Source of the DNA: Treponema sp. | GTDB lineage: Bacteria; Spirochaetota; Spirochaetia; Treponematales; Treponemataceae | DNA: 64,000 nucleotides | Reading direction: 5' to 3' | NCBI GenBank assembly: GCA_017449265.1 | Contig: JAFSJW010000049.1 | Span: 84,466-148,465, forward strand | Part shown: piece by piece, positions 1 through 64,000 of the stretch | How the letters are laid out: the number at the start of each line of letters is the position of its first letter | Numbering within the stretch: the stretch's first letter is position 1 | The notes under the pieces: model-generated | What the model saw: only the letters and a program-made list of their open reading frames with translations | Database searches by the model: none | Told to the model about the DNA's origin: nothing | Translations under genes and position numbers: made by a program

Positions 1-635
1 ATTATCTCTTCGGCTGCATCCCAGTTCAGTCTGAAATATTGGTAGCTGATTTTTTCTTCGTTTTTTTTGATTTCAACTATTGCGAAAGTTTGCGGAACAT
101 TTCCTCGCGGAAGAGAGCAGCTTCCAGGATTTAAGAGCAATGTTCTGCTTTTGGTCTGAGCATTTGCAATGTGCGTGTGTCCGTAAAAAACCGCATCAGC
201 TTTTTTTTCGGATGAGATTTTTTTAAGCTCGCTTGTTCCGATGTAAACATTGTATTTGTGACCATGTGTCATAAAGATTTTTTTTCCGCAAACAACAGCT
301 TCTTTGTCAGTCGGAACAAATATCAGATGGCGTTCCCGCGCTAGAATCGTTGCCGTGGAGTTGTCGCCGTTTCCTTTCACGAAGAAAATAACAGGCGGAA
401 GAAAGTGGAGGATATAACTTGTTTCGATTGCCGAGCAGAGATCCGTTATACCATCGCCGCAAAAACACAATGCGTCGCATATTTTTCCGAAATTCTGCAA
501 AATACTGAAAAAATTGACTTTGTTGCCATGTGAGTCCGATATTACAAGTATTTTTGCAAAATCTTTCTCCGCAAGCTCTTTTATTTTGTCAAAAGAACCG
601 AGGGAGAAATCTTTTTGCTGTTTAATTTCAATCAT
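1..635 (-). CDS. YfcE/MJ0936-type metallophosphoesterase (3' end cut by window edge)
   Basis: Calcineurin-like phosphodiesterase of the small YfcE/MJ0936 family, probably cytosolic and metal dependent. Reading back from the ATG at 635, about 211 residues are visible before the window ends, so the C-terminus is missing. Visible motifs, in order: SDSHGN (about residues 33-38), CGDG (about 60-63), KGNGDN, MTHGHKYN and GHTH, followed by LNPGS; these supply the two-metal Asp/His/Asn ligands of the superfamily. An extra stretch of about 28 residues precedes the first strand. It starts 15 bases after the lipoprotein stop and probably shares its transcript. The Shine-Dalgarno is weak. The natural substrate cannot be told from sequence. 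Confidence 0.87.
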   Translation of the reverse strand, partial: MIEIKQQKDFSLGSFDKIKELAEKDFAKILVISDSHGNKVNFFSILQNFGKICDALCFCGDGITDLCSAIETSYILHFLPPVIFFVKGNGDNSTATILARERHLIFVPTDKEAVVCGKKIFMTHGHKYNVYIGTSELKKISSEKKADAVFYGHTHIANAQTKSRTLLLNPGSCSLPRGNVPQTFAIVEIKKNEEKISYQYFRLNWDAAEEI

Positions 636-650
636 CTGAAAAAATCTTGC

Positions 651-1427
651 CTATTCAAATACAAAATGATTTATTGACTGCAGATTTGTTTCTGAGTCTA
701 CATAATGGCGCACGATTCTGTTTTTTCCTGTCAGTCCCTGAACGAATTTCAAAAGGTCTGACTCCGGTTTCAGCGGTTCTTTCAAATTGAGAATTGCCTG
801 GATAGTGTTACTCAGAAGCAAGTCCGGGCTGAAATTTGGAATAAAGTCCGTTACTTCGGAATCAATTGTGGCTGTTTTGTGGGCGTAGTCCAAGACAAAA
901 GTGGCAGTTGACTCAGTTCCAAGAAAATTATCATCTTGCGGAAAAAGCGAAATGACAGGGTAGTTTACGGAATGAGTTTCAGACGCATCCTCAATTTTTG
1001 AGAGGGCAAGGTGTGTTCCCTCCGGTGCGCCCACAATAATCATTCCGATAAGGTCTTTTCCGCTTATGAGGTCTCCGAGCTTTGATATTCGCGGTTTTCC
1101 AGAAACGAGGAAATCATCTGGGTAAGTGTAGACAGAAACAAGACCTTTTTTTTCAGGCGTTTCAATACCATAGTTCTTGTTCAGCGTTGAGATTATTTTT
1201 CCTGCTTCCTCCGGTTTGTTGTAGCCGTAGCCAAGAACAAGGGCGATTGTTTTTCCCTCAAAGTTAGGAGTGCTTGGTTTGTCGGCAGTTTTTGTTTTTT
1301 TAGGGTTGCTTTCAGAAACAACATCTGTAAGCTGTCTGTCAGAATGAGCTTTTTCTTTTTTGCAGCCGAAAGAAAAAAGACAGATAAAAGAAGCGAATAT
1401 TATAAAGTGTTTTGATTTAATAAGCAT
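651..1427 (-). CDS. Putative periplasmic lipoprotein of unknown function
   Basis: 258 residues. The N-terminus has a basic start, a hydrophobic core and a Cys at about residue 22 (SFGC), so it is probably a lipoprotein. After a Lys/Ser/Thr-rich linker comes an alpha/beta domain starting GKTIALVLGYG; GMIIVGAPEGTHLAL and YPVISLFPQDD look like strand-turn elements of a periplasmic-binding-protein fold, in the manner of the DUF3798 lipoproteins, but I cannot assign the family firmly. There is no ABC permease nearby. A TAAAAT box lies six bases before the ATG and no Shine-Dalgarno is visible, so the mRNA may be leaderless. It precedes the phosphoesterase with a 15-base gap. Confidence 0.72.
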   Translation of the reverse strand: MLIKSKHFIIFASFICLFSFGCKKEKAHSDRQLTDVVSESNPKKTKTADKPSTPNFEGKTIALVLGYGYNKPEEAGKIISTLNKNYGIETPEKKGLVSVYTYPDDFLVSGKPRISKLGDLISGKDLIGMIIVGAPEGTHLALSKIEDASETHSVNYPVISLFPQDDNFLGTESTATFVLDYAHKTATIDSEVTDFIPNFSPDLLLSNTIQAILNLKEPLKPESDLLKFVQGLTGKNRIVRHYVDSETNLQSINHFVFE

Positions 1428-1433
1428 AAGAAT

Positions 1434-1439
1434 ATTTTA
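1434..1439 (-). promoter_or_regulatory. Candidate -10 box of the lipoprotein gene (leaderless arrangement)
   Basis: TAAAAT on the minus strand ends six bases from the ATG at 1427, so a transcript would begin at about the A of the start codon. No -35 hexamer is convincing. Confidence 0.35.
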
Positions 1440-1442
1440 GCA

Positions 1443-1497
1443 AAAGAGAAAAAAACAAAAAAGACCTGTGAAAAAAACTGATGAGTTTTATCACAGG
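1443..1497 (-). terminator. Rho-independent terminator after the FecR gene
   Basis: On the minus strand a perfect CCTGTGA/TCACAGG stem, extended by A/T pairs (1465-1497), is followed by a long T-rich run (1443-1462). It lies 45 bases after the stop of the FecR-domain gene and separates that operon from the next lipoprotein gene. Confidence 0.8.
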
Positions 1498-1541
1498 CCG
1501 TTTGATTTTTAACGCAGCTTTTTTTGATGCGATAATTTTTA

Positions 1542-2519
1542 TTAATTACCCCAATTGCCAACGTTTATGGTGACACCGCCAGCTGTGGCGGCAGCTGAAC
1601 TACCACCTGATGATGCGTTCGTAGTTGGAGCGGATTCTTTTCCGCCGCTTCCTGAAGGCATCTGACCGTCTTGAACTGAATGGTGAGTGAATGAAGTTGC
1701 TGGAGGAACTTCTGCGATGTGAACGATTTCTGCTACAGGACCAGCGTTCGCCGTTGTTTTGAATGCAAGTGCCTGATTAGAAAACTTTGCGTTAGGAGTT
1801 ATATAACTTCCGCCGGCATTGAGATTCGTTTCCTGACCAGCAGTTACATAGTAACCACCTCTCGAAGGAGTTCCGAAAGAATTGTTTTGTGCAGGTGCTG
1901 GCGTAGAAACTACCGGTGCTGGGGCTCCTGCTCCAGCTGCATCTCCGGCGGCTCCTTCCGAAGAATCGATTGGAGCCGCAGTTTCCAAAGGTGCGACTTC
2001 TGAAGTGTCGGATGAGAGGATAATTGGCTTTTGATTTGACTGTGGTATGCACTCGGCTGTTCCGTCCAATGCAATCATTGACATAGACCTGTAGCCTACA
2101 CCTGTTTTGATTACAGTTCCGCGGACAGAAGCCGTTGCGACCGATGTTCTTACCTGATAGTTTGCGCGTCTGTCCTCTGTCTTCTTAATGCTTGATTTAA
2201 GCGAACCTGAATCAAGGAACACGCTTGTTGTATCCTGATTGCCTTTTTCGGAAAGCTGCTCGATAGTCATTCTTGAGAGCGGTGCAACGGTCAATGTTGA
2301 ATCTTCGTTCGCGCTTTTGATATTAAGAACGAGCTGGGATTTGAATCCTGTCTGAATTACAGCTCCTGCTTTTAATACATCTCCAGCAGCGAGAGCGACC
2401 CATTCCGAGCCTTTCTGTCTTTCTGCTTTTCCAGAAACAGAAACGACCTTTGCTTCGATGGCAGCTACGCCCGAGAGTGCGAGACATGCCAGAATAAGTG
2501 AAGAAGCTAATCTTTTCAT
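1542..2519 (-). CDS. Secreted FecR-domain protein
   Basis: 325 residues with a signal peptide (about 1-22). Residues about 23-150 form a FecR-like domain: VVSVSGKAERQ, GDVLKAGAVIQTGFKSQLVL and VRTSVATASVRGTVIKTG are typical. The rest is low-complexity, rich in Ala/Pro/Ser/Gly, ending in a Gly/Asn tail. Classical FecR proteins signal to FecI sigma factors, but there is no transmembrane anti-sigma segment and no sigma gene here, so this is more likely one of the envelope FecR-fold proteins common in spirochaetes. Start supported by AAGGAGG seven bases upstream. Last gene of a three-gene envelope operon, followed by a strong terminator. Confidence 0.82.
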   Translation of the reverse strand: MKRLASSLILACLALSGVAAIEAKVVSVSGKAERQKGSEWVALAAGDVLKAGAVIQTGFKSQLVLNIKSANEDSTLTVAPLSRMTIEQLSEKGNQDTTSVFLDSGSLKSSIKKTEDRRANYQVRTSVATASVRGTVIKTGVGYRSMSMIALDGTAECIPQSNQKPIILSSDTSEVAPLETAAPIDSSEGAAGDAAGAGAPAPVVSTPAPAQNNSFGTPSRGGYYVTAGQETNLNAGGSYITPNAKFSNQALAFKTTANAGPVAEIVHIAEVPPATSFTHHSVQDGQMPSGSGGKESAPTTNASSGGSSAAATAGGVTINVGNWGN

Positions 2520-2541
2520 AAAGTCCTCCTTATGAATGATA

Positions 2542-3672
2542 TTAAAATGCCAGTGCGGCTTTTACTTGAATAATAGTTCTATCAATATCGGTACTGTTCA
2601 AATCGTAAAACTGACCGAATGAAGCTCCGATGGTGAAATCAGAAAACGGCCTGAAATCCGCACCGAATTTATATTGTACACCATGATGGGAACCATTGCC
2701 TATATCAAAAGCACCGTCAAGAGAGGCTGTGAGAAGAAGGTTCTCAATAGGTTTTCCTGTCATGGCAATACCGAGTTTGAGCATATTGGTGTAGTCCGGC
2801 TCGTTGTAAGAGTTGAACGCAGGGTTGTGAGTGAAGCCGATGAAATCTTCGGATGCGTAAACTCCGCATACTGAAACCGTAGTGAGTGCAGACGGGAAAA
2901 TAGTAAGCGTGAGCATAGTGAGGTTTCCTAAATCTGGCTTTCCCTCATCATACCATTTCATTCCGAGCGTTGTGTTTACGCGGTAGAATACGGAAGCTGA
3001 AACAGGACCCGTTATATCGAGAGTTCCGTAAACTCTGTTGTAAAGATTTTCAAGCGTTCTGAAAGTAGCCATTACCTGACCAGAGAGCGTATTGTCGTAA
3101 AAAAAGTTCGGCAATGTGAACGCTACATTTGAAACAATGTACTTGTCGGCAAAAGCGTAGAACAAATCTGGGTCAACTCCGACATAATCCTTTGCATTTA
3201 TCATTTTTACCGTGTTTCCGTTCAGGAAGCCTGTGTAAGCTGCGTATGCCGAAATGGAGAAACCAGGCAGCTTGTAGCGGATAAGCGCGCCGTCTGCGTT
3301 CTGAAAGAAAATAATACCTGTAAGGTCTGCGTTGGCGAATCTTCCGATGTTCACATCGAGCGCGCCTTTTGGCAATGGCTTTGTGAAATATGCTTTGAAC
3401 AAGGTGAGGTCAAGGTAATGCGTCGCGCTTGGCTCGTTCAAATCGTTCTCAAACTGATATATTCCCTCAGCGATGAAGTAATTCGTGTCGCTTTTGTTCA
3501 TCGGAGCTTTTATCCACAACGATGCGGTGTTGCCCTGATCGTAGTAGTATTTGCCGTCAGCATTCGTTTTACTGCGCGAGTTGTTTGTAAGAAGTCCGCC
3601 CCAGTCAAATGAAAACACTGGTGACAAAGATATTGAGATACAGAATGAAGCTAAAATCTTTTTATAATTCAT
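2542..3672 (-). CDS. Outer-membrane beta-barrel protein
   Basis: 376 residues with a signal peptide (about 1-21, cleavage near VFSF). The mature part has many short alternating amphipathic strands (for example LDLTLFKAYF, NVAFTLPNFF, TLGMKWYDEG, KFGADFRPF, TIGASFGQFY) and ends in AALAF with a C-terminal Phe, the usual signature of a BAM-inserted outer-membrane barrel. It may be a porin or a structural barrel; substrate unknown. Second gene of the envelope operon: its ATG lies seven bases after the upstream stop and its ribosome binding site (GAGGAG) lies inside the end of that gene. The following FecR gene starts 22 bases downstream. Confidence 0.78.
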   Translation of the reverse strand: MNYKKILASFCISISLSPVFSFDWGGLLTNNSRSKTNADGKYYYDQGNTASLWIKAPMNKSDTNYFIAEGIYQFENDLNEPSATHYLDLTLFKAYFTKPLPKGALDVNIGRFANADLTGIIFFQNADGALIRYKLPGFSISAYAAYTGFLNGNTVKMINAKDYVGVDPDLFYAFADKYIVSNVAFTLPNFFYDNTLSGQVMATFRTLENLYNRVYGTLDITGPVSASVFYRVNTTLGMKWYDEGKPDLGNLTMLTLTIFPSALTTVSVCGVYASEDFIGFTHNPAFNSYNEPDYTNMLKLGIAMTGKPIENLLLTASLDGAFDIGNGSHHGVQYKFGADFRPFSDFTIGASFGQFYDLNSTDIDRTIIQVKAALAF

Positions 3673-3678
3673 CTTGGT

Positions 3679-4137
3679 TTACTCCTCTGGTTCATCTTCG
3701 GCAATGAGAGAATACAAAATGCCTATTGCTTCCCTGCCGTTCACAGAATTTGAAGTATCAGCTGATGCAGGAAGCACACCAAGTGCCTTTAATTCCCTGA
3801 TGGCGTATCTTTGGCTGCCATAAGTGAGCCTGTAGAATACACCTCCTCTGATTCTTGCTGCTTTTGTAAGTGCCATTGCGGTTGTTCCCAGCGTGGCATA
3901 ATCTGTGCTTTTTACATCTTTCGGAAAAAAATCAATGTTTGAGAGAGCCTTTACAGTGGCATCGATGTCATTACTTTCTTCATCTTTTATAATTTCTTTG
4001 TAAGTTCCAATCAGGTAGGCAAGCTGTCCGTAAGTGAGCCTTTCTGAGTCTAAAATATCACTCAGAGCTTGCGATGACTGGGCAAAAGTCAAAGCAGAAA
4101 ATAATGAAAACATTATTGCCATTATACATTTTTTCAT
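3679..4137 (-). CDS. Small secreted protein of unknown function
   Basis: 152 residues: signal peptide (about 1-20, ending TFAQ) and a helical mature part with acidic ends. I do not recognise the family. Helices such as LTYGQLAYLIGTYKEI and YATLGTTAMALTKAARI, then YRLTYGSQRYAIRELKALGVLP, loosely resemble the helix-loop modules of SLH-type repeats (YAIRELKALGV), but this is only an impression. It is the promoter-proximal gene of the operon with the beta-barrel and FecR proteins, which suggests a joint envelope role. Start supported by GAGGA seven bases before the ATG. Confidence 0.7.
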   Translation of the reverse strand: MKKCIMAIMFSLFSALTFAQSSQALSDILDSERLTYGQLAYLIGTYKEIIKDEESNDIDATVKALSNIDFFPKDVKSTDYATLGTTAMALTKAARIRGGVFYRLTYGSQRYAIRELKALGVLPASADTSNSVNGREAIGILYSLIAEDEPEE

Positions 4138-4275
4138 AAAAATCCTCGCATATTTGATTGTTCGGTGAAAACGCTTTTTCTCTCCCTGACATATAATTTT
4201 ATAGAAAAGAAAATTCTTTCAACCGAACGATTATGTCATTCATTAAGAATTTTATCACAAAATTATATTATATGT

Positions 4276-4281
4276 TATAAT
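4276..4281 (+). promoter_or_regulatory. Extended -10 promoter of the cyclase gene
   Basis: TGT-TATAAT is an extended -10 match with TTATCA 18 bases upstream. Only seven bases separate it from the ATG at 4289 and no Shine-Dalgarno is present, implying a leaderless or nearly leaderless mRNA. Confidence 0.6.
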
Positions 4282-4288
4282 TATTGTC

Positions 4289-7255
4289 ATGGAAAAAAAG
4301 ACATTTTTTAAAAAAAATATCGGCATAATTATTGTCGGTGTTTCGGTTTTATTTTGGTCACTTTTGTTTTTAGCAGGACTTCTGCAAAAATTTGACTTCC
4401 GTGTCTATAATCTGTTGCTTGGATTGAAAAAAAAGCCGGAAGCAAGAAAAGAAATCCTTTTGGTTGAAATTGACAATCAGTCGCTTGAAATGATTGGTAC
4501 TTGGCCTTGGCAGCGCAATGTTCTTGCGGATGCGCTTATAAGGATGAAAGAGCTTGGAGCGGGTACTGCCGTTTTCGATATTGAGTATCTTTCTCCGTCA
4601 AACTTGTCCGTTAACCCGGATGCGGAGAAAGATATTGGTCAGGCTTTTGAATTCCAGAAGGAAGAAGTCTCAAAATCGGTATTTCAGCTTTCTGATGCGA
4701 TTACATCCGGAATGTACCGCGTGTCAGAGCTTCCTGAGCTTTCCCAGCAAATCGTGGATTATTCAATAAATCCAAGTTTTGACGAGCTTTTGGGGCGAAT
4801 TCAAAAATCTATCTATATAGATAATGATGATTATTTTGCCCGCTCAGTTCAGTTTTTCGGGAATTCTTGGCTTACGATAAACACATACGACCTTGACCTT
4901 GTGTACAAGCAGCCTGATATTGATTATTCAGTGACACGCTTTTTGTATGATGTTGAGGAGGATTCGCCGAATCTTATCCGTGACGGAAACAGACGCAGCC
5001 TTGTAGATGTTACGGACGGAAGCATACTCAAAAAAATATCTGCTGGCAGCATAGATTGGGAAGATGCGGATGTGAAGAAGCATTATATGGTTGGATTCAG
5101 TCCTGCGCTTGCGATTTTTATGACTCGTGCTGTAGGCGCGGGATTCACGAATGTCGTTATTGATAATGACGGAACAAGGCGGCGCGTAGAGCTTCTTATA
5201 AACCGATACGGGCGGAACGCGGCTCAGCTTTCGTTCGCGCCGCTTCTGGGTCTTTTGAAACCTGAGAAAATCGTAAGGGCAAAGAACAAGATAAAAGTTA
5301 TCGGTGCGCATGTTCCGGGAGAGGAAAAACCGCGGAACATAACGATTCCGCTTGATTCCGACGGCAGAATGTACATCAACTGGATGCACGGTACTTTCGC
5401 TGAATCTTTCAGGCATGAGAGCGTAATGTTCCTTTCCCAGCTCGGTTTAATGGAGAAAAATATCTATTCGCTTCTTGGAAGCCTGAGCGGATTCGTGCTT
5501 TCTGACGGAAACGGCGTTCCGCTTGAGTACAACAGGATTGTGTCGAACCTTGTTTCTTCTTACAACGACATTCTTTCATACAAGGAATATCTTCTTTCCA
5601 AGTGCCAGGGGTACGACATAAACGGAGTTCCTGAGGGCGGTGGAATTTCCGATGCCGAATACGCGGAGTATTTTGCTTTGCGCGATGATTATTTCAAGAA
5701 TGTGAATGATTTTGTTAACGACAATTCCCTTTCCACGATTACGGCGCGTCTTTCTGAAATACGCGACTCGCTCGGAGAAGAGCAGTTTGCGGAGCTGACT
5801 AGTGATGTTACGAATATTTTTGACACTCTGAAATCAGAAAGTACTCTTTACAATCAGATGGTTTCTGATAAAAAAGCTACTTACAAAGATTCGTTCTGTA
5901 TAATCGGAAATACGGCAAGCTCTACGACAGATTTGGGAACGACTCCGTTCGAGCGGGCTTATCCTAATGTTGGAACGCACGCAAATGTCTACAACACAAT
6001 CTTGAACCAAGATTTCGTGACTCCGCTTCCGTCCGTTGCAGGAATAATTCTGGCGGCTTTCCTTGCGCTTCTGACTTTTTTCTACACGGCTAAGAAAAAA
6101 GTTTCTGTTCAGAATGTTATTGGCGTTGGTATGATTTTTGTCATACTTCTGATTCCGATTCTCCTTATGGCTGTTTTTGGATTCTACATTCCGGCAATTG
6201 CCCCGATAATGATAATCATAACATCGTATCTTGGAATTACGGTTCTTCGTTTCATAAATACGGACAAAGACCGCAAGTTTATTACGAATGCGTTTGGTCA
6301 GTGTCTTTCCAAAGAAGTCGTAAGCGAAATCGTCGCTCACCCGGAAAGCTTCAAACTTGGTGGACAAAAGCTCAATATGTCGGCGATTTTCACTGATATT
6401 CAGAAATTCTCTTCGTTCAGTGAGCTTTTGACTGCGAGCCAGCTCGTTGCGCTTTTGAACTATTATCTTACGAAAATGTCCGATATCATCATGGACGAGC
6501 GCGGGACTGTTGACAAATATGAGGGAGACGCTATTATCGCGCTTGTGGGGGCTCCGGTGAATATGGCTGACCATGCGTCCCGCGCAATCCGGGCCGCGCT
6601 GAAAATGAAGGAAGCGGAAGTCGGCATGAACAAAGAAATCCTGAAGATTGCGGCAGAGCCTAAGCCTGATAATATGGAAGATGATTTGTACGATGCGTTC
6701 ACAATCATGGTGAAGAACGGAAAGACCTTGTTCACGCGAATTGGTATCAACTCAGGTGAGATGATTGCAGGCTACATGGGTTCTGAAAACAAAAAGAACT
6801 ACACGATGATGGGTAACAATGTAAACTTGGCTTCGCGACTTGAGGGCGTTAACAAGCAGTATTCTACGGGAGGAATCCTTATCTCCGAGTATACGAAGAA
6901 TTTCTTGCAGGACGATTTTATTCTGCGCCGTCTTGATAGGGTTCAGGTTGTTAATGTAAATACGCCGCTTCGTTTGTACGAGCCGCTTGCGGTAAAAGAT
7001 GGCGCGAGCGAGGAGCTTGTTTCGCGCGTGAAAGTCTGGGAAAATGCAATGGACGCTTTCGAGGCTGGCGATTACAATTCCGCGCTTTCGGGCTTTATGA
7101 CTTGTCTTTCAAAAAAACAGGATGATAAGGTTGCAAAGTATTATATCAAACTTATTTCCGACTTCTTTATGAAAGGAACTTATCCTAAGGAAGAGGACGG
7201 AGTTGGCGTAGCGTATAATCCTGAGCTGAAAGCGTTCAGGTTGCTGCAAAAATAG
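4289..7255 (+). CDS. CHASE2-domain class III adenylate cyclase
   Basis: 988 residues. Order: TM1 (about 10-32); extracytoplasmic CHASE2 sensor (about 40-570, with EILLVEIDNQSLEMIGTWPWQR); about three membrane segments (575-660); cytoplasmic class III nucleotide cyclase (about 695-900); C-terminal helical tail. Catalytic features present: FTDIQKF and GDAIIALVGAP (metal Asp residues), NNVNLASRLEG (Asn/Arg pair). The substrate positions are Lys (DKYEGD) and Thr (NYTMMG), the usual pair for ATP in bacterial cyclases, so cAMP is the expected product; the signal sensed is unknown. CHASE2 is larger than usual, with a long helical insert near 420-530. Monocistronic, divergent from the envelope operon. 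Confidence 0.93.
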   Translation: MEKKTFFKKNIGIIIVGVSVLFWSLLFLAGLLQKFDFRVYNLLLGLKKKPEARKEILLVEIDNQSLEMIGTWPWQRNVLADALIRMKELGAGTAVFDIEYLSPSNLSVNPDAEKDIGQAFEFQKEEVSKSVFQLSDAITSGMYRVSELPELSQQIVDYSINPSFDELLGRIQKSIYIDNDDYFARSVQFFGNSWLTINTYDLDLVYKQPDIDYSVTRFLYDVEEDSPNLIRDGNRRSLVDVTDGSILKKISAGSIDWEDADVKKHYMVGFSPALAIFMTRAVGAGFTNVVIDNDGTRRRVELLINRYGRNAAQLSFAPLLGLLKPEKIVRAKNKIKVIGAHVPGEEKPRNITIPLDSDGRMYINWMHGTFAESFRHESVMFLSQLGLMEKNIYSLLGSLSGFVLSDGNGVPLEYNRIVSNLVSSYNDILSYKEYLLSKCQGYDINGVPEGGGISDAEYAEYFALRDDYFKNVNDFVNDNSLSTITARLSEIRDSLGEEQFAELTSDVTNIFDTLKSESTLYNQMVSDKKATYKDSFCIIGNTASSTTDLGTTPFERAYPNVGTHANVYNTILNQDFVTPLPSVAGIILAAFLALLTFFYTAKKKVSVQNVIGVGMIFVILLIPILLMAVFGFYIPAIAPIMIIITSYLGITVLRFINTDKDRKFITNAFGQCLSKEVVSEIVAHPESFKLGGQKLNMSAIFTDIQKFSSFSELLTASQLVALLNYYLTKMSDIIMDERGTVDKYEGDAIIALVGAPVNMADHASRAIRAALKMKEAEVGMNKEILKIAAEPKPDNMEDDLYDAFTIMVKNGKTLFTRIGINSGEMIAGYMGSENKKNYTMMGNNVNLASRLEGVNKQYSTGGILISEYTKNFLQDDFILRRLDRVQVVNVNTPLRLYEPLAVKDGASEELVSRVKVWENAMDAFEAGDYNSALSGFMTCLSKKQDDKVAKYYIKLISDFFMKGTYPKEEDGVGVAYNPELKAFRLLQK

Positions 7256-7268
7256 CAGATGAGGATAT

Positions 7269-7305
7269 GGGGCTGCCCGATTAAGTTTGGACGGCCCCGG
7301 TTTTT
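7269..7305 (+). terminator. Probable terminator of the cyclase gene
   Basis: GGGGC and GCCCC arms enclose a loop of about 20 bases and are followed by GG then five T. Orientation and position, 14 bases after the stop, fit; the long loop lowers confidence. Confidence 0.5.
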
Positions 7306-7315
7306 CGGCTGCTTT

Positions 7316-7861
7316 CTATTTCCGTGGTGGCGGAAAGTTCCGCGACGGATGATTACCGCTGTGCGCTGGCGGCGGATTTCCGTGCTTAGACGGCGCGGAG
7401 TGGTGTTTTGGCGGCGGCGCACTGTGATGATGCGGTGAGGGAGGTGGCGCGGCATGATGATGCGGCGGTGCATCCATGCGGTGGTGGTACGGAGGGTGTC
7501 TCGGCGGTGGAGGCGGAGCGTACCTCAGTCCTGCCACATTTATAAAAATTCCAGTTGCGCTTGGAACATCCGAATATACGGAATATCCTGGTGTTATGCG
7601 GAATTCCCATGTTCCTGAATTGAGGTTCGTTACATTCAGCATACCGGCTCCAAAATTACAGTGGTATGACCGCCAGTTTGAGGTGCCCGATTTTCTCCAG
7701 TGAACTGTGCAGTCCCAGTAATCGGTGGTGAACGAAACGCGGACATTGTTCTCCCCAATTTGCTCTGCATAAAAGGAGTTGACTTCCGCGTTCAGCGTAA
7801 GTCCCAGAAAAAACAAGATGACGGACAAAAAAATCGATTTGCGAAAAGTTGCTTTTTTCAT
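7316..7861 (-). CDS. Secreted protein with His/Pro-rich C-terminal tail
   Basis: 181 residues from the ATG at 7861, preceded by GGGAGG five bases away; an upstream in-frame ATG at 7891 lacks a ribosome site. Signal peptide about 1-26. Residues about 27-110 look like one fibronectin-III or immunoglobulin-like beta domain (VNSFYAEQIGENNVRVSFTTDYWDCTVHWRKSG...). From about 115 the chain is dominated by Pro and His (PPPPPRHPP, HHRMDAPPHHH and similar), with some 20 His. The tail could chelate Zn, Ni or Cu in the periplasm or bind surfaces; no known family was recognised. No metal transporter is adjacent. Confidence 0.75.
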   Translation of the reverse strand: MKKATFRKSIFLSVILFFLGLTLNAEVNSFYAEQIGENNVRVSFTTDYWDCTVHWRKSGTSNWRSYHCNFGAGMLNVTNLNSGTWEFRITPGYSVYSDVPSATGIFINVAGLRYAPPPPPRHPPYHHRMDAPPHHHAAPPPSPHHHSAPPPKHHSAPSKHGNPPPAHSGNHPSRNFPPPRK

Positions 7862-7904
7862 AAGTGCCTCCCTGATAAATGCAAGATTCATAGAATTGGG
7901 CTGA

Positions 7905-7940
7905 CCAAAAAGTATTGCTATGCTGAACTCGTTTCAGCAG
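7905..7940 (+). repeat. Intergenic repeat, copy 1 (matches 63811-63846)
   Basis: A stretch reading GGCTG...AAAAAG.ATTG..ATGCTGAACT matches the sequence near 63811 at most positions; here it continues into an inverted repeat TGCTGAA/TTCAGCA. Both lie in gene-free gaps. The 380-base gap 7862-8243 otherwise holds only the mobile element at 8047 and the promoter at 8206. Confidence 0.5.
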
Positions 7941-8046
7941 CGGTGCAACGGGCTTATCGTCAGTCCCTTCTGTTGTGTCTTAATTGTAAGTGCGGGGTAG
8001 CGAGCTTGTCAAAGAAAAATATGTTATAAAACATTTTTTTATAATA

Positions 8047-8166
8047 GACGTGTTCGGAAACATCAGTTTTCCGAACACGAACCTTAAAAGAATGCAAGTT
8101 TTGCAAGGCTTTAGCCTGAAAAACTTGACGACTTGTGAGGAAACTTAAAGAGTTTCCGAACAGGTC
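8047..8166. mobile_element. MITE-like element, full copy A
   Basis: 120-bp element with TA on its left. Three hairpins: left GTGTTCGGAAA/TTTCCGAACAC (8050-8078, perfect 11 bp); central CAAGTTTT/AAAACTTG enclosing AGGCT-TT-AGCCT (8095-8128); right GAGGAAAC/GTTTCCGAAC (about 8131-8166). The outer ends form terminal inverted repeats. Nearly identical to copy C at 32281. No coding capacity. Confidence 0.75.
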
Positions 8167-8205
8167 CAATACATTTAACCTGTCGAATTTTTCCTCCGAT
8201 TATTG

Positions 8206-8211
8206 TATAAT
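8206..8211 (+). promoter_or_regulatory. -10 box of the MCP at 8244
   Basis: TATAAT preceded by TG. The leader to the ATG is about 26 bases and includes the ribosome binding site (TTGGAGAT). Confidence 0.5.
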
Positions 8212-8243
8212 AAGTAGTGATTTTATTTTTTTTTGGAGATCGT

Positions 8244-10325
8244 ATGAAGAAAAATAAACATATTTCTCTTATTGCTGAATTTTCAATCGGTACGATTGGA
8301 ACTTTGTTAATCGCAACACTTTTCCTTTGCATTTCGTTTAGTTTTGTTATGCAAAGTTTGTTGAAAAAATCCACGATTTCTTCCGTAAACCGAACTATGG
8401 TTGCTTTGGATGAAGAAATTTCCTCAATACTTGGCGAATACAATGACCTTGTTATAGACCTTTCCAATGTTATTTCTGTTCTGGAAGACCGCGAGCAGAT
8501 GAAAAAAGTCGTAAAAAGCATGGGAAGAAATATGATGGAGGAAACTCTTCTGTACTATGCGACTATAGAGCAAATATGGGACGGAGGAACGCTCATCTCT
8601 CACACAGGATGGGAAGCACCTTCTGATTTTGACATGCTGTCGCGTCAGTGGCACAAAAACGCTGTAAGCAATATGTCAAAGGTGTGCTACACCGAGCCGT
8701 TCACGGATGTAAATACCGGAAAACTAATCGTAACATTGAGCTACCGTGTTCTTGACATGGGCGGAACGATAAAAGGAGTTGCTGCGGCGGACATAGTTCT
8801 TGATGCGCTTTCAAAATCCGTAAAAGAAATGCATCTTTCGGAAAACAGCAAAATCAATATCATAACGGCGGATGGTCTTTATCTTACGAACGACGATTCG
8901 TCTGCGATTATGAAAAAGAACTATTTTGATACTGTCGGTTTCAAATCGTACGCAAAGGACAAATATCTTGACGGAGCGGCTAAGGCATTCATTGAAGACG
9001 GCTCGTTCTACGGCGTTCACCGAATCAAAAACACGGACTGGTTCATTGTTGCTGAGGGACCAGCCTCAGATTTTTCCGTTGAGTACGAGCGCAATATCAT
9101 TCAGGTTCTTGTTGTTCTTGCAGTGATTATTATCGTGATGATTTCTATTGACATTTATCTTTCAAGGCGTGTGTCAAACAATTTCAGAAATATCGTAAAA
9201 GGCTGTGATTACATTGCGGAAGGCGATTTTACAAAAAAACACCCGGATTATTTTACGAAAGAAGCCTCCCTTCTTGCTAAAGGCTTCAATGTGTTCTCTG
9301 AGAGCATAAGTGAGCTTATCGGAACAATCCGTGCCTCATCTTCTTCAGTTCAGGAGGTTTCTGATAAACTTTCCAAAAATTCTGATGAAATCAACGCATC
9401 TGTTTCTACGACTGAAAATGCGATAAACGGAATGAACAATACAATCGAAAAACAGAGCAATGTTATTGCGCTTGTAAACAATGCTGTCAAGCAAGTCGCA
9501 CAGAAAACGCAGTCGCTCGGAACTGAGATTGAGATGCAGAACCAGCTTATAATCTCGTCGTCGGATAATATCGAGGATATGCTGAATAAATTCTTCAATA
9601 TAACTAAAACTGCGGAAGATATGTCATCAAAAGTCGGAAGCATTGTTAGTGCGTCTGCTTTGAACTCGGAGGCTTTGAAAAAATCTGTCGCGCAGATTCA
9701 GGAAGTTCAGTCTGAGTCAGGTGCTTTGCTTGAAATGAACAAAGTTATTTCTTCTGTTGCAAGCCAGACGAACCTTCTTGCTATGAACGCGGCTATTGAG
9801 GCCGCTCACGCTGGGGCTGCAGGCGCGGGATTCGCTGTCGTTGCGGATGAAATCAGAAAGCTTGCGGAAACTACGAGCAAGCAGGCCAAAGATTCAAGCG
9901 TGTCCCTCAAGGCAATCCAAGGAAAAATCAATGAGATTTCAGCTTCGTCTCTTGATGTTGAGAAATCGTTTGGGGATACGATTAGTGAGATACAGAACTT
10001 TGAGACTACAATGAACGAGCTTTCCCGCACTGTAACTGAGCAGGGAACTCGGGCGCAGGAAATCAATGCGTCACTTGCGGAGATAAAGGACAGTTGCGCA
10101 AATGTACAAAACAGTGCGTCAGGTATTAATTCTGGTACGGCTCAAGTTGCTGAAAACTGCGGAACTTTGGCTTCAATGCAGGCAGAAGTTGACATGGGAA
10201 TCCAGTCATGCGCTGCTGCGTCAAAGAATCTTTCCTCAGCATCTATGAGCATAGTGGGGATTTCTGATCAGGCGCAAAAGTCGGTCAAGGTTCTTTCTGA
10301 TGCAGTTTGTGCATTCAAGGTGTAG
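8244..10325 (+). CDS. Methyl-accepting chemotaxis protein (periplasmic Cache sensor)
   Basis: Transmembrane chemoreceptor that feeds CheA/CheW. 693 residues from the ATG at 8244, which follows GGAGAT; an in-frame GTG at 8217 has no ribosome site. TM1 about 14-40, extracytoplasmic double-Cache-like sensor about 45-285 ([25 protein letters not shown] is characteristic), TM2 about 288-312, HAMP-like linker, then the signalling coiled coil with the canonical hairpin [18 protein letters not shown] and [14 protein letters not shown]. No C-terminal CheR-tethering pentapeptide. The ligand is unknown; the downstream gene is an amino-acid symporter, which hints at but does not prove an amino-acid cue. 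Confidence 0.95.
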
Positions 10326-10349
10326 GGATGTATCTAAACATAGATGTTA

Positions 10350-10469
10350 GAGCTGTTCGGAAACTTCAGTTTTCTGGACAGCAATATTAGAAATTCTGTA
10401 ATTTTGCAAGGCTTTAGCCTGAAAAATTACGCAAGACCAGTTAGGAAACAATAATTTTCCGAACTGGTC
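10350..10469. mobile_element. MITE-like element, full copy B
   Basis: 120 bp, flanked by TA on both sides. Same plan as copies A and C but with changed stem sequences that keep pairing: centre GTAATTTT/AAAATTAC around the identical AGGCT-TT-AGCCT core, right arm GACCAGTTAGGAAA/TTTCCGAACTGGTC. It lies in the leader of the AGCS symporter gene, ending 23 bases before its ATG. Confidence 0.75.
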
Positions 10470-10492
10470 TATTTTATTTTAAGGAAGATATT

Positions 10493-11920
10493 ATGTTCAA
10501 ATCAATTAACAATATTTTAAACGCTATTGATGATGTAGTCTGGGGAATTCCAACGATTATGCTCATTCTTGTTACGGGAATTGTAGTCACTGTTGCTACC
10601 CGCGGAATTCAGTTCACAAAACTAGGAAGAGCTTTCAAGAGTATCTTCAAGGAGAATGAAGGTCACGGCGAGCTTTCCGGCTTTGCTGCCCTCTGTACGG
10701 CACTTTCAGCAACAATCGGAACAGGAAACATCGTTGGCGTTTCAACAGCAGTTCTCGCTGGTGGTCCTGGTGCCCTTTTCTGGATGTGGCTTGCCGCAAT
10801 TCTTGGAACTGCCACAAAATATTCGGAATGTATGCTCGCAATCAAATATCGGGAGGTTGCCGCAGACGGTCACATTCTCGGCGGACCATTCTATACAATC
10901 GAAAAAGGCATGGGCCCAAAATGGAAGTGGCTCGCAGTTCTTTTCGCAATTTTTGGCACTTTGGTTGGTCTTTTCGGACTCGGAACATTTACACAGATTA
11001 ACGGTATTTGCGGCGCAATTCAGAACGCATTCGACCCAGAGAACGCAAACATTGCTTTCTATGTTGGCGAGCACGCTTATTCATGGGCAACTGTAATCGG
11101 TGGGGCAGTTATTACTGTCAGTGCGGCTCTGGTAATCATCGGTGGTCTCAAGCGAATCGCAAAAATTGCAGAAAAAGTCGTTCCTGCAATGGCGTTTATC
11201 TATATTTTCATGGGGCTTGCCGTAATCATTATGAACGCAACAAGAATTCCTGCTGCTTTTGAACTTATCTTTAAGGGCGCGTTCGGCGCGCAGACTGGTT
11301 TTAAGGCATTGGAAGGCGCGGCTTTGGGCGTTGTGCTCAAAACAGCAATGCAAAAAGGTATTGCCCGCGGCATTTTCTCAAACGAGGCTGGCTTGGGTTC
11401 TGCTCCAATCGCGGCGGCTGCCGTTCAGACAAACGAGCCTGTTGAGCAGGGGCTTGTAAACATGACTGGTACTGTAATCGACACATTGATTATCTGTACA
11501 ATGACAGGTCTTTCAATCATCATAGCCGGCGGAGATGTATGGAACAGCGGTGCAAGCGGGGCTGCCCTAACGGCAAAAGCATTCTCAACAATCCTTGGCG
11601 GTGACGGACATAGTATCCAGTTTCTTCTCATGCTCTGTTTGATTTTCTTTGCATTCACGACAATCTTGGGCTGGGACTACTACTCAGAGCGTTGTCTTGA
11701 ATATTTGAGCAAAGGTAATCAGACAGTCGTAAAGGTTTACCGCTGGCTTTATATTCTTGCAGTTGCAATTGGTCCTTACATGACTATTTCCGCAGTCTGG
11801 ACAATTGCCGACATCACGAACGGTCTTATGGCAATTCCGAACTGTATTTCACTTATAGTTTTGAGCGGAGTCGTTGCAAAAGAAACAAAGAAATACTTCG
11901 AGAAATATCCAACATTGTAA
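10493..11920 (+). CDS. AGCS-family sodium:amino-acid symporter
   Basis: 475 residues, about 10-11 membrane helices, the size usual for alanine/glycine:cation symporters (AlsT/DagA/AgcS). Family motifs: ALCTALSATIGTGNIVGV near residue 65, GGPGALFWMW, GGPFYTIEKGMG, GIFSNEAGLGSAPIAAAA, and a late GWDYYSERCLEY helix. It imports a small neutral amino acid (alanine, glycine or glutamine) with Na+. AAGGAAG lies before the ATG. Monocistronic; its 5' leader carries a MITE-like element that could form three hairpins in the mRNA. Exact substrate cannot be assigned. Confidence 0.95.
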   Translation: MFKSINNILNAIDDVVWGIPTIMLILVTGIVVTVATRGIQFTKLGRAFKSIFKENEGHGELSGFAALCTALSATIGTGNIVGVSTAVLAGGPGALFWMWLAAILGTATKYSECMLAIKYREVAADGHILGGPFYTIEKGMGPKWKWLAVLFAIFGTLVGLFGLGTFTQINGICGAIQNAFDPENANIAFYVGEHAYSWATVIGGAVITVSAALVIIGGLKRIAKIAEKVVPAMAFIYIFMGLAVIIMNATRIPAAFELIFKGAFGAQTGFKALEGAALGVVLKTAMQKGIARGIFSNEAGLGSAPIAAAAVQTNEPVEQGLVNMTGTVIDTLIICTMTGLSIIIAGGDVWNSGASGAALTAKAFSTILGGDGHSIQFLLMLCLIFFAFTTILGWDYYSERCLEYLSKGNQTVVKVYRWLYILAVAIGPYMTISAVWTIADITNGLMAIPNCISLIVLSGVVAKETKKYFEKYPTL

Positions 11921-11956
11921 GCTATCCTGTTTATAGAAGATTTTACTAAAAATAGC

Positions 11957-11999
11957 GGGCAGCCTAATAAGTTCTTGCAACGAATTTATTAAGCTGCCC
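11957..11999. terminator. Hairpin between convergent symporter and thiE genes
   Basis: Arms GGGCAGCCTAATAAGTTC and GAATTTATTAAGCTGCCC pair at 16 of 18 positions around a 7-base loop. It sits between convergent genes and is probably a bidirectional terminator, though there is no long T run on either side. Confidence 0.5.
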
Positions 12000-12057
12000 C
12001 AAGCTACAACTGCCACGGCTTCTGCTTTTTGGAAGCCTCTTTGGGCGTTGTTACAGT

Positions 12058-12741
12058 TTAGCCCAAATTCCAGGCGTCAACGAGCTTTTTGGCTTCTTCG
12101 TATGGATTCTCAGCCCCTGCAACAGCAGAAACTACGAAGAATCCGCCTACTCCAGTTTTTTTGAGTGGCTGAATGTCTCTGAGCTTTACGCCCCCACCAA
12201 CCACGATCGGAACAGGGCTTTTTCTTCCAAGCTCAGTTAATTCTTCAAAGGTCTTTGTTATGACATGACCTGTTTCGTCCATGCCGCAATCTGGCTTTGT
12301 AGCAGTCTCGTGAACTGGACCTGCTCCAAAATAATCGATTTGGCTTATGTCAGCAGACTGAACATAAGCAATCAAATCTTTTGTTGGGGCGGAAAGTCCG
12401 ATTATTGCATCTTTTCCCAAAAATTTTCGACAAATTGAAACAGGAATATCGCTTTGCCCTACATGAACGCCGTCAACTTTGATTCCAAGCTCGCGGGCCG
12501 CAAGAGCAATATCGAGCCTGTCGTCAACAAGAAGCGCGACGGACTCAGATTTTCCCAATTTGGCGATTGCTTGTGCCGACAGGCGGCAATCTTCAATCAT
12601 TTCAAGTGCGCTGGCAGTTTTTGAGCGAATCTGAACGCAAGTAAAGCCTGCCCGCACTGCCTCTTCGACAATTTGTGCGACCGGGCGACTATTCGTGTTT
12701 TCGCGTCCTACTACAAGATATGCGCTTATATCAACTTTCAT
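12058..12741 (-). CDS. thiE: Thiamine-phosphate synthase ThiE
   Basis: 227-residue TIM-barrel enzyme that joins HMP-pyrophosphate and thiazole phosphate to give thiamine monophosphate. Signatures: VGRENTNSRP, FTCVQIRSK, LLVDDRLDIAL, DGVHVGQSD, IGLSAPT, DYFGAGPVHETATKPD and PIVVGGGV, the last forming the phosphate loop. Last gene of the TPP-riboswitch-controlled thiM / MTH1187-type / thiE operon; its ATG overlaps the upstream stop (ATGA). No thiD lies in the window, so HMP phosphorylation must be encoded elsewhere. Confidence 0.95.
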   Translation of the reverse strand: MKVDISAYLVVGRENTNSRPVAQIVEEAVRAGFTCVQIRSKTASALEMIEDCRLSAQAIAKLGKSESVALLVDDRLDIALAARELGIKVDGVHVGQSDIPVSICRKFLGKDAIIGLSAPTKDLIAYVQSADISQIDYFGAGPVHETATKPDCGMDETGHVITKTFEELTELGRKSPVPIVVGGGVKLRDIQPLKKTGVGGFFVVSAVAGAENPYEEAKKLVDAWNLG

Positions 12742-13034
12742 TTGAGATGTTCCTCCAGTCGGTCAAGTTTCTTATTCATCATGTCCGTAAAGCCCGGGCG
12801 AATGTCCATTTTGATTACGACTTCCGTGCGGATTCCTTTTTCGGCAAGAACGAATGTTGCTTTTTTGACTACTTCCATAACTTTGTCGTATTCGCCTTCA
12901 ATTTCCGTGAACATTGAGGTTGTTTTGTTCGGAAGACCAGATTCGCGGATAACTTTTACTACATCGGCCACATATTCGGAAAGCTCTTCGCCAACTCCGC
13001 AAGGGGCTATAGCAAGCGCGATTAATGTATTCAT
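12738..13034 (-). CDS. MTH1187/YkoF-type thiamine-binding protein
   Basis: 98 residues, ferredoxin-like fold of the MTH1187 family (DUF77, 'thiamine-binding protein'). Recognisable features: N-terminal IALAIAPCGVGEELSEYVADVVKVI, the TTSMFTEIEGEYDKVMEVV segment and RTEVVIKMDIRPGF. Family members bind thiamine or its HMP moiety and occur with thiamine genes. It lies between thiM (23-base gap) and thiE (4-base overlap) in a TPP-regulated operon, so a carrier or sensor role in salvage is likely. Ribosome site GGAGG precedes the ATG. Confidence 0.88.
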   Translation of the reverse strand: MNTLIALAIAPCGVGEELSEYVADVVKVIRESGLPNKTTSMFTEIEGEYDKVMEVVKKATFVLAEKGIRTEVVIKMDIRPGFTDMMNKKLDRLEEHLK

Positions 13035-13057
13035 ATTTCCTCCAGTTAAAAATCCTG

Positions 13058-13906
13058 TTACTTCAGTTCAAACGGATTGTTCGCAACATCTTCGGCTGTG
13101 GCAAGATAAAGCTCATCCAAAAACTGAACTTGAAAACTTCCGGGAGCTGTGACTTTTGATTCTGCCCGTTTTCCTGCAAGATTATAAATCTGTGTGGCAG
13201 TCAGGGCAGCCACAAAAGGTGAGGTAACACCTGCATAAACAGCGCAGACTCCGCCCAAAGAGCAGCCGGAACCTGTGATTTTTTCCATGAAGTGAGAGCC
13301 GCCTTTGCAATAAACGGAAGTTTCGCCGTCGGTAACAAAATCTTCGATTCCGCTTACGGCAACTGCCCCGCCAAGACCGCTTCGTTTTTTGTTGATGTAT
13401 TGTGCGAGTGCTTTTGCGGCATTTTCGGCATCGGTTACGGAATCAACGGTATCAACTCCTTTGGGACCGTTTGATGAAGATGCCCCGCCGATTCCCCAGA
13501 GCTTTGCCAGGGCGATTATTTCAGAAGCGTTTCCGCGGACAATCGACGGCGGAAAATCTTTGAACCCTGTGAGCAGTTTTGTGCGCAGCGAACCGATTCC
13601 GATTCCAACAGGGTCAAGAACCCAGTTCTTTTTAAGCTCGAAAAGGCGTTTTGCCGTGCGCGGGAGAGTTTCTTCGTAAACTGGGAACATTGTGCCGGCG
13701 TTGATGTAGACTGAGCTTCCGACTTCTGAGACGAGTTCGCCTTCGTCCGGAAGATAGACCATAGCGGCAGAGCCGCCCACGGCAATCTGGGCATTTGCGA
13801 CAAAATTGATTGTGACTGTGTTTGTGATTGATGGTGCAAGAGGCTTTTTTGAGCGGACTTGCTCAACGGCCTCTTTGACTTGTGATTTAATTTGAGATTC
13901 GGTCAT
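13058..13906 (-). CDS. thiM: Hydroxyethylthiazole kinase ThiM
   Basis: 282 residues, ribokinase-like fold. Phosphorylates 4-methyl-5-(2-hydroxyethyl)thiazole so that ThiE can couple it with HMP-PP; a salvage enzyme. Motifs: TNTVTINFVANAQIAVGGSAAMVYLPDE near the N-terminus, WVLDPVGIGIGSLR, RGNASEI and the catalytic loop ITGSGCSLGG near residue 216. AAGGAG precedes the ATG. First gene after the TPP riboswitch, so expression should fall when thiamine pyrophosphate is plentiful. Confidence 0.95.
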   Translation of the reverse strand: MTESQIKSQVKEAVEQVRSKKPLAPSITNTVTINFVANAQIAVGGSAAMVYLPDEGELVSEVGSSVYINAGTMFPVYEETLPRTAKRLFELKKNWVLDPVGIGIGSLRTKLLTGFKDFPPSIVRGNASEIIALAKLWGIGGASSSNGPKGVDTVDSVTDAENAAKALAQYINKKRSGLGGAVAVSGIEDFVTDGETSVYCKGGSHFMEKITGSGCSLGGVCAVYAGVTSPFVAALTATQIYNLAGKRAESKVTAPGSFQVQFLDELYLATAEDVANNPFELK

Positions 13907-13978
13907 TTTTTGCTCCTTTGGAAAACCTGAATTTCCAAAAAAAATTGCCCACCATAGAAGCGAGCCGTTCTGACCGAA

Positions 13979-14072
13979 TTGCTCCCTTCCACAGTGTTAG
14001 CTGTCAGGTTCAGAGGGTTTTGCGTCGTTACGCTATCTCAACTCGTTAGGACCAGCCGCCGAGTTCCCCTGC
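13979..14072 (-). promoter_or_regulatory. TPP (THI-box) riboswitch
   Basis: On the minus strand, AGGGGAAC, then TTGAGATAGCG, then ACCCTCTGAACCTGACAG, then TAACACTGTGGAAGGGAGC reproduce the conserved thiamine-pyrophosphate aptamer in order (pyrimidine-sensing TGAGA, pyrophosphate-sensing CTGAACCTGA...GGAAGGGA). It begins just after the predicted transcription start and ends about 70 bases before thiM. No strong terminator follows, so control may act on translation. Confidence 0.93.
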
Positions 14073-14081
14073 AATGCGCTT

Positions 14082-14110
14082 ATAATAGCCAAAAAGCCGT
14101 TTTTAGACAA
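14082..14110 (-). promoter_or_regulatory. Promoter of the TPP-regulated operon
   Basis: TTGTCT (14105-14110), 17-base spacer, TATTAT (14082-14087) on the minus strand. The predicted start falls a few bases before the riboswitch. Confidence 0.65.
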
Positions 14111-14120
14111 GTGATTGTTT

Positions 14121-15140
14121 TTACTTCGTGGCATAACTCAGAATTTCTTGATAAAGTTCCATGTCATCGGCAGCAGATTCTTTTATGAAATTCTCCAATG
14201 CTTTCTGCCACGGCGTTATGTCGTCAACTTGAACTACCGTGACTCCTGCATTTTTTATATTTTTGAGGACTTCATACTCGTCTTCTTCTGAGATTTTTCT
14301 GCAATATTCGCTTGCGAGTTTTCCTGCTGCGCGCAAAATTTTCTGCTGGCTTTCGGAAAGAGAATCCCAACATTCCGTTGTTATGACAGTTTCCATGATT
14401 CCAAGCTGATGCGAGTCAAGGATTATGTTCGGGGCTACTTCTTCAAAATGATTCGGAAGAAAGTTCGTCAGCGGCTGATCCGCCACATCGACCTGCCCGG
14501 TGGAGAACGCAGCGTAAAGGTCGGCGAAATTTACTTTTTTCTGTTTCATTTTGAGATTTTCTGCAATTGCCTGTAAAGCCTTGTCGGTTGTTACCCGCAT
14601 CGTAAGCCCCTCCAAGTCCTTGATTGAGCTGACTTTCTTTGTGGCGAACAGATGGCGGAACCCTTCTTCGCCATAATACAGCCCGATTATGTTCAGACCT
14701 TTTTCGCGCGGTTCGTCCAAAAGTTTTTGCGCCGTTTCGGAAGAAGCGAATTTCCAAAAATGCTCTCGGTTTGAGAAGGTGAACGGAATTGAGAGAAGCG
14801 CGTATTTTTTGCAGCCCATAGACACAAATCCTGCCACTGACTGGCGGGCAATCTGAATTGTGCTTCCGGGCTTCGTTATGAGATTTCGGACTGTTACATT
14901 GTCACCAAGGATGCCTGAGCATTGCAAGTCGATTTCGATTTTTCCACCAGAAAGCTCTTCGACTTTTTCTTTGAAGAACTGGTCTGTTCTGCCTGCGATT
15001 GTTTCAGGAGGATTTACTTCTGCCATTACTAGAGTTATTTTCGTATTTTTGTTTTTTTCCCATTTGCATGAAAAAATTATGAAAGTTGCAAAAATCGCGA
15101 TAATAAGTATTAAATTTTTTCTGAACACAAATTTCTCCAA
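14121..15140 (-). CDS. TRAP-type (DctP) substrate-binding lipoprotein, orphan
   Basis: 339 residues. Lipoprotein signal (Cys about residue 25, IIFSC). DctP family: ITLVMAEVNPPETIAGRTDQFFKEKVEELSGGKIEI at the start, then LEGLTMRVTTD whose Arg normally salt-bridges the ligand carboxylate, then FADLYAAFSTGQVDVADQPLTNF. Such proteins deliver organic acids to a DctQ/DctM membrane complex, but neither is present here. It lies 61 bases after an ABC permease gene and could belong to that transcript, an odd pairing. Ends 11 bases before the thiM promoter. Confidence 0.88.
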   Translation of the reverse strand: MEKFVFRKNLILIIAIFATFIIFSCKWEKNKNTKITLVMAEVNPPETIAGRTDQFFKEKVEELSGGKIEIDLQCSGILGDNVTVRNLITKPGSTIQIARQSVAGFVSMGCKKYALLSIPFTFSNREHFWKFASSETAQKLLDEPREKGLNIIGLYYGEEGFRHLFATKKVSSIKDLEGLTMRVTTDKALQAIAENLKMKQKKVNFADLYAAFSTGQVDVADQPLTNFLPNHFEEVAPNIILDSHQLGIMETVITTECWDSLSESQQKILRAAGKLASEYCRKISEEDEYEVLKNIKNAGVTVVQVDDITPWQKALENFIKESAADDMELYQEILSYATK

Positions 15141-15201
15141 AATATGATTTTTTACAGTTTAAATTTTTTTGAAATATCCGTCAAATATAAGTAGAAGAGT
15201 T

Positions 15202-16056
15202 TTACGAAAATTTCGCAGACTGATTTTTGCGAGCTGCTTCTTCTGGCTGTGATTTTTCCTTATTCAGAATTGATTTTTGTGTTTTTTTTGCGATTTGGCG
15301 CATAATCCAAAATGGGGCTTTTGTCATAAGGACAACAAGAAGAATCATAATAATTGCGTAGGCGTAAATGTCCTGATATTCGTTGAAGTAGCTGCTTGAG
15401 TAAACTTCTTTTCCAAGCGAGTTCTTTGTCTGAACCAGGTATTCGGTCGATACGATTAGCTTCATTCCCATTCCGACTGCGTTGATATAGGCCTGTTTCA
15501 GATATCCCGCCATGAGCGGAATGTAGACTGAAAACAAAATTCGCGGGGAAAAGTCACTGTTCAGGCGGTACACATCAATCAGCTCGCGGTCAATTCTCTG
15601 GCAGCCTTCCGAGGCCGCTTCGCTTATGAGCGGAATTAGAATCAGCGTGGCTGCCGTGTGCGGGACTCGTGAATATTTTGTCAGAATCATAATTATAACC
15701 ACAAGCACAATCATCGGGATTGAGCGCATCATAATCATCATTGGCGAAAGAAGTTTTCTGAGAAAAGGGCACATTCCCTCAGCAATGCCGATTGAAATTC
15801 CTGCCAGAGTTGAGAAAATCATCGCTTCGGACAAGTGCAAAAGTGATGTAAAAATGAGGTGGTATGTTTTTGGCGTGCGGACAAGGCGGATGAAAGCTGC
15901 CAGAATTTCAGGCACGCTGGGGAAAACAAGAGCGTCGCCTTTCACTTTCCCCGCAATTTGAATCAGACAGCCGATAAGAATAATTCCGAGGAAAAAAACA
16001 AACGCGTCTTTTGCCCCGGATTTTTTGCCTTCCGATTCGGAATTATTTTTCTCCAT
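15202..16056 (-). CDS. ABC transporter permease (SsuC/ThiX-like)
   Basis: 284 residues, about six membrane helices. The region GMCPFLRKLLSPMMIMMRSIPMIVLVVIIMI followed by LIPLISEAASEGCQRIDRELIDVYRL resembles the EAA-type cytoplasmic loop that contacts the ATPase in SsuC/TauC/ThiX-like importers. Its ATG overlaps the end of the binding-protein gene by 14 bases, so the two are translationally coupled. No ATPase gene is adjacent, so it must borrow one or the ATPase lies elsewhere. C-terminal tail is Lys/Gln rich. Confidence 0.88.
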   Translation of the reverse strand: MEKNNSESEGKKSGAKDAFVFFLGIILIGCLIQIAGKVKGDALVFPSVPEILAAFIRLVRTPKTYHLIFTSLLHLSEAMIFSTLAGISIGIAEGMCPFLRKLLSPMMIMMRSIPMIVLVVIIMILTKYSRVPHTAATLILIPLISEAASEGCQRIDRELIDVYRLNSDFSPRILFSVYIPLMAGYLKQAYINAVGMGMKLIVSTEYLVQTKNSLGKEVYSSSYFNEYQDIYAYAIIMILLVVLMTKAPFWIMRQIAKKTQKSILNKEKSQPEEAARKNQSAKFS

Positions 16057-16957
16057 AATAATAGAAATCTTCGGCAGGGAGCGTTCCGCCGAACTGCTTC
16101 AAGTCGATTTTTGCCGTTTCCTCAACCTGGGCTTTTGCATCGCGCGCGCTCATATAGCGGATTGCGCAGTTTGGAATTGCGCTTTCTGCAATTTTTGCGT
16201 TAGGAAGAATTTTCAGCTCTGCGCAGGCTTTGGCTACGGAAGAAACATCATTCGTGCATTTTGCGCAAGATTCTTCCGCAAGTTTCAGATATTCGCGCAC
16301 AGCCTCAGGATTGTTCTGAGCTGTCTCTGCCCGAACGAAAAGCCCTGCCTGAGTGAATCCGTCGAATCCTGTCGCTTTCTTGTACAAATCGTTGAGCGCG
16401 TAAGCGGTTATGTTCTGTTTTTTCATTTTTGCCGCTGTGAGGGCAGGCTCTGCTGTAAGAACGATTGCGTCCGCATCGGAAAGAAGAAGGCTTTGTGTGT
16501 TTGCAGCTCCGGCAAGATAATCAATGTCCTTTGCCTTGATTTTGTTTTTGTCAAGTACGGAAAGAGCAACCGATGAGTTGATAGTGTTCTCTCCGAAAAG
16601 AGTGACCCCGTGCTTTTTTATATCTTTGAGCTTGAAATTCTTTCTCTGCGAGGCAAAGAATAAATTTCCCCATGTGACGACAGCAGCCAGTTTGTATGAT
16701 GATTTTCCCATTTTGTAGAGCTTTGCCCCGGCGTTAACGGGCGCGATGATAAAATCAGCCTTGTTTCCGACGAATTCTGCGGAAATTGTTTCTGCGGCCA
16801 CATAAGTGTAATTCTCCGGATTTTTTTCAGCCAGCGATGCAAGCGCAATGCTCGGCGCACCGTTGGGCGAAGAAACCTTTATGATTTTTTCTGCATCCTG
16901 GGCTACTAAATTTACGGTCAGCAATGCTGAAATTGCAAAAGCAAGTATTTTTTTCAT
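16043..16957 (-). CDS. ABC transporter substrate-binding protein (NMT1/SsuA-like)
   Basis: 304 residues from the ATG at 16957, which follows CAGGAG; an upstream in-frame start at 17008 overlaps a MITE-like hairpin and is rejected. Signal peptide about 1-19 (VAQD), no lipobox. A type II periplasmic binding fold: IIKVSSPNGAPSIALASLAEK, FIIAPVNAGAKLYKMGKSSYKLAAVVTWGNLFFAS and EPALTAAKMKKQ resemble NMT1/SsuA/ThiY-like proteins. Ligand unknown. First gene of the binding-protein/permease pair. Proximity to the thiamine genes might suggest a precursor importer, but no riboswitch lies upstream. Confidence 0.88.
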   Translation of the reverse strand: MKKILAFAISALLTVNLVAQDAEKIIKVSSPNGAPSIALASLAEKNPENYTYVAAETISAEFVGNKADFIIAPVNAGAKLYKMGKSSYKLAAVVTWGNLFFASQRKNFKLKDIKKHGVTLFGENTINSSVALSVLDKNKIKAKDIDYLAGAANTQSLLLSDADAIVLTAEPALTAAKMKKQNITAYALNDLYKKATGFDGFTQAGLFVRAETAQNNPEAVREYLKLAEESCAKCTNDVSSVAKACAELKILPNAKIAESAIPNCAIRYMSARDAKAQVEETAKIDLKQFGGTLPAEDFYYYGEK

Positions 16958-17010
16958 TATATATCTCCTGTTTATATAGAATTCTTGCGTTTCAAAATAA
17001 AAAGTCAATA

Positions 17011-17046
17011 GACTTGTGAGGAAACTTTTTAGTTTCCGTACATATC
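17011..17046. mobile_element. MITE-like solo hairpin, copy D
   Basis: GACTTGTGAGGAAAC, a 6-base loop, GTTTCCGTACATATC; flanked by TA on both sides. Corresponds to the right-hand hairpin of the full elements. Lies in the divergent gap between the binding protein and the propeller MCP. Confidence 0.6.
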
Positions 17047-17093
17047 TAATACTGAATGAAAATTTTCAAAGTTCTTTTTTATTAAAAATATGT

Positions 17094-17099
17094 TATAAT
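17094..17099 (+). promoter_or_regulatory. Extended -10 box of the propeller MCP gene
   Basis: TGT-TATAAT, the same extended -10 as at 4276; here a normal ribosome site GGGAGGA follows, six bases before the ATG at 17116. Confidence 0.55.
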
Positions 17100-17115
17100 T
17101 TGCGGGAGGATTTTA

Positions 17116-20100
17116 ATGAAACGATTTGTATCATCTTTAGCTTTTCTTTCTTTGTTTTTTCTTTCTTTGTTTTCTGCTTATTCAGCTGATGACTTGTTGT
17201 CAGAATATGTAAGCCGCGGCTGGACGACAGATGAGGGGCTTTCTGGGAATACCGTCACCGACATAATTCAGGACAAAATCGGGTACATATACATTGGAAC
17301 TTATGAGGGGCTTGTTCGTTTTGACGGAGTTGATTTTTCCGTGTACAACAAAAGCCGCAACCCTAAGTACGGCTTTGTTTCGGCGCGCGCTGTGATGCAG
17401 TCAGGCGACGGGGCAATCTGGGTCGGAAGCAATGACGAAGGCGTGTTCCGCATTGTTATGGACAGCGGCGAGGAAGTTAGGTCTTTTTCTTTGGCGGACG
17501 GGCTTTTGAGCAACTCCGTGCGCGCCATCTGCGAGGACGGACAGGGGAATGTTTGGGTTGCCACGGCTGGCGGAGTTTCGTACATAACGAAAACTTTTTC
17601 CGTAGTGACACCTGAAATTCCTTCATCACAAAGCGATTTGAAAGGAATATGCACTTCGCTTTTTTGTGACAGAAACGGGCGTGTCTGGGTCACAACTACG
17701 GAATCAGGCGGACTTTATTTTTTTGATGGGGGTCGATTCTCAAAATATTCTTTTTCTAATCAGGAGATTGGAAAAAATATTGTCACTTGTGTTTCGCAGG
17801 ATAAATCAGGCTCGTTAATGTTCGGAGTGTCGCCGTTCTATGTTGTGAAAGTTTCTGACGGAAAAGAGGAGATTTTTGACCTTGCGGCTGGTTCAAAAGG
17901 CGGAACGACTATAACTACTATTCTTGAGGACAAATACGGAACTCTCTGGTTCGGAACGGATGCTGGAATATCTGTCTTGCGCAATGGTGAAATATCCCAG
18001 TACACGGAAAAACAGGGGCTTTTCGACAATAACATAAACAAGCTGATTGAGGACCGCGAGGGAAACATTTGGGTTGCGACTGACAGAGCTGGCGTTCAGA
18101 AAATGAACAAAGGTTTTTTCAAGACTTTTCCGCTTACGGCTTCCGTCAATTCAATTGCAGAAGGAAAAGACGGACGGGTATGGCTTGGCTGTAACGACGG
18201 CGTTGTGTGCTACAATCAGGTTGGCTCCGACGGAAAGCTTGTGGCCGAAGAGAACGAAATCACTTCGTTTTGTGCGGGGACAAGAATCCGCCATATTGGA
18301 ATTGCGTCCAACGGGGACATTCTTGTAAGCGCGTATGCGAATCTTGGTCAGCTCCGTTTTTCATCTGACGGAAAACTTGTCGGCCAGTGGAAGAAAAAGG
18401 ACGGTCTTACGGGCGAAAAAGTCAGGCTTGCTGTGGAAAGCGTAAAAACGCATGATTTGTACATCGGAACGACGACTGGACTGAATGTCGTAGACCATGA
18501 TACTGGCAAAATAAAGACTTTTACCAAAAAAGATGGACTTCCGCACGAATACATCATGTGGATTTTTGAGGATTCTGACGACGGAAAAATCTGGCTCGGA
18601 ACGGACGGTGGCGGTGTAATCGTCATGGACGGCGGTCGGATTTTGAAAAAATACACTAAGGAAGACGGGCTTTCAGGAAATATTATCTTCAAAATAACGA
18701 AAGACCGCGACGGTGCGTTCTGGATTTGTACTGGAACAGGAATCTCGCGCTTTTACGGCGGAACTTTCTTCAATTATACGAAAGAATCCGGGCTTGGGAC
18801 TGACAGCGTGTTCCAGCTTATTAACGATAATGCTGGAAACAGCTGGATAACGAGCAATGCTGGTGTCAGCAGCGTTCCGACGACTAGCTTTGGCACAAAA
18901 TCCAGCGGCTCTGATGAAGCTTTCGTTATGAAGTATTACAGTCGCTTTGACGGACTAAAAACTCGCGGAGTGACTTCAACCAGCCTTTCAATGTGCGATT
19001 CACGAGGACGGCTCTGGTTTCCGCTTGTTGACGGATTTGCAATCTGCGACCCGAAAAAAATCCATGAAGATAAAATTCCTCCGAGCTTGAACATAGAGCG
19101 CGTGTTTGTGGATGACAAAGTTGTTTATCCTACTGACAGTGCGATTGAGCTTCCTGCAGGCACAAGAAAACTTGAAGTCCAATTCGCGGGACTGAGCTTT
19201 ATTTCTTCAAACCCCGTGAAATTCAAGTACAAACTTGATGGCTTTGACTCTGATTTTTCTGAATGGGAAACGCATCGGACAGTGACTTACACTAACTTGA
19301 AGCCTGGCAGCTACCGATTTTACCTTATGGCTACGAACGGGGGAAATGTTGTTAGCGACACAGATTCAAGAGTCAGTTTTAAGCAGAAAGCATTCTTGTA
19401 TCAGCATATTTGGTTCTGGGGCATTGTAGGAATCGTGATTGCGCTGATTATCGCGCAGCTTACTTCGATGATTCTTGGCATGATAAAGCAGCTCCGGGTT
19501 TTGAAAAATGCCATAGCGGAGCTTTCCAGCGGAAATGCGGATTTGACCAAGCGCGTTAAGGTTGGAAAACATTCTGTGTTCAAAATCTTCGATGAGCTTG
19601 TTTATGAAGAGAACAGGTTTCTTGAGAAATTTCAGGGAATCATAGCCAAAGTGAAATTTTCGGAAGCAAATCTTAGCGCGGTTGGCGCGGATATGGGCGT
19701 TTCCACGGCGCATACGGCCGGAGCGATTGAGAACATAATCTCAAACATAAACAATGTTCATGGCTCAATAAGTTCCCAGAACGACAGCGTTCAGGAAGCG
19801 GCAGACGCGGTTGACACGATTGCGGAGAATATTTCTTCACTTGAGGAAATGATTGCTTCTCAGGTGTCTGGCGTTCAGTCGGCTTCGGGCGCGATTGAGG
19901 AAATGGTCAGGAATATCCGTTCCGTAAATTCGGTGATGGACGATATGGCAACATCGTTCGCCGCGCTTGAGGAGCAGGCGGAGGCGGGGCAGACAAAAGA
20001 AAAGGCTGTGAGCGAGAAAATAGCCCAGATTGAGGAAAAGTCTAAGATGCTTCATGCCGCCAACGCTACGATAGCGACTATTGCGAACGAAACAAACCTT

Positions 20101-20649
20101 CTTGCTATGAATGCGGCTATTGAGGCTGCCCATGCCGGGGCGGCGGGGCGCGGATTTGCTGTGGTAGCGGACGAAATCAAGAAGCTGTCGGAAACATCGT
20201 CCATGCAATCTAAGACTATCGGTCGGCAGCTCAAAGGAATCAGAGACTCGATTGCGGATGTGGTTGCGGCTTCGCATGAATCAAGCCAGACTTTTACGGC
20301 TGTTTCTGACGAAATCGTGCGGACGAATCAGCTCGTGCATAAGATAAAGATTTCGATGGACGAGCAGAACGAGGACTCAAAACGCGTGATTGGCACTTTG
20401 GAAGAAATGAAATCCCAGAGCAACAATGTTGCCAGTGCGGCGAAAGAAATGTCCGTAGGAAACAGGACGATTCTTGAGAGTATGGACGGGCTTAAAAAAT
20501 CGAGCCTGATGATGAAAGCGAGCATCGATGAGATGGCGTCCGGAGCGCAGCGGGTGAGCGAAAGTGGTGTGGAGCTTTCCGAAATGTCAGAGAAAATGAA
20601 AAATTCAATCGCCGACATAAGCGAGCAGATTGTTCAGTTCACGGTCTAG
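17116..20649 (+). CDS. Chemoreceptor with periplasmic beta-propeller (Reg_prop/Y_Y_Y) sensor
   Basis: 1177 residues. Signal peptide/TM about 1-23; about a dozen Reg_prop blades (about 30-640) with the repeated pattern D..G.(I/V)W.GT..G(L/V)..., for example [16 protein letters not shown] and [15 protein letters not shown]; a Y_Y_Y beta-sandwich (about 655-755, with [16 protein letters not shown]); one TM (about 765-790); HAMP-like [13 protein letters not shown] signalling domain with [17 protein letters not shown]. The same periplasmic layout is usual in hybrid two-component sensors that detect polysaccharide fragments in Bacteroidetes; here the output is an MCP domain instead of a kinase. It may steer chemotaxis to glycans (inference). 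Monocistronic. Confidence 0.92.
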
Positions 20650-20794
20650 ATTCGGCAGAATAAGAAAAAAATTAAGCAATTTCCTAAAATTTTTTTAGAG
20701 ATTTTAGAGATTAATTCCGAAAATTATGATAGACTCTAGAAAAATGTTGCAAAGGTTGATGTTTTTGCGAATTAAAGAAGTTTAGGAAATGTTT

Positions 20795-22480
20795 ATGAAA
20801 TTAAAAATTGTTTGTGAAAAAGTTTTCTTTGCTTTTCTGCTCGCTTTTTCTTGCATTTTGGCTTCATGCAGCGGCGGAATTAGCTATGTTGGAATCAGCG
20901 ATAGTTCCTCTACTGCTGATGTGAAAGAATATGACATAACAATATCATCGTCTGAGCATGGTACTGTTTCTGCGAACAGGACGACGGCAGCGGCGGGTGA
21001 TACCGTAAAACTTTCTGCACAGCCTGCAAACGGCTATGAGCTTGATACGCTGAGTGTCACCGTTTCTGCAGGAGATACGGTCATGCTTACGATAACGCCT
21101 GCGGACGGCTATGAGCTTGAGTCAGTGAGCGTTGTGGACAGCGAGGGGAATGCTGTTACGGTAACGGAAACTTCCTTTATCATGCCAGAAAGCAATGTGA
21201 CTGTTTCGGCAACATTCAAAGTAGCGTCGATTGTGCCTTCTGTACCGGAAGAGCTGCCAACATACTCGCTCGTTCTTGACAGCTCTATCGTGGACGGAGT
21301 TATTTCTTTCGACAAAAAAGACGAAATCGCGCCGGGAACTACTGTTTCTCTTACTGTAAGTCATTTGTACGCCTATGAGCTTACGGGGCTTTCGGTCAGA
21401 AAAGATTCTGGCGAAGAAATAAGTTTGACGGAAGTTGAGGCTGAAAAGAAATATACATTCGATATGCCAGCCGAAAATGTGCTTGTTTCTGCTTCATTCA
21501 ACAAGGATGAGCTTATTGAGCCGCTTGCGCTTGAGGCAATCGATGCTGGTGCGATTACTGTCACGAATCCTAAGACGAATATGTGCTACGCTCTGAACGG
21601 CGGAGAACGCATTGCAGTTGTGAGCGGAGAGCCAATCAATGTGTCTGCTGGGGATGTGGTGCAGTTCTACGCTGACGGCGGGGCTTCTGAAACCAACATT
21701 TTGTGCGACTCTGACTGCTATATTTATGGAAATGTAATGAGCCTTCTTAGTAGCGGCAATTTCAGAAATCTTACTGAAATTACACAGAATGGTGCTTTAA
21801 AATGTCTTTTCAAAGGAAACGGACATATCAAAAACAATTCTGAGAAAAATATTCTCCTTCCTGCAACGACAATTTCGTCTGATGTCTATTTTACTATGTT
21901 CGAGGGCTGTACATCTTTGACTAAAGCTCCTGCGCTCCCCGCAACAAATCTTGCGCAAAATTGTTACGGTGCCATGTTCTATAACTGTGCTTCTTTGACT
22001 GAAGCTCCTGCGCTCCCCGCAACAAATCTTGCGCCAAATTGTTACATTAATATGTTCTATGGCTGTGAATCGCTTGCTTCCGCGCCAGCTCTTCCTGCTA
22101 CAACGCTTGCGGAAAGTTGTTATCGCGGTATGTTCTATCGCTGTGCATCGCTTGCTTCCGCGCCGGCTCTTCCTGCTACAACGCTTGCGGAAACTTGTTA
22201 TCGCGGTATGTTCTATTCATGCAAATCATTGGAAAATGCTCCTGAACTTCCGGCTGCAACTCTTGTGGATAATTGTTACTATAATATGTTTGGTGGATGC
22301 AAAAAAATAGAAGAAGTAATTTGCCATGCAACAGATGTTTCGGCATCTAATTGTACGACAGAATGGCTTAATCCGTGGGGCTCTTCTAGTGGCACTTTCA
22401 AATGTCCTGAGTCAATGAGATATGTATGGGAGCGAAGCTTTAGCGGTATTCCTGTTTCATGGACTATCGAAACATTCTGA
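20795..22480 (+). CDS. Surface lipoprotein with InlB-like and BspA-like repeats
   Basis: 561 residues from the ATG at 20795, eight bases after TAGG; an ATG two codons earlier is too close to that site. Lipobox Cys near residue 23 (ILASC). Two or three divergent InlB B-repeat/Listeria-Bacteroides-type modules (about 40-240; VTVSATFK and VLVSASFNK end units). A middle beta domain is followed by five 26-residue repeats of consensus SLxxAPxLPATxLAxxCYxxMFYxC (about 374-503), related to BspA leucine-rich repeats. Likely exposed on the outer surface in adhesion or binding. Monocistronic. Confidence 0.82.
   Translation: MKLKIVCEKVFFAFLLAFSCILASCSGGISYVGISDSSSTADVKEYDITISSSEHGTVSANRTTAAAGDTVKLSAQPANGYELDTLSVTVSAGDTVMLTITPADGYELESVSVVDSEGNAVTVTETSFIMPESNVTVSATFKVASIVPSVPEELPTYSLVLDSSIVDGVISFDKKDEIAPGTTVSLTVSHLYAYELTGLSVRKDSGEEISLTEVEAEKKYTFDMPAENVLVSASFNKDELIEPLALEAIDAGAITVTNPKTNMCYALNGGERIAVVSGEPINVSAGDVVQFYADGGASETNILCDSDCYIYGNVMSLLSSGNFRNLTEITQNGALKCLFKGNGHIKNNSEKNILLPATTISSDVYFTMFEGCTSLTKAPALPATNLAQNCYGAMFYNCASLTEAPALPATNLAPNCYINMFYGCESLASAPALPATTLAESCYRGMFYRCASLASAPALPATTLAETCYRGMFYSCKSLENAPELPAATLVDNCYYNMFGGCKKIEEVICHATDVSASNCTTEWLNPWGSSSGTFKCPESMRYVWERSFSGIPVSWTIETF
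21914..22303 (+). repeat. Five tandem 78-bp coding repeats
   Basis: Units start at 21914, 21992, 22070, 22148 and 22226. Units 1/2 and 3/4 are almost identical pairs, unit 5 is diverged, suggesting recent pairwise duplication. Repeat number could change by recombination without breaking the frame. Confidence 0.85.
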
Positions 22481-22498
22481 TTTTTTTTTTGAGTATAA

Positions 22499-22535
22499 GA
22501 TGTGTTCGGAAACTTAAAGAGTTTCCGAACAGGTC
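22499..22535. mobile_element. MITE-like solo hairpin, copy E
   Basis: Perfect GTTCGGAAAC/GTTTCCGAAC arms (22504-22513, 22521-22530) and a 7-base loop; TA on the right. It lies between the lipoprotein gene and ftsH, preceded by a T10 run at 22481-22490. Confidence 0.65.
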
Positions 22536-22600
22536 TATAGATTAAATGAGTTAAATTTCGTATCATATTAGACTGAATCCGTATCAAAGTTGAGGGAATA

Positions 22601-24712
22601 ATGAGTAACGAAAATCAGCATAATGATGACGAAAAGAAAAATAATGAGAAAGACCCGTACAATTTCTTTAAATTAGTTTCAGATTCTGATGATAATAATG
22701 ATGACGGGAAAAAGCCGAAGAAACCCGGAAAATTTCCGTTTTTAACTCTGACCATAGCTGTTGTCCTTGTCCTTGCGTTTGTGAATATGTTCCTTATGCA
22801 GCATCCTGAGGACAATATGGTTGATTTCTCCACATTCCGCACGCTTATTCAGAACGGAAAAATTGTGCGCGTGGAACTTGGCGAGAATCTTTTTATTGGC
22901 TACGGTCCTGCCGGAGAAAAACCTGTCGTGTCTGAGGAGGTTTCTCCAAAAACGCTTCCGTGGCTCAAAAACCAGAATCCATATGCGGACCGCTATGTTT
23001 ACAAGACGACTGGCTTTCTTATGTCAAAATTCATTGAATTTCTGGACGAAAACAAGGTGGAGTACAAATTCGTAACTCGCCAGACAAATGTTTTGTTCCA
23101 GATTTTCCTGAACATACTTCCGTTCCTTATCATAATCGGAATTTATTTCTTTATGTTCCGAAAAATGACGGGCGGACTTGGCGGAATCGGCTCTATTTTT
23201 GGAAACGGCGGCGGAAAATCAAAGGCGGTTGATGAAGGAAAAGTCAAAACTCGCTTTGATGATGTTGCTGGCGTTGATGAGGCAAAAGAAGAGCTTGTCG
23301 AAGTAGTTGACTTTCTGAAAGAACCAAAAAAATACACTGAGATTGGCGGAAAAATACCGAAAGGCGTTCTTCTCGTAGGACCTCCTGGAACTGGAAAAAC
23401 ATTGCTTGCGCGCGCCGTTGCAGGCGAGGCTGGCGTTCCGTTTTTCAGAATCTCAGGCTCGGACTTTGTGGAGATGTTCGTAGGTGTGGGCGCGAGCCGT
23501 GTGCGCGACTTGTTCCGCCAGGCCCGGGAAAAAGCTCCGTGCATTATCTTTATTGACGAGCTTGACGCAATCGGAAAAAGCCGCGTGAACAATCTTGGCG
23601 GAAACGACGAGCGCGAGCAGACTTTGAACCAGCTGCTCGTTGAGATGGACGGATTCGACAACGAGAAAGGACTTATCATTCTTGCTGCCACTAACCGCCC
23701 CGATATTCTTGACCCAGCACTTTTGCGCCCGGGCCGGTTTGACAGGCAGGTTGCCGTTGACCGTCCGGATGTTAAAGGGCGTGAGGCAATTCTCCGAATC
23801 CATGCAAAGAATGTAAAAATAGACAATGATGTTGATTTTGTCGCAATCGCAAAAATTACTGTAGGCTATGCGGGCGCAGACCTTGCCAACCTTGTGAATG
23901 AGGCGGCTCTTCTTGCTGTGCGCGCAGGGCGAAAGCTTGTGTCAATGGTTGATTTCAACGAGGCGAACGAAAAAGTCACTATTGGCTTAAAGCGCAAGTC
24001 AAAAGTCGTAAGCGAGAAAAAGCGAAGGCTTACTGCCGTGCATGAAACGGGGCACGCTCTAGTTGCGGCATTTACGCCCGACAGTGACCCCGTTCACAAA
24101 ATAACGATTATTCCCCGTGGTTCTGGAGTGGGCGGATTTACCATGCATCTTCCGGATGAGGACGAAATCCACGGAACTGAGCGCATGATGTATGCGGAAG
24201 TTGACTCGCTTCTTGGTGGTCGTGCCGCGGAACAAATCATTCTGGGCGAAATTTCTACAGGAGCTTCGAGCGACATTCAGCGCGCCACTGATATTATCCA
24301 CGACATGATTACTGTCTACGGTATGAGCAAGAAGTTCCGGAATATGACACTCGGAAAGCGCGGTGGCGGATATTCTGGCGAGCCGAGCCTTGTGCGCGAG
24401 TACTCGGAAACAACGCAGCAGTACATTGACGAAGAAATTGCCCGAATAATGGAAGAAAGGTACGAGCATGTTCTTTCGCTTCTTGGCGAAAAGAAAGAGC
24501 TTCTTGAGTTTATTGCCGAGCGTCTTCTTGAAATCGAAACGATGGAAGGAAAAGAGTTCTACGATATAGTTAACAACGCCAAGCGTTGCGAGAAAATTCA
24601 GATTGAGGCAAAAACTGAAATGACTGACCCTGAAAATCCGTCCGTTGCGGGTGCAGAAGCTCAGTCTGGCAGTTCTGATGAAAAATCTGGTTCTGGTGAA
24701 GGGATTGTATGA
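22601..24712 (+). CDS. ftsH: ATP-dependent zinc metalloprotease FtsH
   Basis: 703 residues, membrane-anchored AAA+ protease that degrades misfolded membrane proteins and regulators. An acidic/Lys-rich cytoplasmic stretch of about 45 residues precedes TM1 (about 46-66); periplasmic loop; TM2 (about 168-188); AAA domain with Walker A GPPGTGKT near 259, Walker [13 protein letters not shown] and [23 protein letters not shown]; peptidase HETGH near 481. All catalytic motifs are intact. Acidic/Ser-rich tail. GAGGG precedes the ATG. It heads a cluster with lolA (4-base overlap), a RodZ-like gene and rimO. Confidence 0.98.
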
Positions 24713-25380
24713 AAAAAATTTCATTGCTTTTAGTGGGATTCTTCGTTTCATCTTTTGTTTTTGCCCAGAATATTGTGACGGCGAGCAATTTTTTCTCACA
24801 GGTTTCGTCTGTATACGGCTCTATAAGGGATTATGAGGCGAATATTGACATAAAGGCAGGAAAATCTGCTATGTCAGGCAAGGTTTCTTTTAAAAGACCT
24901 GACCTTTTGCGAATTGATTTTTCAAATCCCAAAGACCAGGTCATTTGCTTTAACGGAGATATGCTTACGATTTATCTTCCTGGCGTTCCTGCAATTCTGA
25001 ATCAGTCAGTTCAGTCATCGGGAAGTGGAGGGGCGAGCCTTGCCACTCCGAACGGGCTTTCTTTGATGTCTAGGTATTATTCGGTTGCCTACGAAACTGG
25101 ACAGACTCCTGTTCCGCTTGATGAAGAAGGTTCTGATGAGCTTGTTGTAAAACTGATACTGAGCCGGCGCAACACAACGGAGGCATTCCGCTATATCAGG
25201 CTTGCAGTTTCTCCAGAATCCAAGCTCATAAGAAGAATTGAAGGGGTCACGCCTCAGGGCGAATCTTTTGTGTTCAGATTTTGGAATTATTCTATAAATC
25301 AAGGAATTTCTGATCAGAGATTTATTTATGATCCACCGACTTCGGCAAACAATTATAACAATTTTCTCTTTTCGGAGTAA
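24709..25380 (+). CDS. lolA: LolA-like periplasmic lipoprotein carrier
   Basis: 223 residues. Signal peptide about 1-20 (FVFAQ). LolA/LolB-like half-barrel: [48 protein letters not shown], with the alternating hydrophobic strands that line the lipid-binding cavity in the family. It would ferry lipoproteins from the inner to the outer membrane, important in a lipoprotein-rich spirochaete. The ATG overlaps the ftsH stop (ATGA), so it is translationally coupled. Assignment rests on fold-like pattern and size; gene symbol moderately sure. Confidence 0.82.
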
Positions 25381-25383
25381 AAA

Positions 25384-26490
25384 ATGGAAAGCTATGGCGA
25401 AATTTTAAAGAAAGCGCGCAAAGAAAAATATCTTGATTTTGATGTAATAAGCCGTGAAACTTCAATTACGCGCCGATATATCGAAGCACTTGAGTCTGAG
25501 CAGGAAGATGTTTTTCCTGACGGAACATATTTGAAAGGATTTTTGAAAAGTTACTCGGAATATCTGGGGCTTGATTCTGATCGTATGTTGCAGCTTTACA
25601 GGTCAAAAACATTGCAGGAGTCTCCTGTTCCTGTGGAGCTTACGGCGCATGAAAAACCAAAATTCCTTCTTCCTCTTATATTCTCCGTTTCAGGTGTGAT
25701 TTTTATCGGAGTGATTGTTACGCTTGTCATTATTTTCAACAAAAAACTTGAGGAAGCAAAGGAAGCTAATCAGACGAAAGTTTACATTGCCCGCGAATAC
25801 ACGCTTACGGAGCAGCCGCTGAAAGAAAAACTGTTTGAAAAAGACAGGCTTATTCTTGGCTCTTCCGGAGGCAACATTACTCTTACCGTCGCTACGACTA
25901 ACGGAAAATTCGGGCTTGAGACACCAGCCGGAACTCAGATTGTGGAACTTTCCGAAACTTCGGAGATTGATGTTGACGGTGACGGAAAACCTGAGCTTAT
26001 CGTTTATGTCGAAGATGTAAGCACAAATGGTCTTAATCGCGGCGCGCAGGTTGACATAAGGCTCAAGAGCGCGGAGAATGTGGCAATCATCGCGCCTGAC
26101 GAGAATTCAATCCAAAAAATCGAAGACCTTCCTAAAGGCAAGTGGGTCGAAGTTCTTTCCGACAACAGGGCTTATCCGTTCACGCTTAACGCCACATTCA
26201 GGGCAGAGACTATGATGCGCTATAAGATGATTCCTGGTTCTGACCCGCTCAACGAAACGATTTATTCAAGTGGTGAGCAGCTCAGTCTGACTGTTCGGAA
26301 CGGAATCAGAATCGGAATTGCAAACGGAAATGCAGTGAACATAAAAGTTCAGGCTAACAGCAAGATTTACGACAAAATCTTCAACGGACAAGATTTCCCA
26401 GGAACTCAGGGTGAAATCGTCGTGAAAGATTTGAAGTGGATAAAAGATACTGACGGAAAATACAAACTGGTGGTTATCGAAGTTGACTAA
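25384..26490 (+). CDS. RodZ-like helix-turn-helix membrane protein
   Basis: 368 residues. Residues 1-75 form a RodZ-type HTH_25 domain (YGEILKKARKEKYLDFDVISRETSITRRYIEALESE, then GTYLKGFLKSYSEYLGLD). A single TM lies near 98-122 (LPLIFSVSGVIFIGVIVTLVIIF). The outer part is a beta-rich domain (about 160-368) with a WVEVLSDNRAYPFTLNATF segment, comparable to the DUF4115 domain of RodZ. RodZ links MreB to the envelope; a cell-shape role is likely but not proved. It starts three bases after lolA and overlaps rimO by eight. Confidence 0.85.
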   Translation: MESYGEILKKARKEKYLDFDVISRETSITRRYIEALESEQEDVFPDGTYLKGFLKSYSEYLGLDSDRMLQLYRSKTLQESPVPVELTAHEKPKFLLPLIFSVSGVIFIGVIVTLVIIFNKKLEEAKEANQTKVYIAREYTLTEQPLKEKLFEKDRLILGSSGGNITLTVATTNGKFGLETPAGTQIVELSETSEIDVDGDGKPELIVYVEDVSTNGLNRGAQVDIRLKSAENVAIIAPDENSIQKIEDLPKGKWVEVLSDNRAYPFTLNATFRAETMMRYKMIPGSDPLNETIYSSGEQLSLTVRNGIRIGIANGNAVNIKVQANSKIYDKIFNGQDFPGTQGEIVVKDLKWIKDTDGKYKLVVIEVD

Positions 26491-27982
26491 GTTTTTTATA
26501 GACCAACATGGTTGCGCCAAAAATCAAGTTGACGGCGAACTGATAATTTCTCTTCTGAACAAAAAAGATGATTACAAGCAGACTTTCAATCCTGAGGAAG
26601 CTGATTTAATCATAGTCAATTCATGTGGATTCATTGAGTCAGCTAAGGCCGAGAGTCTGAATGCGGTTCTATCTGCGCGTCAGCAGTATCCGAAAGCAAA
26701 AATTCTGCTTGCGGGCTGCCTTGCGGAGCGGTATGCCGCAGAGCTGAATGATTCCCTTCCTGAAGCGGACGGATTTTTCGGTAACGGAGACATTGACCAG
26801 CTCTATAAGGTCATCGAGCCGCTTATGCAGGGAAAACGCCCTGTCCTTACCCCGCCGCAAAAAGGAATCTCTGACGGGGAACGGGGAATGATTCTTTCGT
26901 TCCGAGGCTCTGCTTTCGTAAAAATAACCGAAGGTTGCAACAACAGATGCACATACTGCGCCATTCCGCTTATCAGGGGCGAGCTTCGCAGCAGGAAAGC
27001 CGCCGACGTAATAGAAGAAATAAAGCGGCTTGTTAGCGAGGGCGTTTACGAAATCAACTTGATTGGTCAGGACTTGGCGGCTTACGGCACTGGACGGGAG
27101 GATGATGTGTTCGGCACTGGGCGGACTTATCTTCCGAAAGGAACTCCAGGATTCATCGGCCTTTGTGACGAGCGGAACGAAAAAGAATCTGGGCTGTGCA
27201 CGCTTTTAAAGATGATTTCAAAAATTGAAGGAACATTCGCTGTGCGCCTTCTTTACATTCATCCGGATCATTTCAACGATGACATACTTTCTGTCATAAA
27301 GTCCGACAATCGCTTTTTGCATTATTTCGACCTTCCTCTCCAGAGCGGGGACGACAAAATCATAAAGCAAATGCGTCGTGTTGGTACTTCCGAAAAATAT
27401 AAGGCTCTTATTGAAAAAATCCGCTCGGTTTTGCCTGATGCGGCAATACGGACTACATTCCTTGCTGGTTTTCCTGGCGAAACGGAAGAGGCTGCCGAGA
27501 ACACGAAAAGGTTTTTGGGAGAGATTAAAACCGACTGGAGCGGATGTTTTCCGTACAGCGCGGAGGAAGACACCCCAGCTCAGAAATTTCCCGGGCAAGT
27601 TGATGAAAAAATCAAGGAAAAGCGGGCGAACGAGCTTGTTGAGATGCAAGCTGTTATTACGCGCGAGAAACTTTCTGGACGCACAGGAAAAGATTATGAT
27701 GTTTTGATTGAGGAAGTTCTTGCTGAAAACCCAGAGTCGCCCGAAGAGGGAATTGCAATCGGGCGGGCTTGGTTTCAGGCCCCTGAGGTTGACGGAAGCG
27801 TTGTTGTTTCCTATGACAGAAAAAATCCTTCTGAAAGTGCGGCTGTAAAATCGGGACGGCTTGTTCGGGTTCATGTCTATTCAAGTGGCGATGTGGATTT
27901 AAACGGCGAGTTTGTTTGTGATTCTCCGCTGAACGAAACGATAAAGGCCTCAAAGCTGGAGTTCGCTCAGGACATTTCGTGA
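26483..27982 (+). CDS. rimO: Ribosomal protein S12 methylthiotransferase RimO
   Basis: 499 residues. Radical-SAM enzyme that methylthiolates an Asp of ribosomal protein S12. The UPF0004 domain supplies Cys11 (HGCAKNQVDGE), Cys48 and Cys79 for the auxiliary cluster; the radical-SAM motif CNNRCTYC supplies Cys152, Cys156 and Cys159; a TRAM domain ends the protein. HGCAKNQVD favours RimO over MiaB. Begins with a TTG inside the end of the RodZ-like gene, so initiation is probably coupled; GGTGG lies nine bases upstream. A family-atypical insert of about 30 residues (GTGREDDVFGTGRTYLPKGT...) follows the cluster region. Confidence 0.95.
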   Translation: MTKFFIDQHGCAKNQVDGELIISLLNKKDDYKQTFNPEEADLIIVNSCGFIESAKAESLNAVLSARQQYPKAKILLAGCLAERYAAELNDSLPEADGFFGNGDIDQLYKVIEPLMQGKRPVLTPPQKGISDGERGMILSFRGSAFVKITEGCNNRCTYCAIPLIRGELRSRKAADVIEEIKRLVSEGVYEINLIGQDLAAYGTGREDDVFGTGRTYLPKGTPGFIGLCDERNEKESGLCTLLKMISKIEGTFAVRLLYIHPDHFNDDILSVIKSDNRFLHYFDLPLQSGDDKIIKQMRRVGTSEKYKALIEKIRSVLPDAAIRTTFLAGFPGETEEAAENTKRFLGEIKTDWSGCFPYSAEEDTPAQKFPGQVDEKIKEKRANELVEMQAVITREKLSGRTGKDYDVLIEEVLAENPESPEEGIAIGRAWFQAPEVDGSVVVSYDRKNPSESAAVKSGRLVRVHVYSSGDVDLNGEFVCDSPLNETIKASKLEFAQDIS

Positions 27983-28037
27983 TTTCTGAGCAAGGTAAGT
28001 TGTAGTTCTTCGTACTTTTCACTAATATAAAAGGATT

Positions 28038-29486
28038 ATGAAAACAGAACTTATCAAAGACATTTTGACATCAGCCCCAGACGGAAGAAGCGTTACTGTC
28101 TGCGGCTGGGTGCGCACAATGCGCGACTCAAAGAACCTTGTGTTCATTCAGGTGAATGACGGCTCTTGCTTTGCTTCAATTCAAATTACCTACGACAGAA
28201 CAAATCCTCTCAATCCTGCGAATGGAGAAAATATTGAAAAAGCTCTTGCTGATATTTCAACGGGGGCGTCCGTAAAAGCGACGGGAAAGTTGATTGAGTC
28301 ACCAGCGAGCGGTCAGGCTGTAGAAGTGAACCTTGAAACTCTCGTTGTTCTAGGCAAATGCCCAAGCGACTACCCGATTCAGAAAAAGGCTGCGTCAATG
28401 GAGTTCCTTCGCGAGAACGCACACCTGCGCGCGCGCACGAACACATTCGGCGCAGTGTTCCGCATGAGAAGCCAGATGGCTTTCGCGCTGCACTCATTCT
28501 TTCAGGAGCGCGGCTTCTTCTATGTGAATACGCCAGAAATCACTTGCTCCGACTGCGAGGGAGCGGGCGAGATGTTCCAGATTACAACGCTGAGTCTTGA
28601 AAAACTTGCCGAGACTGCAATCGAAAAAGGCGCGGCAGGAATGAAAAAAGAGGATGCCGCAAAGCTCGTGAACTACGGAAAAGACTTTTTCGGAAAGCAG
28701 GCTTCTCTTACTGTTTCGGGGCAGCTTGAGGCTGAAACTCTTGCTACTGCTTTGGGGCGCGTATACACATTCGGGCCAACATTCCGCGCCGAGAACTCAA
28801 ATACAACGCGCCATCTGGCGGAATTCTGGATGTGCGAGCCAGAAATGGCTTTCTTTGATTTGGAAGACGACATGGACATTCAGGAAGATTTTATCAAATA
28901 TCTTCTGAACTGGGCTTTGACGAAATGCGCAAGCGACATGGAATTCTTCAATAAACGCATTCAGCCGGGCGTAATCGATACGCTCCGCCATGTTGTTGAA
29001 ACTCCGTTCAAGCGCGTTAGCTATACGGAGGCAGTTGCGGAGCTTGAGAAACATTCGGAGGAATTTGAGTTCAAGCCGTACTGGGGCTGCGACCTTGCCA
29101 CAGAACATGAGCGGTATCTTACGGAAAAAATCTACAAGTGTCCTGTAATGGTCTACAATTACCCGAAAGAAATAAAAGCTTTCTATATGAAGCTCAACGA
29201 CGACGGAAAGACCGTAAAGGCAGTAGATGTGCTTGTGCCTGGTCTTGGTGAAATTATCGGCGGTTCTGAGCGCGAGGAGAGTTACGAAAAACTCTTGAAC
29301 AGAATCAACGAGCTTGGTCTTAAACCAGAGGATTACAGCTGGTACTTGGATTTGCGCAAGTTCGGAACTGTTCCGCACTCAGGCTTTGGTCTGGGCTTCG
29401 AGAGGCTTTTGCTCTATGTTACGGGAATGCAGAACATACGCGATGTGATTCCGTATCCGAGAGCTCCGAAATTAGCGGATTTTTAA
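28038..29486 (+). CDS. asnS: Asparaginyl-tRNA synthetase
   Basis: 482 residues, the full length of bacterial AsnRS. N-terminal OB-fold anticodon domain ([26 protein letters not shown]) and class II catalytic core: motif 2 [24 protein letters not shown] and motif 3 [15 protein letters not shown]. AsnRS-type residues are seen, with an insert between motifs 1 and 2 ([34 protein letters not shown]) that occurs in many bacterial AsnRS. AAGGATT precedes the ATG. It follows rimO by 55 bases and is followed by a 111-bp inverted-repeat element. Confidence 0.97.
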
Positions 29487-29500
29487 CAAGCAAAAGGGCA

Positions 29501-29611
29501 ATGTCTAAAAAGTTTGTTGCAGACGGTCACAGGGCACGGACGAAGTGACAATCACTCTATATGTGGTGGTTTCGACTTCGCTCAACCACCGTTTTCATCC
29601 TTTTTAGACAT
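29501..29611. repeat. 111-bp element with perfect 12-bp terminal inverted repeats
   Basis: ATGTCTAAAAAG (29501-29512) and CTTTTTAGACAT (29600-29611) are perfect inverted repeats. Inside is GGTGGTT/AACCACC, another perfect pair. It could be an asnS terminator or a second MITE-like family. A 14-bp perfect inverted repeat, TGATAAAAATTAC and its complement, follows at about 29643-29675. Confidence 0.65.
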
Positions 29612-29692
29612 CTCCATAGAATTTTTTATATTTGAGGAGGCATGATAAAAATTACCTCCATGTAATTTTTATCATTGGCAGATTTTGCCGTT

Positions 29693-29754
29693 GGCAAAAC
29701 TGCGATTTCGTGCCTCCTGCACGACCGCTAACGCGGAGTTTTTATAGGAGGATT
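29693..29754 (+). promoter_or_regulatory. Shared 5' leader element, copy 1
   Basis: About 60 bases directly before the lipoprotein ATG match the leader of the thioredoxin-reductase-like gene (49574-49635) at roughly 45 of 51 core positions. Contains TCGTGC/GCACGA hairpin arms, then CGCGGAGTTTTTAT and the ribosome site GGAGGA. A TTTTGCC-GTT-GGCAAAA triloop hairpin (29683-29699) abuts it. Confidence 0.6.
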
Positions 29755-29757
29755 CTT

Positions 29758-31973
29758 ATGAAAAATTTATTTTTTCTTTTCAGAGCAGTATTATCACTCC
29801 TTGCTCTGGCACTTCCGCTTTCATGTGACTCAGGCGGCGGCGGTGGGTCGGGGGGGGTAATTCCTCTGCCAAAACTTCTGAAAATTCCGGCTCCACGAGC
29901 GTAACGATAACGATTCCAAAAACGACCTCCGCCGACGCGAACATTTTAGGCGATCTGGGGCCTGCACAGGCAAAAGACTTCCAGTATGAAATTTTCTATT
30001 CAACTAACTCTGACGGCTCGTCCCCGAGCGAATCAAAATACGCGAAGGAAGGTAAATCGGTAACATTCGAAAACGTAAAGTACGACACTTACACTTTCTT
30101 CCTTAAAATATGGGTCAGTGAGAGCAGGAATGCACTTCTTGACACGTTCAAGGTTGAAAAGACCGTCTCCGCGAGCGACCACACCGTGAATTTCCCCGAC
30201 AGAAGCTATTCCAAATACTCAAACTGGTACTTCGTAAAAACGACGGAAGAGCTTACGAGCGCGATAAACGAAATCAGCTCCAGCAATGATTACAGCTCCG
30301 AGAAAAAGGCGGTAATCTGCCTTATGGACATAGTGGAGATGAGCGGTTGGAATACGGCTATCAGCTCAATCTCGGAAAAATGCACTCTCGAAAAGAACGG
30401 CTTTAAAATTGTGGAGAAGCGTTTTGAAGTGACCGTATCGCCGTCAATCACTGGCGGAACTGTGATTGCAAGCCCCTCTGGAGGAGAGGCTGACGACACG
30501 ATTACGCTTACAGTAGAGCCTAGCGCGCACTACAAGCTGGAGTCAATCTCGTATACTGACGGCTCAACGACATCTTCGCCGATACTTAATGAGGCGACAG
30601 GAAAGTACACATTCATCATGCCGAACCATGATGTTACAGTGACACCAGTGTTCAAGCTGTATTACACGGTAACATTCCAAGATTATAATGGAGAGCAAGT
30701 GGGCGATTCTCATGGCTATTTTGAGGGCGATGAACTCACTTTTGATGACGCAAAAGCCATTCTTGCTGACTCCGTTCCGACAGGGCGCCAAATCGTCGCG
30801 TTCAAGAATACTACATCATCGCCAGTGCGTGTTTACAAGAAGGAGGGTGAGGGTGGCTTCCCGATAACATTCAACAGCACGAATTTCAGCGAGCAGAACA
30901 TTACGCTTCGGGCGTGCCTTGACTTTACATATACGAATGATACCAACTACGGATATGAGATAGCTCCTTATACTTTCGACACTCAAAAAGGAACATCTGC
31001 GAATCCATATATGATGAATTTATATGGAGCGGACACGAGAAAGCAGATTAAGATTACGATAAGCGACTATGCCTGCGCAGATCCGGACACAGGTTTGTCT
31101 ATAACTGTAGGAGGGGTTTTGAGTTCACCCTTTGACATAGAACATACGGGCGCAGTTTTTGTCGTCAAGATTTTACCGACGCTTAAAACTCGTATACCTC
31201 TAGCCACGCTGACCGTCACTGATTCTGCTACAGGTGCAACCAAGGATATTTATGTGACGGTTAAAGATAACAAAATTGGAACGAAAGCCCCTGACTCAAC
31301 TCTGGCAGTGGGCGACATCGTGTTCAACGATGGAAGCGCAAGTGCTTACGATGATTTTACCGAAACAACTCCGATGACTGCCGAGCAGAAAGCCGCCGCC
31401 GTTGCTGTTATCTTTGATGTAAGTGGCGGTAATAAGAAGGGCGTTGGATTGCAGCAGGGAACTGGCAAGGCGTGGGCGGCTAGTGACACAACTGGCTACA
31501 CCACAACCATATCTACGCTTGTCGCCACGAAGTCTAGCGGAGGCAATGCTACTGATGCCTCATTCTCATTCTCAGACCCAGTTGCAGCGGACGGAAGCGG
31601 AAGCCTTGCGAATTTTAGGGCTGCCGTGGGAGCTACAGAAGGCACACAACTCAGTGAGACTGACTATCCTGCATGGGCGTTTGTTGAGGGCTACACGACT
31701 GCGGGAATTACAGGCACTTCTTACGCGAGCGGATGGTACATGCCGAGCATACAGGAACTTTGCAAGCTGTACCAGGCGAAAACCGATGTGAATAACGCGT
31801 TGGATAAGATTGGGGTTACGAAATTAGATACTAATTACACTGGAAGGTATTTCTCGTCTAGTCAGAGCGGTTCCTTAGATACCGATGTATGGTTCGTCAA
31901 TTTCGCGGCGGGCAATTTAGGTTCTTGCGACAAGAACGAAACAAGTTATGTCTGCGTTATACGCCAGTTTTAG
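29758..31973 (+). CDS. Surface lipoprotein, frameshifted at G8; candidate DGR target with lectin-like C-terminus
   Basis: As given, translation from the ATG at 29758 (signal peptide, lipobox LPLSC) passes a G8 tract and stops at 29904. The rest is open in another frame and readable up to 31973; one extra G (or two fewer) joins them into about 738 residues. Domains: short linker; N-terminal beta domain; one InlB B-repeat-like module (FEVTVSPSITGG... to VTPVFK); a second beta region; and a C-terminal DUF1566/C-type-lectin-like domain with VGDIVFNDGSASAYDDF, GWYMPSIQELCKLYQ and the end GRYFSSSQ...VCVIRQF. That ending is what Treponema TvpA-like retroelement targets carry. An apparent GTG start at 30186 has no ribosome site; the open frame continues upstream of it. 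Confidence 0.78.
29850..29857 (+). repeat. G8 homopolymer, candidate phase-variation tract
   Basis: Eight consecutive G, a few codons after the lipobox Cys, at the exact point where the reading frame changes from signal peptide to mature protein. Slippage here would switch the protein on and off; a sequencing or assembly error is the alternative. Confidence 0.65.
31842..31973 (+). other. Candidate DGR variable region (VR)
   Basis: The last 44 codons run from GRYFSSSQ to VCVIRQF-stop. Many of the codons between the two fixed motifs end in C or T (AGC, GGT, TCC, GAT, ACC, GAT, TTC, GTC, AAT, TTC, GGC, AAT, GGT, TCT, TGC, GAC, AAC), as expected if they descend from AAC/AAT codons of a template repeat by adenine mutagenesis. 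No template repeat, Avd or reverse transcriptase was found in the window. Confidence 0.45.
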
Positions 31974-31988
31974 TACAGAACTCATCCG

Positions 31989-32142
31989 CGAGATTTTGCA
32001 AAGCAAAATCTCGGCCACCTTGTGCGAAGCACAAGGTGCGTCTGCGTTATCAGGAAGTTCTAGGGGTGGGCGCACGCACAAACGGCTTTGCCGTTTGTGG
32101 CCACCTTGCCGTAAACGGCAAGGTGCGGTTGCTTGCGAGCAA
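31989..32142. repeat. Array of perfect short-loop hairpins downstream of the candidate VR
   Basis: Four perfect 10-11-bp stems: 31989-32013 (loop AAA), 32016-32038 (loop GAA), 32077-32099 (loop TTT), 32102-32125 (loop TAAA), then a weak TTGCT/AGCAA at 32129-32142. The second and fourth share CACCTTG...CAAGGTGCG and follow the first and third across the same GGCCACC or GCCACC linker, so the array is two copies of a hairpin pair with different stems. Confidence 0.7.
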
Positions 32143-32280
32143 TTTGTTTTAAGCTCAGAATTCAGAGCTGGTTCGGGCTTGGTCGGGACGGTGGTTGAGC
32201 TTGCGGTTGCTGAGCAACTGGCAAATGACCTTGTGCGCTATGTTTGGTGGTTTCGACAAGTTCAGCAACCGCATTTATTA

Positions 32281-32401
32281 GACGTGTTCGGAAACATCAG
32301 TTTTCCGAACACGAACCTTAAAAATCATGCAAGTTTTGCAAGGCTTTAGCCTGAAAAACTTGACGACTTGTGAGGAAACCTACAGGGTTTCCGAACAGGT
32401 C
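32281..32401. mobile_element. MITE-like element, full copy C
   Basis: 121 bp, TA-flanked on both sides; nearly identical to copy A over its whole length, including the left GTGTTCGGAAA hairpin, the CAAGTTTT...AGGCTTTAGCCT...AAAACTTG core and the right hairpin. Such similarity suggests recent copying. Confidence 0.75.
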
Positions 32402-32445
32402 TATTCTTTTTGCAAAAAGCTGTGGATTTTTTCGGAAAAGCCCGA

Positions 32446-32555
32446 TATAATAAGAAAAGAAGCACAGCCAAAGCTACGGTTGGTCTTCGTCATATGGTTT
32501 AATGTCCTTTAAGGACAATGCCGCTTAGTGAGTCGGACTAGGCGGCTATTTTTTT
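32446..32555 (+). ncRNA. Candidate small RNA with own promoter and terminator
   Basis: A perfect TATAAT (32446-32451) is followed by about 100 bases without an ORF and a strong intrinsic terminator: GCCGCTTAGT/ACTAGGCGGC (9 of 10 pairs, 7-base loop, 32520-32546), then TATTTTTTT. Between them are CCAA/TTGG and TGTCC/GGACA stem-loops. It does not match the RNA families I know (SRP, 6S, tmRNA, RNase P). The -35 region is poor. With the hairpins and copy C it fills the 640-base gap 31974-32613. Confidence 0.5.
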
Positions 32556-32613
32556 GCTCTCCGCTTATTGTGCGAAAAGAGGTGCGGACTTTCCCCGAAC
32601 AAGCACTAAGTCC

Positions 32614-33012
32614 CTACATATTTTCAGGACCGAATCCATCCACAAGCAAATCTTTGAGCGACTTAGACACAAAATCTCCGCCGCTTCCTGCGCACAGCAC
32701 GGTTAAGTTCGGGCTGAACTCATACATGAACTGCCTGCACATTCCGCAAGGCGTACAGACAGCCTCCGATGAGCCTGAAATCGCAATCTTGGAGAATTTT
32801 CTGTGCCCGCCAGCGACAGCCGCCGCCATTGCGTTTCGTTCCGCGCATATTCCGCAGGGGTAAGATGCGTTCTCAACATTGCAGCCCGTGTAAACTGTGC
32901 CGTCATCGCACAAAAGAGCCGCCCCCACCCTGTACTTAGAGTACGGACTATACGAATTTTCACGAGCGTCCAATGCTTTTTTTACCAACAATTCATCCGT
33001 TATTTTCTCCAT
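32614..33012 (-). CDS. cdd: Cytidine deaminase
   Basis: 132 residues, homotetrameric zinc enzyme converting cytidine and deoxycytidine to uridine forms in pyrimidine salvage. Zinc ligands Cys56, Cys89 and Cys92 and catalytic Glu58 are in CAERNA and PCGMCRQ; the substrate loop [23 protein letters not shown] is intact. The length is typical of small bacterial Cdd. It diverges from fumC: the two start codons are 48 bases apart. Stand-alone gene. Confidence 0.96.
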
Positions 33013-33046
33013 ACGGCTCCCCCTAACATAAAATCATTCATTACAT

Positions 33047-33052
33047 TATACT
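33047..33052 (+). promoter_or_regulatory. Candidate -10 box of fumC (leaderless arrangement)
   Basis: TATACT ends eight bases before the ATG at 33061, with no Shine-Dalgarno between. The -35 region is weak. Confidence 0.4.
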
Positions 33053-33060
33053 TCTCAATT

Positions 33061-34446
33061 ATGGAAAACACAAAATTCAGAATTGAACATGACTCGATGG
33101 GCGAAGTAAAAGTTCCGTCGGATAAATATTGGGCAGCGCAAACTGAGCGCAGCAGGCAGAATTTCAGAATTGGTGCGGGAATCGAAACTATGCCCGCTGA
33201 AATCATAAAGGCGTTCGGCATCCTTAAAAAAGCTTCTGCCATTGTAAACAGCGCACTTAAACCAGAGAAAATGACGGCGGAAAAACTCGGGGCAATTTCA
33301 AAGGCTTGCGATGAAGTTCTGGCAGGCACTCTTGACGGGCATTTCCCGCTCGTGGTGTGGCAGACAGGAAGCGGAACTCAGTCCAACATGAACGCGAACG
33401 AAGTTATTGCGAACAGAGGAAATGAAATTGCAGGAAAAAAACTTCTTCACCCCAACGACGATATCAACATGAGCCAGTCGTCCAACGACACTTTCCCCAC
33501 TGCGCTCCACATCTCAGCTGTTTGTGTAATCGAGGACAAATTGATTCCAGCCGTTGACAAGCTCGTTTCAACATTCAGAAAACTTGAGGCAGAAAACGAG
33601 GGAATTGTAAAATCGGGACGAACCCACTTGCAAGATGCAGTTCCTGTGTCTTTCTCGCAGGAAATTTCCGGCTGGCGAACTTCCCTTGAGCGCGACAGGG
33701 AGATGATTCTTTCGTCGCTTCCGTACCTCAAGCAGCTTGCGCTTGGTGGCACGGCCGTTGGAACGGGACTTAACGCTCCGAAAGGATTTGATGAGCGGGT
33801 TGCCGCGGAAATATCAAAACTCACCGGCAAGGATTTTTCCACCGCACCGAACAAATTCCACGCGCTTACCAGCAAGGACGAAATTGTTTTTGCGCATGGG
33901 GCTGTAAAAGCTCTTGCCTGTGACATGATGAAAATTGCGAATGATGTGCGCTGGCTTGCCTCAGGTCCGCGCGACGGACTAGGCGAAATCACGATACCTG
34001 AAAATGAGCCTGGCTCTTCAATCATGCCTGGAAAAGTGAATCCTACGCAGTGCGAAGCCGTAACGATGGTTGCCGTTCAGGTGATGGGAAACGATTCTGC
34101 AATTTCTTTTGCCGCAAGTCAGGGAAACTTTGAGCTGAATGTTTTCATGCCTGTCATAGCGTACAATTTCATTCAGTCAGTGCGCCTTCTTTCTGAGAGC
34201 ATCGTTTCGTTCAACGATAATTGCGCCGTTGGAATAAAGGCGAACAAAGAAAAAATGCGCTTCAACCTGCATAATTCCCTTATGCTCGTTACGGCTTTGA
34301 ATCCGTACATCGGATATGAGAACGCGGCAAAAACGGCGCACAAGGCATTTGAGGAGAATATCAGCTTGCGTGAGGCTTGCGTTGGTCTTGGATTCTTGAC
34401 GGCGGAAAAATTCGATGAAGTGTTCAAGCCTGAGCAGATGGTGTAA
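33061..34446 (+). CDS. fumC: Fumarate hydratase class II
   Basis: 461 residues from the ATG at 33061 ([19 protein letters not shown]); the open frame extends upstream over cdd but no family member starts there. Oxygen-stable, iron-free fumarase interconverting fumarate and malate. Signatures: [52 protein letters not shown], and the catalytic loop [18 protein letters not shown] near residue 318. With citrate synthase downstream it supplies part of a branched TCA pathway. No Shine-Dalgarno is seen; a -10-like box lies eight bases upstream. Confidence 0.97.
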
Positions 34447-34461
34447 TAGCTGGAGATTAAA

Positions 34462-34702
34462 ATGAAAAAGTTTTTTACGATAGTATCGTTTTTTTTATGC
34501 TTGCGCAGATTTTGAGGATATTCATCCGATTGTTTTCGGAGGGCTAGGACTTGATGCAGGTCCCATCGACATAACTTTCAGCGGAAGTTTCGACATACCG
34601 TCGTGCATTGTGGGGCTGCGTTCAGTCTTAGGGTTGCTTTGTAAAAAAAGTCAGTGCAAACAGAATTTGACAGAATTTCTTGATAGCAATATTATGAAAT
34701 AA
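34462..34702 (+). pseudogene. Small secreted-protein ORF broken at a T8 tract
   Basis: ATG at 34462 after TGGAGA starts a signal-peptide-like MKKFFTIVSFF, but T8 at 34489-34496 shifts the frame and a stop follows soon. With seven T the frame would run on as YACADFEDIHPIVFGGLGLDAG... to a TAA overlapping the ptsI ATG (about 80 residues). The family is not recognised. It may be a gene remnant or a slippage-controlled ORF; the ptsI promoter lies within it. Confidence 0.4.
34667..34695 (+). promoter_or_regulatory. Consensus promoter of ptsI
   Basis: TTGACA (34667-34672), exactly 17 bases, TATTAT (34690-34695). Six bases separate the -10 from the ATG at 34702, so transcription should begin at or next to the start codon: a leaderless mRNA. 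Confidence 0.7.
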
Positions 34703-36393
34703 TGAGCATTTTGTTTGGTCTGGCAGCTTCCGGAGGAATTGGAATTGGAAAAGCATTTGTTATTCCGGAAGCAGAAAAAAGAGAAATACCGAATTATTCA
34801 ATCCTCCCCGGAGACAGAGAAAATCAGCTTAGGCGGCTTGACAGCTCCATCGCTACTGTGACTACGCGCATTGCGGCTCAGATGGAGACTGCGAAAAATG
34901 ACCGCGTCCAGAAAGAAATCTTTGAGACTTATTTTCTTATGCTGAACGACCCTGAGTTCATCAAAGATGTAAAGCAGACATTCGAGAAGTCAGACAAAAA
35001 CATCGAGTACATACTGAACCTTAAAACGGAGGAGTATGCGGAAAAACTCCGCTCAAGCGGAAACGAATACCTTGCAGAACGCGCTCAGGATATAACGGAT
35101 ATTTTCGGACGCGTCCTCAACGACCTTATCGATTATTATCCATTTGATATAGAAACTGTTCCTGACAATGTTGTTATCGTTGCAAAAAGCCTAAGTCCGA
35201 GCGACACTTTTATTTTGTCAAAACGAAAGATTCTTGGAATCGTTTTGACCGAGGGCGGCGTTTCAAGTCATGTGGGCATTCTTGCCAGAAATTTCACCAT
35301 TCCGGCCGTATTCGGAATTGAACGGGTCTGCGATGAGATTCAGGACGGTGAAACGGTTATCGTTGACGGAATGTCGGGCGAGGTTGTTTCATCGCCTGAT
35401 GAAAACACGCTTTCTGATTATTACAAGAAAATTGAGATTGAAAAAGAAAATGCTGCCCGACTTCTTGCGTTCCGCGACAAGGAGGCAAAAACAAAGGACG
35501 GCGTAAAATTCAATTTGTACGCAAACATCGGAACGGTGGAAGAAGCAAAAATTGCCGCCGAGAACGGAGCTGACGGAATCGGGCTTTTTAGGACGGAGTT
35601 TTTGTTTATGAACAGTCCGAACACCGAGCTTGCACCAGCACATTCAAGCCTTTTCAGCGAGGAGAATCAGTTTGAGTCGTACAAAAAAGTCCTTGAGGCA
35701 ATGGACGGAAAGCCTGTCACAATCAGAACGCTGGATGCGGGCGGCGACAAAATCATCAATTCTTCCGAGCTGAAAATTGCCGAGGAAAAAAATCCTCTTC
35801 TGGGGCTTAGGGCAATACGGCTTAGCCTTGCCAACCCGAACCAGCTTAAAACTCAGTTCAGGGCTTTGTTCAGGGCGGGCGTGTACGGGAACCTGAAAAT
35901 CATGCTGCCGCTTATAACTGACGCGAGCCAGATTGATTGCGCCCTTGCAATTGCGGAAAAAGCAAAGGAAGAGCTGAGGCAGGAAGAAGTTCCGTTCAAG
36001 GCTGATGTTCCTGTTGGAATCATGGTGGAAACCGCCGCCGCCGCTATCATGGCTGATGTGTTCGCGCAAAAGGCTGATTTCTTTTCGCTGGGCACGAACG
36101 ATTTGACCCAGTACATAATCGGGGTTGACAGGGAGAATCCTGCTGTGTCCGAGCTTTTCGATGATTGCCATCCTGCTGTCCTGAGAATGATAAACCGTTC
36201 TGTTCAGGAAGCGCAAAAACAAGGAATCCCGATTTCTGTTTGCGGCGAGATGGCAGGAAAAATCGATACATTTCAGATTCTTGCTTCGTTTGGAATCAGA
36301 AATTTCAGCATGAGCGCGAGTCAAATCTCAAAAATAAAGGAATTCCTTTCCAAAAAAAATATTTCAGAAATTTGTGAAAATGTTATAAAATGA
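34702..36393 (+). CDS. ptsI: PTS enzyme I (phosphoenolpyruvate-protein phosphotransferase)
   Basis: 563 residues, full length. Takes phosphate from PEP and passes it to HPr. Phosphohistidine His190 lies in GGVSSHVGILAR; the PEP-binding barrel has GADGIGLFRTEFLFM, RTLDAGGDKI, FSLGTNDLTQY and the active Cys near 514 in SVCGEMAG. No ptsH or enzyme II gene is adjacent; in treponemes the PTS often has a regulatory use, so sugar transport cannot be assumed. A consensus promoter ends six bases before the ATG and there is no Shine-Dalgarno. Confidence 0.97.
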   Translation: MSILFGLAASGGIGIGKAFVIPEAEKREIPNYSILPGDRENQLRRLDSSIATVTTRIAAQMETAKNDRVQKEIFETYFLMLNDPEFIKDVKQTFEKSDKNIEYILNLKTEEYAEKLRSSGNEYLAERAQDITDIFGRVLNDLIDYYPFDIETVPDNVVIVAKSLSPSDTFILSKRKILGIVLTEGGVSSHVGILARNFTIPAVFGIERVCDEIQDGETVIVDGMSGEVVSSPDENTLSDYYKKIEIEKENAARLLAFRDKEAKTKDGVKFNLYANIGTVEEAKIAAENGADGIGLFRTEFLFMNSPNTELAPAHSSLFSEENQFESYKKVLEAMDGKPVTIRTLDAGGDKIINSSELKIAEEKNPLLGLRAIRLSLANPNQLKTQFRALFRAGVYGNLKIMLPLITDASQIDCALAIAEKAKEELRQEEVPFKADVPVGIMVETAAAAIMADVFAQKADFFSLGTNDLTQYIIGVDRENPAVSELFDDCHPAVLRMINRSVQEAQKQGIPISVCGEMAGKIDTFQILASFGIRNFSMSASQISKIKEFLSKKNISEICENVIK

Positions 36394-36417
36394 AACTGTA
36401 AATACTAGGAGCTTTAT

Positions 36418-38346
36418 TTGACGCTGCAAGAACAATACAGAATGCGTATTTTTATTTCGCTCGTTCTCTCAACGATTCTTATCGTCCTTATGCTTGTTCT
36501 TGTTTTTTTAGTTTTTAAGGGGCTTGATGCGATTGTCGCAAAACTCGTTCTGGCAGGACTTGTCCTTGTTTTGATCCTGCTCTCATTTGCATCGTGCCAA
36601 TTGTACAAAAATTGTGCTCTTGTTGGAAAATCTGAGAATTCGCAGCAGAACATAATCAATGCTTTGTGTTCCGTCTATGAGAATGTATATGTGCTGAACA
36701 CAAAGACCCACGCTCTTTCAATCTGCAAGCTGAGTTCTGTAATCGACAAAAAGTATCGGGAAGCGTTCAAGGGAATAAAATATGAGGATGCTTTTCAGAT
36801 TTACGCTGAGAACGATGTCTATGACGAGGACAGACCAATCTTCGATTCGATAAGTGATGTCGATAGCATTTTGAGCCTTGTGGGGGACGAAACAACCAAT
36901 TCTTTTATTTACCGTATTATACGCGATGACGAGATTCATTTCCAGCAGTGTTTTGTTTTCAGCGCAAATTTGAATTCAGATGAAATCATACTTGCGTTCA
37001 AAGGGGTGGACGAAATGATTTCTGAAAAACTTATGGCGGAGAGGAAGCTTACCGAATCGCATGAGAATCAAATCCTCCAGCTCAATCTGATTTCATCAAT
37101 ATCGTCAATCTACCTTACCGTGCATCTTGTGGACTTAAAAGCTGATATGGTTGCTGAAATCAATACATCAGAGCAGGTGCGGAAAATTGTCCACCAGAAC
37201 ACGGACGCTGCCAAACAAATGCACGATGTCATGGTTTACACTGTCGTTCCTGAGTATCTGGACAATGCGCTTGAATTTACTGATTTTAGTACGCTTTCCG
37301 AAAGGCTGAAGGGAAAAAAATCAATCTCGCAGGAATTCGAAGGAAAATTCAGAGGATGGTTCAGGGCTTCGTTTATTACGGTTGAATCTGAGAAAGATGG
37401 TACGCCGACTAAGGTTCTTTTCACTACGCAGCTTATTGACGATGAAAAACGCGAGGAAGAGCTTTTGTTGTCTAAGGCGAACACGGACGGGCTTACGCAT
37501 ATCTTGAACCGCAATGCGTATTCGGAGGATGTTGAGAAATACAGCTCTGGACCAATTCCCCACGACATTGTGATTGTGTCTATGGATGTGAACGGGCTGA
37601 AAAATATGAATGATACTTTCGGCCATGCCGCTGGTGATGAGCTTATATGCGGTGCCGCCAGTTGTATAACGAACGCATTCTCAAAGTACGGAAAAGTCTA
37701 CAGGACGGGCGGTGACGAGTTTCAGGCAATTATTTTTTCAGGAAGCCGCAAGCTGGCGGAGATTATGGCTGATTTTTCGGAAATGTTGCGGGACTGGAGC
37801 GGCAAGTATGTTCAGGAGCTTTCAATTTCTACAGGCTATGTTTCTCGTGCCGAAAAACCTGAGCTGAGTTTTTCCGAGATGCTCCGTCTTGCGGATCAGC
37901 GTATGTACAGTGAGAAAGAGGAATTTTACAAAAAGCGGGGAATTGACCGACGCAGCCAACAAGCGGCTTCCGATGCTCTTTTCTGCTCATACGAAAAAAT
38001 TCTGAAAATCGATTTGGACACGCAGAAATTTATGTTCATTCATCCTCATTTTGAAAACGGAAATCCGTTTTTGAATTTCGATGAAATATCACATGTTTTT
38101 GAGTTTTTGAAGAAAGCCGGTGACTTTTTGCTGACCGATGAGGAAAAAGTCGGTAAGTGCCTTGATATAGATTACTTGCGGGCGTATTTTTCGAGCGGAA
38201 AGAAAAATTTCTCAATCCGCTACAAGAAAAAAATTGGCGGAGCATTTCAGAATATGCTTATGGAAATAATCGCCGCGCCTGAGTATTCGACCGAAAATCA
38301 GATTGTTTTCCTTTACATCAAGAATATTGAGAAGCAGGATTTGTAG
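36418..38346 (+). CDS. Membrane GGDEF diguanylate cyclase with repeated sensor modules
   Basis: 642 residues; TTG start after TAGGAG. Two N-terminal TM helices (about 10-60). A cytoplasmic PAS-like module (about 75-205: VYENVYVLNTKTHALSICKLSS), then a second (about 215-345: SSISSIYLTVHLVDLKADMVAEI), the GGDEF domain (about 355-510) with the intact active site TGGDEF, and a third related module (about 520-642: YEKILKIDLDTQKFMFI). It should make c-di-GMP. No RxxD inhibitory site precedes GGDEF. No EAL domain. It lies 24 bases after ptsI, probably cotranscribed, which may tie it to PTS state (inference). Confidence 0.9.
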   Translation: MTLQEQYRMRIFISLVLSTILIVLMLVLVFLVFKGLDAIVAKLVLAGLVLVLILLSFASCQLYKNCALVGKSENSQQNIINALCSVYENVYVLNTKTHALSICKLSSVIDKKYREAFKGIKYEDAFQIYAENDVYDEDRPIFDSISDVDSILSLVGDETTNSFIYRIIRDDEIHFQQCFVFSANLNSDEIILAFKGVDEMISEKLMAERKLTESHENQILQLNLISSISSIYLTVHLVDLKADMVAEINTSEQVRKIVHQNTDAAKQMHDVMVYTVVPEYLDNALEFTDFSTLSERLKGKKSISQEFEGKFRGWFRASFITVESEKDGTPTKVLFTTQLIDDEKREEELLLSKANTDGLTHILNRNAYSEDVEKYSSGPIPHDIVIVSMDVNGLKNMNDTFGHAAGDELICGAASCITNAFSKYGKVYRTGGDEFQAIIFSGSRKLAEIMADFSEMLRDWSGKYVQELSISTGYVSRAEKPELSFSEMLRLADQRMYSEKEEFYKKRGIDRRSQQAASDALFCSYEKILKIDLDTQKFMFIHPHFENGNPFLNFDEISHVFEFLKKAGDFLLTDEEKVGKCLDIDYLRAYFSSGKKNFSIRYKKKIGGAFQNMLMEIIAAPEYSTENQIVFLYIKNIEKQDL

Positions 38347-38374
38347 GCAATTGTTTTTTACTGCAATATGCGTG

Positions 38375-38403
38375 TTGAATCGCTGTTTTATAAAAGGTAT
38401 AAT
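38375..38403 (+). promoter_or_regulatory. Promoter of the citrate synthase gene
   Basis: TTGAAT (38375-38380), 17-base spacer, TATAAT (38398-38403). The element at 38405 begins inside the transcribed leader, directly after the -10. Confidence 0.7.
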
Positions 38404-38404
38404 A

Positions 38405-38457
38405 GAGCTATTTGGAAAATTGATTTTCTAATCGAAAATCCAGTTTCCGAACAACTC
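38405..38457. mobile_element. Diverged MITE-like hairpin, copy F
   Basis: Outer arms GAGCTATTTGGAAA and TTTCCGAACAACTC pair imperfectly, inner arms GATTTTC/GAAAATC perfectly. The TA on its left is part of the TATAAT box. In the leader of the citrate synthase mRNA it would form a long stem-loop 30 bases before the start. Confidence 0.5.
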
Positions 38458-38489
38458 AAATTACTGGAATATTTTTATTTTGAGGTGCG

Positions 38490-39848
38490 ATGATGACAGA
38501 GAATGAGAGCCTTTTTATCGGAAGGTTGTCTGTTTTGGCGGAACGAAATGACCCTATAGACCCAAGCCTTTATTCAAAATTTGATGTGAAGCGCGGGCTG
38601 CGCAATGCAAACGGAACTGGTGTACTTGTTGGTCTTACGAGCATTGGAGATGTTGTCGGATATGAGATGAAGGATGGCAATAAAATCGCAATCCCCGGAA
38701 AGCTTATTTACCGTGGCTACAACATTGAGGATTTGATAAATGACGCGCAGGTCCACAATGATTTTGCATACGAGCAGTGTGTTTACCTCCTTTTGTTCGG
38801 CGAGCTTCCGACTCAGCACGCGCTTGACAATTTTAAGGAGCTTCTGGGAATGAAGCGCAATCTTCCTGACAATTTTACGGAAGATATGATTATGAAAGCC
38901 CCGTCGAGCGACATAATGAACAAGCTGGCGCGCGGTGTTCTTGCCTCTTACTCATACGATGTGAATCCTGAGGACAAGAGCATTTCAAATGTCCTCCGTC
39001 AGAGTATAGAGCTTATCTCGCGCTTTTCAACGCTGGCGGCTTATGCTTATCAGGCTAAGAGGCGATTTTTTGACGGAAAGTCCATGTATATTCACAATCC
39101 GCTTCCGAACTTGTCAACGGCAGAAAACTTTTTGCGCCTTATCAGGAACGACAAGTCGTACACGGAGGAAGAGGCAAAGCTCCTTGACCTTGCGTTAATC
39201 CTTCATGCCGAGCATGGTGGCGGAAACAATTCTTCTCTCACGGTTCATGTTGTTTCATCGGCTGACACTGACACTTATTCTGCAATTGCGGCGGCAGTCG
39301 GCTCTCTGAAAGGGCGCAGGCATGGTGGCGCGAACATTCAGGTTATGGAGATGATGGACGACATCAAGCAGCATGTTAAGGACTGGTCGAACGAGGAAGA
39401 GGTCAGAAGGTATCTCAGAAAAATCGTGAACAAGGAAGCGTTCAATCGCACAGGACTCATTTACGGTCTTGGTCATGCAGTTTACACAATCAGTGACCCG
39501 CGCGCAGTCTTGCTCAGGGACAAAGCTGCGCATCTTGCGGAAGTCAAGGGACTTACCGAAGAATACAATTTGTATAAGCTGATTGAGAAACTCGGGCCTG
39601 AGGTTCTTTACGAGAAAATCGGCGACAAGAAAAAAATCTGCGCGAATGTGGACTTGTACTCTGGTTTCGTTTACTCGATGCTCAATATTCCGCGCGCCCT
39701 TTACACTCCGCTTTTTGCAATTTCAAGAATTGCTGGCTGGAGCGCGCATAGAATTGAGGAGATAGTTGCCGGAGGACGAATCTACCGTCCTGCATATAAG
39801 AGCATTTGTGAAGAAAAAACATACATTCCTATCGAAAATAGGGTATAA
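38490..39848 (+). CDS. gltA: Citrate synthase
   Basis: 452 residues; condenses acetyl-CoA and oxaloacetate. Typical motifs: IPGKLIYRGYNIEDLI, YLLLFGELPT, LILHAEHGGGNNSSLTVHVV (catalytic His), SLKGRRHGGANIQVMEMM and YGLGHAVYTISDPRA (second His and CoA region), IARIAGWSAHRIEE near the end. Length is near the long bacterial type; an N-terminal extension of about 45 residues precedes the core. Methylcitrate synthase cannot be excluded but no prp genes are present. Starts ATGATG; either could serve (AGGTG upstream). Confidence 0.93.
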   Translation: MMTENESLFIGRLSVLAERNDPIDPSLYSKFDVKRGLRNANGTGVLVGLTSIGDVVGYEMKDGNKIAIPGKLIYRGYNIEDLINDAQVHNDFAYEQCVYLLLFGELPTQHALDNFKELLGMKRNLPDNFTEDMIMKAPSSDIMNKLARGVLASYSYDVNPEDKSISNVLRQSIELISRFSTLAAYAYQAKRRFFDGKSMYIHNPLPNLSTAENFLRLIRNDKSYTEEEAKLLDLALILHAEHGGGNNSSLTVHVVSSADTDTYSAIAAAVGSLKGRRHGGANIQVMEMMDDIKQHVKDWSNEEEVRRYLRKIVNKEAFNRTGLIYGLGHAVYTISDPRAVLLRDKAAHLAEVKGLTEEYNLYKLIEKLGPEVLYEKIGDKKKICANVDLYSGFVYSMLNIPRALYTPLFAISRIAGWSAHRIEEIVAGGRIYRPAYKSICEEKTYIPIENRV

Positions 39849-39950
39849 TAATATTGAGGTTGTTGAGTTTTCTTTCCTCTGTCTGTCTGGCAGACGGAGG
39901 AAGATTAAAATGACCTTAAAATTACAAAATCCTAAGTAGAGAGGTACTTT

Positions 39951-40325
39951 ATGGCAACGTTTTTTAGATGCAAAAAATGCGGAAAAATCATTACGATTTT
40001 GAATTCAGGTTCGCCTGTGACTGTATGTTGCGGTGAGGAAATGTATGAACTTAAAGCGAACACTACCGATGGCGCAACGGAAAAGCATGTTCCTGTAATC
40101 GAAAAAAACGGCAATATGGTGAAGATAAAAATCGGTTCTGCCGTTCACCCTATGGAAAAAGACCATTATATCCAGTGGGTTGCCATTGAGACCGAAAAAG
40201 GCGTTCAGATAAAATTCCTTTCCCCGGGACAGTCTCCGGAAGCGATTTTTGTGCTTGAGCAGGAAAATCTTGTTGCAGCTTATGAATATTGCAACAAGCA
40301 CGGTCTTTGGAAGGCTGGGGCGTAG
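39951..40325 (+). CDS. dfx: Desulfoferrodoxin (superoxide reductase)
   Basis: 124 residues, two-iron superoxide reductase that turns superoxide into peroxide without making oxygen, typical of anaerobes. N-terminal FeS4 site: Cys7, Cys10, Cys26, Cys27. Catalytic iron site: His46 (EKHVPV, with Lys45), His66 (AVHPM), His72 (KDHYIQW), Cys114 and His117 (YEYCNKHGLW). All ligands are present. AGAGAGG precedes the ATG. In the gap before it lies a CCTC.GTCTG hairpin (about 39880-39904). Partners for electrons and peroxide removal (FprA, GPx, TrxR-like) lie further along. Confidence 0.97.
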   Translation: MATFFRCKKCGKIITILNSGSPVTVCCGEEMYELKANTTDGATEKHVPVIEKNGNMVKIKIGSAVHPMEKDHYIQWVAIETEKGVQIKFLSPGQSPEAIFVLEQENLVAAYEYCNKHGLWKAGA

Positions 40326-40349
40326 AAAAATACAGAAAATTATGGCTGT

Positions 40350-40374
40350 CACATTGGAGAAAATCTCCAATGTG
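40350..40374. repeat. Perfect 11-bp triloop hairpin
   Basis: CACATTGGAGA-AAA-TCTCCAATGTG, 24 bases after the dfx stop. Same design (10-11-bp perfect stem, 3-base loop) as the hairpins at 31989-32125. No T run follows, so it is not a standard terminator. Confidence 0.6.
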
Positions 40375-40521
40375 CGCTTTCGCCAGAATAGGGCGGTGAG
40401 GCTTTCGGTTACTGAGCCTGTTAAAGTATTAGAATCACCTCTATTTTTTTTAAGACTGTTTTCATGCCTGATAATTGAAATTTTCTTTTAAATACTACTG
40501 AATCCATGCGATAATATAAGA

Positions 40522-42570
40522 ATGAAGCTGAAAAAAACACTTGGGAAGAAAAATTCGATTTTACGCCAGATTCTTTTGCCTGTTGTAGTTATTCTCGTGT
40601 GTCTTACGGGTCTGATTATCGGAAGTGTGATTTATATATTCTCTTCTTCGTACACAACGGAAATCAATACACAAAATGAGCATACTGCCTCTTACATTGC
40701 CGAGACCGTCACAAATTTTATGGACGGCGCATATAATATCACGGATGAAATCGGGCATAATCCGTATGTAATAGAAATGGACGGGCGAAAGCAGGAGTCT
40801 GTACTTGTTTCTGCGGTGCAGCGAAATCCCTACATAGAGCTTGCATATATTGTCGATATGAAAGGAATGCAGACCGCCCGCTCATCCGGAAAGTGCGGTG
40901 ACAGAAGCGGCAGATGGTGGTTCAAGCAGATGATGGCAACAAAAAAGCCTTTCATCTCAAAGTCGTACTATTCTCTTTCTACAAATATGCCGTGCGCATC
41001 GATTTTTATTCCGATTGTGCAGGAAAACAAAATAATGGCTCTTTCTTGCTCAGATTTGAAGCTGGATTATCTTACTTCGCTCGTAGAAAAATACACTTCC
41101 AAAAGCAGCGGAAAATTTTCTTTTATCATTGATGGAGAAGGTGTTGTGGTGGCACATCCTGACCGTCATTTTATTGAAGAATTGTATAATTATAAGACCA
41201 TGACTCGCACGGTGACCGAAAAAAATGTGGATGGTTCAATTAAAAAAGATGAATTTGGGCAGGTTGTCACAAAAGAAGAGCAGTTTGAGGTTGATACAAA
41301 GTTTTCTGAGGCAATAAAAAATCTTCTTTCTGGCAAGAGCGGGACGGAAATGGTGAGCATAGACGGAATCAAACACTTTGTGGCATGGTCGCCGGTAAAG
41401 CTCAAAGGCGATTCCGTAAACTGGGGCGTAATTACTGTTCAGAAGGAGAAATTGGCTTTTTCGGTGATGTACAGAATTGTAAGGATAATGCTTATTATTG
41501 CGGGGCTGGCACTTGTAGGCTCCATACTCATTGTGATTGTTCTTGCAAAAAAAATTTCAAATCCGATTACGAAAATCTGCTCAATAATCGATGATAATGT
41601 GGACTTGCTTATTTCGGGAGAAAGCAAAAAGCTAAAACGCATTGATATAGAGAGCACGGACGAAATCGGTGATGTTGCTGAAGGCTTTAATACATTCGGT
41701 GAAAAATTGAGCGAAACGATGCAGCAAATTCATGATTCGCAGGAAAATGAACGCAAAATCAGCGCGACTCTTTTTGAGGAAGCTCAGAACTTGGTTGTAT
41801 CCGCAAAGGAAACGGCCGCCACTTCCCAGGACTCTTCGGCGGCGGTCAAAGAAATCGTTGCGACTATGGAGGATACGAACGACCTTTCCGAGAATATCTC
41901 CCGAAAAATCAAGGATGTTTCAACGGTGGCAGGCATTACTTCCGCCGATGTTGCGGACGGAGTTTTGCAGATTGAGCTGAATGTGAACCAGCTGCACGAT
42001 ATTTTCGACGCAAATCAGGGAACAATAGATGGAATCAAGAACCTGAGCGAAAAAATCGAGAGCATCTGGGATATAGTTTCCCTCATAACAAATGTGGCGG
42101 ATCAGGCGAAAATCATCGCGTTTAATGCAGAGCTTGAGGCGAGTACGGCGGGTGAGGCAGGAAAGAGCTTCCGAATCGTTGCGAACGAAATCCGCCGCCT
42201 TTCTGACGGAATCATAGACGGAACGCGCGAAATCAAAGAGAAAATCACCGAAATTCAGCAGTCCTCCGACACGCTTATACTTTCTTCTGAGAGCAGCACG
42301 GCAAAAATCAACGCTGGCTATGAAACCGCACGGGGATTGGACGAGAAATTTGCCAGCATAAAGAAATCAGCGGAAATCACTGCGAAAAGCGCGGATGACA
42401 TAGCAGACATAATTCAGCAGCAGACAAACGCGAGCGAGCAGATTCTTATCGCAATCAAAGAAATTGCATCCGGCGTAGAGAGCTTCTCTGTTGCGACGGA
42501 CAATATTTCAAACGCGGCGGAGAATGTGCGAAAAATTAGTGAGAATTTAAACAATGCAAGCAATGAATAA
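40522..42570 (+). CDS. Chemoreceptor with divergent signalling tip (first of tandem pair)
   Basis: 682 residues. TM1 about 15-40, extracytoplasmic Cache sensor about 45-310 (AYIVDMKGMQTARSSGKCGDRSGRWWFKQM; VVAHPDRHFIEELYNYKTM), TM2 about 318-342, HAMP about 345-400, then a signalling coiled coil whose hairpin reads DQAKIIAFNAELEASTAGEAGKSFRIVANEIRRL instead of the usual [16 protein letters not shown]. It is therefore an MCP homologue with an altered CheA/CheW-contact tip. A TGC-GATAAT extended -10 lies six bases before the ATG with no Shine-Dalgarno. It overlaps the next receptor gene by 17 bases. Confidence 0.88.
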   Translation: MKLKKTLGKKNSILRQILLPVVVILVCLTGLIIGSVIYIFSSSYTTEINTQNEHTASYIAETVTNFMDGAYNITDEIGHNPYVIEMDGRKQESVLVSAVQRNPYIELAYIVDMKGMQTARSSGKCGDRSGRWWFKQMMATKKPFISKSYYSLSTNMPCASIFIPIVQENKIMALSCSDLKLDYLTSLVEKYTSKSSGKFSFIIDGEGVVVAHPDRHFIEELYNYKTMTRTVTEKNVDGSIKKDEFGQVVTKEEQFEVDTKFSEAIKNLLSGKSGTEMVSIDGIKHFVAWSPVKLKGDSVNWGVITVQKEKLAFSVMYRIVRIMLIIAGLALVGSILIVIVLAKKISNPITKICSIIDDNVDLLISGESKKLKRIDIESTDEIGDVAEGFNTFGEKLSETMQQIHDSQENERKISATLFEEAQNLVVSAKETAATSQDSSAAVKEIVATMEDTNDLSENISRKIKDVSTVAGITSADVADGVLQIELNVNQLHDIFDANQGTIDGIKNLSEKIESIWDIVSLITNVADQAKIIAFNAELEASTAGEAGKSFRIVANEIRRLSDGIIDGTREIKEKITEIQQSSDTLILSSESSTAKINAGYETARGLDEKFASIKKSAEITAKSADDIADIIQQQTNASEQILIAIKEIASGVESFSVATDNISNAAENVRKISENLNNASNE

Positions 42571-44422
42571 TAAAAAAAATCTTTTTGCTTCGGTTTTCTC
42601 GATTATTCTTGTCTTAGTGTTTCTTTGTATTGGCTACAACATTATCTCAAACCAGAACGCGAAGCGTAACATATCGCAAATTCTCCGCAAAGAAATTTCT
42701 GTTCGTGGCGTAACTTTGGAAAATGATATTCAGACGGATATTGCCATTGCCAAAAAATTGATTACATCCCAGCTCATCATTAATTTTTTTCAGAATCCGT
42801 CCGATGCGATTTTCAGACCGACTGCGCTTAAAGAGATGAGCAGTTATCAGGCTGCTTTTTCCTCGAAAAATATATTTTGGATTTCAGATGCGGACAAACT
42901 GTACTATTACAACGGTGAATATGTGTACACTCTTGACCCGAAGCTTCCCGAAAGCGCGTGGTACGAACAAGCCTTAAATGGCGAGAAAAACCTTTCGTTC
43001 AATATGAGTTATGACATCGGAGTAAAAAAAATGCAGCTGTGGATTAACGCCATCGTTAAAAATGGCACTGTTCCGGTGGGAATCACAGGGACGGGAATCA
43101 CGCTGAACACTTTTATTGAAAAATGCTTTCTGGGACTTGACGAATCATTTACCTACTGTCTTTTCAATGAGAGAAAGGAAATCACGGGAGCGGTTGACAA
43201 GAGCCTTCTTGATACATTGACCCATATTGAGGATGTATTTGGGAAGGAAATTCAGTTTGACAAAATCATGCAAAAGGCGAAAGTCGCTGCCGCAGGAAAA
43301 AATCCAGATGCGTATCTTTTTACGGTGAATGCGAAAGAACGCGGTGCAATTTGTTATCTTCCAAGTTATGACTGGTATTTTATCGCAACCGCCCCCATTT
43401 CTGCCGGCAGAGAAAAAGGCATATCAGCGTTGCTGGGCATAATGGTCTTTTTGTGGTTTGTCTTTATTTTTATAATTCTTTTCATCTCAAAAATGCAGGT
43501 CACAATGGAAAAAGTTCGGCAAGCACACGAAAAAGAAAAAGAGATGATGGCAAAAATCAACAGCGCGCGCCAAAAGGAGCTTGCTCGTCAGGAAAAAGAA
43601 CATAAAATCAGTGCGACTCTTTTTGAGGCAGCCCAGAATCTTGCGATTTCCACAAAGAAAACATCTGAGACTTCGCAGGATTCTTCTGCGGCAGTAAAGG
43701 AAATCGTTGCCACGATGGAGGACACGAACGAACTTTTCGAGAACATCTCAAAGAAAATTAAGGATGTTTCTGGTGTTGCAAACTCAACTTCTTCCGATGT
43801 AGTGGACGGAGTTACCCAAATCGAGCTGAATGTAAAGCAGTTGCGAGATATTTCTGCCGCGAACAAGGAAACAATTGACGAAATCAGGAATCTTGACGAC
43901 AAAATCAAGAGCATTTGGGACATTGTTTCGCTTATCAACAATGTTGCGGATCAGGCAAAAATCATTGCGTTCAATGCAGAGCTTGAGGCGAGTACTGCGG
44001 GCGAGGCCGGAAAAAGCTTCCGAATCGTTGCGAACGAAATCCGTCGTCTTTCCGATGGAATTATTAGCGGAACGCGCGAAATCAAAGACAAAATCACCGA
44101 AATTCAGCATTCTTCCGATAATTTGATTCAGACTTCGGAGAGCAGCACAGAAAAAATCAATGTTGGTTACGCGAATGCGCGGACTTTGGGCAAAAAATTC
44201 GACAGCATAAAAAAATCTGCGGAAATTACTGCGAAAAGCGCGGATGACATTGCGGATATAATCCAGCAGCAGACAGGCGCGAGCGAGCAGATTCTTATTG
44301 CAATCAGGAAAATTGCATCCGGCGTGGAAGATTTTACTGTTGCGACGGACAATATTTCAAACGCGGCTGAGAGTGTGCGTAAAATCAGCGAGGATTTGAA
44401 CAACGCTGGTCAAGCCAAATAG
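42554..44422 (+). CDS. Chemoreceptor with divergent signalling tip (second of tandem pair)
   Basis: 622 residues (an ATG at 42563 is an alternative start). TM1 about 10-30, extracytoplasmic Cache-like sensor about 35-285 (ISDADKLYYYNGEYVYTLDP, LPESAWYEQALNG), TM2 about 290-315, no obvious HAMP, charged coiled coil, and a signalling domain nearly identical to that of the previous gene, with the same DQAKIIAFNAELEASTAGEAGKS tip. The sensors of the two differ, so they arose by duplication with sensor divergence and may form mixed arrays. The overlap implies coupled synthesis. Ligand unknown. Confidence 0.88.
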   Translation: MQAMNNKKNLFASVFSIILVLVFLCIGYNIISNQNAKRNISQILRKEISVRGVTLENDIQTDIAIAKKLITSQLIINFFQNPSDAIFRPTALKEMSSYQAAFSSKNIFWISDADKLYYYNGEYVYTLDPKLPESAWYEQALNGEKNLSFNMSYDIGVKKMQLWINAIVKNGTVPVGITGTGITLNTFIEKCFLGLDESFTYCLFNERKEITGAVDKSLLDTLTHIEDVFGKEIQFDKIMQKAKVAAAGKNPDAYLFTVNAKERGAICYLPSYDWYFIATAPISAGREKGISALLGIMVFLWFVFIFIILFISKMQVTMEKVRQAHEKEKEMMAKINSARQKELARQEKEHKISATLFEAAQNLAISTKKTSETSQDSSAAVKEIVATMEDTNELFENISKKIKDVSGVANSTSSDVVDGVTQIELNVKQLRDISAANKETIDEIRNLDDKIKSIWDIVSLINNVADQAKIIAFNAELEASTAGEAGKSFRIVANEIRRLSDGIISGTREIKDKITEIQHSSDNLIQTSESSTEKINVGYANARTLGKKFDSIKKSAEITAKSADDIADIIQQQTGASEQILIAIRKIASGVEDFTVATDNISNAAESVRKISEDLNNAGQAK

Positions 44423-44521
44423 CTCATTTCGGCAGGCTCAATGACCTTGCACAGAACTTATCGGACAACCATGACTGACTTTTTTTGCGAAGTTTTCTAT
44501 TGAAAATTGTGTGAAATCGTG

Positions 44522-44541
44522 TAGAATACAATTAAATTGGA
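44522..44541 (+). promoter_or_regulatory. OhrR-type operator overlapping a -10 box
   Basis: TACAATTAAATTGGA (44527-44541) matches 14 of 15 positions of the OhrR half-operator known from Bacillus (TACAATTAAATTGTA). It overlaps the last base of a TAGAAT -10 box (44522-44527), as expected for autorepression. Confidence 0.6.
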
Positions 44542-44558
44542 TTATTGAAAAACAGAAT

Positions 44559-44990
44559 ATGAACTATGATTCTTTGAAACTTGAAAATCAACTCTGCTTT
44601 CCGCTTTATGCCGCAAGCAGAGAGATTTTGCGGAAATACACGCCGCTTTTGAAAAAAATTGACCTTACCTACACACAGTACATTGTTATGATGGTTTTGT
44701 GGGAAAAAAACGAGCTTACGGTAGGCGAGCTGGGAAAAAAACTTTACCTTGACACAGGAACTCTCTCTCCGCTCCTTAAAGCAATGGAAGGAAAAGAGCT
44801 GCTTACCAGAAGCAGAAGCCAGACAGATGAGCGGGTAGTAACGGTAAAAATCACCGAAAAAGGCAAAAATCTTAGGAATGAGGCCGTATGCGTCCCTGAA
44901 CAAATGGGAAAATGTATAAATCTCACTCAGGACGAAGCAAAAGTCTTGTACAGAATCTTGTACAAAATAATTGCTATCCAGGACGAATAA
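44559..44990 (+). CDS. ohrR: OhrR-like MarR-family organic-hydroperoxide sensor
   Basis: 143 residues from the ATG at 44559; an in-frame start at 44511 would read through the promoter. MarR winged helix. The N-terminus LKLENQLCFPLYAASREI matches OhrR closely, with the peroxidatic Cys at 13, and LTYTQYIVMMVLWEKNELTVGELGKKLYLDTGTLSPLLKAME is the DNA-binding region. OhrR releases DNA when Cys is oxidised by organic peroxides. A matching operator lies upstream. No ohr gene is adjacent; the glutathione peroxidase gene 4 kb away is a possible target. Confidence 0.88.
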   Translation: MNYDSLKLENQLCFPLYAASREILRKYTPLLKKIDLTYTQYIVMMVLWEKNELTVGELGKKLYLDTGTLSPLLKAMEGKELLTRSRSQTDERVVTVKITEKGKNLRNEAVCVPEQMGKCINLTQDEAKVLYRILYKIIAIQDE

Positions 44991-45005
44991 ACAAAATCTG
45001 GAAAA

Positions 45006-46202
45006 TTAAAACTCCCTGAAAAGCTCGGTCTGTCCTTCTTCGAGCCACAGGGAGATTTTTTCCGCTACGGAACGGATTTTTTCACGGCGACCACGCCCTG
45101 TAATAGAACATTCCCAAAGCACTCCCACGCGCCATCCGTCCAAAAGCAATTTTTCCACATCGCGCAAATCTCGTTCCCGATTTTTAGTGAATTTTTTAAG
45201 CCAAAATTCAGGGTTTACCGTCGGCATACGGAACTTTTTGCATGAAAGCGAAAAAAGCACATTTTCGTCAAGAAGCGGAGACTTTATCAATGATTCGCTG
45301 CTCCTCCAGCCGTGAGAATGCCAGAAGCAGCCGTTCACAAAAATCACAGCCCTATAATGCGGAAAAACAATGTCTGGACTGCCAGTAAGCCTTTTGTCGT
45401 TTTTCCTGAACCTAAAGCCGAACTTAAAAAGCTGGGAACGAAGCGCAACTTCAAGCTTCCCGCCCGTGCTTTTGATTGCGGACATATTTTTGTGCCTCTG
45501 CTCAGCCGAAAGAATATCCTGAGAAAGCAGAATGTGACAAATCTCAGAATATGGCTTGCATTTTGCCAGAGAAACCGCAACGATTTTTATATTCTCAGGA
45601 ATCTGGGCACACCTGCCTTGCGGCAGGCCGGGCTTTTCGGGATTCCGCTTTCGCTCCATTGCTCCAATTTCGCCAGGCTCAATTTCCGCAACGCTACGCG
45701 CCCCTACAATCCCTTGTGCATCGCCCAAAAAAGTTATTCCCTTTGCAAATTCTTCTTTCTTCAGTTTTACGGCAAGCGTAACATGAGGAAAAAATCGTTC
45801 GGGAAGATAATTTCTGTTTCCGCCAGGCGCAAACGCGCTGAGTTTTTCGTGAAGTTCTGAATTCAGCTCTTTGAGGCGCAAAAATCCAGGAGAGTCAGTA
45901 TTGGGCGAAAGAAAAAGGACTTTTTCCAAAAAAGAATCTGTGCCAGAAAAATCAAGCGCAAAACTATGTCTTACAGAATTAAAAAAATCCTCGAAGCTGG
46001 CGCGCAATTTGGGCAAATCTTCATCCGACGCATGGAACATCCCAATCGTGATGTGCGGAGGAACTTGATTTTTTGTAAGGAAATCATTGCCGGTAACAGA
46101 TGCAATCTTGTTTTGGAGGGAAAGAATTTTTTCTCCAGAAGAATCATCGAAGCAGAGTGAAATTGCATAAGTTGAACAATCAGGCGAGTAGTGTCCGGGC
46201 AT
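45006..46202 (-). CDS. Fusion of 2H phosphoesterase (2'-5' RNA ligase-like) and Vsr endonuclease
   Basis: 398 residues in one frame. Residues about 10-178 are a 2H phosphoesterase with both HxT motifs (PPHITIGMF, His50/Thr52; FPHVTLAVKL, His140/Thr142). Residues about 232-398 are a Vsr-type very-short-patch endonuclease: AEQRHKNMSAIKS, RLTGSPDIVFPHYRAVIFVNGCFWHSHGW (catalytic Asp277 and the His pair), NPEFWLKKFTKNRERDLRDVEKLLLDGWRVGVLWEC. The linker (about 180-230) is unlike either family and is encoded across a CCTGCC/GGCAGG palindrome, so the join may have come from a repeat. No dcm-type methylase is nearby. GGGAAGA precedes the ATG. Confidence 0.82.
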   Translation of the reverse strand: MPGHYSPDCSTYAISLCFDDSSGEKILSLQNKIASVTGNDFLTKNQVPPHITIGMFHASDEDLPKLRASFEDFFNSVRHSFALDFSGTDSFLEKVLFLSPNTDSPGFLRLKELNSELHEKLSAFAPGGNRNYLPERFFPHVTLAVKLKKEEFAKGITFLGDAQGIVGARSVAEIEPGEIGAMERKRNPEKPGLPQGRCAQIPENIKIVAVSLAKCKPYSEICHILLSQDILSAEQRHKNMSAIKSTGGKLEVALRSQLFKFGFRFRKNDKRLTGSPDIVFPHYRAVIFVNGCFWHSHGWRSSESLIKSPLLDENVLFSLSCKKFRMPTVNPEFWLKKFTKNRERDLRDVEKLLLDGWRVGVLWECSITGRGRREKIRSVAEKISLWLEEGQTELFREF

Positions 46203-46298
46203 TTTCTATTCTTCCCGTTTATCGTAATTTTGGAGCACAGTCTTTTTTCCATGAAAATCTTCAAAGCACTGCGGCATAAAATCCCCTGTATGAAATTA

Positions 46299-46333
46299 GA
46301 TATGTTCGGAAAAATGATGTTTCCGAACATGTC
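46299..46333. mobile_element. MITE-like solo hairpin, copy G
   Basis: Perfect ATGTTCGGAAA/TTTCCGAACAT arms (46302-46312, 46320-46330), TA on the left. It directly abuts the 3' end of mutT and precedes the fusion gene. Confidence 0.6.
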
Positions 46334-46335
46334 TG

Positions 46336-46740
46336 TTATACTAGCAAAGCAGAAATTTTATCCAAAATCAATTCATCTGCCGGAAGCCAGTTGACTGAGC
46401 GGATGTTTTCTTTTGTGAGCCAGAGCGCGTTTTCATGTTCCAAAAGCTCCAGCCGCCCCGACACGACTTCGCAGGAAAAACAGCGCATAGAAAGATGAAA
46501 AGTGGGGTAGTCATATTCCACTGTACAGATTTCCGCGCCCACTTTGATTTCTGTGGCAAGCTCTTCTTTTATCTCGCGGGTAAGAGCCTCTTGTGCCGAC
46601 TCTCCTGATTCAATTTTTCCGCCGGGAAATTCCCAGAATCCTTTCCAGTCACCGTACCCGCGCTGTGTGGCAAAAACAGAGCGAGTTCCAGAGGAAGAGG
46701 CGCGGAAAATGATTGCTGCCACAACGGGGACTTTTTTCAT
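46336..46740 (-). CDS. mutT: MutT-type Nudix hydrolase (8-oxo-dGTPase)
   Basis: 134 residues. Nudix box GGKIESGESAQEALTREIKEELATEI (about 40-65) is intact, with VAAIIF at the N-terminus and GDWKGFWEFPGG typical of MutT. It cleans oxidised dGTP from the nucleotide pool, preventing A:C mismatches. The ATG follows the stop of the small upstream ORF without a gap, so the two are coupled. Neighbouring Vsr repair genes make this a small DNA-maintenance cluster. Confidence 0.93.
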   Translation of the reverse strand: MKKVPVVAAIIFRASSSGTRSVFATQRGYGDWKGFWEFPGGKIESGESAQEALTREIKEELATEIKVGAEICTVEYDYPTFHLSMRCFSCEVVSGRLELLEHENALWLTKENIRSVNWLPADELILDKISALLV

Positions 46741-46998
46741 TTAGTCGTCCTCGCTGTCATCATAGTCTCCGCGGTTTGCCGAAACGCTCGACCAGCCCGC
46801 GCTTTTTTCTTGGAGCATTTCGGCATCTTCTCTGCCTTGAAATGTGCGCCATTGGTCATATTGCTTTTGCGCCACACCGATTTCAGACACATCTTTTTCC
46901 TTTTCGTGTAAATCTTCCAGTCCGTTTGCCATAATGGATTCATTGTAGGCATTTGCGCGGGAAGTGGCAAGGAGGGGCGAGGGCTGGCTTATTCGCAT
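46741..46998 (-). CDS. Small acidic hypothetical protein
   Basis: 85 residues (an internal ATG at 46932 would give 63). No known domain, signal peptide or TM helix. Charged helix (GLEDLHEKEKDVSEIGVAQKQYDQW) and an acidic Asp/Ser tail. No clear ribosome site for either start. Its stop abuts the mutT start codon, the main reason to think it is real. Confidence 0.5.
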   Translation of the reverse strand: MRISQPSPLLATSRANAYNESIMANGLEDLHEKEKDVSEIGVAQKQYDQWRTFQGREDAEMLQEKSAGWSSVSANRGDYDDSEDD

Positions 46999-47028
46999 TG
47001 TGCAGATGAACTAGCTGCCCATTTTTGG

Positions 47029-47367
47029 CTACCTTTTCCGAATTCCGCATGCAGGACCTGTAAGCTGGGCTGCTTTTTTTGCCTCTTCTTCAGGATTATT
47101 GAGAATATCCATATATTCAGGATGTTTGGCGAACCATCGGATAGAATATGAACAGGTCAATTCTGCTTTTATGCCATGCTTTCTCAGCTCATTTGCAACA
47201 TATTCAGTGATTTTTCCAGCCAGTCCCTGCCCGTTCATCTCTGGAGCGACTTCCGTATGAGTAAGATTTACAAGGCCAGGTTTTACTTCCGGATATTCAA
47301 GGATAGCAATCTGTTTGCCGTTTTCGTCTTCAATCCATGTTTTGTTGTTTTCTGATTTGTAGTTCAT
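47029..47367 (-). CDS. GNAT-like N-acetyltransferase (YidJ/GCN5-related small family)
   Basis: 112 residues from the ATG at 47367; an upstream TTG start overlaps promoter-like sequence. The chain WIEDENGKQIAILEYPEVKPGLVNLTHTEVAPEMNGQGLAGKITEYVANEL...CSYSIRWFAKHPEY matches the short GNAT_CG/YidJ-like acetyltransferases, with the acetyl-CoA loop GQGLAGK. Substrate unknown. The -10-like TATTAT lies nine bases before the ATG and no Shine-Dalgarno is seen. Confidence 0.85.
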   Translation of the reverse strand: MNYKSENNKTWIEDENGKQIAILEYPEVKPGLVNLTHTEVAPEMNGQGLAGKITEYVANELRKHGIKAELTCSYSIRWFAKHPEYMDILNNPEEEAKKAAQLTGPACGIRKR

Positions 47368-47415
47368 ATATAAAAGATAATAAAAATTCGCAGAAAAGGT
47401 CAAATATATTTACTT

Positions 47416-48396
47416 CTAAAACAAATCCAGCATAGAATCAAGATAGACTGCCTCCCGCACTTCCAGATGGTGCTCAGGTTTTGTCATATAATATAGAAGA
47501 AACTCTAAAATTATGGCAGAACCAAGCCCCCGCCCTTCAATCTTGAAGTTGGAAAATCCCATAGGAAGATAAGTTTTCTGAATCTCATCGATACCGATAA
47601 AGCCCGGATTTTTTTGAGCAAGGGAAAACTTGTAGCCCCCGTTTCCTTCTGGCTGAGCGCACTTGTGGGGCGGAATCTCTTCTCCAAGATTCATGCGGCT
47701 TACATTTTCATAGCAGGCCTTGCGGTCGGTACAACCAAAATTACAGCATTCGTTACAAAGAAATTCAGTTTTATCTTTCTGAGCCTGACAGAGAGAAGCG
47801 AGCCGGTCAAATTTTTTATTCAGACGAAAGTCCGGCACCACATAACTGAATTCCGACCGCTTCAATTCTGATTCAAAATCATCAAATCTAGTCAGAACTT
47901 TTGTGGTGGAAGAAACAAGGTACAGTGAAGGATAATTTTTTTGAATGTAGCCGGCCAGCAAGTCCGAGTGAACGATTACGCCGTTTTGAATTTGGGCTTT
48001 TGTGGAAGTGCGGTCACGGTCATTTTTAGAAAGCACTGAGTCAGTCGTAAAGTTGCCAGACGAGAAGGATTTTGTTGAAAAGAGCCGGCAAAGCTCATTG
48101 CATTTTTTGTCAGAAAGATGTTCTTCCCGCAAAAGCGAATTGCTGAACGTAAGCCGTGCAGAAATCCCAAAATTCCTCATAAGAGCAAGCACATCTCTTG
48201 CATCCGCCTCACCAAAACCAGTCCTGCCCCCGCCCCACAGGCAGTCCGCAGGAGAGCCATAAATAGAGGCAATGTCACACCAAGGGTAGAACCAGTCTCG
48301 GTGCTCACGCCAGAGTGGGAGGAAAATTTTGTAAAGCTCGTAGAATTCAAAGAGACCCGGAAGATGGTAGTGAGCGATGGAGGAAAAGTTAATCAT
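47416..48396 (-). CDS. Uncharacterised Cys-rich protein, possibly U32-peptidase-like barrel
   Basis: 326 residues from the ATG at 48396; the open frame extends to 48525 but that part is antisense to the vsr remnant. Not firmly recognised. Segments such as NGVIVHSDLLAGYIQKNYPSLYLVSSTTKVL and SYVVPDFRLNKKFDRL look like barrel strands of U32-peptidase-type proteins (TrhP/YhbU). FLCNECCNFGCTDRKACYENVSR contains five Cys in about 20 residues, a possible metal or Fe-S site. Acts in the cytosol (no signal peptide). Context gives no pathway. Confidence 0.62.
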   Translation of the reverse strand: MINFSSIAHYHLPGLFEFYELYKIFLPLWREHRDWFYPWCDIASIYGSPADCLWGGGRTGFGEADARDVLALMRNFGISARLTFSNSLLREEHLSDKKCNELCRLFSTKSFSSGNFTTDSVLSKNDRDRTSTKAQIQNGVIVHSDLLAGYIQKNYPSLYLVSSTTKVLTRFDDFESELKRSEFSYVVPDFRLNKKFDRLASLCQAQKDKTEFLCNECCNFGCTDRKACYENVSRMNLGEEIPPHKCAQPEGNGGYKFSLAQKNPGFIGIDEIQKTYLPMGFSNFKIEGRGLGSAIILEFLLYYMTKPEHHLEVREAVYLDSMLDLF

Positions 48397-48404
48397 TCTT
48401 TGCG

Positions 48405-48831
48405 ATTGTACTTCCATTTTGCAGGTGTGTGCAAGGGAGTGGAACGGCTTTCTGGCAGCCCTGACATTGTTTTCGTGCATTACCGCGCCGTGATTTTTGT
48501 GAACGGCTGCTTTTGGCACGCCCACGGCTGGAAAAGCGGCGAATCGCTCATACGCGCCCCAGTCTTGGACGAGAATGTGCTTTATTCGCTTTCCTGAGAC
48601 AAATTTCGTATGCCAGGAACGAACGGGGCGTTTTGGAACGAGAAATTCAGAAAAAATCGCGCCCGTGACATTCGGGACATTGAGTTCCTGCTTTCGGATG
48701 GCTGGCGCGTTGGGGTAGTGTGGGAATGTTCGATTCTTGGAAAAAAGCGGGCAGAAAAAATCCGCTCCGTGGCGGAGGCAATTTCTTTTTGGCTTGAAGA
48801 TGAGCAGTCAGTTTTGTTCAGGGAGTTTTGA
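48405..48831 (+). pseudogene. vsr endonuclease pseudogene
   Basis: Translating through a TGA at 48595-48597 gives a chain closely matching the Vsr half of the fusion at 45006: RLSGSPDIVFVHYRAVIFVNGCFWHAHGW, then SLS-stop-DKFRMP where the fusion has SLSCKKFRMP, then FRKNRARDIRDIEFLLSDGWRVGVVWEC. The stop replaces a TGC Cys codon. The first 35 or so Vsr residues are missing at the junction with the oppositely oriented gene, so this copy is truncated and interrupted. Confidence 0.85.
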
Positions 48832-48869
48832 GCGGGCATCAAAAAAAATCGATTTTTAAAGAAAGTATG

Positions 48870-48909
48870 TTGACAAAATATATTTGATACAATATGATTT
48901 AATCAAATA
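48870..48909 (+). promoter_or_regulatory. Consensus promoter and operator-like inverted repeat of the peroxidase gene
   Basis: TTGACA (48870-48875), 17 bases, TATGAT (48893-48898). A perfect 8-bp inverted repeat TATTTGAT/ATCAAATA (48881-48888, 48902-48909) straddles the -10, a likely repressor site; it is not a clear OhrR or PerR box. Confidence 0.65.
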
Positions 48910-48948
48910 AAACAAAAGACAACCGGTAAAACGGTACGGAGGAAAATT

Positions 48949-49488
48949 ATGGCAATTTACGATTACAAGGTTTTGGACAGAAAGGGAAACGAAGTTTCAA
49001 TGGCAGATTTCAAAGGCAAAGTTCTTTTGATTGTGAACACAGCTACTGGCTGTGGGTTTACTCCGCAGTACAAGGGGCTGGAAGAGCTTTGGCAGAAATA
49101 CCACGACAAGGGTCTGGAAATTTTAGACTTCCCGTGCGACCAGTTTGGCCATCAGGCGCCTGGCGACGATGACGAAATCCACGAGTTCTGCCAGATGAAA
49201 TACAAGACCAGCTTTGACAATTTCAAGAAAATCGAAGTAAACGGTGAAAATGAAATTCCGCTCTACACTTACTTGAAGAGTCAGAAAGGTTTTGCGGGCT
49301 TTACAGGGGCAAAAGGCGCGTTTATGAGTATGTTCGTCGGAAAATCAGACCCGGACTACAAGAACAACGCGAACATCAAGTGGAACTTTACGAAATTCCT
49401 CGTTGACCGCGAAGGTAATGTTGTGGAACGATTTGAATCCACGGTTGAGCCGAATAAAATTGATGAGAAAATCGAAAAACTGTTGTAG
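48949..49488 (+). CDS. Glutathione peroxidase (Cys type)
   Basis: 179 residues, thioredoxin-fold peroxidase that reduces hydroperoxides, usually with thioredoxin in bacteria. Peroxidatic Cys35 in NTATGCGFTPQY is an ordinary TGT codon, not selenocysteine; FPCDQFG carries the resolving-type Cys and WNFTKFLVDREG the catalytic Trp/Asn. GGAGG precedes the ATG. It has its own strong promoter with an inverted repeat and is followed by a thioredoxin-reductase-like gene. Confidence 0.95.
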   Translation: MAIYDYKVLDRKGNEVSMADFKGKVLLIVNTATGCGFTPQYKGLEELWQKYHDKGLEILDFPCDQFGHQAPGDDDEIHEFCQMKYKTSFDNFKKIEVNGENEIPLYTYLKSQKGFAGFTGAKGAFMSMFVGKSDPDYKNNANIKWNFTKFLVDREGNVVERFESTVEPNKIDEKIEKLL

Positions 49489-49573
49489 GATTAATTACTA
49501 ATTCCTCACGGGGAGAGGATACGGAGAGTATTTTGCGTGAGCGATTCTCTCTGTGAAATCTTCCTTCTCGTGA

Positions 49574-49635
49574 GGCAAAGTCTGCGATTTCGTGCCTTTT
49601 GCACGACCAATAGCGCGGAGTTTTTATGGAGGAAT
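49574..49635 (+). promoter_or_regulatory. Shared 5' leader element, copy 2
   Basis: Matches 29693-29754: TGCGATTTCGTGCC, a TCGTGC/GCACGA hairpin, GCGCGGAGTTTTTAT and GGAGGA, ending directly before the ATG at 49637. The two downstream genes are unrelated, so the element is either a mobile leader or a common control device. Confidence 0.6.
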
Positions 49636-49636
49636 T

Positions 49637-50560
49637 ATGACGCATGATGTTATCATAATCGGGGCGGGACCTGCTGGAATTTCGGCGGCTCTCTACGCAA
49701 AAAGGGCGAATCTTTCTGTAGCGGTGATTTATTCTGGCGAGAGCCAGCTTGAAAAAGCTCATAAAATCGAAAATTATTACGGCTTTCCGCAAGGAATTTC
49801 CGGCGCGGACTTGTATGCGAACGGAATTGCGCAAGCAAAAAATCTTGGCGTTGAAGTGATTGAGGCAGAAGTGACGCATATTGAGATGATTGTTCCGCCG
49901 CCACAAACTCAGTATAATGTCAAAGCTGGCGGAAATGACTATTCTGCCCCATGCGTAATTCTTGCCACGGGAAACAAGAAGCTCCGTCCGCAAATCGAAG
50001 GAATAGTTGATTTTGAGGGAAAGGGCGTTTCTTACTGTGCGGTTTGCGACGGATTCTTCTACCGCAAGAAGAATGTGGCAGTAATCGGAAGCGGAAAGTT
50101 CGCCGTGGAAGAGGCGGCTCATCTTGCCCATATTGCACAAACCGTAACGATTCTTACCGACGGAAAGGACGATTCTGAAATCAAAGGTGAAATATCGAAA
50201 GATGTTTTTCTTTCTGAAAAAATTAAAATTGATACAAGAAAAGTCACAAAAATCATTCCGAACGGAGAGAATGCTAAAGTTGGAGGAGTGATTTTTTCTG
50301 ACAGCGAAGTTCTTGGGCTTGACGGAGTATTCGTTGCGCTTGGTTCTGCAGGAGCTGTTGATTTTGCAAAAAAACTGGGGCTTTCGCTTAACGGAGATTC
50401 AATCGCCGCGAATGAGAAAATGGCGACGAACGCACCTGGAATTTTCAGTTGCGGAAACGCGAACGGGGGGCTTCTCCAAGTGTGCAAGGCTGTGTACGAA
50501 GGCGGAGCCGCAGGGTTGAGCGCGGTGGAATATGTCCGTGGAATGAAAAAAACGGCGTAA
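49637..50560 (+). CDS. trxB: Thioredoxin reductase-like flavoprotein
   Basis: 307 residues from the ATG at 49637 after GGAGGA. FAD site GAGPAGISAALYAKR at the N-terminus, redox-active Cys134-Ala-Val-Cys137-Asp, second Rossmann site VIGSGKFAVEEAAHLA, and the C-terminal GIFSCGNANGG FAD contact. The HRRxxxRA segment that normally holds the NADPH phosphate is absent (ILTDGKDDSEI instead), so it may prefer NADH, ferredoxin or another flavin donor. Likely reduces thioredoxin for the peroxidase upstream. Confidence 0.92.
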   Translation: MTHDVIIIGAGPAGISAALYAKRANLSVAVIYSGESQLEKAHKIENYYGFPQGISGADLYANGIAQAKNLGVEVIEAEVTHIEMIVPPPQTQYNVKAGGNDYSAPCVILATGNKKLRPQIEGIVDFEGKGVSYCAVCDGFFYRKKNVAVIGSGKFAVEEAAHLAHIAQTVTILTDGKDDSEIKGEISKDVFLSEKIKIDTRKVTKIIPNGENAKVGGVIFSDSEVLGLDGVFVALGSAGAVDFAKKLGLSLNGDSIAANEKMATNAPGIFSCGNANGGLLQVCKAVYEGGAAGLSAVEYVRGMKKTA

Positions 50561-50601
50561 CATAGAATTTTAGAATCAGCTGATTCGTTTGGAGGAAAAT
50601 C

Positions 50602-51717
50602 ATGCAGGATAAGCGTGAAAAGATAATTATTTACACAAGCATACTCGGAATTATTGCGAACATATTGCTTGCTTCGTTCAAGGCTGGAGTTGGAGTTTTC
50701 TCCCGCTCTATTGCAATCGTTCTTGACGCGGTGAATAATCTGACCGACGCGCTTTCCTCCGTGATTACGATTGTGGGAACGAAGCTCGCGATGAAACCTG
50801 CAGACAAAAAACATCCGTTCGGGCATGGGCGCTCCGAGTACATTGCCGCGCTTATAATCGCAATCATCATTTTGTATGCAGGTCTTACATCACTTGTTGA
50901 GTCGGTCAAAAAAATCATTGTGCCTAGCACGCCTGATTATGCGCCGGTTTCTCTCATAATAGTCAGCGTGGCAGTCATAGTGAAAATCGCGCTGGGCTTG
51001 TTCGTAAAATCAGCAGGAAAAAGAGTGAACTCAGATTCTCTTGTTGCAAGCGGAAAGGACGCTCTTATGGATTCTGTGATTTCAGCCTCAACGCTTGTTG
51101 CGGCGGCTGTATTTTTGATTTTTCACCTTTCGCTTGAAGCATATCTTGGTATTCTTATTTCGTTCGCTATCTTAAAGACTGGTTTTGAGTCTTTGCGCGA
51201 AACTTTGAGCAAAATTCTGGGAGAACGAATCGACGGAGTAATGGCCCATGAAATCAAAGGGACTGTCATTTCAGTCGACCCTGAAATTCGCGGGGCTTAC
51301 GACCTTGTTCTTAACAATTACGGTCCTGACACGCATCTTGGCTCAATCCATATCGAAGTGCCGGACACTTGGACGGCAGATAAAATCGACATAGTGACTA
51401 GAAAAATCTCTAGGGCTGTTTTTGAAAAGCACAATGTGGCTATGACGGCGGTTGGCGTTTACAGCGTGAACACAAAGCAGAACACATCCGCAGAAATATA
51501 CTCTAAAGTTGCAAAAATCGTTCACGAGCACAAAGATATTTTGCAGATGCACGGATTTTTTGTTGACGAAGAAGAAAAAATCATGCGTTTTGATTTGGTT
51601 GTTTCGTTTGACTCGCCAAACATGAAGGCAATATACGAACATGTCGTTAGCGATGTAAAAGATGCGTTCCCTGATTATGACATTCAGGTTCAGTTTGATT
51701 TTGACATAAGCGACTAA
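50602..51717 (+). CDS. Cation diffusion facilitator metal transporter
   Basis: 371 residues, longer than the usual ~300. Six TM helices (about 10-205), then a CDF cytoplasmic ferredoxin-like dimer domain and an extra C-terminal region (about 290-371) like that of some FieF/MamM-type proteins. Metal-site motifs: LDAVNNLTDALSS in TM2 and KKHPFGHGRSEY on the loop, SGKDALMDSVIS in TM5. The TM2 Asn replaces a ligand found in Zn transporters, so the substrate may be Mn or Fe. Exports divalent metal using the proton gradient. GGAGG precedes the ATG. Confidence 0.93.
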   Translation: MQDKREKIIIYTSILGIIANILLASFKAGVGVFSRSIAIVLDAVNNLTDALSSVITIVGTKLAMKPADKKHPFGHGRSEYIAALIIAIIILYAGLTSLVESVKKIIVPSTPDYAPVSLIIVSVAVIVKIALGLFVKSAGKRVNSDSLVASGKDALMDSVISASTLVAAAVFLIFHLSLEAYLGILISFAILKTGFESLRETLSKILGERIDGVMAHEIKGTVISVDPEIRGAYDLVLNNYGPDTHLGSIHIEVPDTWTADKIDIVTRKISRAVFEKHNVAMTAVGVYSVNTKQNTSAEIYSKVAKIVHEHKDILQMHGFFVDEEEKIMRFDLVVSFDSPNMKAIYEHVVSDVKDAFPDYDIQVQFDFDISD

Positions 51718-51724
51718 GATATTA

Positions 51725-51759
51725 GACATCTTCGGAAAACTGATATTTCCGAACATGTC
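51725..51759. mobile_element. MITE-like solo hairpin, copy H
   Basis: GACATCTTCGGAAA and TTTCCGAACATGTC with a 7-base loop, flanked by TA on both sides. It lies between convergent genes and could also act as a terminator. Confidence 0.6.
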
Positions 51760-51793
51760 TATTTCCAAAAGTCTGGGCGGATTTTTGAAAATA

Positions 51794-52516
51794 TCAAATT
51801 TCTTCTATATGATGCACATAATCCAAAGTGCTTAGTGCTTCGATTATTTCCTTGTGAGTCTTGTATTTTTTCAGTTCCTGGCTGCTTATTGAAATTGCGA
51901 TTGAGTAGACGCTCAGACCTGAATTTGCGTACGCACTGTTCATTTCGATAGCGTCTATTTTTAGCCCCAGCCTTCTGATTGTTGTGACGAAATTCTGCAA
52001 GTTCAGGCTGTTTTTTAGCTCCAGATGGATTTCAAAATGGTTCGAGCGGTTTTTCAGGTAAAATTCCAGGGACGGAAGGTATGAGAGACAGAACAGCAGA
52101 AGAATGAATCCTACGAGCGTTATTGTGTAGAGGCCTGCCCCGATTGCAAGTCCGATTATGCAGTTTGCCCATAGTGCTACAGATGTGGTAAGTCCCATGA
52201 TTTGGTTCCGCGAGCTGAAAAAAAGCGTGTGCGTGGCTATTCGTGCCGAGCCTGCCACCGCCGCCGCCGAAAGAAGGAACAGATTCGTGTTGAACAAGCG
52301 GTCAAGGTATATTTCAAGAATCATAACGAAAGTTCCTGAGAGAGAGATGACTATGAATGTTCGGAATCCTGCCGAGTGACGCTTGTTGGAGCGTTCCCAG
52401 CCGATGATAGCGGATATGACGAGCGAAGTGACAAGCCGAAGGATTATAGAATAAGTGTTCAGCTCGCTTGCCCACGGACCTAGCAGCGTTGCGATTGGGT
52501 CTGTTATTGTGTTCAT
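51794..52516 (-). CDS. MgtC/SapB-family membrane protein
   Basis: 240 residues. Four to five N-terminal TM helices with the MgtC core IIGWERSNKRHSAGFRTFIVISLSGT, then LTTSVALWANCIIGLAIGAGLY, followed by a cytoplasmic ACT-like domain (about 155-240). Members are linked to Mg2+ homeostasis and survival in acid or inside hosts; transport activity is unproved. It lies 20 bases after the antiporter gene and probably shares its transcript. Confidence 0.93.
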   Translation of the reverse strand: MNTITDPIATLLGPWASELNTYSIILRLVTSLVISAIIGWERSNKRHSAGFRTFIVISLSGTFVMILEIYLDRLFNTNLFLLSAAAVAGSARIATHTLFFSSRNQIMGLTTSVALWANCIIGLAIGAGLYTITLVGFILLLFCLSYLPSLEFYLKNRSNHFEIHLELKNSLNLQNFVTTIRRLGLKIDAIEMNSAYANSGLSVYSIAISISSQELKKYKTHKEIIEALSTLDYVHHIEEI

Positions 52517-52536
52517 TTTTTCCTCCGGTTTTTCTT

Positions 52537-53985
52537 TTATTTCAGAGAAAGCCCTTTATTTTCTTTTTTGATTTCTTCAAGAATCGTGTTGTGATGGGTT
52601 TCAGCTGCTTCCGTGTACGCTTTTTCGTCTTCATTTATTGAATAAGTCGGAAGTTCCTCTTGAATTTTCTGAATCCGCTCTATCAAAAGCTCCAGCTGCG
52701 TTTTTTTGTTGCCCTCGGAGTCTGACTGCGGAATGTCAACTAAATCCTCTAGCTTGTTTGAATAGGACTTTGACAAGTACAAGGATAATTTTGCGCACCC
52801 GGGGCCGATAAGCTCGTAGAGCACGCTTGATGCAAGGATTATGGTTAGAAGGGCGGCTCCTGTCTCTCCCCGGAGAGTGCGCGCACCCAGCTCTGCAAGT
52901 CCGATTGCCACACCTGCCTGGGGAATGAGTGCAAGCCCCAGATAATTCCGCGTCTCTGGGGGCTTTTTTGCAAGCATACAGCCCAAAAAGGAGCCGATGT
53001 ATTTTCCGAGAATGCGCACGAGAAAATACAGCACACCAATGAGGAGGAGTGGAGCCGAGCCGATGGAGCTTGAGTTTTCAAAGAGCGCGCCCAGGTCGAA
53101 GGACATTCCGGAGCGCACGAAGAACAAAAGCAGGATTGGCGGGGAAAAATAGTTGAGCTGCTTGAAGAGCTTGTCGTCGTTGGTGATGTTGATATACGTT
53201 GTTCCCATTGATATGCAGCCCAAGAGCGGCGATACTTCAAAAATCGTGCAGACTCCGCAAAACGCGAACAAAAGTGCGACTGATATGATAAGGCGGTTGT
53301 CCGTGGAGCGTGTTTTTGGTCGGAGCATGTATTTGAGTGCAAAGCCGAAGAGACAGCCCAGTAGTAGGACAAGAAGGTTCGTCAAAACCGGCTGGACAAT
53401 CCTTGCGATGGAAAAAGCCTCCCCGGAATAGGAGTAGAGCGCCACGGATATGGAGACGCTGTAGGCTAGGAGCCCCACAATGTCATCCAGCGCCACGACT
53501 TGAACCAGTGTTTCTACAAAATCACCTTTTGCGCCTGTCTGCCGAATTGTCATCATTGTGGAGGCGGGGGCCGTTGCAGAGGCAAGGGCAGAAAGGACTA
53601 TGGAGAATGCAATGTTCAGATGAAGCACAAAATAGGTGAGAATGAAGACTAAAAGCGAGGCGAACAATGCTTCAAGAAGCGTGATGATGACAACTTTTGC
53701 CCCATTTTTCCTGAGCGTTGAGAGCCGGAAAAATTCCCCCGTGTTGAATGCGATGAACGCAAGGGCAATGTCCGGGAGAAACGCCGTTCCATCTATGATT
53801 TGCCGCGGAATCATGTTCAGGCAGAATGGCCCTATGATGATTCCTGCGGTGATGTACGCCGTGACGTTGGGCAGTTTGAGCCGTTTTGTCACGCGCGTCA
53901 TCAAAAATCCCGACAGCAGGATGAGAGAAATAGATATGATTGCAACTGCTGCCGGTGTTGAGCCGTTGTAAATGGCAGAGAGCAA
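52537..53985 (-). CDS. CPA2-family cation:proton antiporter
   Basis: 482 residues, 12-13 TM helices of the Na+/H+ exchanger (Kef/NapA-like) type: VTKRLKLPNVTAYITAGIIIGP, LDDIVGLLAYSVSIS in the transport core, and LGLALIPQAGVAIGLAELGARTL. The acidic pair before IVGLL suggests an electrogenic exchanger. A soluble tail of about 80 residues (IERIQKIQEELPTYSINEDEKAYTEAAETHH...) lacks a TrkA-N domain. Forms an ion-homeostasis pair with the MgtC protein. FprA ends 20 bases before its start. Confidence 0.93.
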   Translation of the reverse strand: MLSAIYNGSTPAAVAIISISLILLSGFLMTRVTKRLKLPNVTAYITAGIIIGPFCLNMIPRQIIDGTAFLPDIALAFIAFNTGEFFRLSTLRKNGAKVVIITLLEALFASLLVFILTYFVLHLNIAFSIVLSALASATAPASTMMTIRQTGAKGDFVETLVQVVALDDIVGLLAYSVSISVALYSYSGEAFSIARIVQPVLTNLLVLLLGCLFGFALKYMLRPKTRSTDNRLIISVALLFAFCGVCTIFEVSPLLGCISMGTTYINITNDDKLFKQLNYFSPPILLLFFVRSGMSFDLGALFENSSSIGSAPLLLIGVLYFLVRILGKYIGSFLGCMLAKKPPETRNYLGLALIPQAGVAIGLAELGARTLRGETGAALLTIILASSVLYELIGPGCAKLSLYLSKSYSNKLEDLVDIPQSDSEGNKKTQLELLIERIQKIQEELPTYSINEDEKAYTEAAETHHNTILEEIKKENKGLSLK

Positions 53986-54005
53986 GACGAGCCTTCTTTT
54001 GTCGC

Positions 54006-55178
54006 CTATGCCAACAGCTCGTCGGCAAGTTTTTCAAGTTGCGCGGTTGTGTCGTCGGTGACGGCGATTTTGATTGTCACGCTTGTTTCTGCAAACGAAA
54101 TGTTCTTGCAGCCTTCAAACATTGCTTTCATAGCTTTTGTCGCGCTTGGTGCCCAGCTTCCGTTTTCGATGAATCCAATCTTCCTGTTCTGGTAGTTTCT
54201 TTCCGTAAGATGCTCGATGAATTCCCGCATTGTAGGAAAAATGCCGCCGTTGTAAGTCGTTGTGGCAAGGACGAGTTTTCCGTAGCGGAATGCATCCTCC
54301 ACGCACTCGTAAGTGTCTTCCCGGGCAAGGTCAGAAATAGCGACTTTTGGGCAGCCCTTATCTTTGAGAATCTGTGCGAATTTCTCGGCGGCGGCTTTTG
54401 TGTTTCCGTAGACCGATGTGTAAAGTACAGTAACACCTTCGCTTTCAACGCCGTAGCTTGACCATGTGTTGTAAGTGTCAAGATAGTATTTAATATTGTC
54501 GTTAAGGACAGATCCGTGCAGCGGACATATAGTGTTGATTTCAAGCGGGGCGGCTTTTTTGAGCAGTGCCTGAACTTGTGCGCCGAATTTCCCCACGATT
54601 CCGAAGTAATAGCGGCGTGCTTCGCAAGCCCAGCCCTCCGGGTCGTCGTAGTCGTTCGCGCCGAATTTGCCGAATGCGTCCGCGGAGAAAAGCGTTTTTT
54701 CTGCGGAGTCATAAGTCATAATGACTTCGGGCCAGTGTACGTTCGGGGCAGTGATGAACGTGAGCGTGTGTGCGCCCTCTGTGGCTCCCAGCTCCAGCTT
54801 TGAGCCGTCGCCCACCACAACCTGCTTGTCCGAAAAATCAGTGCCGAAATAGCTTTTCATCATGACGAACGCCATTTTCGATGATACGATTTTTGCGCTC
54901 GGATATGTATCAATAAATTTCTTGATGTTTGCCGAGTGATCCATTTCCATATGCTGCACAACAAGGTAGTCTGGCGTTTTTCCGTCCAACGCTTTTTTGA
55001 TGTTTGCGAGCCATTCGTCTCCGAAGTTTGCGTCAACGCTGTCCATGACGGCAATTTTGTCGCCGAAAATGACATATGAGTTGTAAGCCATTCCGTTAGG
55101 AACATCGAACTGTCCCTCAAACAAGTCGATTTTGTGGTCATCAACTCCCACATACACAATTTTGCTTGAAATATTCAT
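54006..55178 (-). CDS. fprA: FprA-type flavodiiron protein
   Basis: 390 residues. Beta-lactamase-like diiron domain (about 1-250) with HMEMDHSANI and the other metal ligands (NVHWPEV, DAFGKFG, CPLHGSVL) and a flavodoxin domain (about 253-388) with the FMN loop YTSVYGNTKAAAEKF. Reduces O2 to water (or NO to N2O) in anaerobes; fits with the superoxide reductase and peroxidase in the window. Length is typical of the two-domain form; no rubredoxin fusion. Between the antiporter and an MCP gene, 16 bases after the latter. Confidence 0.96.
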   Translation of the reverse strand: MNISSKIVYVGVDDHKIDLFEGQFDVPNGMAYNSYVIFGDKIAVMDSVDANFGDEWLANIKKALDGKTPDYLVVQHMEMDHSANIKKFIDTYPSAKIVSSKMAFVMMKSYFGTDFSDKQVVVGDGSKLELGATEGAHTLTFITAPNVHWPEVIMTYDSAEKTLFSADAFGKFGANDYDDPEGWACEARRYYFGIVGKFGAQVQALLKKAAPLEINTICPLHGSVLNDNIKYYLDTYNTWSSYGVESEGVTVLYTSVYGNTKAAAEKFAQILKDKGCPKVAISDLAREDTYECVEDAFRYGKLVLATTTYNGGIFPTMREFIEHLTERNYQNRKIGFIENGSWAPSATKAMKAMFEGCKNISFAETSVTIKIAVTDDTTAQLEKLADELLA

Positions 55179-55194
55179 ATAATTCTCCTAAAAA

Positions 55195-57312
55195 TTAAAT
55201 TTTGAACAAATCGATTTCAGAACCGATTTTGTCTATTGATTCCTTTACTCGTTGTGAAATCAGCGAGAGCGATTCTTCTGTCTCGCTGATTCTCTCCGCA
55301 CCTTCGCTCATTTGTGTCATGTTCGCGCTCATTTGCCGCGTCACGTCCTGGAGCGAACGTATTTCTTTCATGATTTCCTCGTTCCTCATCGCCATGTCCT
55401 GAGATGAAGCCCTTACGTCGCTGGTGCTTTCGTTCATCGTCTTGAGCGTGCTGACAATCTGCTCGGAGCCGTTTTTCTGCTCGCTCATGGCATCCTTGAT
55501 GAGAATTACAAGCTCGTCTGTCTCGCGGATTTTGCCCGAGACTACGGTCAGGGCTTCGCCTGACTCGCTTGAAGCCGAAACGACCTCGGAAATCGAATCG
55601 CGGATTTTGTTCAGCTGGTCTCCGATTGTCTTTGACTGCTGGCTTGATGTTTCAGACAGCTTCCTGATTTCATCGGCGACGACTGAGAATCCTTTTCCCG
55701 CATCGCCCGCATGAGCCGCCTCGATTGCCGCGTTCATGGCAAGCAGGTTCGTCTGTTCCGCAATTGACGCTATGACGGCGTTTGCCTCCTGGAGCATCAT
55801 GGACTGTCCTTCAATTGACTTAATCTGCTCGTTCACAGCCTGCTGCTTTGAGAACCCTGCCTGCGCGTTTGTCGCAAGCTCCTCGAATGAAGAAGCCATT
55901 TTGTCAACAGAATTGTTCACGCTGGCAATGTTCTCCACCATCTGCCTGACGGCACCCGTGGCTTCGGAAACCCCGGTCGCCTGACTTTCAATCATGCCGG
56001 TGAGCATGATGATTGAGCGGGAAATCTCCGTTACGGAATTTGCCGTCTGGTGAACGCTGTCGCCCTGGAACGAAATTTGGTTCTTTATGTTCTGGATATT
56101 CTGGATGATGTCCGAAATTGCGTTGGATGTCTCGGCTGTCGTTTCCGCCATTTCGCCGCCGGCAGAAGAGAGCGTGTCTTTTGATTTTTTGATTGCGCCC
56201 ACAATCTGCTGCAATTTGTCGCAGAAAAAGTCGAAGTGAATAACAAGGTCTCCAATCTCGTCGCGGATGAGGAGCTTGACGCGCTTTGTCAAATCGGCAT
56301 CTCCTGTTTCCATGTCCTTGAGCGTGTTCGTTACGTTGTATATACGCCACATGAGCCAGCGGACAAAAAGCCCGCCGCCGATGATGAGCGCCGCCGCAAG
56401 TATGAGCATGACTGGAATGACGATGACCACCGTTCTGTTTCGCACGGCTTCAATCGTCTCGATGCTCTTTGATAGGAAGAACATTCCCGTGATGCGCCCG
56501 TCCCCGGATTCAATCGGAAAGTAGAATCCGTAGTACGCCACGCCCGCAATGTCAACGGGACCTACATAGCCGTTCCCGTCGTACAGGACTACGTTCTCAA
56601 TGAAGCTGTTCCCCAGCTTTGTCCCAACCACGGACGAGCCGTCCGCGCTTTTGAGCGTGGAGGACATTCTCACGTCGTCCTTCAAAATCGTGCACTCGAT
56701 GTTGTAGCTTTTTGAGATGAACTGGATGAGGGAGTCGTCTGAAAGGTCATATCCCGCCACCACGGCTCCGCCCACTTTTCCGCCAATGTAAATCGGCTCC
56801 GAGGCGATGATTGCGTAGTTGTAGTTTGCAACGCCCTCGATTCCCGTTGCGGATGCGCCTTTGAGCGCGCTTGAAACGGCACCGATGTACGATACGTCAA
56901 CACCATCCGTCACGCCCTTGCTGCCGCCTGGAAGCACGCGCCCGCGGGAGTCGGTGACGAACAGGAAGTTCACGGCCGCCTGGTCTGCCGCCGTTGAGAC
57001 AACGCCCTGCAGCGCGGAGGATGAACCTTGGGAAATGGCCTGTCGTAGTTCGTTCTTGTCCGCGATAAGTTTTGCATAGTGCGCCAAATCGTCCCCACGG
57101 GATTTTAGGAGAAGTTCCACGCCGTCGGCGGTGTGGGTAAGGTCGTCGATTGTGTTGTCAATCATTTTGCTGTCGAATACGCTCAGCGAGAGTGTTCCGA
57201 CACCCACGCTGCTCAAAATGACGGCCACGCCTATGAGGAGCATGAGCTTTGTTGAGATGCGAACGTCGCGTTTCGCGGTTGTATCAAAACGGTCAAGTTC
57301 TTTTCTTGCCAT
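55195..57312 (-). CDS. Methyl-accepting chemotaxis protein paired with a TRAP binding protein
   Basis: 705 residues. An N-terminal cytoplasmic stretch [18 protein letters not shown] is shared with the MCP at 60622. TM1 about 25-45, single-Cache sensor about 50-295 (FVTDSRGRVLPGGSKG; AGVAYYGFYFPIESGDG), TM2 about 300-325, HAMP with GDADLTKRV, signalling coiled coil with [18 protein letters not shown]. Follows the TRAP binding-lipoprotein gene by 62 bases in the same orientation, with no TRAP permease. The binding protein may present ligands to this receptor (inference). DNA looks more GC-rich than its paralogue. Confidence 0.95.
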   Translation of the reverse strand: MARKELDRFDTTAKRDVRISTKLMLLIGVAVILSSVGVGTLSLSVFDSKMIDNTIDDLTHTADGVELLLKSRGDDLAHYAKLIADKNELRQAISQGSSSALQGVVSTAADQAAVNFLFVTDSRGRVLPGGSKGVTDGVDVSYIGAVSSALKGASATGIEGVANYNYAIIASEPIYIGGKVGGAVVAGYDLSDDSLIQFISKSYNIECTILKDDVRMSSTLKSADGSSVVGTKLGNSFIENVVLYDGNGYVGPVDIAGVAYYGFYFPIESGDGRITGMFFLSKSIETIEAVRNRTVVIVIPVMLILAAALIIGGGLFVRWLMWRIYNVTNTLKDMETGDADLTKRVKLLIRDEIGDLVIHFDFFCDKLQQIVGAIKKSKDTLSSAGGEMAETTAETSNAISDIIQNIQNIKNQISFQGDSVHQTANSVTEISRSIIMLTGMIESQATGVSEATGAVRQMVENIASVNNSVDKMASSFEELATNAQAGFSKQQAVNEQIKSIEGQSMMLQEANAVIASIAEQTNLLAMNAAIEAAHAGDAGKGFSVVADEIRKLSETSSQQSKTIGDQLNKIRDSISEVVSASSESGEALTVVSGKIRETDELVILIKDAMSEQKNGSEQIVSTLKTMNESTSDVRASSQDMAMRNEEIMKEIRSLQDVTRQMSANMTQMSEGAERISETEESLSLISQRVKESIDKIGSEIDLFKI

Positions 57313-57374
57313 AAAAAAATACCTCTTTCTTCTATTGTATGTGCTGATTTTTTACTTGTGGTCTCCGGCGTGGA

Positions 57375-58469
57375 CTATTTGCTTTCCCGCACCATTTTGA
57401 TGAATTTCTCCATTCCGTTCTTTTTGGCGAATTCATCTTGGATGGGGTAGGCGATTCGTTTGAATGCGTCGGTGTCTATGTCCTTGTTCTCAACAACAAC
57501 CGCGCCGTCCGAAATGACTTTTGCCTTGGAACTTGATGCCTGCTCGAACGTCTTCTGCCGCTCCACCTGCGTGGAATATTTTGCCGCCTGGGTAATCCAC
57601 GATTTTTGCTCGCTTGTCAGGCTGTCGAAGAAAGAACCGTCAACAAGCATGAGACGCGTTGTAAAATCGTGCTCTGTCTCGCAGACGTATTTTCCGTTTG
57701 TTGTATTGTGATGATTTTTCAGGCTGAAGTTCGTGTAATCGTTTTCTGCAGAATCGACTTTGCCCTCGTTTAGCGCATTGAACAAGTCGCCCCAGCCCAC
57801 AGAGACGGGCACGGCTCCGCATCCGCTCCAGAACTGCTTTTGAACTGGCGAGTTTCCGATTCTGATTGTCATGCCTGCTATGTCTTTTGGTGAATAAATC
57901 GGCTTTTTTCCGTAATAATCGCGCACACCCGCAGACCAGTAGCCGAGAATGCGGATTTTGCCTCCCGTCTTTTGGGCCACAATATCAGAAAGCTCCGAGC
58001 CGAACGCGCCGTCAAGCACGTTTCCCCAATGCGCAAAATTGTCGAACAAATATTCCAGTGAGAATATGTCAACTTCCGCAACGCCAAGTGCCGTGACAAG
58101 TCCCGGTGAAATGACCACAATGTTCGCGTCCCCGGACTGGAGCTTTTTCAAAAGCTCGCCCTCGTCCTCCGTCATTGTTCCGTGGTACAAAACTGATGTG
58201 GCTCCGCCGCCTGAAACCTGCTCAAGTTTTTCCTTGAATGCTTCTGCACCGAAAACATATGGGTTGTCCATTGCTGTCTGGTTGTGTGCCATTGTGATTC
58301 TAAGCTCGACTGCGCGAGGCGCTGCATTCTCCTTCTGGCTTGTGGTTTGTGCTGATGAGCCTTGTGCCGAATTGCGGTAAATGATGCGACCGCTCCGCTT
58401 GCAGCCGCCCAAGGCGGCTATTGTGGCAAAAAAAAGCATGGTTGTAAGAATCTTTGACGCCTTTTTCAT
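57375..58469 (-). CDS. TRAP-type (DctP) substrate-binding lipoprotein next to an MCP
   Basis: 364 residues from the ATG at 58469 (GAGGG upstream); the in-frame start at 58544 lies within the copy I hairpin. Lipobox Cys near 23 (ALGGC) and a Ser/Gln-rich linker. DctP domain: ELRITMAHNQTAMDNPYVFGAEAFKEKLEQ, DIAGMTIRIGNS with the ligand-binding Arg, and GWGDLFNALNEGKVDSAENDYTNF. No DctQ/DctM genes are present; the only partner is the MCP downstream. It probably binds a small organic acid. Confidence 0.9.
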   Translation of the reverse strand: MKKASKILTTMLFFATIAALGGCKRSGRIIYRNSAQGSSAQTTSQKENAAPRAVELRITMAHNQTAMDNPYVFGAEAFKEKLEQVSGGGATSVLYHGTMTEDEGELLKKLQSGDANIVVISPGLVTALGVAEVDIFSLEYLFDNFAHWGNVLDGAFGSELSDIVAQKTGGKIRILGYWSAGVRDYYGKKPIYSPKDIAGMTIRIGNSPVQKQFWSGCGAVPVSVGWGDLFNALNEGKVDSAENDYTNFSLKNHHNTTNGKYVCETEHDFTTRLMLVDGSFFDSLTSEQKSWITQAAKYSTQVERQKTFEQASSSKAKVISDGAVVVENKDIDTDAFKRIAYPIQDEFAKKNGMEKFIKMVRESK

Positions 58470-58501
58470 AATTCCCTCTTTTTTTAATAGTTCGGTTTTT
58501 A

Positions 58502-58541
58502 GATGTGTACGCGCTGGAAAAATGAAGTTTCCTAACACGTC
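58502..58541. mobile_element. Degenerate MITE-like hairpin, copy I
   Basis: TA followed by GATGTGTAC..., TGGAAA-loop-TTTCC and AACACGTC at the right end. The left arm has extra bases. Assigned to the family by position of its GGAAA/TTTCC core and ends. Confidence 0.4.
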
Positions 58542-58555
58542 CATTCTATTATAGA

Positions 58556-58918
58556 ATGAAAATCATGAAAAATATAGTTCAAAATCAGAAGGAAATATTA
58601 CAGAACGAATTGTTTCCCCGCATTTTCGGAAAACTTGTTGACGAACAGGGGCGGTGCGAGCATTACCATACTGTGCGCGATGTGGTGGCGAACCGCTGTG
58701 GTGTCTGCGGAAAATTCTACGCATGTTACAAGTGCCACGACGAATTGGAGAATCATGCTTTCGGTGCCGTGGAGGAAAACGAGCCTGAAACCGTCATGTG
58801 CGGCGTGTGCCATATGCTCTTCTCGTACAAAACATACAGCGCGCTCTCAAAATGCAGTCAGTGCGGCTCTGAATTCAACCCGCGCTGCGCACTGCACAAA
58901 TCATGCTACGCGCGGTAA
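58556..58918 (+). CDS. CHY-type zinc-finger protein
   Basis: 120 residues (ATG at 58565 is an alternative). The Cys/His pattern matches the CHY zinc-finger: GRCEHYHTVRDVVANRCGVCGKFYACYKCHDELENHAF, then VMCGVCHMLF, then LSKCSQCGSEFNPRCALHKSCY, enough for three zinc ions. Small bacterial CHY proteins have no settled function; in eukaryotes the domain occurs in Pirh2 and Hot13. A TATTAT lies three bases before the first ATG, so the transcript may be leaderless or start within the codon. Confidence 0.85.
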   Translation: MKIMKNIVQNQKEILQNELFPRIFGKLVDEQGRCEHYHTVRDVVANRCGVCGKFYACYKCHDELENHAFGAVEENEPETVMCGVCHMLFSYKTYSALSKCSQCGSEFNPRCALHKSCYAR

Positions 58919-59060
58919 GATTTGTGATTCTTTTTATGAAAATTGCTGCGGCATTCCAGTTTTTGAAATTAGCGATGTGGACTATTTCGCTCAATATGTT
59001 TATGACGATTTTAAGATTTTTTAGTGCGTAGTTGGGATATTTCTGTTTATGGTTTTTTCC

Positions 59061-59090
59061 TTGACCGATATTTATGGTTGAAAGTATAAT
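59061..59090 (+). promoter_or_regulatory. Promoter of the DUF937 gene
   Basis: TTGACC (59061-59066), 18-base spacer, TATAAT (59085-59090). AGAGG provides the ribosome site before the ATG at 59133. Confidence 0.7.
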
Positions 59091-59132
59091 AAAAATCTAT
59101 ATATCAGAACAAAAAAAACAGAGGTTTTCGCT

Positions 59133-59699
59133 ATGGATACATCAGCAATTTTGAACACCTTGTTGGGAGCATCTAGCATTCAGGGAATAAGCCAGGCTGC
59201 TAACAGCAATTCTGACACGGTAAAAAAAGTTTTGTCTGCGGCAGTGCCGATGCTCCTTCAGGGAGTTTCGCAACAGGCGAGCAATTCATCCACTGCTCAG
59301 AGCATAACGCAGGCTTTGTCGGATCATGCAAAAGAAGATACTTCAAACATCGCATCGTTTTTGAAAGGCGTTGATTTGAGCGACGGAGCAAAAATCATCA
59401 GCCATTTGCTCGGAAAAAATGCTGCGAGTGACATTGCGAAAAAAGCTGGAACTACATCGGCAAATGCAAAGTCAATTTTGTCTGCTGCCGCTCCGCTGTT
59501 TATGAGTCTGCTCGGTCAGCAGACTTCAGGCACTTCTGCCAGCGCATTGGGAAATCTTGTTTCAAGCGCGCTTGGAAATGTTAATGTTGCAAGCCTCATA
59601 GGAGGCCTTCTGGGCGGAGGCTCCAATTCATCTTCAAACAGTTCAGGCAGTTCTGCTGCCGGCAATTTGCTTGGCGGACTTATGGGGCTGCTGAAATAA
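59133..59699 (+). CDS. DUF937 (YidB-like) protein
   Basis: 188 residues, Ser/Ala/Gln/Gly rich, without signal peptide or Cys. Matches the DUF937 pattern: repeats of VLSAAVPMLLQGVSQQA and ILSAAAPLFMSLLGQQT, each ending in a helix, then a Ser/Asn/Gly linker and LLGGLMGLLK at the end. Function unknown; likely cytosolic. Strong promoter, so probably well expressed. A TTTCT/AGAAA hairpin (about 59709-59734) after the stop may terminate it. Confidence 0.88.
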   Translation: MDTSAILNTLLGASSIQGISQAANSNSDTVKKVLSAAVPMLLQGVSQQASNSSTAQSITQALSDHAKEDTSNIASFLKGVDLSDGAKIISHLLGKNAASDIAKKAGTTSANAKSILSAAAPLFMSLLGQQTSGTSASALGNLVSSALGNVNVASLIGGLLGGGSNSSSNSSGSSAAGNLLGGLMGLLK

Positions 59700-59836
59700 A
59701 CCAGAAAATTTCTGAAAACTTTAGTTTTTAGAAATTATCAGCAATAAAAAAAAGTTTGCTGTGTTTTATCACGGCAATCGGGCAGCGTCAGAAAAGTTGA
59801 TTTTTAGAGTTGCCGAAAATATATAGAGGTAGAAAA

Positions 59837-60583
59837 ATGGCTAAGGAACATAAAATTATTCAGGCTTCAACAGGTAAAAATGTTACAGGAAAGACACAGG
59901 CTGTGTCTCATGCGGTGGCAAGCGGCGGAAATGCAACTGGACTCCGCGTTGGTGCATTCGTGCTTTGGATTTTCGCGCTTGCGTTTGAGGTGCTCGCAAT
60001 TGCCCTCATTCTTGAGAAACTTCTTATTCTTCCTAAGATTGAGCCGCTTTACAAGGGAATCGGTGCGCTGGTTCTTGATATGGCGTGCGTTATAATCGGC
60101 TCTCAGTTTTGGAAAAAGGCGAACCACATTGACCCGGCTTCTCAGAAAAATGCGCTCAAGTTCTGGCTTTGGAACAACATGGGCGTTATTGTGGCGGCTG
60201 TTGCGTTCATTCCGTTCATCGTTATCCTTCTTACGAACAAAAATGCAGACAAGAAGACAAAGGCAGTGGGAACTGTTGTAGCGGCTATTTTCCTTGCGAT
60301 AAGCGGTCTTGCAAGCTATGACTGGAATCCGATTTCTCAGGAGGCTGTGGCTGCGGCTACTGCTGGTCAGGTTGTCTACTGGACTGAGCATGGAAAAAAG
60401 TTCCACACGCACGAGGACTGTCAGGCTCTTGACAGGTCAGACACGCTTATCACAGGTTCTGCTGCCGAAGCAATGGATGCCGGAAAAGGAACTATCTGCA
60501 AGTTCTGCGAGAAAAAAGATTCTGCCGCACTGGAAGCTGCTCAGAATGCAATTGATTCTGCCGCTCCTGCCGTAAATCAGTAA
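59837..60583 (+). CDS. Membrane protein with C-terminal Cys/His motif
   Basis: 248 residues from the ATG at 59837 (AGAGG upstream); the frame opens at 59810 without a ribosome site. Four TM helices (about 35-60, 70-95, 115-140, 150-170), then a C-terminal domain WTEHGKKFHTHEDCQALDRSD...AGKGTICKFCEKK. The arrangement H-x-H-x2-D-C...C-x2-C resembles small zinc-binding modules found at the ends of bacterial surface proteins. No known function. It sits between the DUF937 gene and an MCP, 38 bases before the latter. Confidence 0.72.
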   Translation: MAKEHKIIQASTGKNVTGKTQAVSHAVASGGNATGLRVGAFVLWIFALAFEVLAIALILEKLLILPKIEPLYKGIGALVLDMACVIIGSQFWKKANHIDPASQKNALKFWLWNNMGVIVAAVAFIPFIVILLTNKNADKKTKAVGTVVAAIFLAISGLASYDWNPISQEAVAAATAGQVVYWTEHGKKFHTHEDCQALDRSDTLITGSAAEAMDAGKGTICKFCEKKDSAALEAAQNAIDSAAPAVNQ

Positions 60584-60621
60584 AAACAGAGCAATTTGAT
60601 TTTTTTTAGGGAAGTTTTTTT

Positions 60622-62730
60622 ATGGCAAGACAGAAAAAAGAGCTTGACAGATTTGACACGAAAGCCAAGAAGGATGTCCGAATTCTTACAAAGCTGATGT
60701 TTATGATAATCGGAGCGGTTGTAATAAGCGTTGTTGGCGTTGCAGTTTTTGAGCTGAACAGCTTTGATAGGGGCGTGCGGGAGTCTACGGATGCCCAGCT
60801 TATGAATTTCGCGACTGGACTTGATATGACTCTTAAAGACTGGCGCGATACGCTGGAAGCTGATGTAATGCTTCTTTCAAATCGCCCGGACATTCCAAAG
60901 AATTTGGAGAGCGGTAATGTTGCGAATCTTCGCGCTACGATTAACTGGGCGAACGGTACTTTGAATGTTGAGGTTCTGGCTATAACTGATAGCTCAGGGC
61001 GTATTGTTGCCGGAGAGGGCGTTATGGAAGGCTCTGATATTTCTTCCGTTGGCGCCGTGCAAAGTGCGCTTCGTGGAACTGCCGGCTACTCATATGAGGA
61101 TTTAGGTGAGTCTGGTTACTCGATGATTGCGGTTGCTCCTATACGAAGCGGCGGAAATGTCATCGGAGCTATGGTTGCAGCATATTCTCTCGTGAACGGT
61201 GACATAACTCAGCAAGTCAAAAACTCGTATATGGCAGAAAGTACCATTTTTGAGGGAACAAGGCGAGTGTCAACGACTTTGGGCAATAGTTTCATAGGAA
61301 CTACGCTTGACAATCAGAATGTTATTTCGGCTGTTTTGAACGACGGGGACTTGTACCACGGAAACATCACTATCAACGGAAAAAATTATATGGCGGTCTA
61401 TTTTCCGCTTATTTCCAGCAATGCGACTATAACTGGAATGGTGTTTATTGCTCGTGATGTCGGAATGATTGATGAAATCAGAAATCATACAATACGGCTT
61501 GTCCTTCCGATTGCTGCCGTTCTTATCGGCATATTTGCGTTCTTCAGCTACCGTTTCGTGCAGTGGCTCATGTGGCGTATTTACAATGTAACGAACTTCT
61601 TGAAAGAAATGGAAACTGGAGAAGCTGACCTTACTAAGCGTTGTAAGCTCTTTATCCGCGATGAGATTGGAGACCTCATAATCCACTTCGATGCGTTCCT
61701 TGACAAGTTGCAGCAGATTATGTCTGACATTAAGGGAACGAAGGAAGTTCTTGGCTCATCAGGTGCTAATCTTTCTTTGGGAACTAAAGATACTTCGGGC
61801 GCAATTACTGAAATTTTGTCTAATATCGACACAATACATCATCAGATTATGTCTCAGAATGACACTGTTTCCCATACTGCAGGCGCGCTGAGCGAAATCT
61901 CATCGAACATAATGAACCTTGATTCTCTCGTAGAAAATCAGTCTTCGGGCGTTGCTCAGGCGAGCGCGGCTGTTGAAGAAATGATAGGAAACATTTCTTC
62001 CGTCACTGCTTCGGTTGATAAAATGGCCGATTCGTTTGGCGCGCTTAACACCAATGTTCAGACAGGTTTTGGAAAGCAGCAGGATGTAAACGACCGTATT
62101 CAGCAGATTGAGAGTCAGTCAGAGCTTCTTTCAGAGGCGAACCTTGCTATTTCTTCAATTGCAGAGCAGACGAACTTGCTTGCTATGAACGCGGCTATTG
62201 AGGCTGCCCATGCTGGCGAAGCGGGAAAAGGATTCTCCGTCGTCGCGGACGAAATCAGAAAGCTCTCTGAAACATCTTCTGCGCAGTCGCGCTCAATCGG
62301 AGACCAGCTTACAAAAATCCGCGATTCAATCGGAGAAGTCGTTGCTTCTTCAAATGAGGCGAGCGAGGCGTTCAGCGAAGTCGCAAATCACATCAGGCAG
62401 ACTGACGCGCTTGTCGTTCAGATTAAGAGCGCGATGGAAGAGCAGAACTCTGGTTCAAGACAGATTGGTGACGCGCTGCGCAACATGAACGACAGTACTC
62501 AGGAAGTTCAGAAAGCATCCAAGGAAATGTCCGTGCGCAACGAGCGGATTATGCAGGAAATGCATTCATTGCAGGATTCAACCAAGCGCATGGAATCAAG
62601 CATGGACGATATGGCTCAAGGTGCTCGTAAAATCAACGAGACTGGTTCGGCTTTGTCTGGCATTTCGTCTGATGTTCAGGATGCAATCAACAAAATCGGA
62701 AATCAGATTGACCGCTTCAAGACAGAGTAA
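60622..62730 (+). CDS. Methyl-accepting chemotaxis protein paired with a TRAP binding protein
   Basis: 702 residues, paralogue of the MCP at 55195 (shared N-terminal [37 protein letters not shown] linker and signalling domain). TM1 about 25-45, single-Cache sensor about 50-285, TM2 about 290-315, HAMP, coiled coil with [18 protein letters not shown]. The sensor has diverged strongly from the paralogue. It is followed after 45 bases by a TRAP DctP binding-protein gene in the same orientation, mirroring the other pair with gene order reversed. Confidence 0.95.
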
Positions 62731-62775
62731 AAATTCTGTTCTTCTTGCAGATTCTTGATGCGTTTTTAGGAGATT

Positions 62776-63789
62776 ATGATGAAGAAAATAACAAAAGCTG
62801 GATTCGCGCTGCTTTCTTTTGCGCTGCTTTTTTCTGGATGTCGGAAAGAAAAATTCGCAGTGTCAAAAAGACCTGTTATGCTCAGACTTTCTGAGGTTCA
62901 TGCGCGTGGATATCCTACATCGCTTGCTGATATTGAGTTTGCGCGCCTTGTTGAGGAGCGTACCGAAGGGCGCGTGAAGATTGAGGTTCGTGCCGGAGGT
63001 GCTCTTGCCGAAACTGAGCCGGATGCTATTGCGGCCCTAAAGTTGGGCGATTTGGCATTTGCCCGGGTTTCTGCCGCCCCTATTGCAGAATATGTTCCGA
63101 AGCTCAATGCAATCATGCTTCCGTATTTGTATCGTTCTTCTGACCATATGTGGAAAGTTCTTAACGGAAGCGTAGGGCAGGGAATGCTCAACGATATCGA
63201 AACATCTGGCTCCGGGCTTGTTGGGCTTTGCTACTATGACAGCGGAAGCCGCAATTTTTACACGACAAAGCCTGTTCATTCTGTGAGCGATATGCAAGGA
63301 CTTCGAATTCGTGTTCAGGCGAACCAGATGATGATTGATATGTGTACTGCGCTTGGTGCTACTGGCGTTTCTGGAATCGGATTCTCGGCTGTGCGAAACG
63401 CAATCTCAGGTGGCATTGTTGACGGCGCGGAGAATAACTGGCCTTCATATCAGAGCGGTGGCGACTATACTGTAGCTCCGTACTTTATCCTTGACCAGCA
63501 TACGCGCGTTCCTGAGATTTTGCTGGCTTCCAAGAAAGTCATGGACAGACTTGATCCTGATGATTTGCGGCTTATAAAAGAGTGCGCAAAAGAAACTCAG
63601 AGTTTTGAAATTCAGAAATGGAAGGAGAAAGAGGCTGCTTCCGAGCAGATAGTCCGCGCTAACGGAAACACAATCATCGAGCTTTCTTCTGCCGCTTTCT
63701 CGGAATTTCAGGAAGCAATGCAGCCTGTGTACGCTAAGTACGGAAGCCAGTATTCGGACATAATTCAAACTATAAAGAACACTAACTGA
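62776..63789 (+). CDS. TRAP-type (DctP) substrate-binding lipoprotein next to an MCP
   Basis: 337 residues. Lipobox Cys near 22 (LFSGC). DctP family: LRLSEVHARGYPTSLADIEFARLVEERTEGRVKIEV, DMQGLRIRVQAN with the conserved Arg, and FSAVRNAISGGIVDGAENNWPSY. No DctQ/DctM gene follows within the window. Cotranscribed with the MCP upstream (45-base gap, RBS TTAGGAG). It could hand ligand information to that receptor rather than to a transporter. Confidence 0.92.
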   Translation: MMKKITKAGFALLSFALLFSGCRKEKFAVSKRPVMLRLSEVHARGYPTSLADIEFARLVEERTEGRVKIEVRAGGALAETEPDAIAALKLGDLAFARVSAAPIAEYVPKLNAIMLPYLYRSSDHMWKVLNGSVGQGMLNDIETSGSGLVGLCYYDSGSRNFYTTKPVHSVSDMQGLRIRVQANQMMIDMCTALGATGVSGIGFSAVRNAISGGIVDGAENNWPSYQSGGDYTVAPYFILDQHTRVPEILLASKKVMDRLDPDDLRLIKECAKETQSFEIQKWKEKEAASEQIVRANGNTIIELSSAAFSEFQEAMQPVYAKYGSQYSDIIQTIKNTN

Positions 63790-63810
63790 CATTAAGTTAT
63801 TTTCACTCGG

Positions 63811-63846
63811 GGCTGTTCAAAAAGCATTGTCATGCTGAACTTATGG
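63811..63846 (+). repeat. Intergenic repeat, copy 2 (matches 7905-7940)
   Basis: GGGCTGTTCAAAAAGCATTG followed by ATGCTGAACT resembles the copy near 7905. It lies after the DctP gene in a gap of about 90 bases. Confidence 0.5.
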
Positions 63847-63880
63847 GCAGCTCTCTCTAAAAAAGACCTGCTATGAAATG

Positions 63881-64000
63881 TCAATCATTTGACGAAGCAT
63901 TTTTCAATGTTTTTTCAGCAAGTTTTGAGACATCAACATCAGGAGGAAAAATAGGAACGTAATCAATATTGTTTTTAAGAACAGTGAAGACAACATTGAG
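63881..64000 (-). CDS. C-terminal end of an unidentified protein (partial)
   Basis: A minus-strand frame is open from the right edge to a TGA at 63881-63883, giving 39 residues: LNVVFTVLKNNIDYVPIFPP and then DVDVSKLAEKTLKNASSND. The composition looks like a real protein end, but too little is visible to name a family. It converges on the DctP gene. Confidence 0.45.
   Translation of the reverse strand, partial: LNVVFTVLKNNIDYVPIFPPDVDVSKLAEKTLKNASSND

Follow-up and report, generated by a model that had tools for sequence, protein, structure and literature searches.

We asked whether a lipoprotein gene in a Treponema genome is the remote target of a diversity-generating retroelement (DGR), as had been proposed in an initial annotation that placed the template repeat and the reverse transcriptase (RT) elsewhere. 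The gene lies in a stretch of 64,000 nucleotides, here called the window, which covers positions 84466 to 148465 of contig C35 in a genome of 3.02 Mb (G000), assembled into 111 contigs and 85.7% complete.

Organization of the window gene

The gene is located on the forward strand. An AGGAGG sequence at 29746 to 29751, which by its sequence resembles a ribosome-binding site, precedes the ATG of a short frame (29758 to 29904) that encodes a lipoprotein signal peptide (MKNLFFLFRAVLSLLALALPLSC, lipobox identified by eye) and stops soon past a tract of 8 G residues (29850 to 29857), a candidate phase-variation tract. The body of the gene is open from stop to stop across 714 codons (29829 to 31973), with the start set by the ORF caller at a GTG at 30186. 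The signal-peptide frame and the body frame both cross the G8 tract and differ from each other; a lipoprotein signal peptide is therefore present from 29758 on, but is out of frame with the body.

The body contains an InlB B-repeat-like domain (PF18998; 30429 to 30656, residues 82 to 157 of the ORF from 30186) and a C-terminal domain with a predicted C-type-lectin fold, delimited from a structure model (31278 to 31970). The latter includes a match to Lcl_C (PF07603; 31677 to 31964, residues 498 to 593 of the same ORF) with an E-value of 4.4e-7 and a score of 30.6 bits, which is below the cut-off of 34.9 bits; 17 Lcl_C matches were identified in the genome, 5 of which were above the cut-off. 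The Lcl_C/DUF1566 end with fixed motifs described previously was confirmed, in that the last 132 bases encode GRYFSSSQ to VCVIRQF followed by the stop codon, and close the PF07603 match. The variable-region (VR) equivalent between SSSQ and VCVIRQF (31866 to 31949) can be aligned to the DGR templates of relatives with no gaps, but has drifted from them. The lipoprotein gave no matches in PHROG and NCBIfam, and its single sequence gave none in the PDB.

A structure model of the last 231 residues, built with 33 input sequences, had a pLDDT of 93.3 and resembled 4eps and 8q4e, the latter being the C-terminal domain of Legionella Lcl, and to a lesser extent TvpA (2y3c). The displayed protein is thus predicted from the model to end in a C-type-lectin fold, as expected of DGR variable proteins. 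Lcl_C ends with 40% to 45% identity to that of the window gene were also noted in 4 loci labelled Eubacteriales or Lachnospiraceae (L062, L065, L072, and L078).

Codon endings and hairpin at the gene end

Two features of the gene end had been taken as signs of a DGR. The first was the abundance of codons ending in C or T, as if derived from AAC/AAT codons in a template. However, the frequency was 64% in the 44 codons of the 132-base stretch versus 55% across the ORF, which is nothing unusual: 66 of the 553 windows of the same length in the ORF equal or exceed it. The excess is limited to the 14 codons that have Asn in the template inferred from the sister genes, 12 of which end in C or T (binomial 0.017), compared to 8 of the 15 other codons.

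The second feature was a perfect hairpin 15 nt past the stop codon, which was confirmed at 31989 to 32013 with a stem of 11 bp and a loop of 3 nt. As a DGR signal it did not hold up. The hairpin is one copy of a dispersed genomic repeat: its arm was found in 33 copies in the genome (2 for the control), and the same pair of arms, 3 nt apart, occurs nine times, 3 of which are near an Lcl_C gene. Some stem of 9 to 11 bp is present within 60 nt after 8 of 11 Lcl_C ends in this genome, but just 1 of 6 template-fitting targets in the relatives is followed by a stem, and we therefore rejected the hairpin as a signal beside the VR. Within the window, hairpins that share the TGTTCGGAAA stem were seen at 8049, 22503, 32283, and 46302, those at 8049 and 32283 being identical. 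Neither the codon endings nor the hairpin supports a DGR at this stretch.

DGR cassettes in the genus

For the genus as a whole, the idea that Lcl_C lipoproteins are DGR targets, a remote one included, was borne out by both cassettes and template-target pairs. An RT matching that of L075, from the record of Treponema sp. RGIG1579 (goat abomasum), was identified in 8 of 146 genomes of the genus (E ≤ 1e-30). In 7 of the 8 genomes, the RT is adjoined by Avd and an AAC/AAT-rich template, and thus forms a DGR cassette. The template peptide in G113, for example, is NWSSSQNASNNNNAWNVWFDDGNLNNNNKNNNKSVCTVRAF, while 2 other cassette genomes, G107 and G064, have identical template peptides. The eighth genome, G070, which belongs to the same genus as the window's genome, contains 2 RT copies with no visible template, one of which begins at a contig edge; the RT of its stretch L138 is identical to that of L075.

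In six pairs of template and target from the same genome, 30% to 51% of the template adenines were changed, as compared to 1% to 4% of the other sites. One template-fitting target in G113 is remote, being located on another contig, and the others in the genus lie beside the cassettes. A close fit to the genome's own template, with changes at 4% or less of the non-adenine sites, was observed for 1 of 7 non-template Lcl_C places in G061 and for 1 of 9 in G124. The G061 targets L164 and L177 were nearer to the template of G113 (13/82 and 10/82 non-adenine mismatches, respectively) than to their own. Since some Lcl_C places fit the template of another genome better, unseen templates are likely: the sequences suggest that G061 likely contains an unseen second template and that several types of template can coexist in a genome.

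Traces of a shared template in the sister genes

To describe the Lcl_C genes in the window's own genome, we refer to them by their contigs. The VR and the upstream sequences were compared in pairs for ten genes; this set left out C98, C108, C86, C27, C94, C64, C110, C67, and the other gene on C17, and the window gene, C63, and C102 do not contribute to its 21 core pairs. The genes on C69, C17, C68, C103, and C106 formed a group with 2 genes from G070, here called the imprinted group, in which the third codon positions differed by 0.44 upstream versus 0.13 in the VR, and positions 1 and 2 by 0.26 upstream versus 0.41 in the VR (21 pairs). In 20 of the 21 pairs, third positions were more alike within the VR than ahead of it, the misfit being C17 paired with the G070 gene on C235. 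In the comparison of C68 with C103, 11 of 15 upstream differences were at third positions, as opposed to 23 of 25 differences in the VR at positions 1 and 2 (Fisher 3.5e-5). The VR pattern is the reverse of that seen in ordinary coding evolution. Of the 7 pairs that include the C102 gene, 6 behaved as in the group, while C63 was intermediate, with third-position differences of 0.65 upstream and 0.42 in the VR. A column test was made on six genes (C69, C17, C68, C103, and those on C235 and C130 of G070), leaving out C129 of G070, C106, and C102, which differ in length.

Several paralogues in the genome thus carry the imprint of a DGR, with like third positions and scrambled positions 1 and 2 in the VR. 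The VRs of C69, C17, C68, C103, and C106 have the pattern expected if they were copied from a shared template with errors at adenines. The template of the imprinted group was present in none of the sequences examined.

The genes on C98 and C108 fit a template from another genome. Compared to the G061 template, C98 was changed at 23 of 43 adenines and 9 of 83 other sites, and C108 at 29 of 43 adenines and 8 of 83 other sites. Indels had suggested a cassette exchange between them, which was rejected because both fit the G061 template at the non-adenine sites. This fit implies an enzyme and a template that the assembly lacks. Both contigs begin inside the gene and have their first 141 columns in common, which is suggestive of a branch in the assembly. 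An RT in G070 is located directly upstream of a gene homologous to those on C98 and C108, and by analogy the missing RT probably lies just upstream of where the 2 contigs start.

The variable region of the window gene

The VR of the window gene aligns without gaps to the template of G113. In the best of six comparisons with templates from relatives, it was changed at 24 of 41 adenine sites and at 30 of 82 other sites, and thus does not differ almost only at template adenines from any of the six. The excess at adenine sites over the nearest template was weak (p 0.017), and relaxed constraint could give the same; when positions 1 and 2 were taken by themselves, template-adenine sites were changed more often than the remaining ones (p 0.002). 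By non-adenine mismatch to the nearest template, the window gene ranked 44th of 60 ends; two entries of this ranking, that of L043 and the lower one of L145, appear to match the pattern by chance.

Compared to nine sister genes, the window gene had third-position differences of 0.42 in the VR versus 0.50 upstream, which is about as expected without copying. In 6 of the 9 pairs, the VR values were slightly lower than the upstream ones, a faint trace with which a distant template still in use would also be compatible. In a leave-one-out comparison, the non-adenine mismatch was 11/34 for the window gene versus 0/34 to 7/41 for the group members, and no other end with its third-position pattern was found among 53 ends, where the lowest difference was 0.36. 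Its closest relatives, C103, C68, and the C130 gene of G070, all belong to the imprinted group, with differences at upstream positions 1 and 2 of 0.14 to 0.21.

The proposal of a remote DGR target was therefore partly supported: it was right in kind, as the family members are targets, but is unproven for the window's copy, which lacks the third-position likeness and fits the templates poorly. As judged from these comparisons, the window copy is most likely a drifted or retired former target.

Template and reverse transcriptase in the same genome

No template repeat was identified by DNA similarity in the 85.7%-complete assembly with the VR of the window gene or of C69 as the query; the matches consisted of variable regions and short chance matches. 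When the VR of C106 was searched in 59 genomes, including its own, a match was obtained in 1 of the 59, its own, and no template was found. An ungapped scan tolerant to adenine changes across the window and the loci examined recovered only VRs. Neither Avd, in a search run without a positive control, nor an RT of the Lcl_C-cassette type was found in the assembly. The locus L024, suspected to be a template because of its short frame, was rejected and is a VR-like remnant.

One DGR-like RT was identified, on C60, beside a template of the DUF6273 type (L025, positions 1 to 170 and 283 to 1461; DUF6273 match over the cut-off). It was rejected as the missing Lcl_C enzyme, because its AAC/AAT-rich neighbour reads as DUF6273; by its sequence, this is a second kind of DGR carried by the genome. 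The contig C20 (L043, positions 1 to 153) opens with the same 141 bases as C60, followed by a stop, and this start is probably a target end that the assembler collapsed onto the template.

With some 14% of the genome missing, the main rival to drift is a private template located there. The window gene would then still be targeted from a distance, as the initial annotation proposed, by a DGR with a template unlike those seen, and the enzyme would be either the C60 RT acting on a second template or an unassembled RT. The incompleteness of the genome, the enzyme and template implied by C98 and C108, the several template types per genome suggested by L164 and L177, and the C/T endings of the Asn-type codons all speak for this. 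Against it, neither the 60 ends nor the 7 loci with templates yielded a template with the third-position pattern of the window gene, no second gene shares this pattern, and the start of the gene is out of frame. We consider a live target unlikely and return to the drifted copy below.

Poly-G tracts at the gene starts

The G8 tract is the sole run of at least 7 G or C residues in the 64-kb window. Of 15 Lcl_C genes in the genome examined for such tracts, ten had a readable start, and a G8 to G10 tract was present in seven of these (the window gene, C63, C69, C102, C103, C106, and one gene on C17), no more than 150 nt from where the body frame opens, and absent from C67, C86, and C110. Of the remaining five, C64, C68, and the other C17 gene are cut by contig ends, and C27 and C94 are remnants; C98 and C108, where the contigs start inside the gene, were outside the survey. 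The enrichment was strong, with 7 tracts seen versus 0.13 expected in the spans examined, based on 5 runs of at least 7 in 17 chosen stretches of 20 kb (340 kb).

The upstream ATG and the body were in different frames in all seven genes, an outcome with a probability of 0.06 for random frames, which makes the surplus of out-of-frame genes no more than suggestive. Only ATG starts were considered here, and the tract might not matter if translation began elsewhere in the frame of the body. Like poly-G contingency loci, these genes have a long G tract near the beginning of the coding sequence and occur in frame-shifted states. Four genes had an offset of 1 between the ATG and the body, and three had an offset of 2; such mixed offsets fit slippage better than one fixed shift, which disfavours programmed frameshifting at the tract.

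G runs were found in 10 of the 46 Lcl_C ends for which the 5′ side was available, 5 in the window's genome and 5 in four other genomes (L064, L071, L085, L086, and L178); L086 has one upstream ATG that shares the reading frame of its body. The 2 features overlap: the G-tract genes C69, C103, and C106 carry the imprint of the group, C102 largely so, and L085 from another genome combines a G10 tract with the adenine pattern of the G061 template (27/43 adenines versus 20/83 other sites). In these genes, poly-G slippage seems to be layered on DGR rewriting, each a known source of variation.

Alternatively, the frame break at the G8 tract reflects an assembly error or plain gene decay with no switch. 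Homopolymers are error-prone, the tract was not seen to vary in length, and the only cluster of near-identical proteins again has the 595-aa form. This explanation is nevertheless improbable, since the tract recurs with lengths of 8, 9, and 10 in 7 of 10 sister genes and in the 5 genes of the four other genomes, versus 5 runs in 340 kb, the body is open across all its codons, and some relatives have retained an intact start (P0006, P0102, P0103, and P0105).

G tracts were also noted elsewhere. Runs of G9 to G10 in control stretches from the genome (L198:14858, L199:7997, L208:2862, and L211:1278) are near or inside other ORFs, which by eye encode membrane-type proteins, with one non-coding spot. 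A gene for an 807-aa lipoprotein on the minus strand of C22 (L197, approximately 562 to 2982), which shares the N-terminal part of the window gene, has a G9 tract with an in-frame start, one of the five runs in the 340 kb; no Lcl_C match was found on C22. Poly-G tracts may be in wide use in this genome. In L075, a G8 run (941 to 948) is located just ahead of the first conserved residues of the RT, which might itself be switched; no such run was seen ahead of the RT in the other loci inspected.

A probable drifted target with a putative switch

With modest confidence, we lean towards the view that the window gene is a drifted or retired DGR target, the expression of which would be switched by slippage of the G8 tract at its start. 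The template and the enzyme of the sister genes would be located in sequence missing from the assembly, and the window copy would have received template cDNA in the past and diverged since. Slippage would alter the length of the tract and thereby turn each lipoprotein on or off, and the lectin-like ends, when displayed, would bind to other cells or host molecules.

The broader picture is more tentative, and we would rate it at not quite an even chance. Here, one DGR template would rewrite the lectin-like ends of many dispersed lipoproteins, most of the genes would also have a poly-G switch of their own, and the population would display changing subsets of a repertoire under continual rewriting, with the window gene being silent and drifting. 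Throughout the genus, retroelement hypermutation and slipped-strand phase variation would affect the same genes.

That the window gene is an ordinary Lcl_C adhesin that was never a DGR target, with a loop that varies by normal evolution, is highly doubtful: the third positions in its VR differ about as much as those upstream and many Lcl_C ends fit no template, but its nearest relatives all belong to the imprinted group and its positions 1 and 2 differ more at template-adenine sites.

Comparison with known systems

The arrangement resembles the TvpA-type DGR of T. denticola, which is chromosomal and has several dispersed targets, many of them with lipoprotein signal peptides (PMC4891356). According to the parts of that article available, some T. 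denticola strains contain targets but no template or enzyme, and some targets have excessive mutations in the VR (PMC4891356). These strains and targets provide a parallel to the window copy, which is most simply read as a drifted or retired target. There are also differences: the T. denticola targets are described as being of the FGE-sulfatase type and the accessory gene as HRDC-like, whereas the window family is Lcl_C and the cassettes in the genus studied here contain Avd, and the words homopolymer, poly, frameshift, and hairpin are absent from the available DGR text (PMC4891356).

According to the available parts of two surveys, which cover the human gut and other genomes, DUF1566 came out as the most common DGR target domain in one and is described as such in the other (PMC4159848, PMC6642488). 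These targets have the same domain as the window gene, a C-terminal VR and several VRs per template, and 4EPS is a structural relative, as for the end of the window gene; in contrast, neither a G tract at the start of the gene nor an example of the domain in Treponema is given in those parts (PMC4159848, PMC6642488). The C-terminal domain of Legionella Lcl (8q4e) is 19% identical to the end of the window gene in a structural alignment.

Poly-G tracts are known from phase-variable surface genes in Neisseria and Campylobacter, and from the tpr genes in T. pallidum. The genes described here share with these a G tract of at least 8 residues in the coding start, out-of-frame states, and membership in a gene family. 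To our knowledge, the known poly-G phase-variable surface genes do not carry variable regions of DGRs. The available parts of PMC10053308 and PMC8987985 contain no account of slippage in genes targeted by DGRs, and we found no paper in the accessible parts of the open-access literature that joins DGRs with phase variation or homopolymers for bacterial surface genes. DUF1566 DGR targets and poly-G phase variation are each known alone; the layer of G tracts is the new point. If both do act on the same genes, this would show by what means a bacterium could select among numerous DGR targets for display, and would explain why variable regions drift in silent copies.
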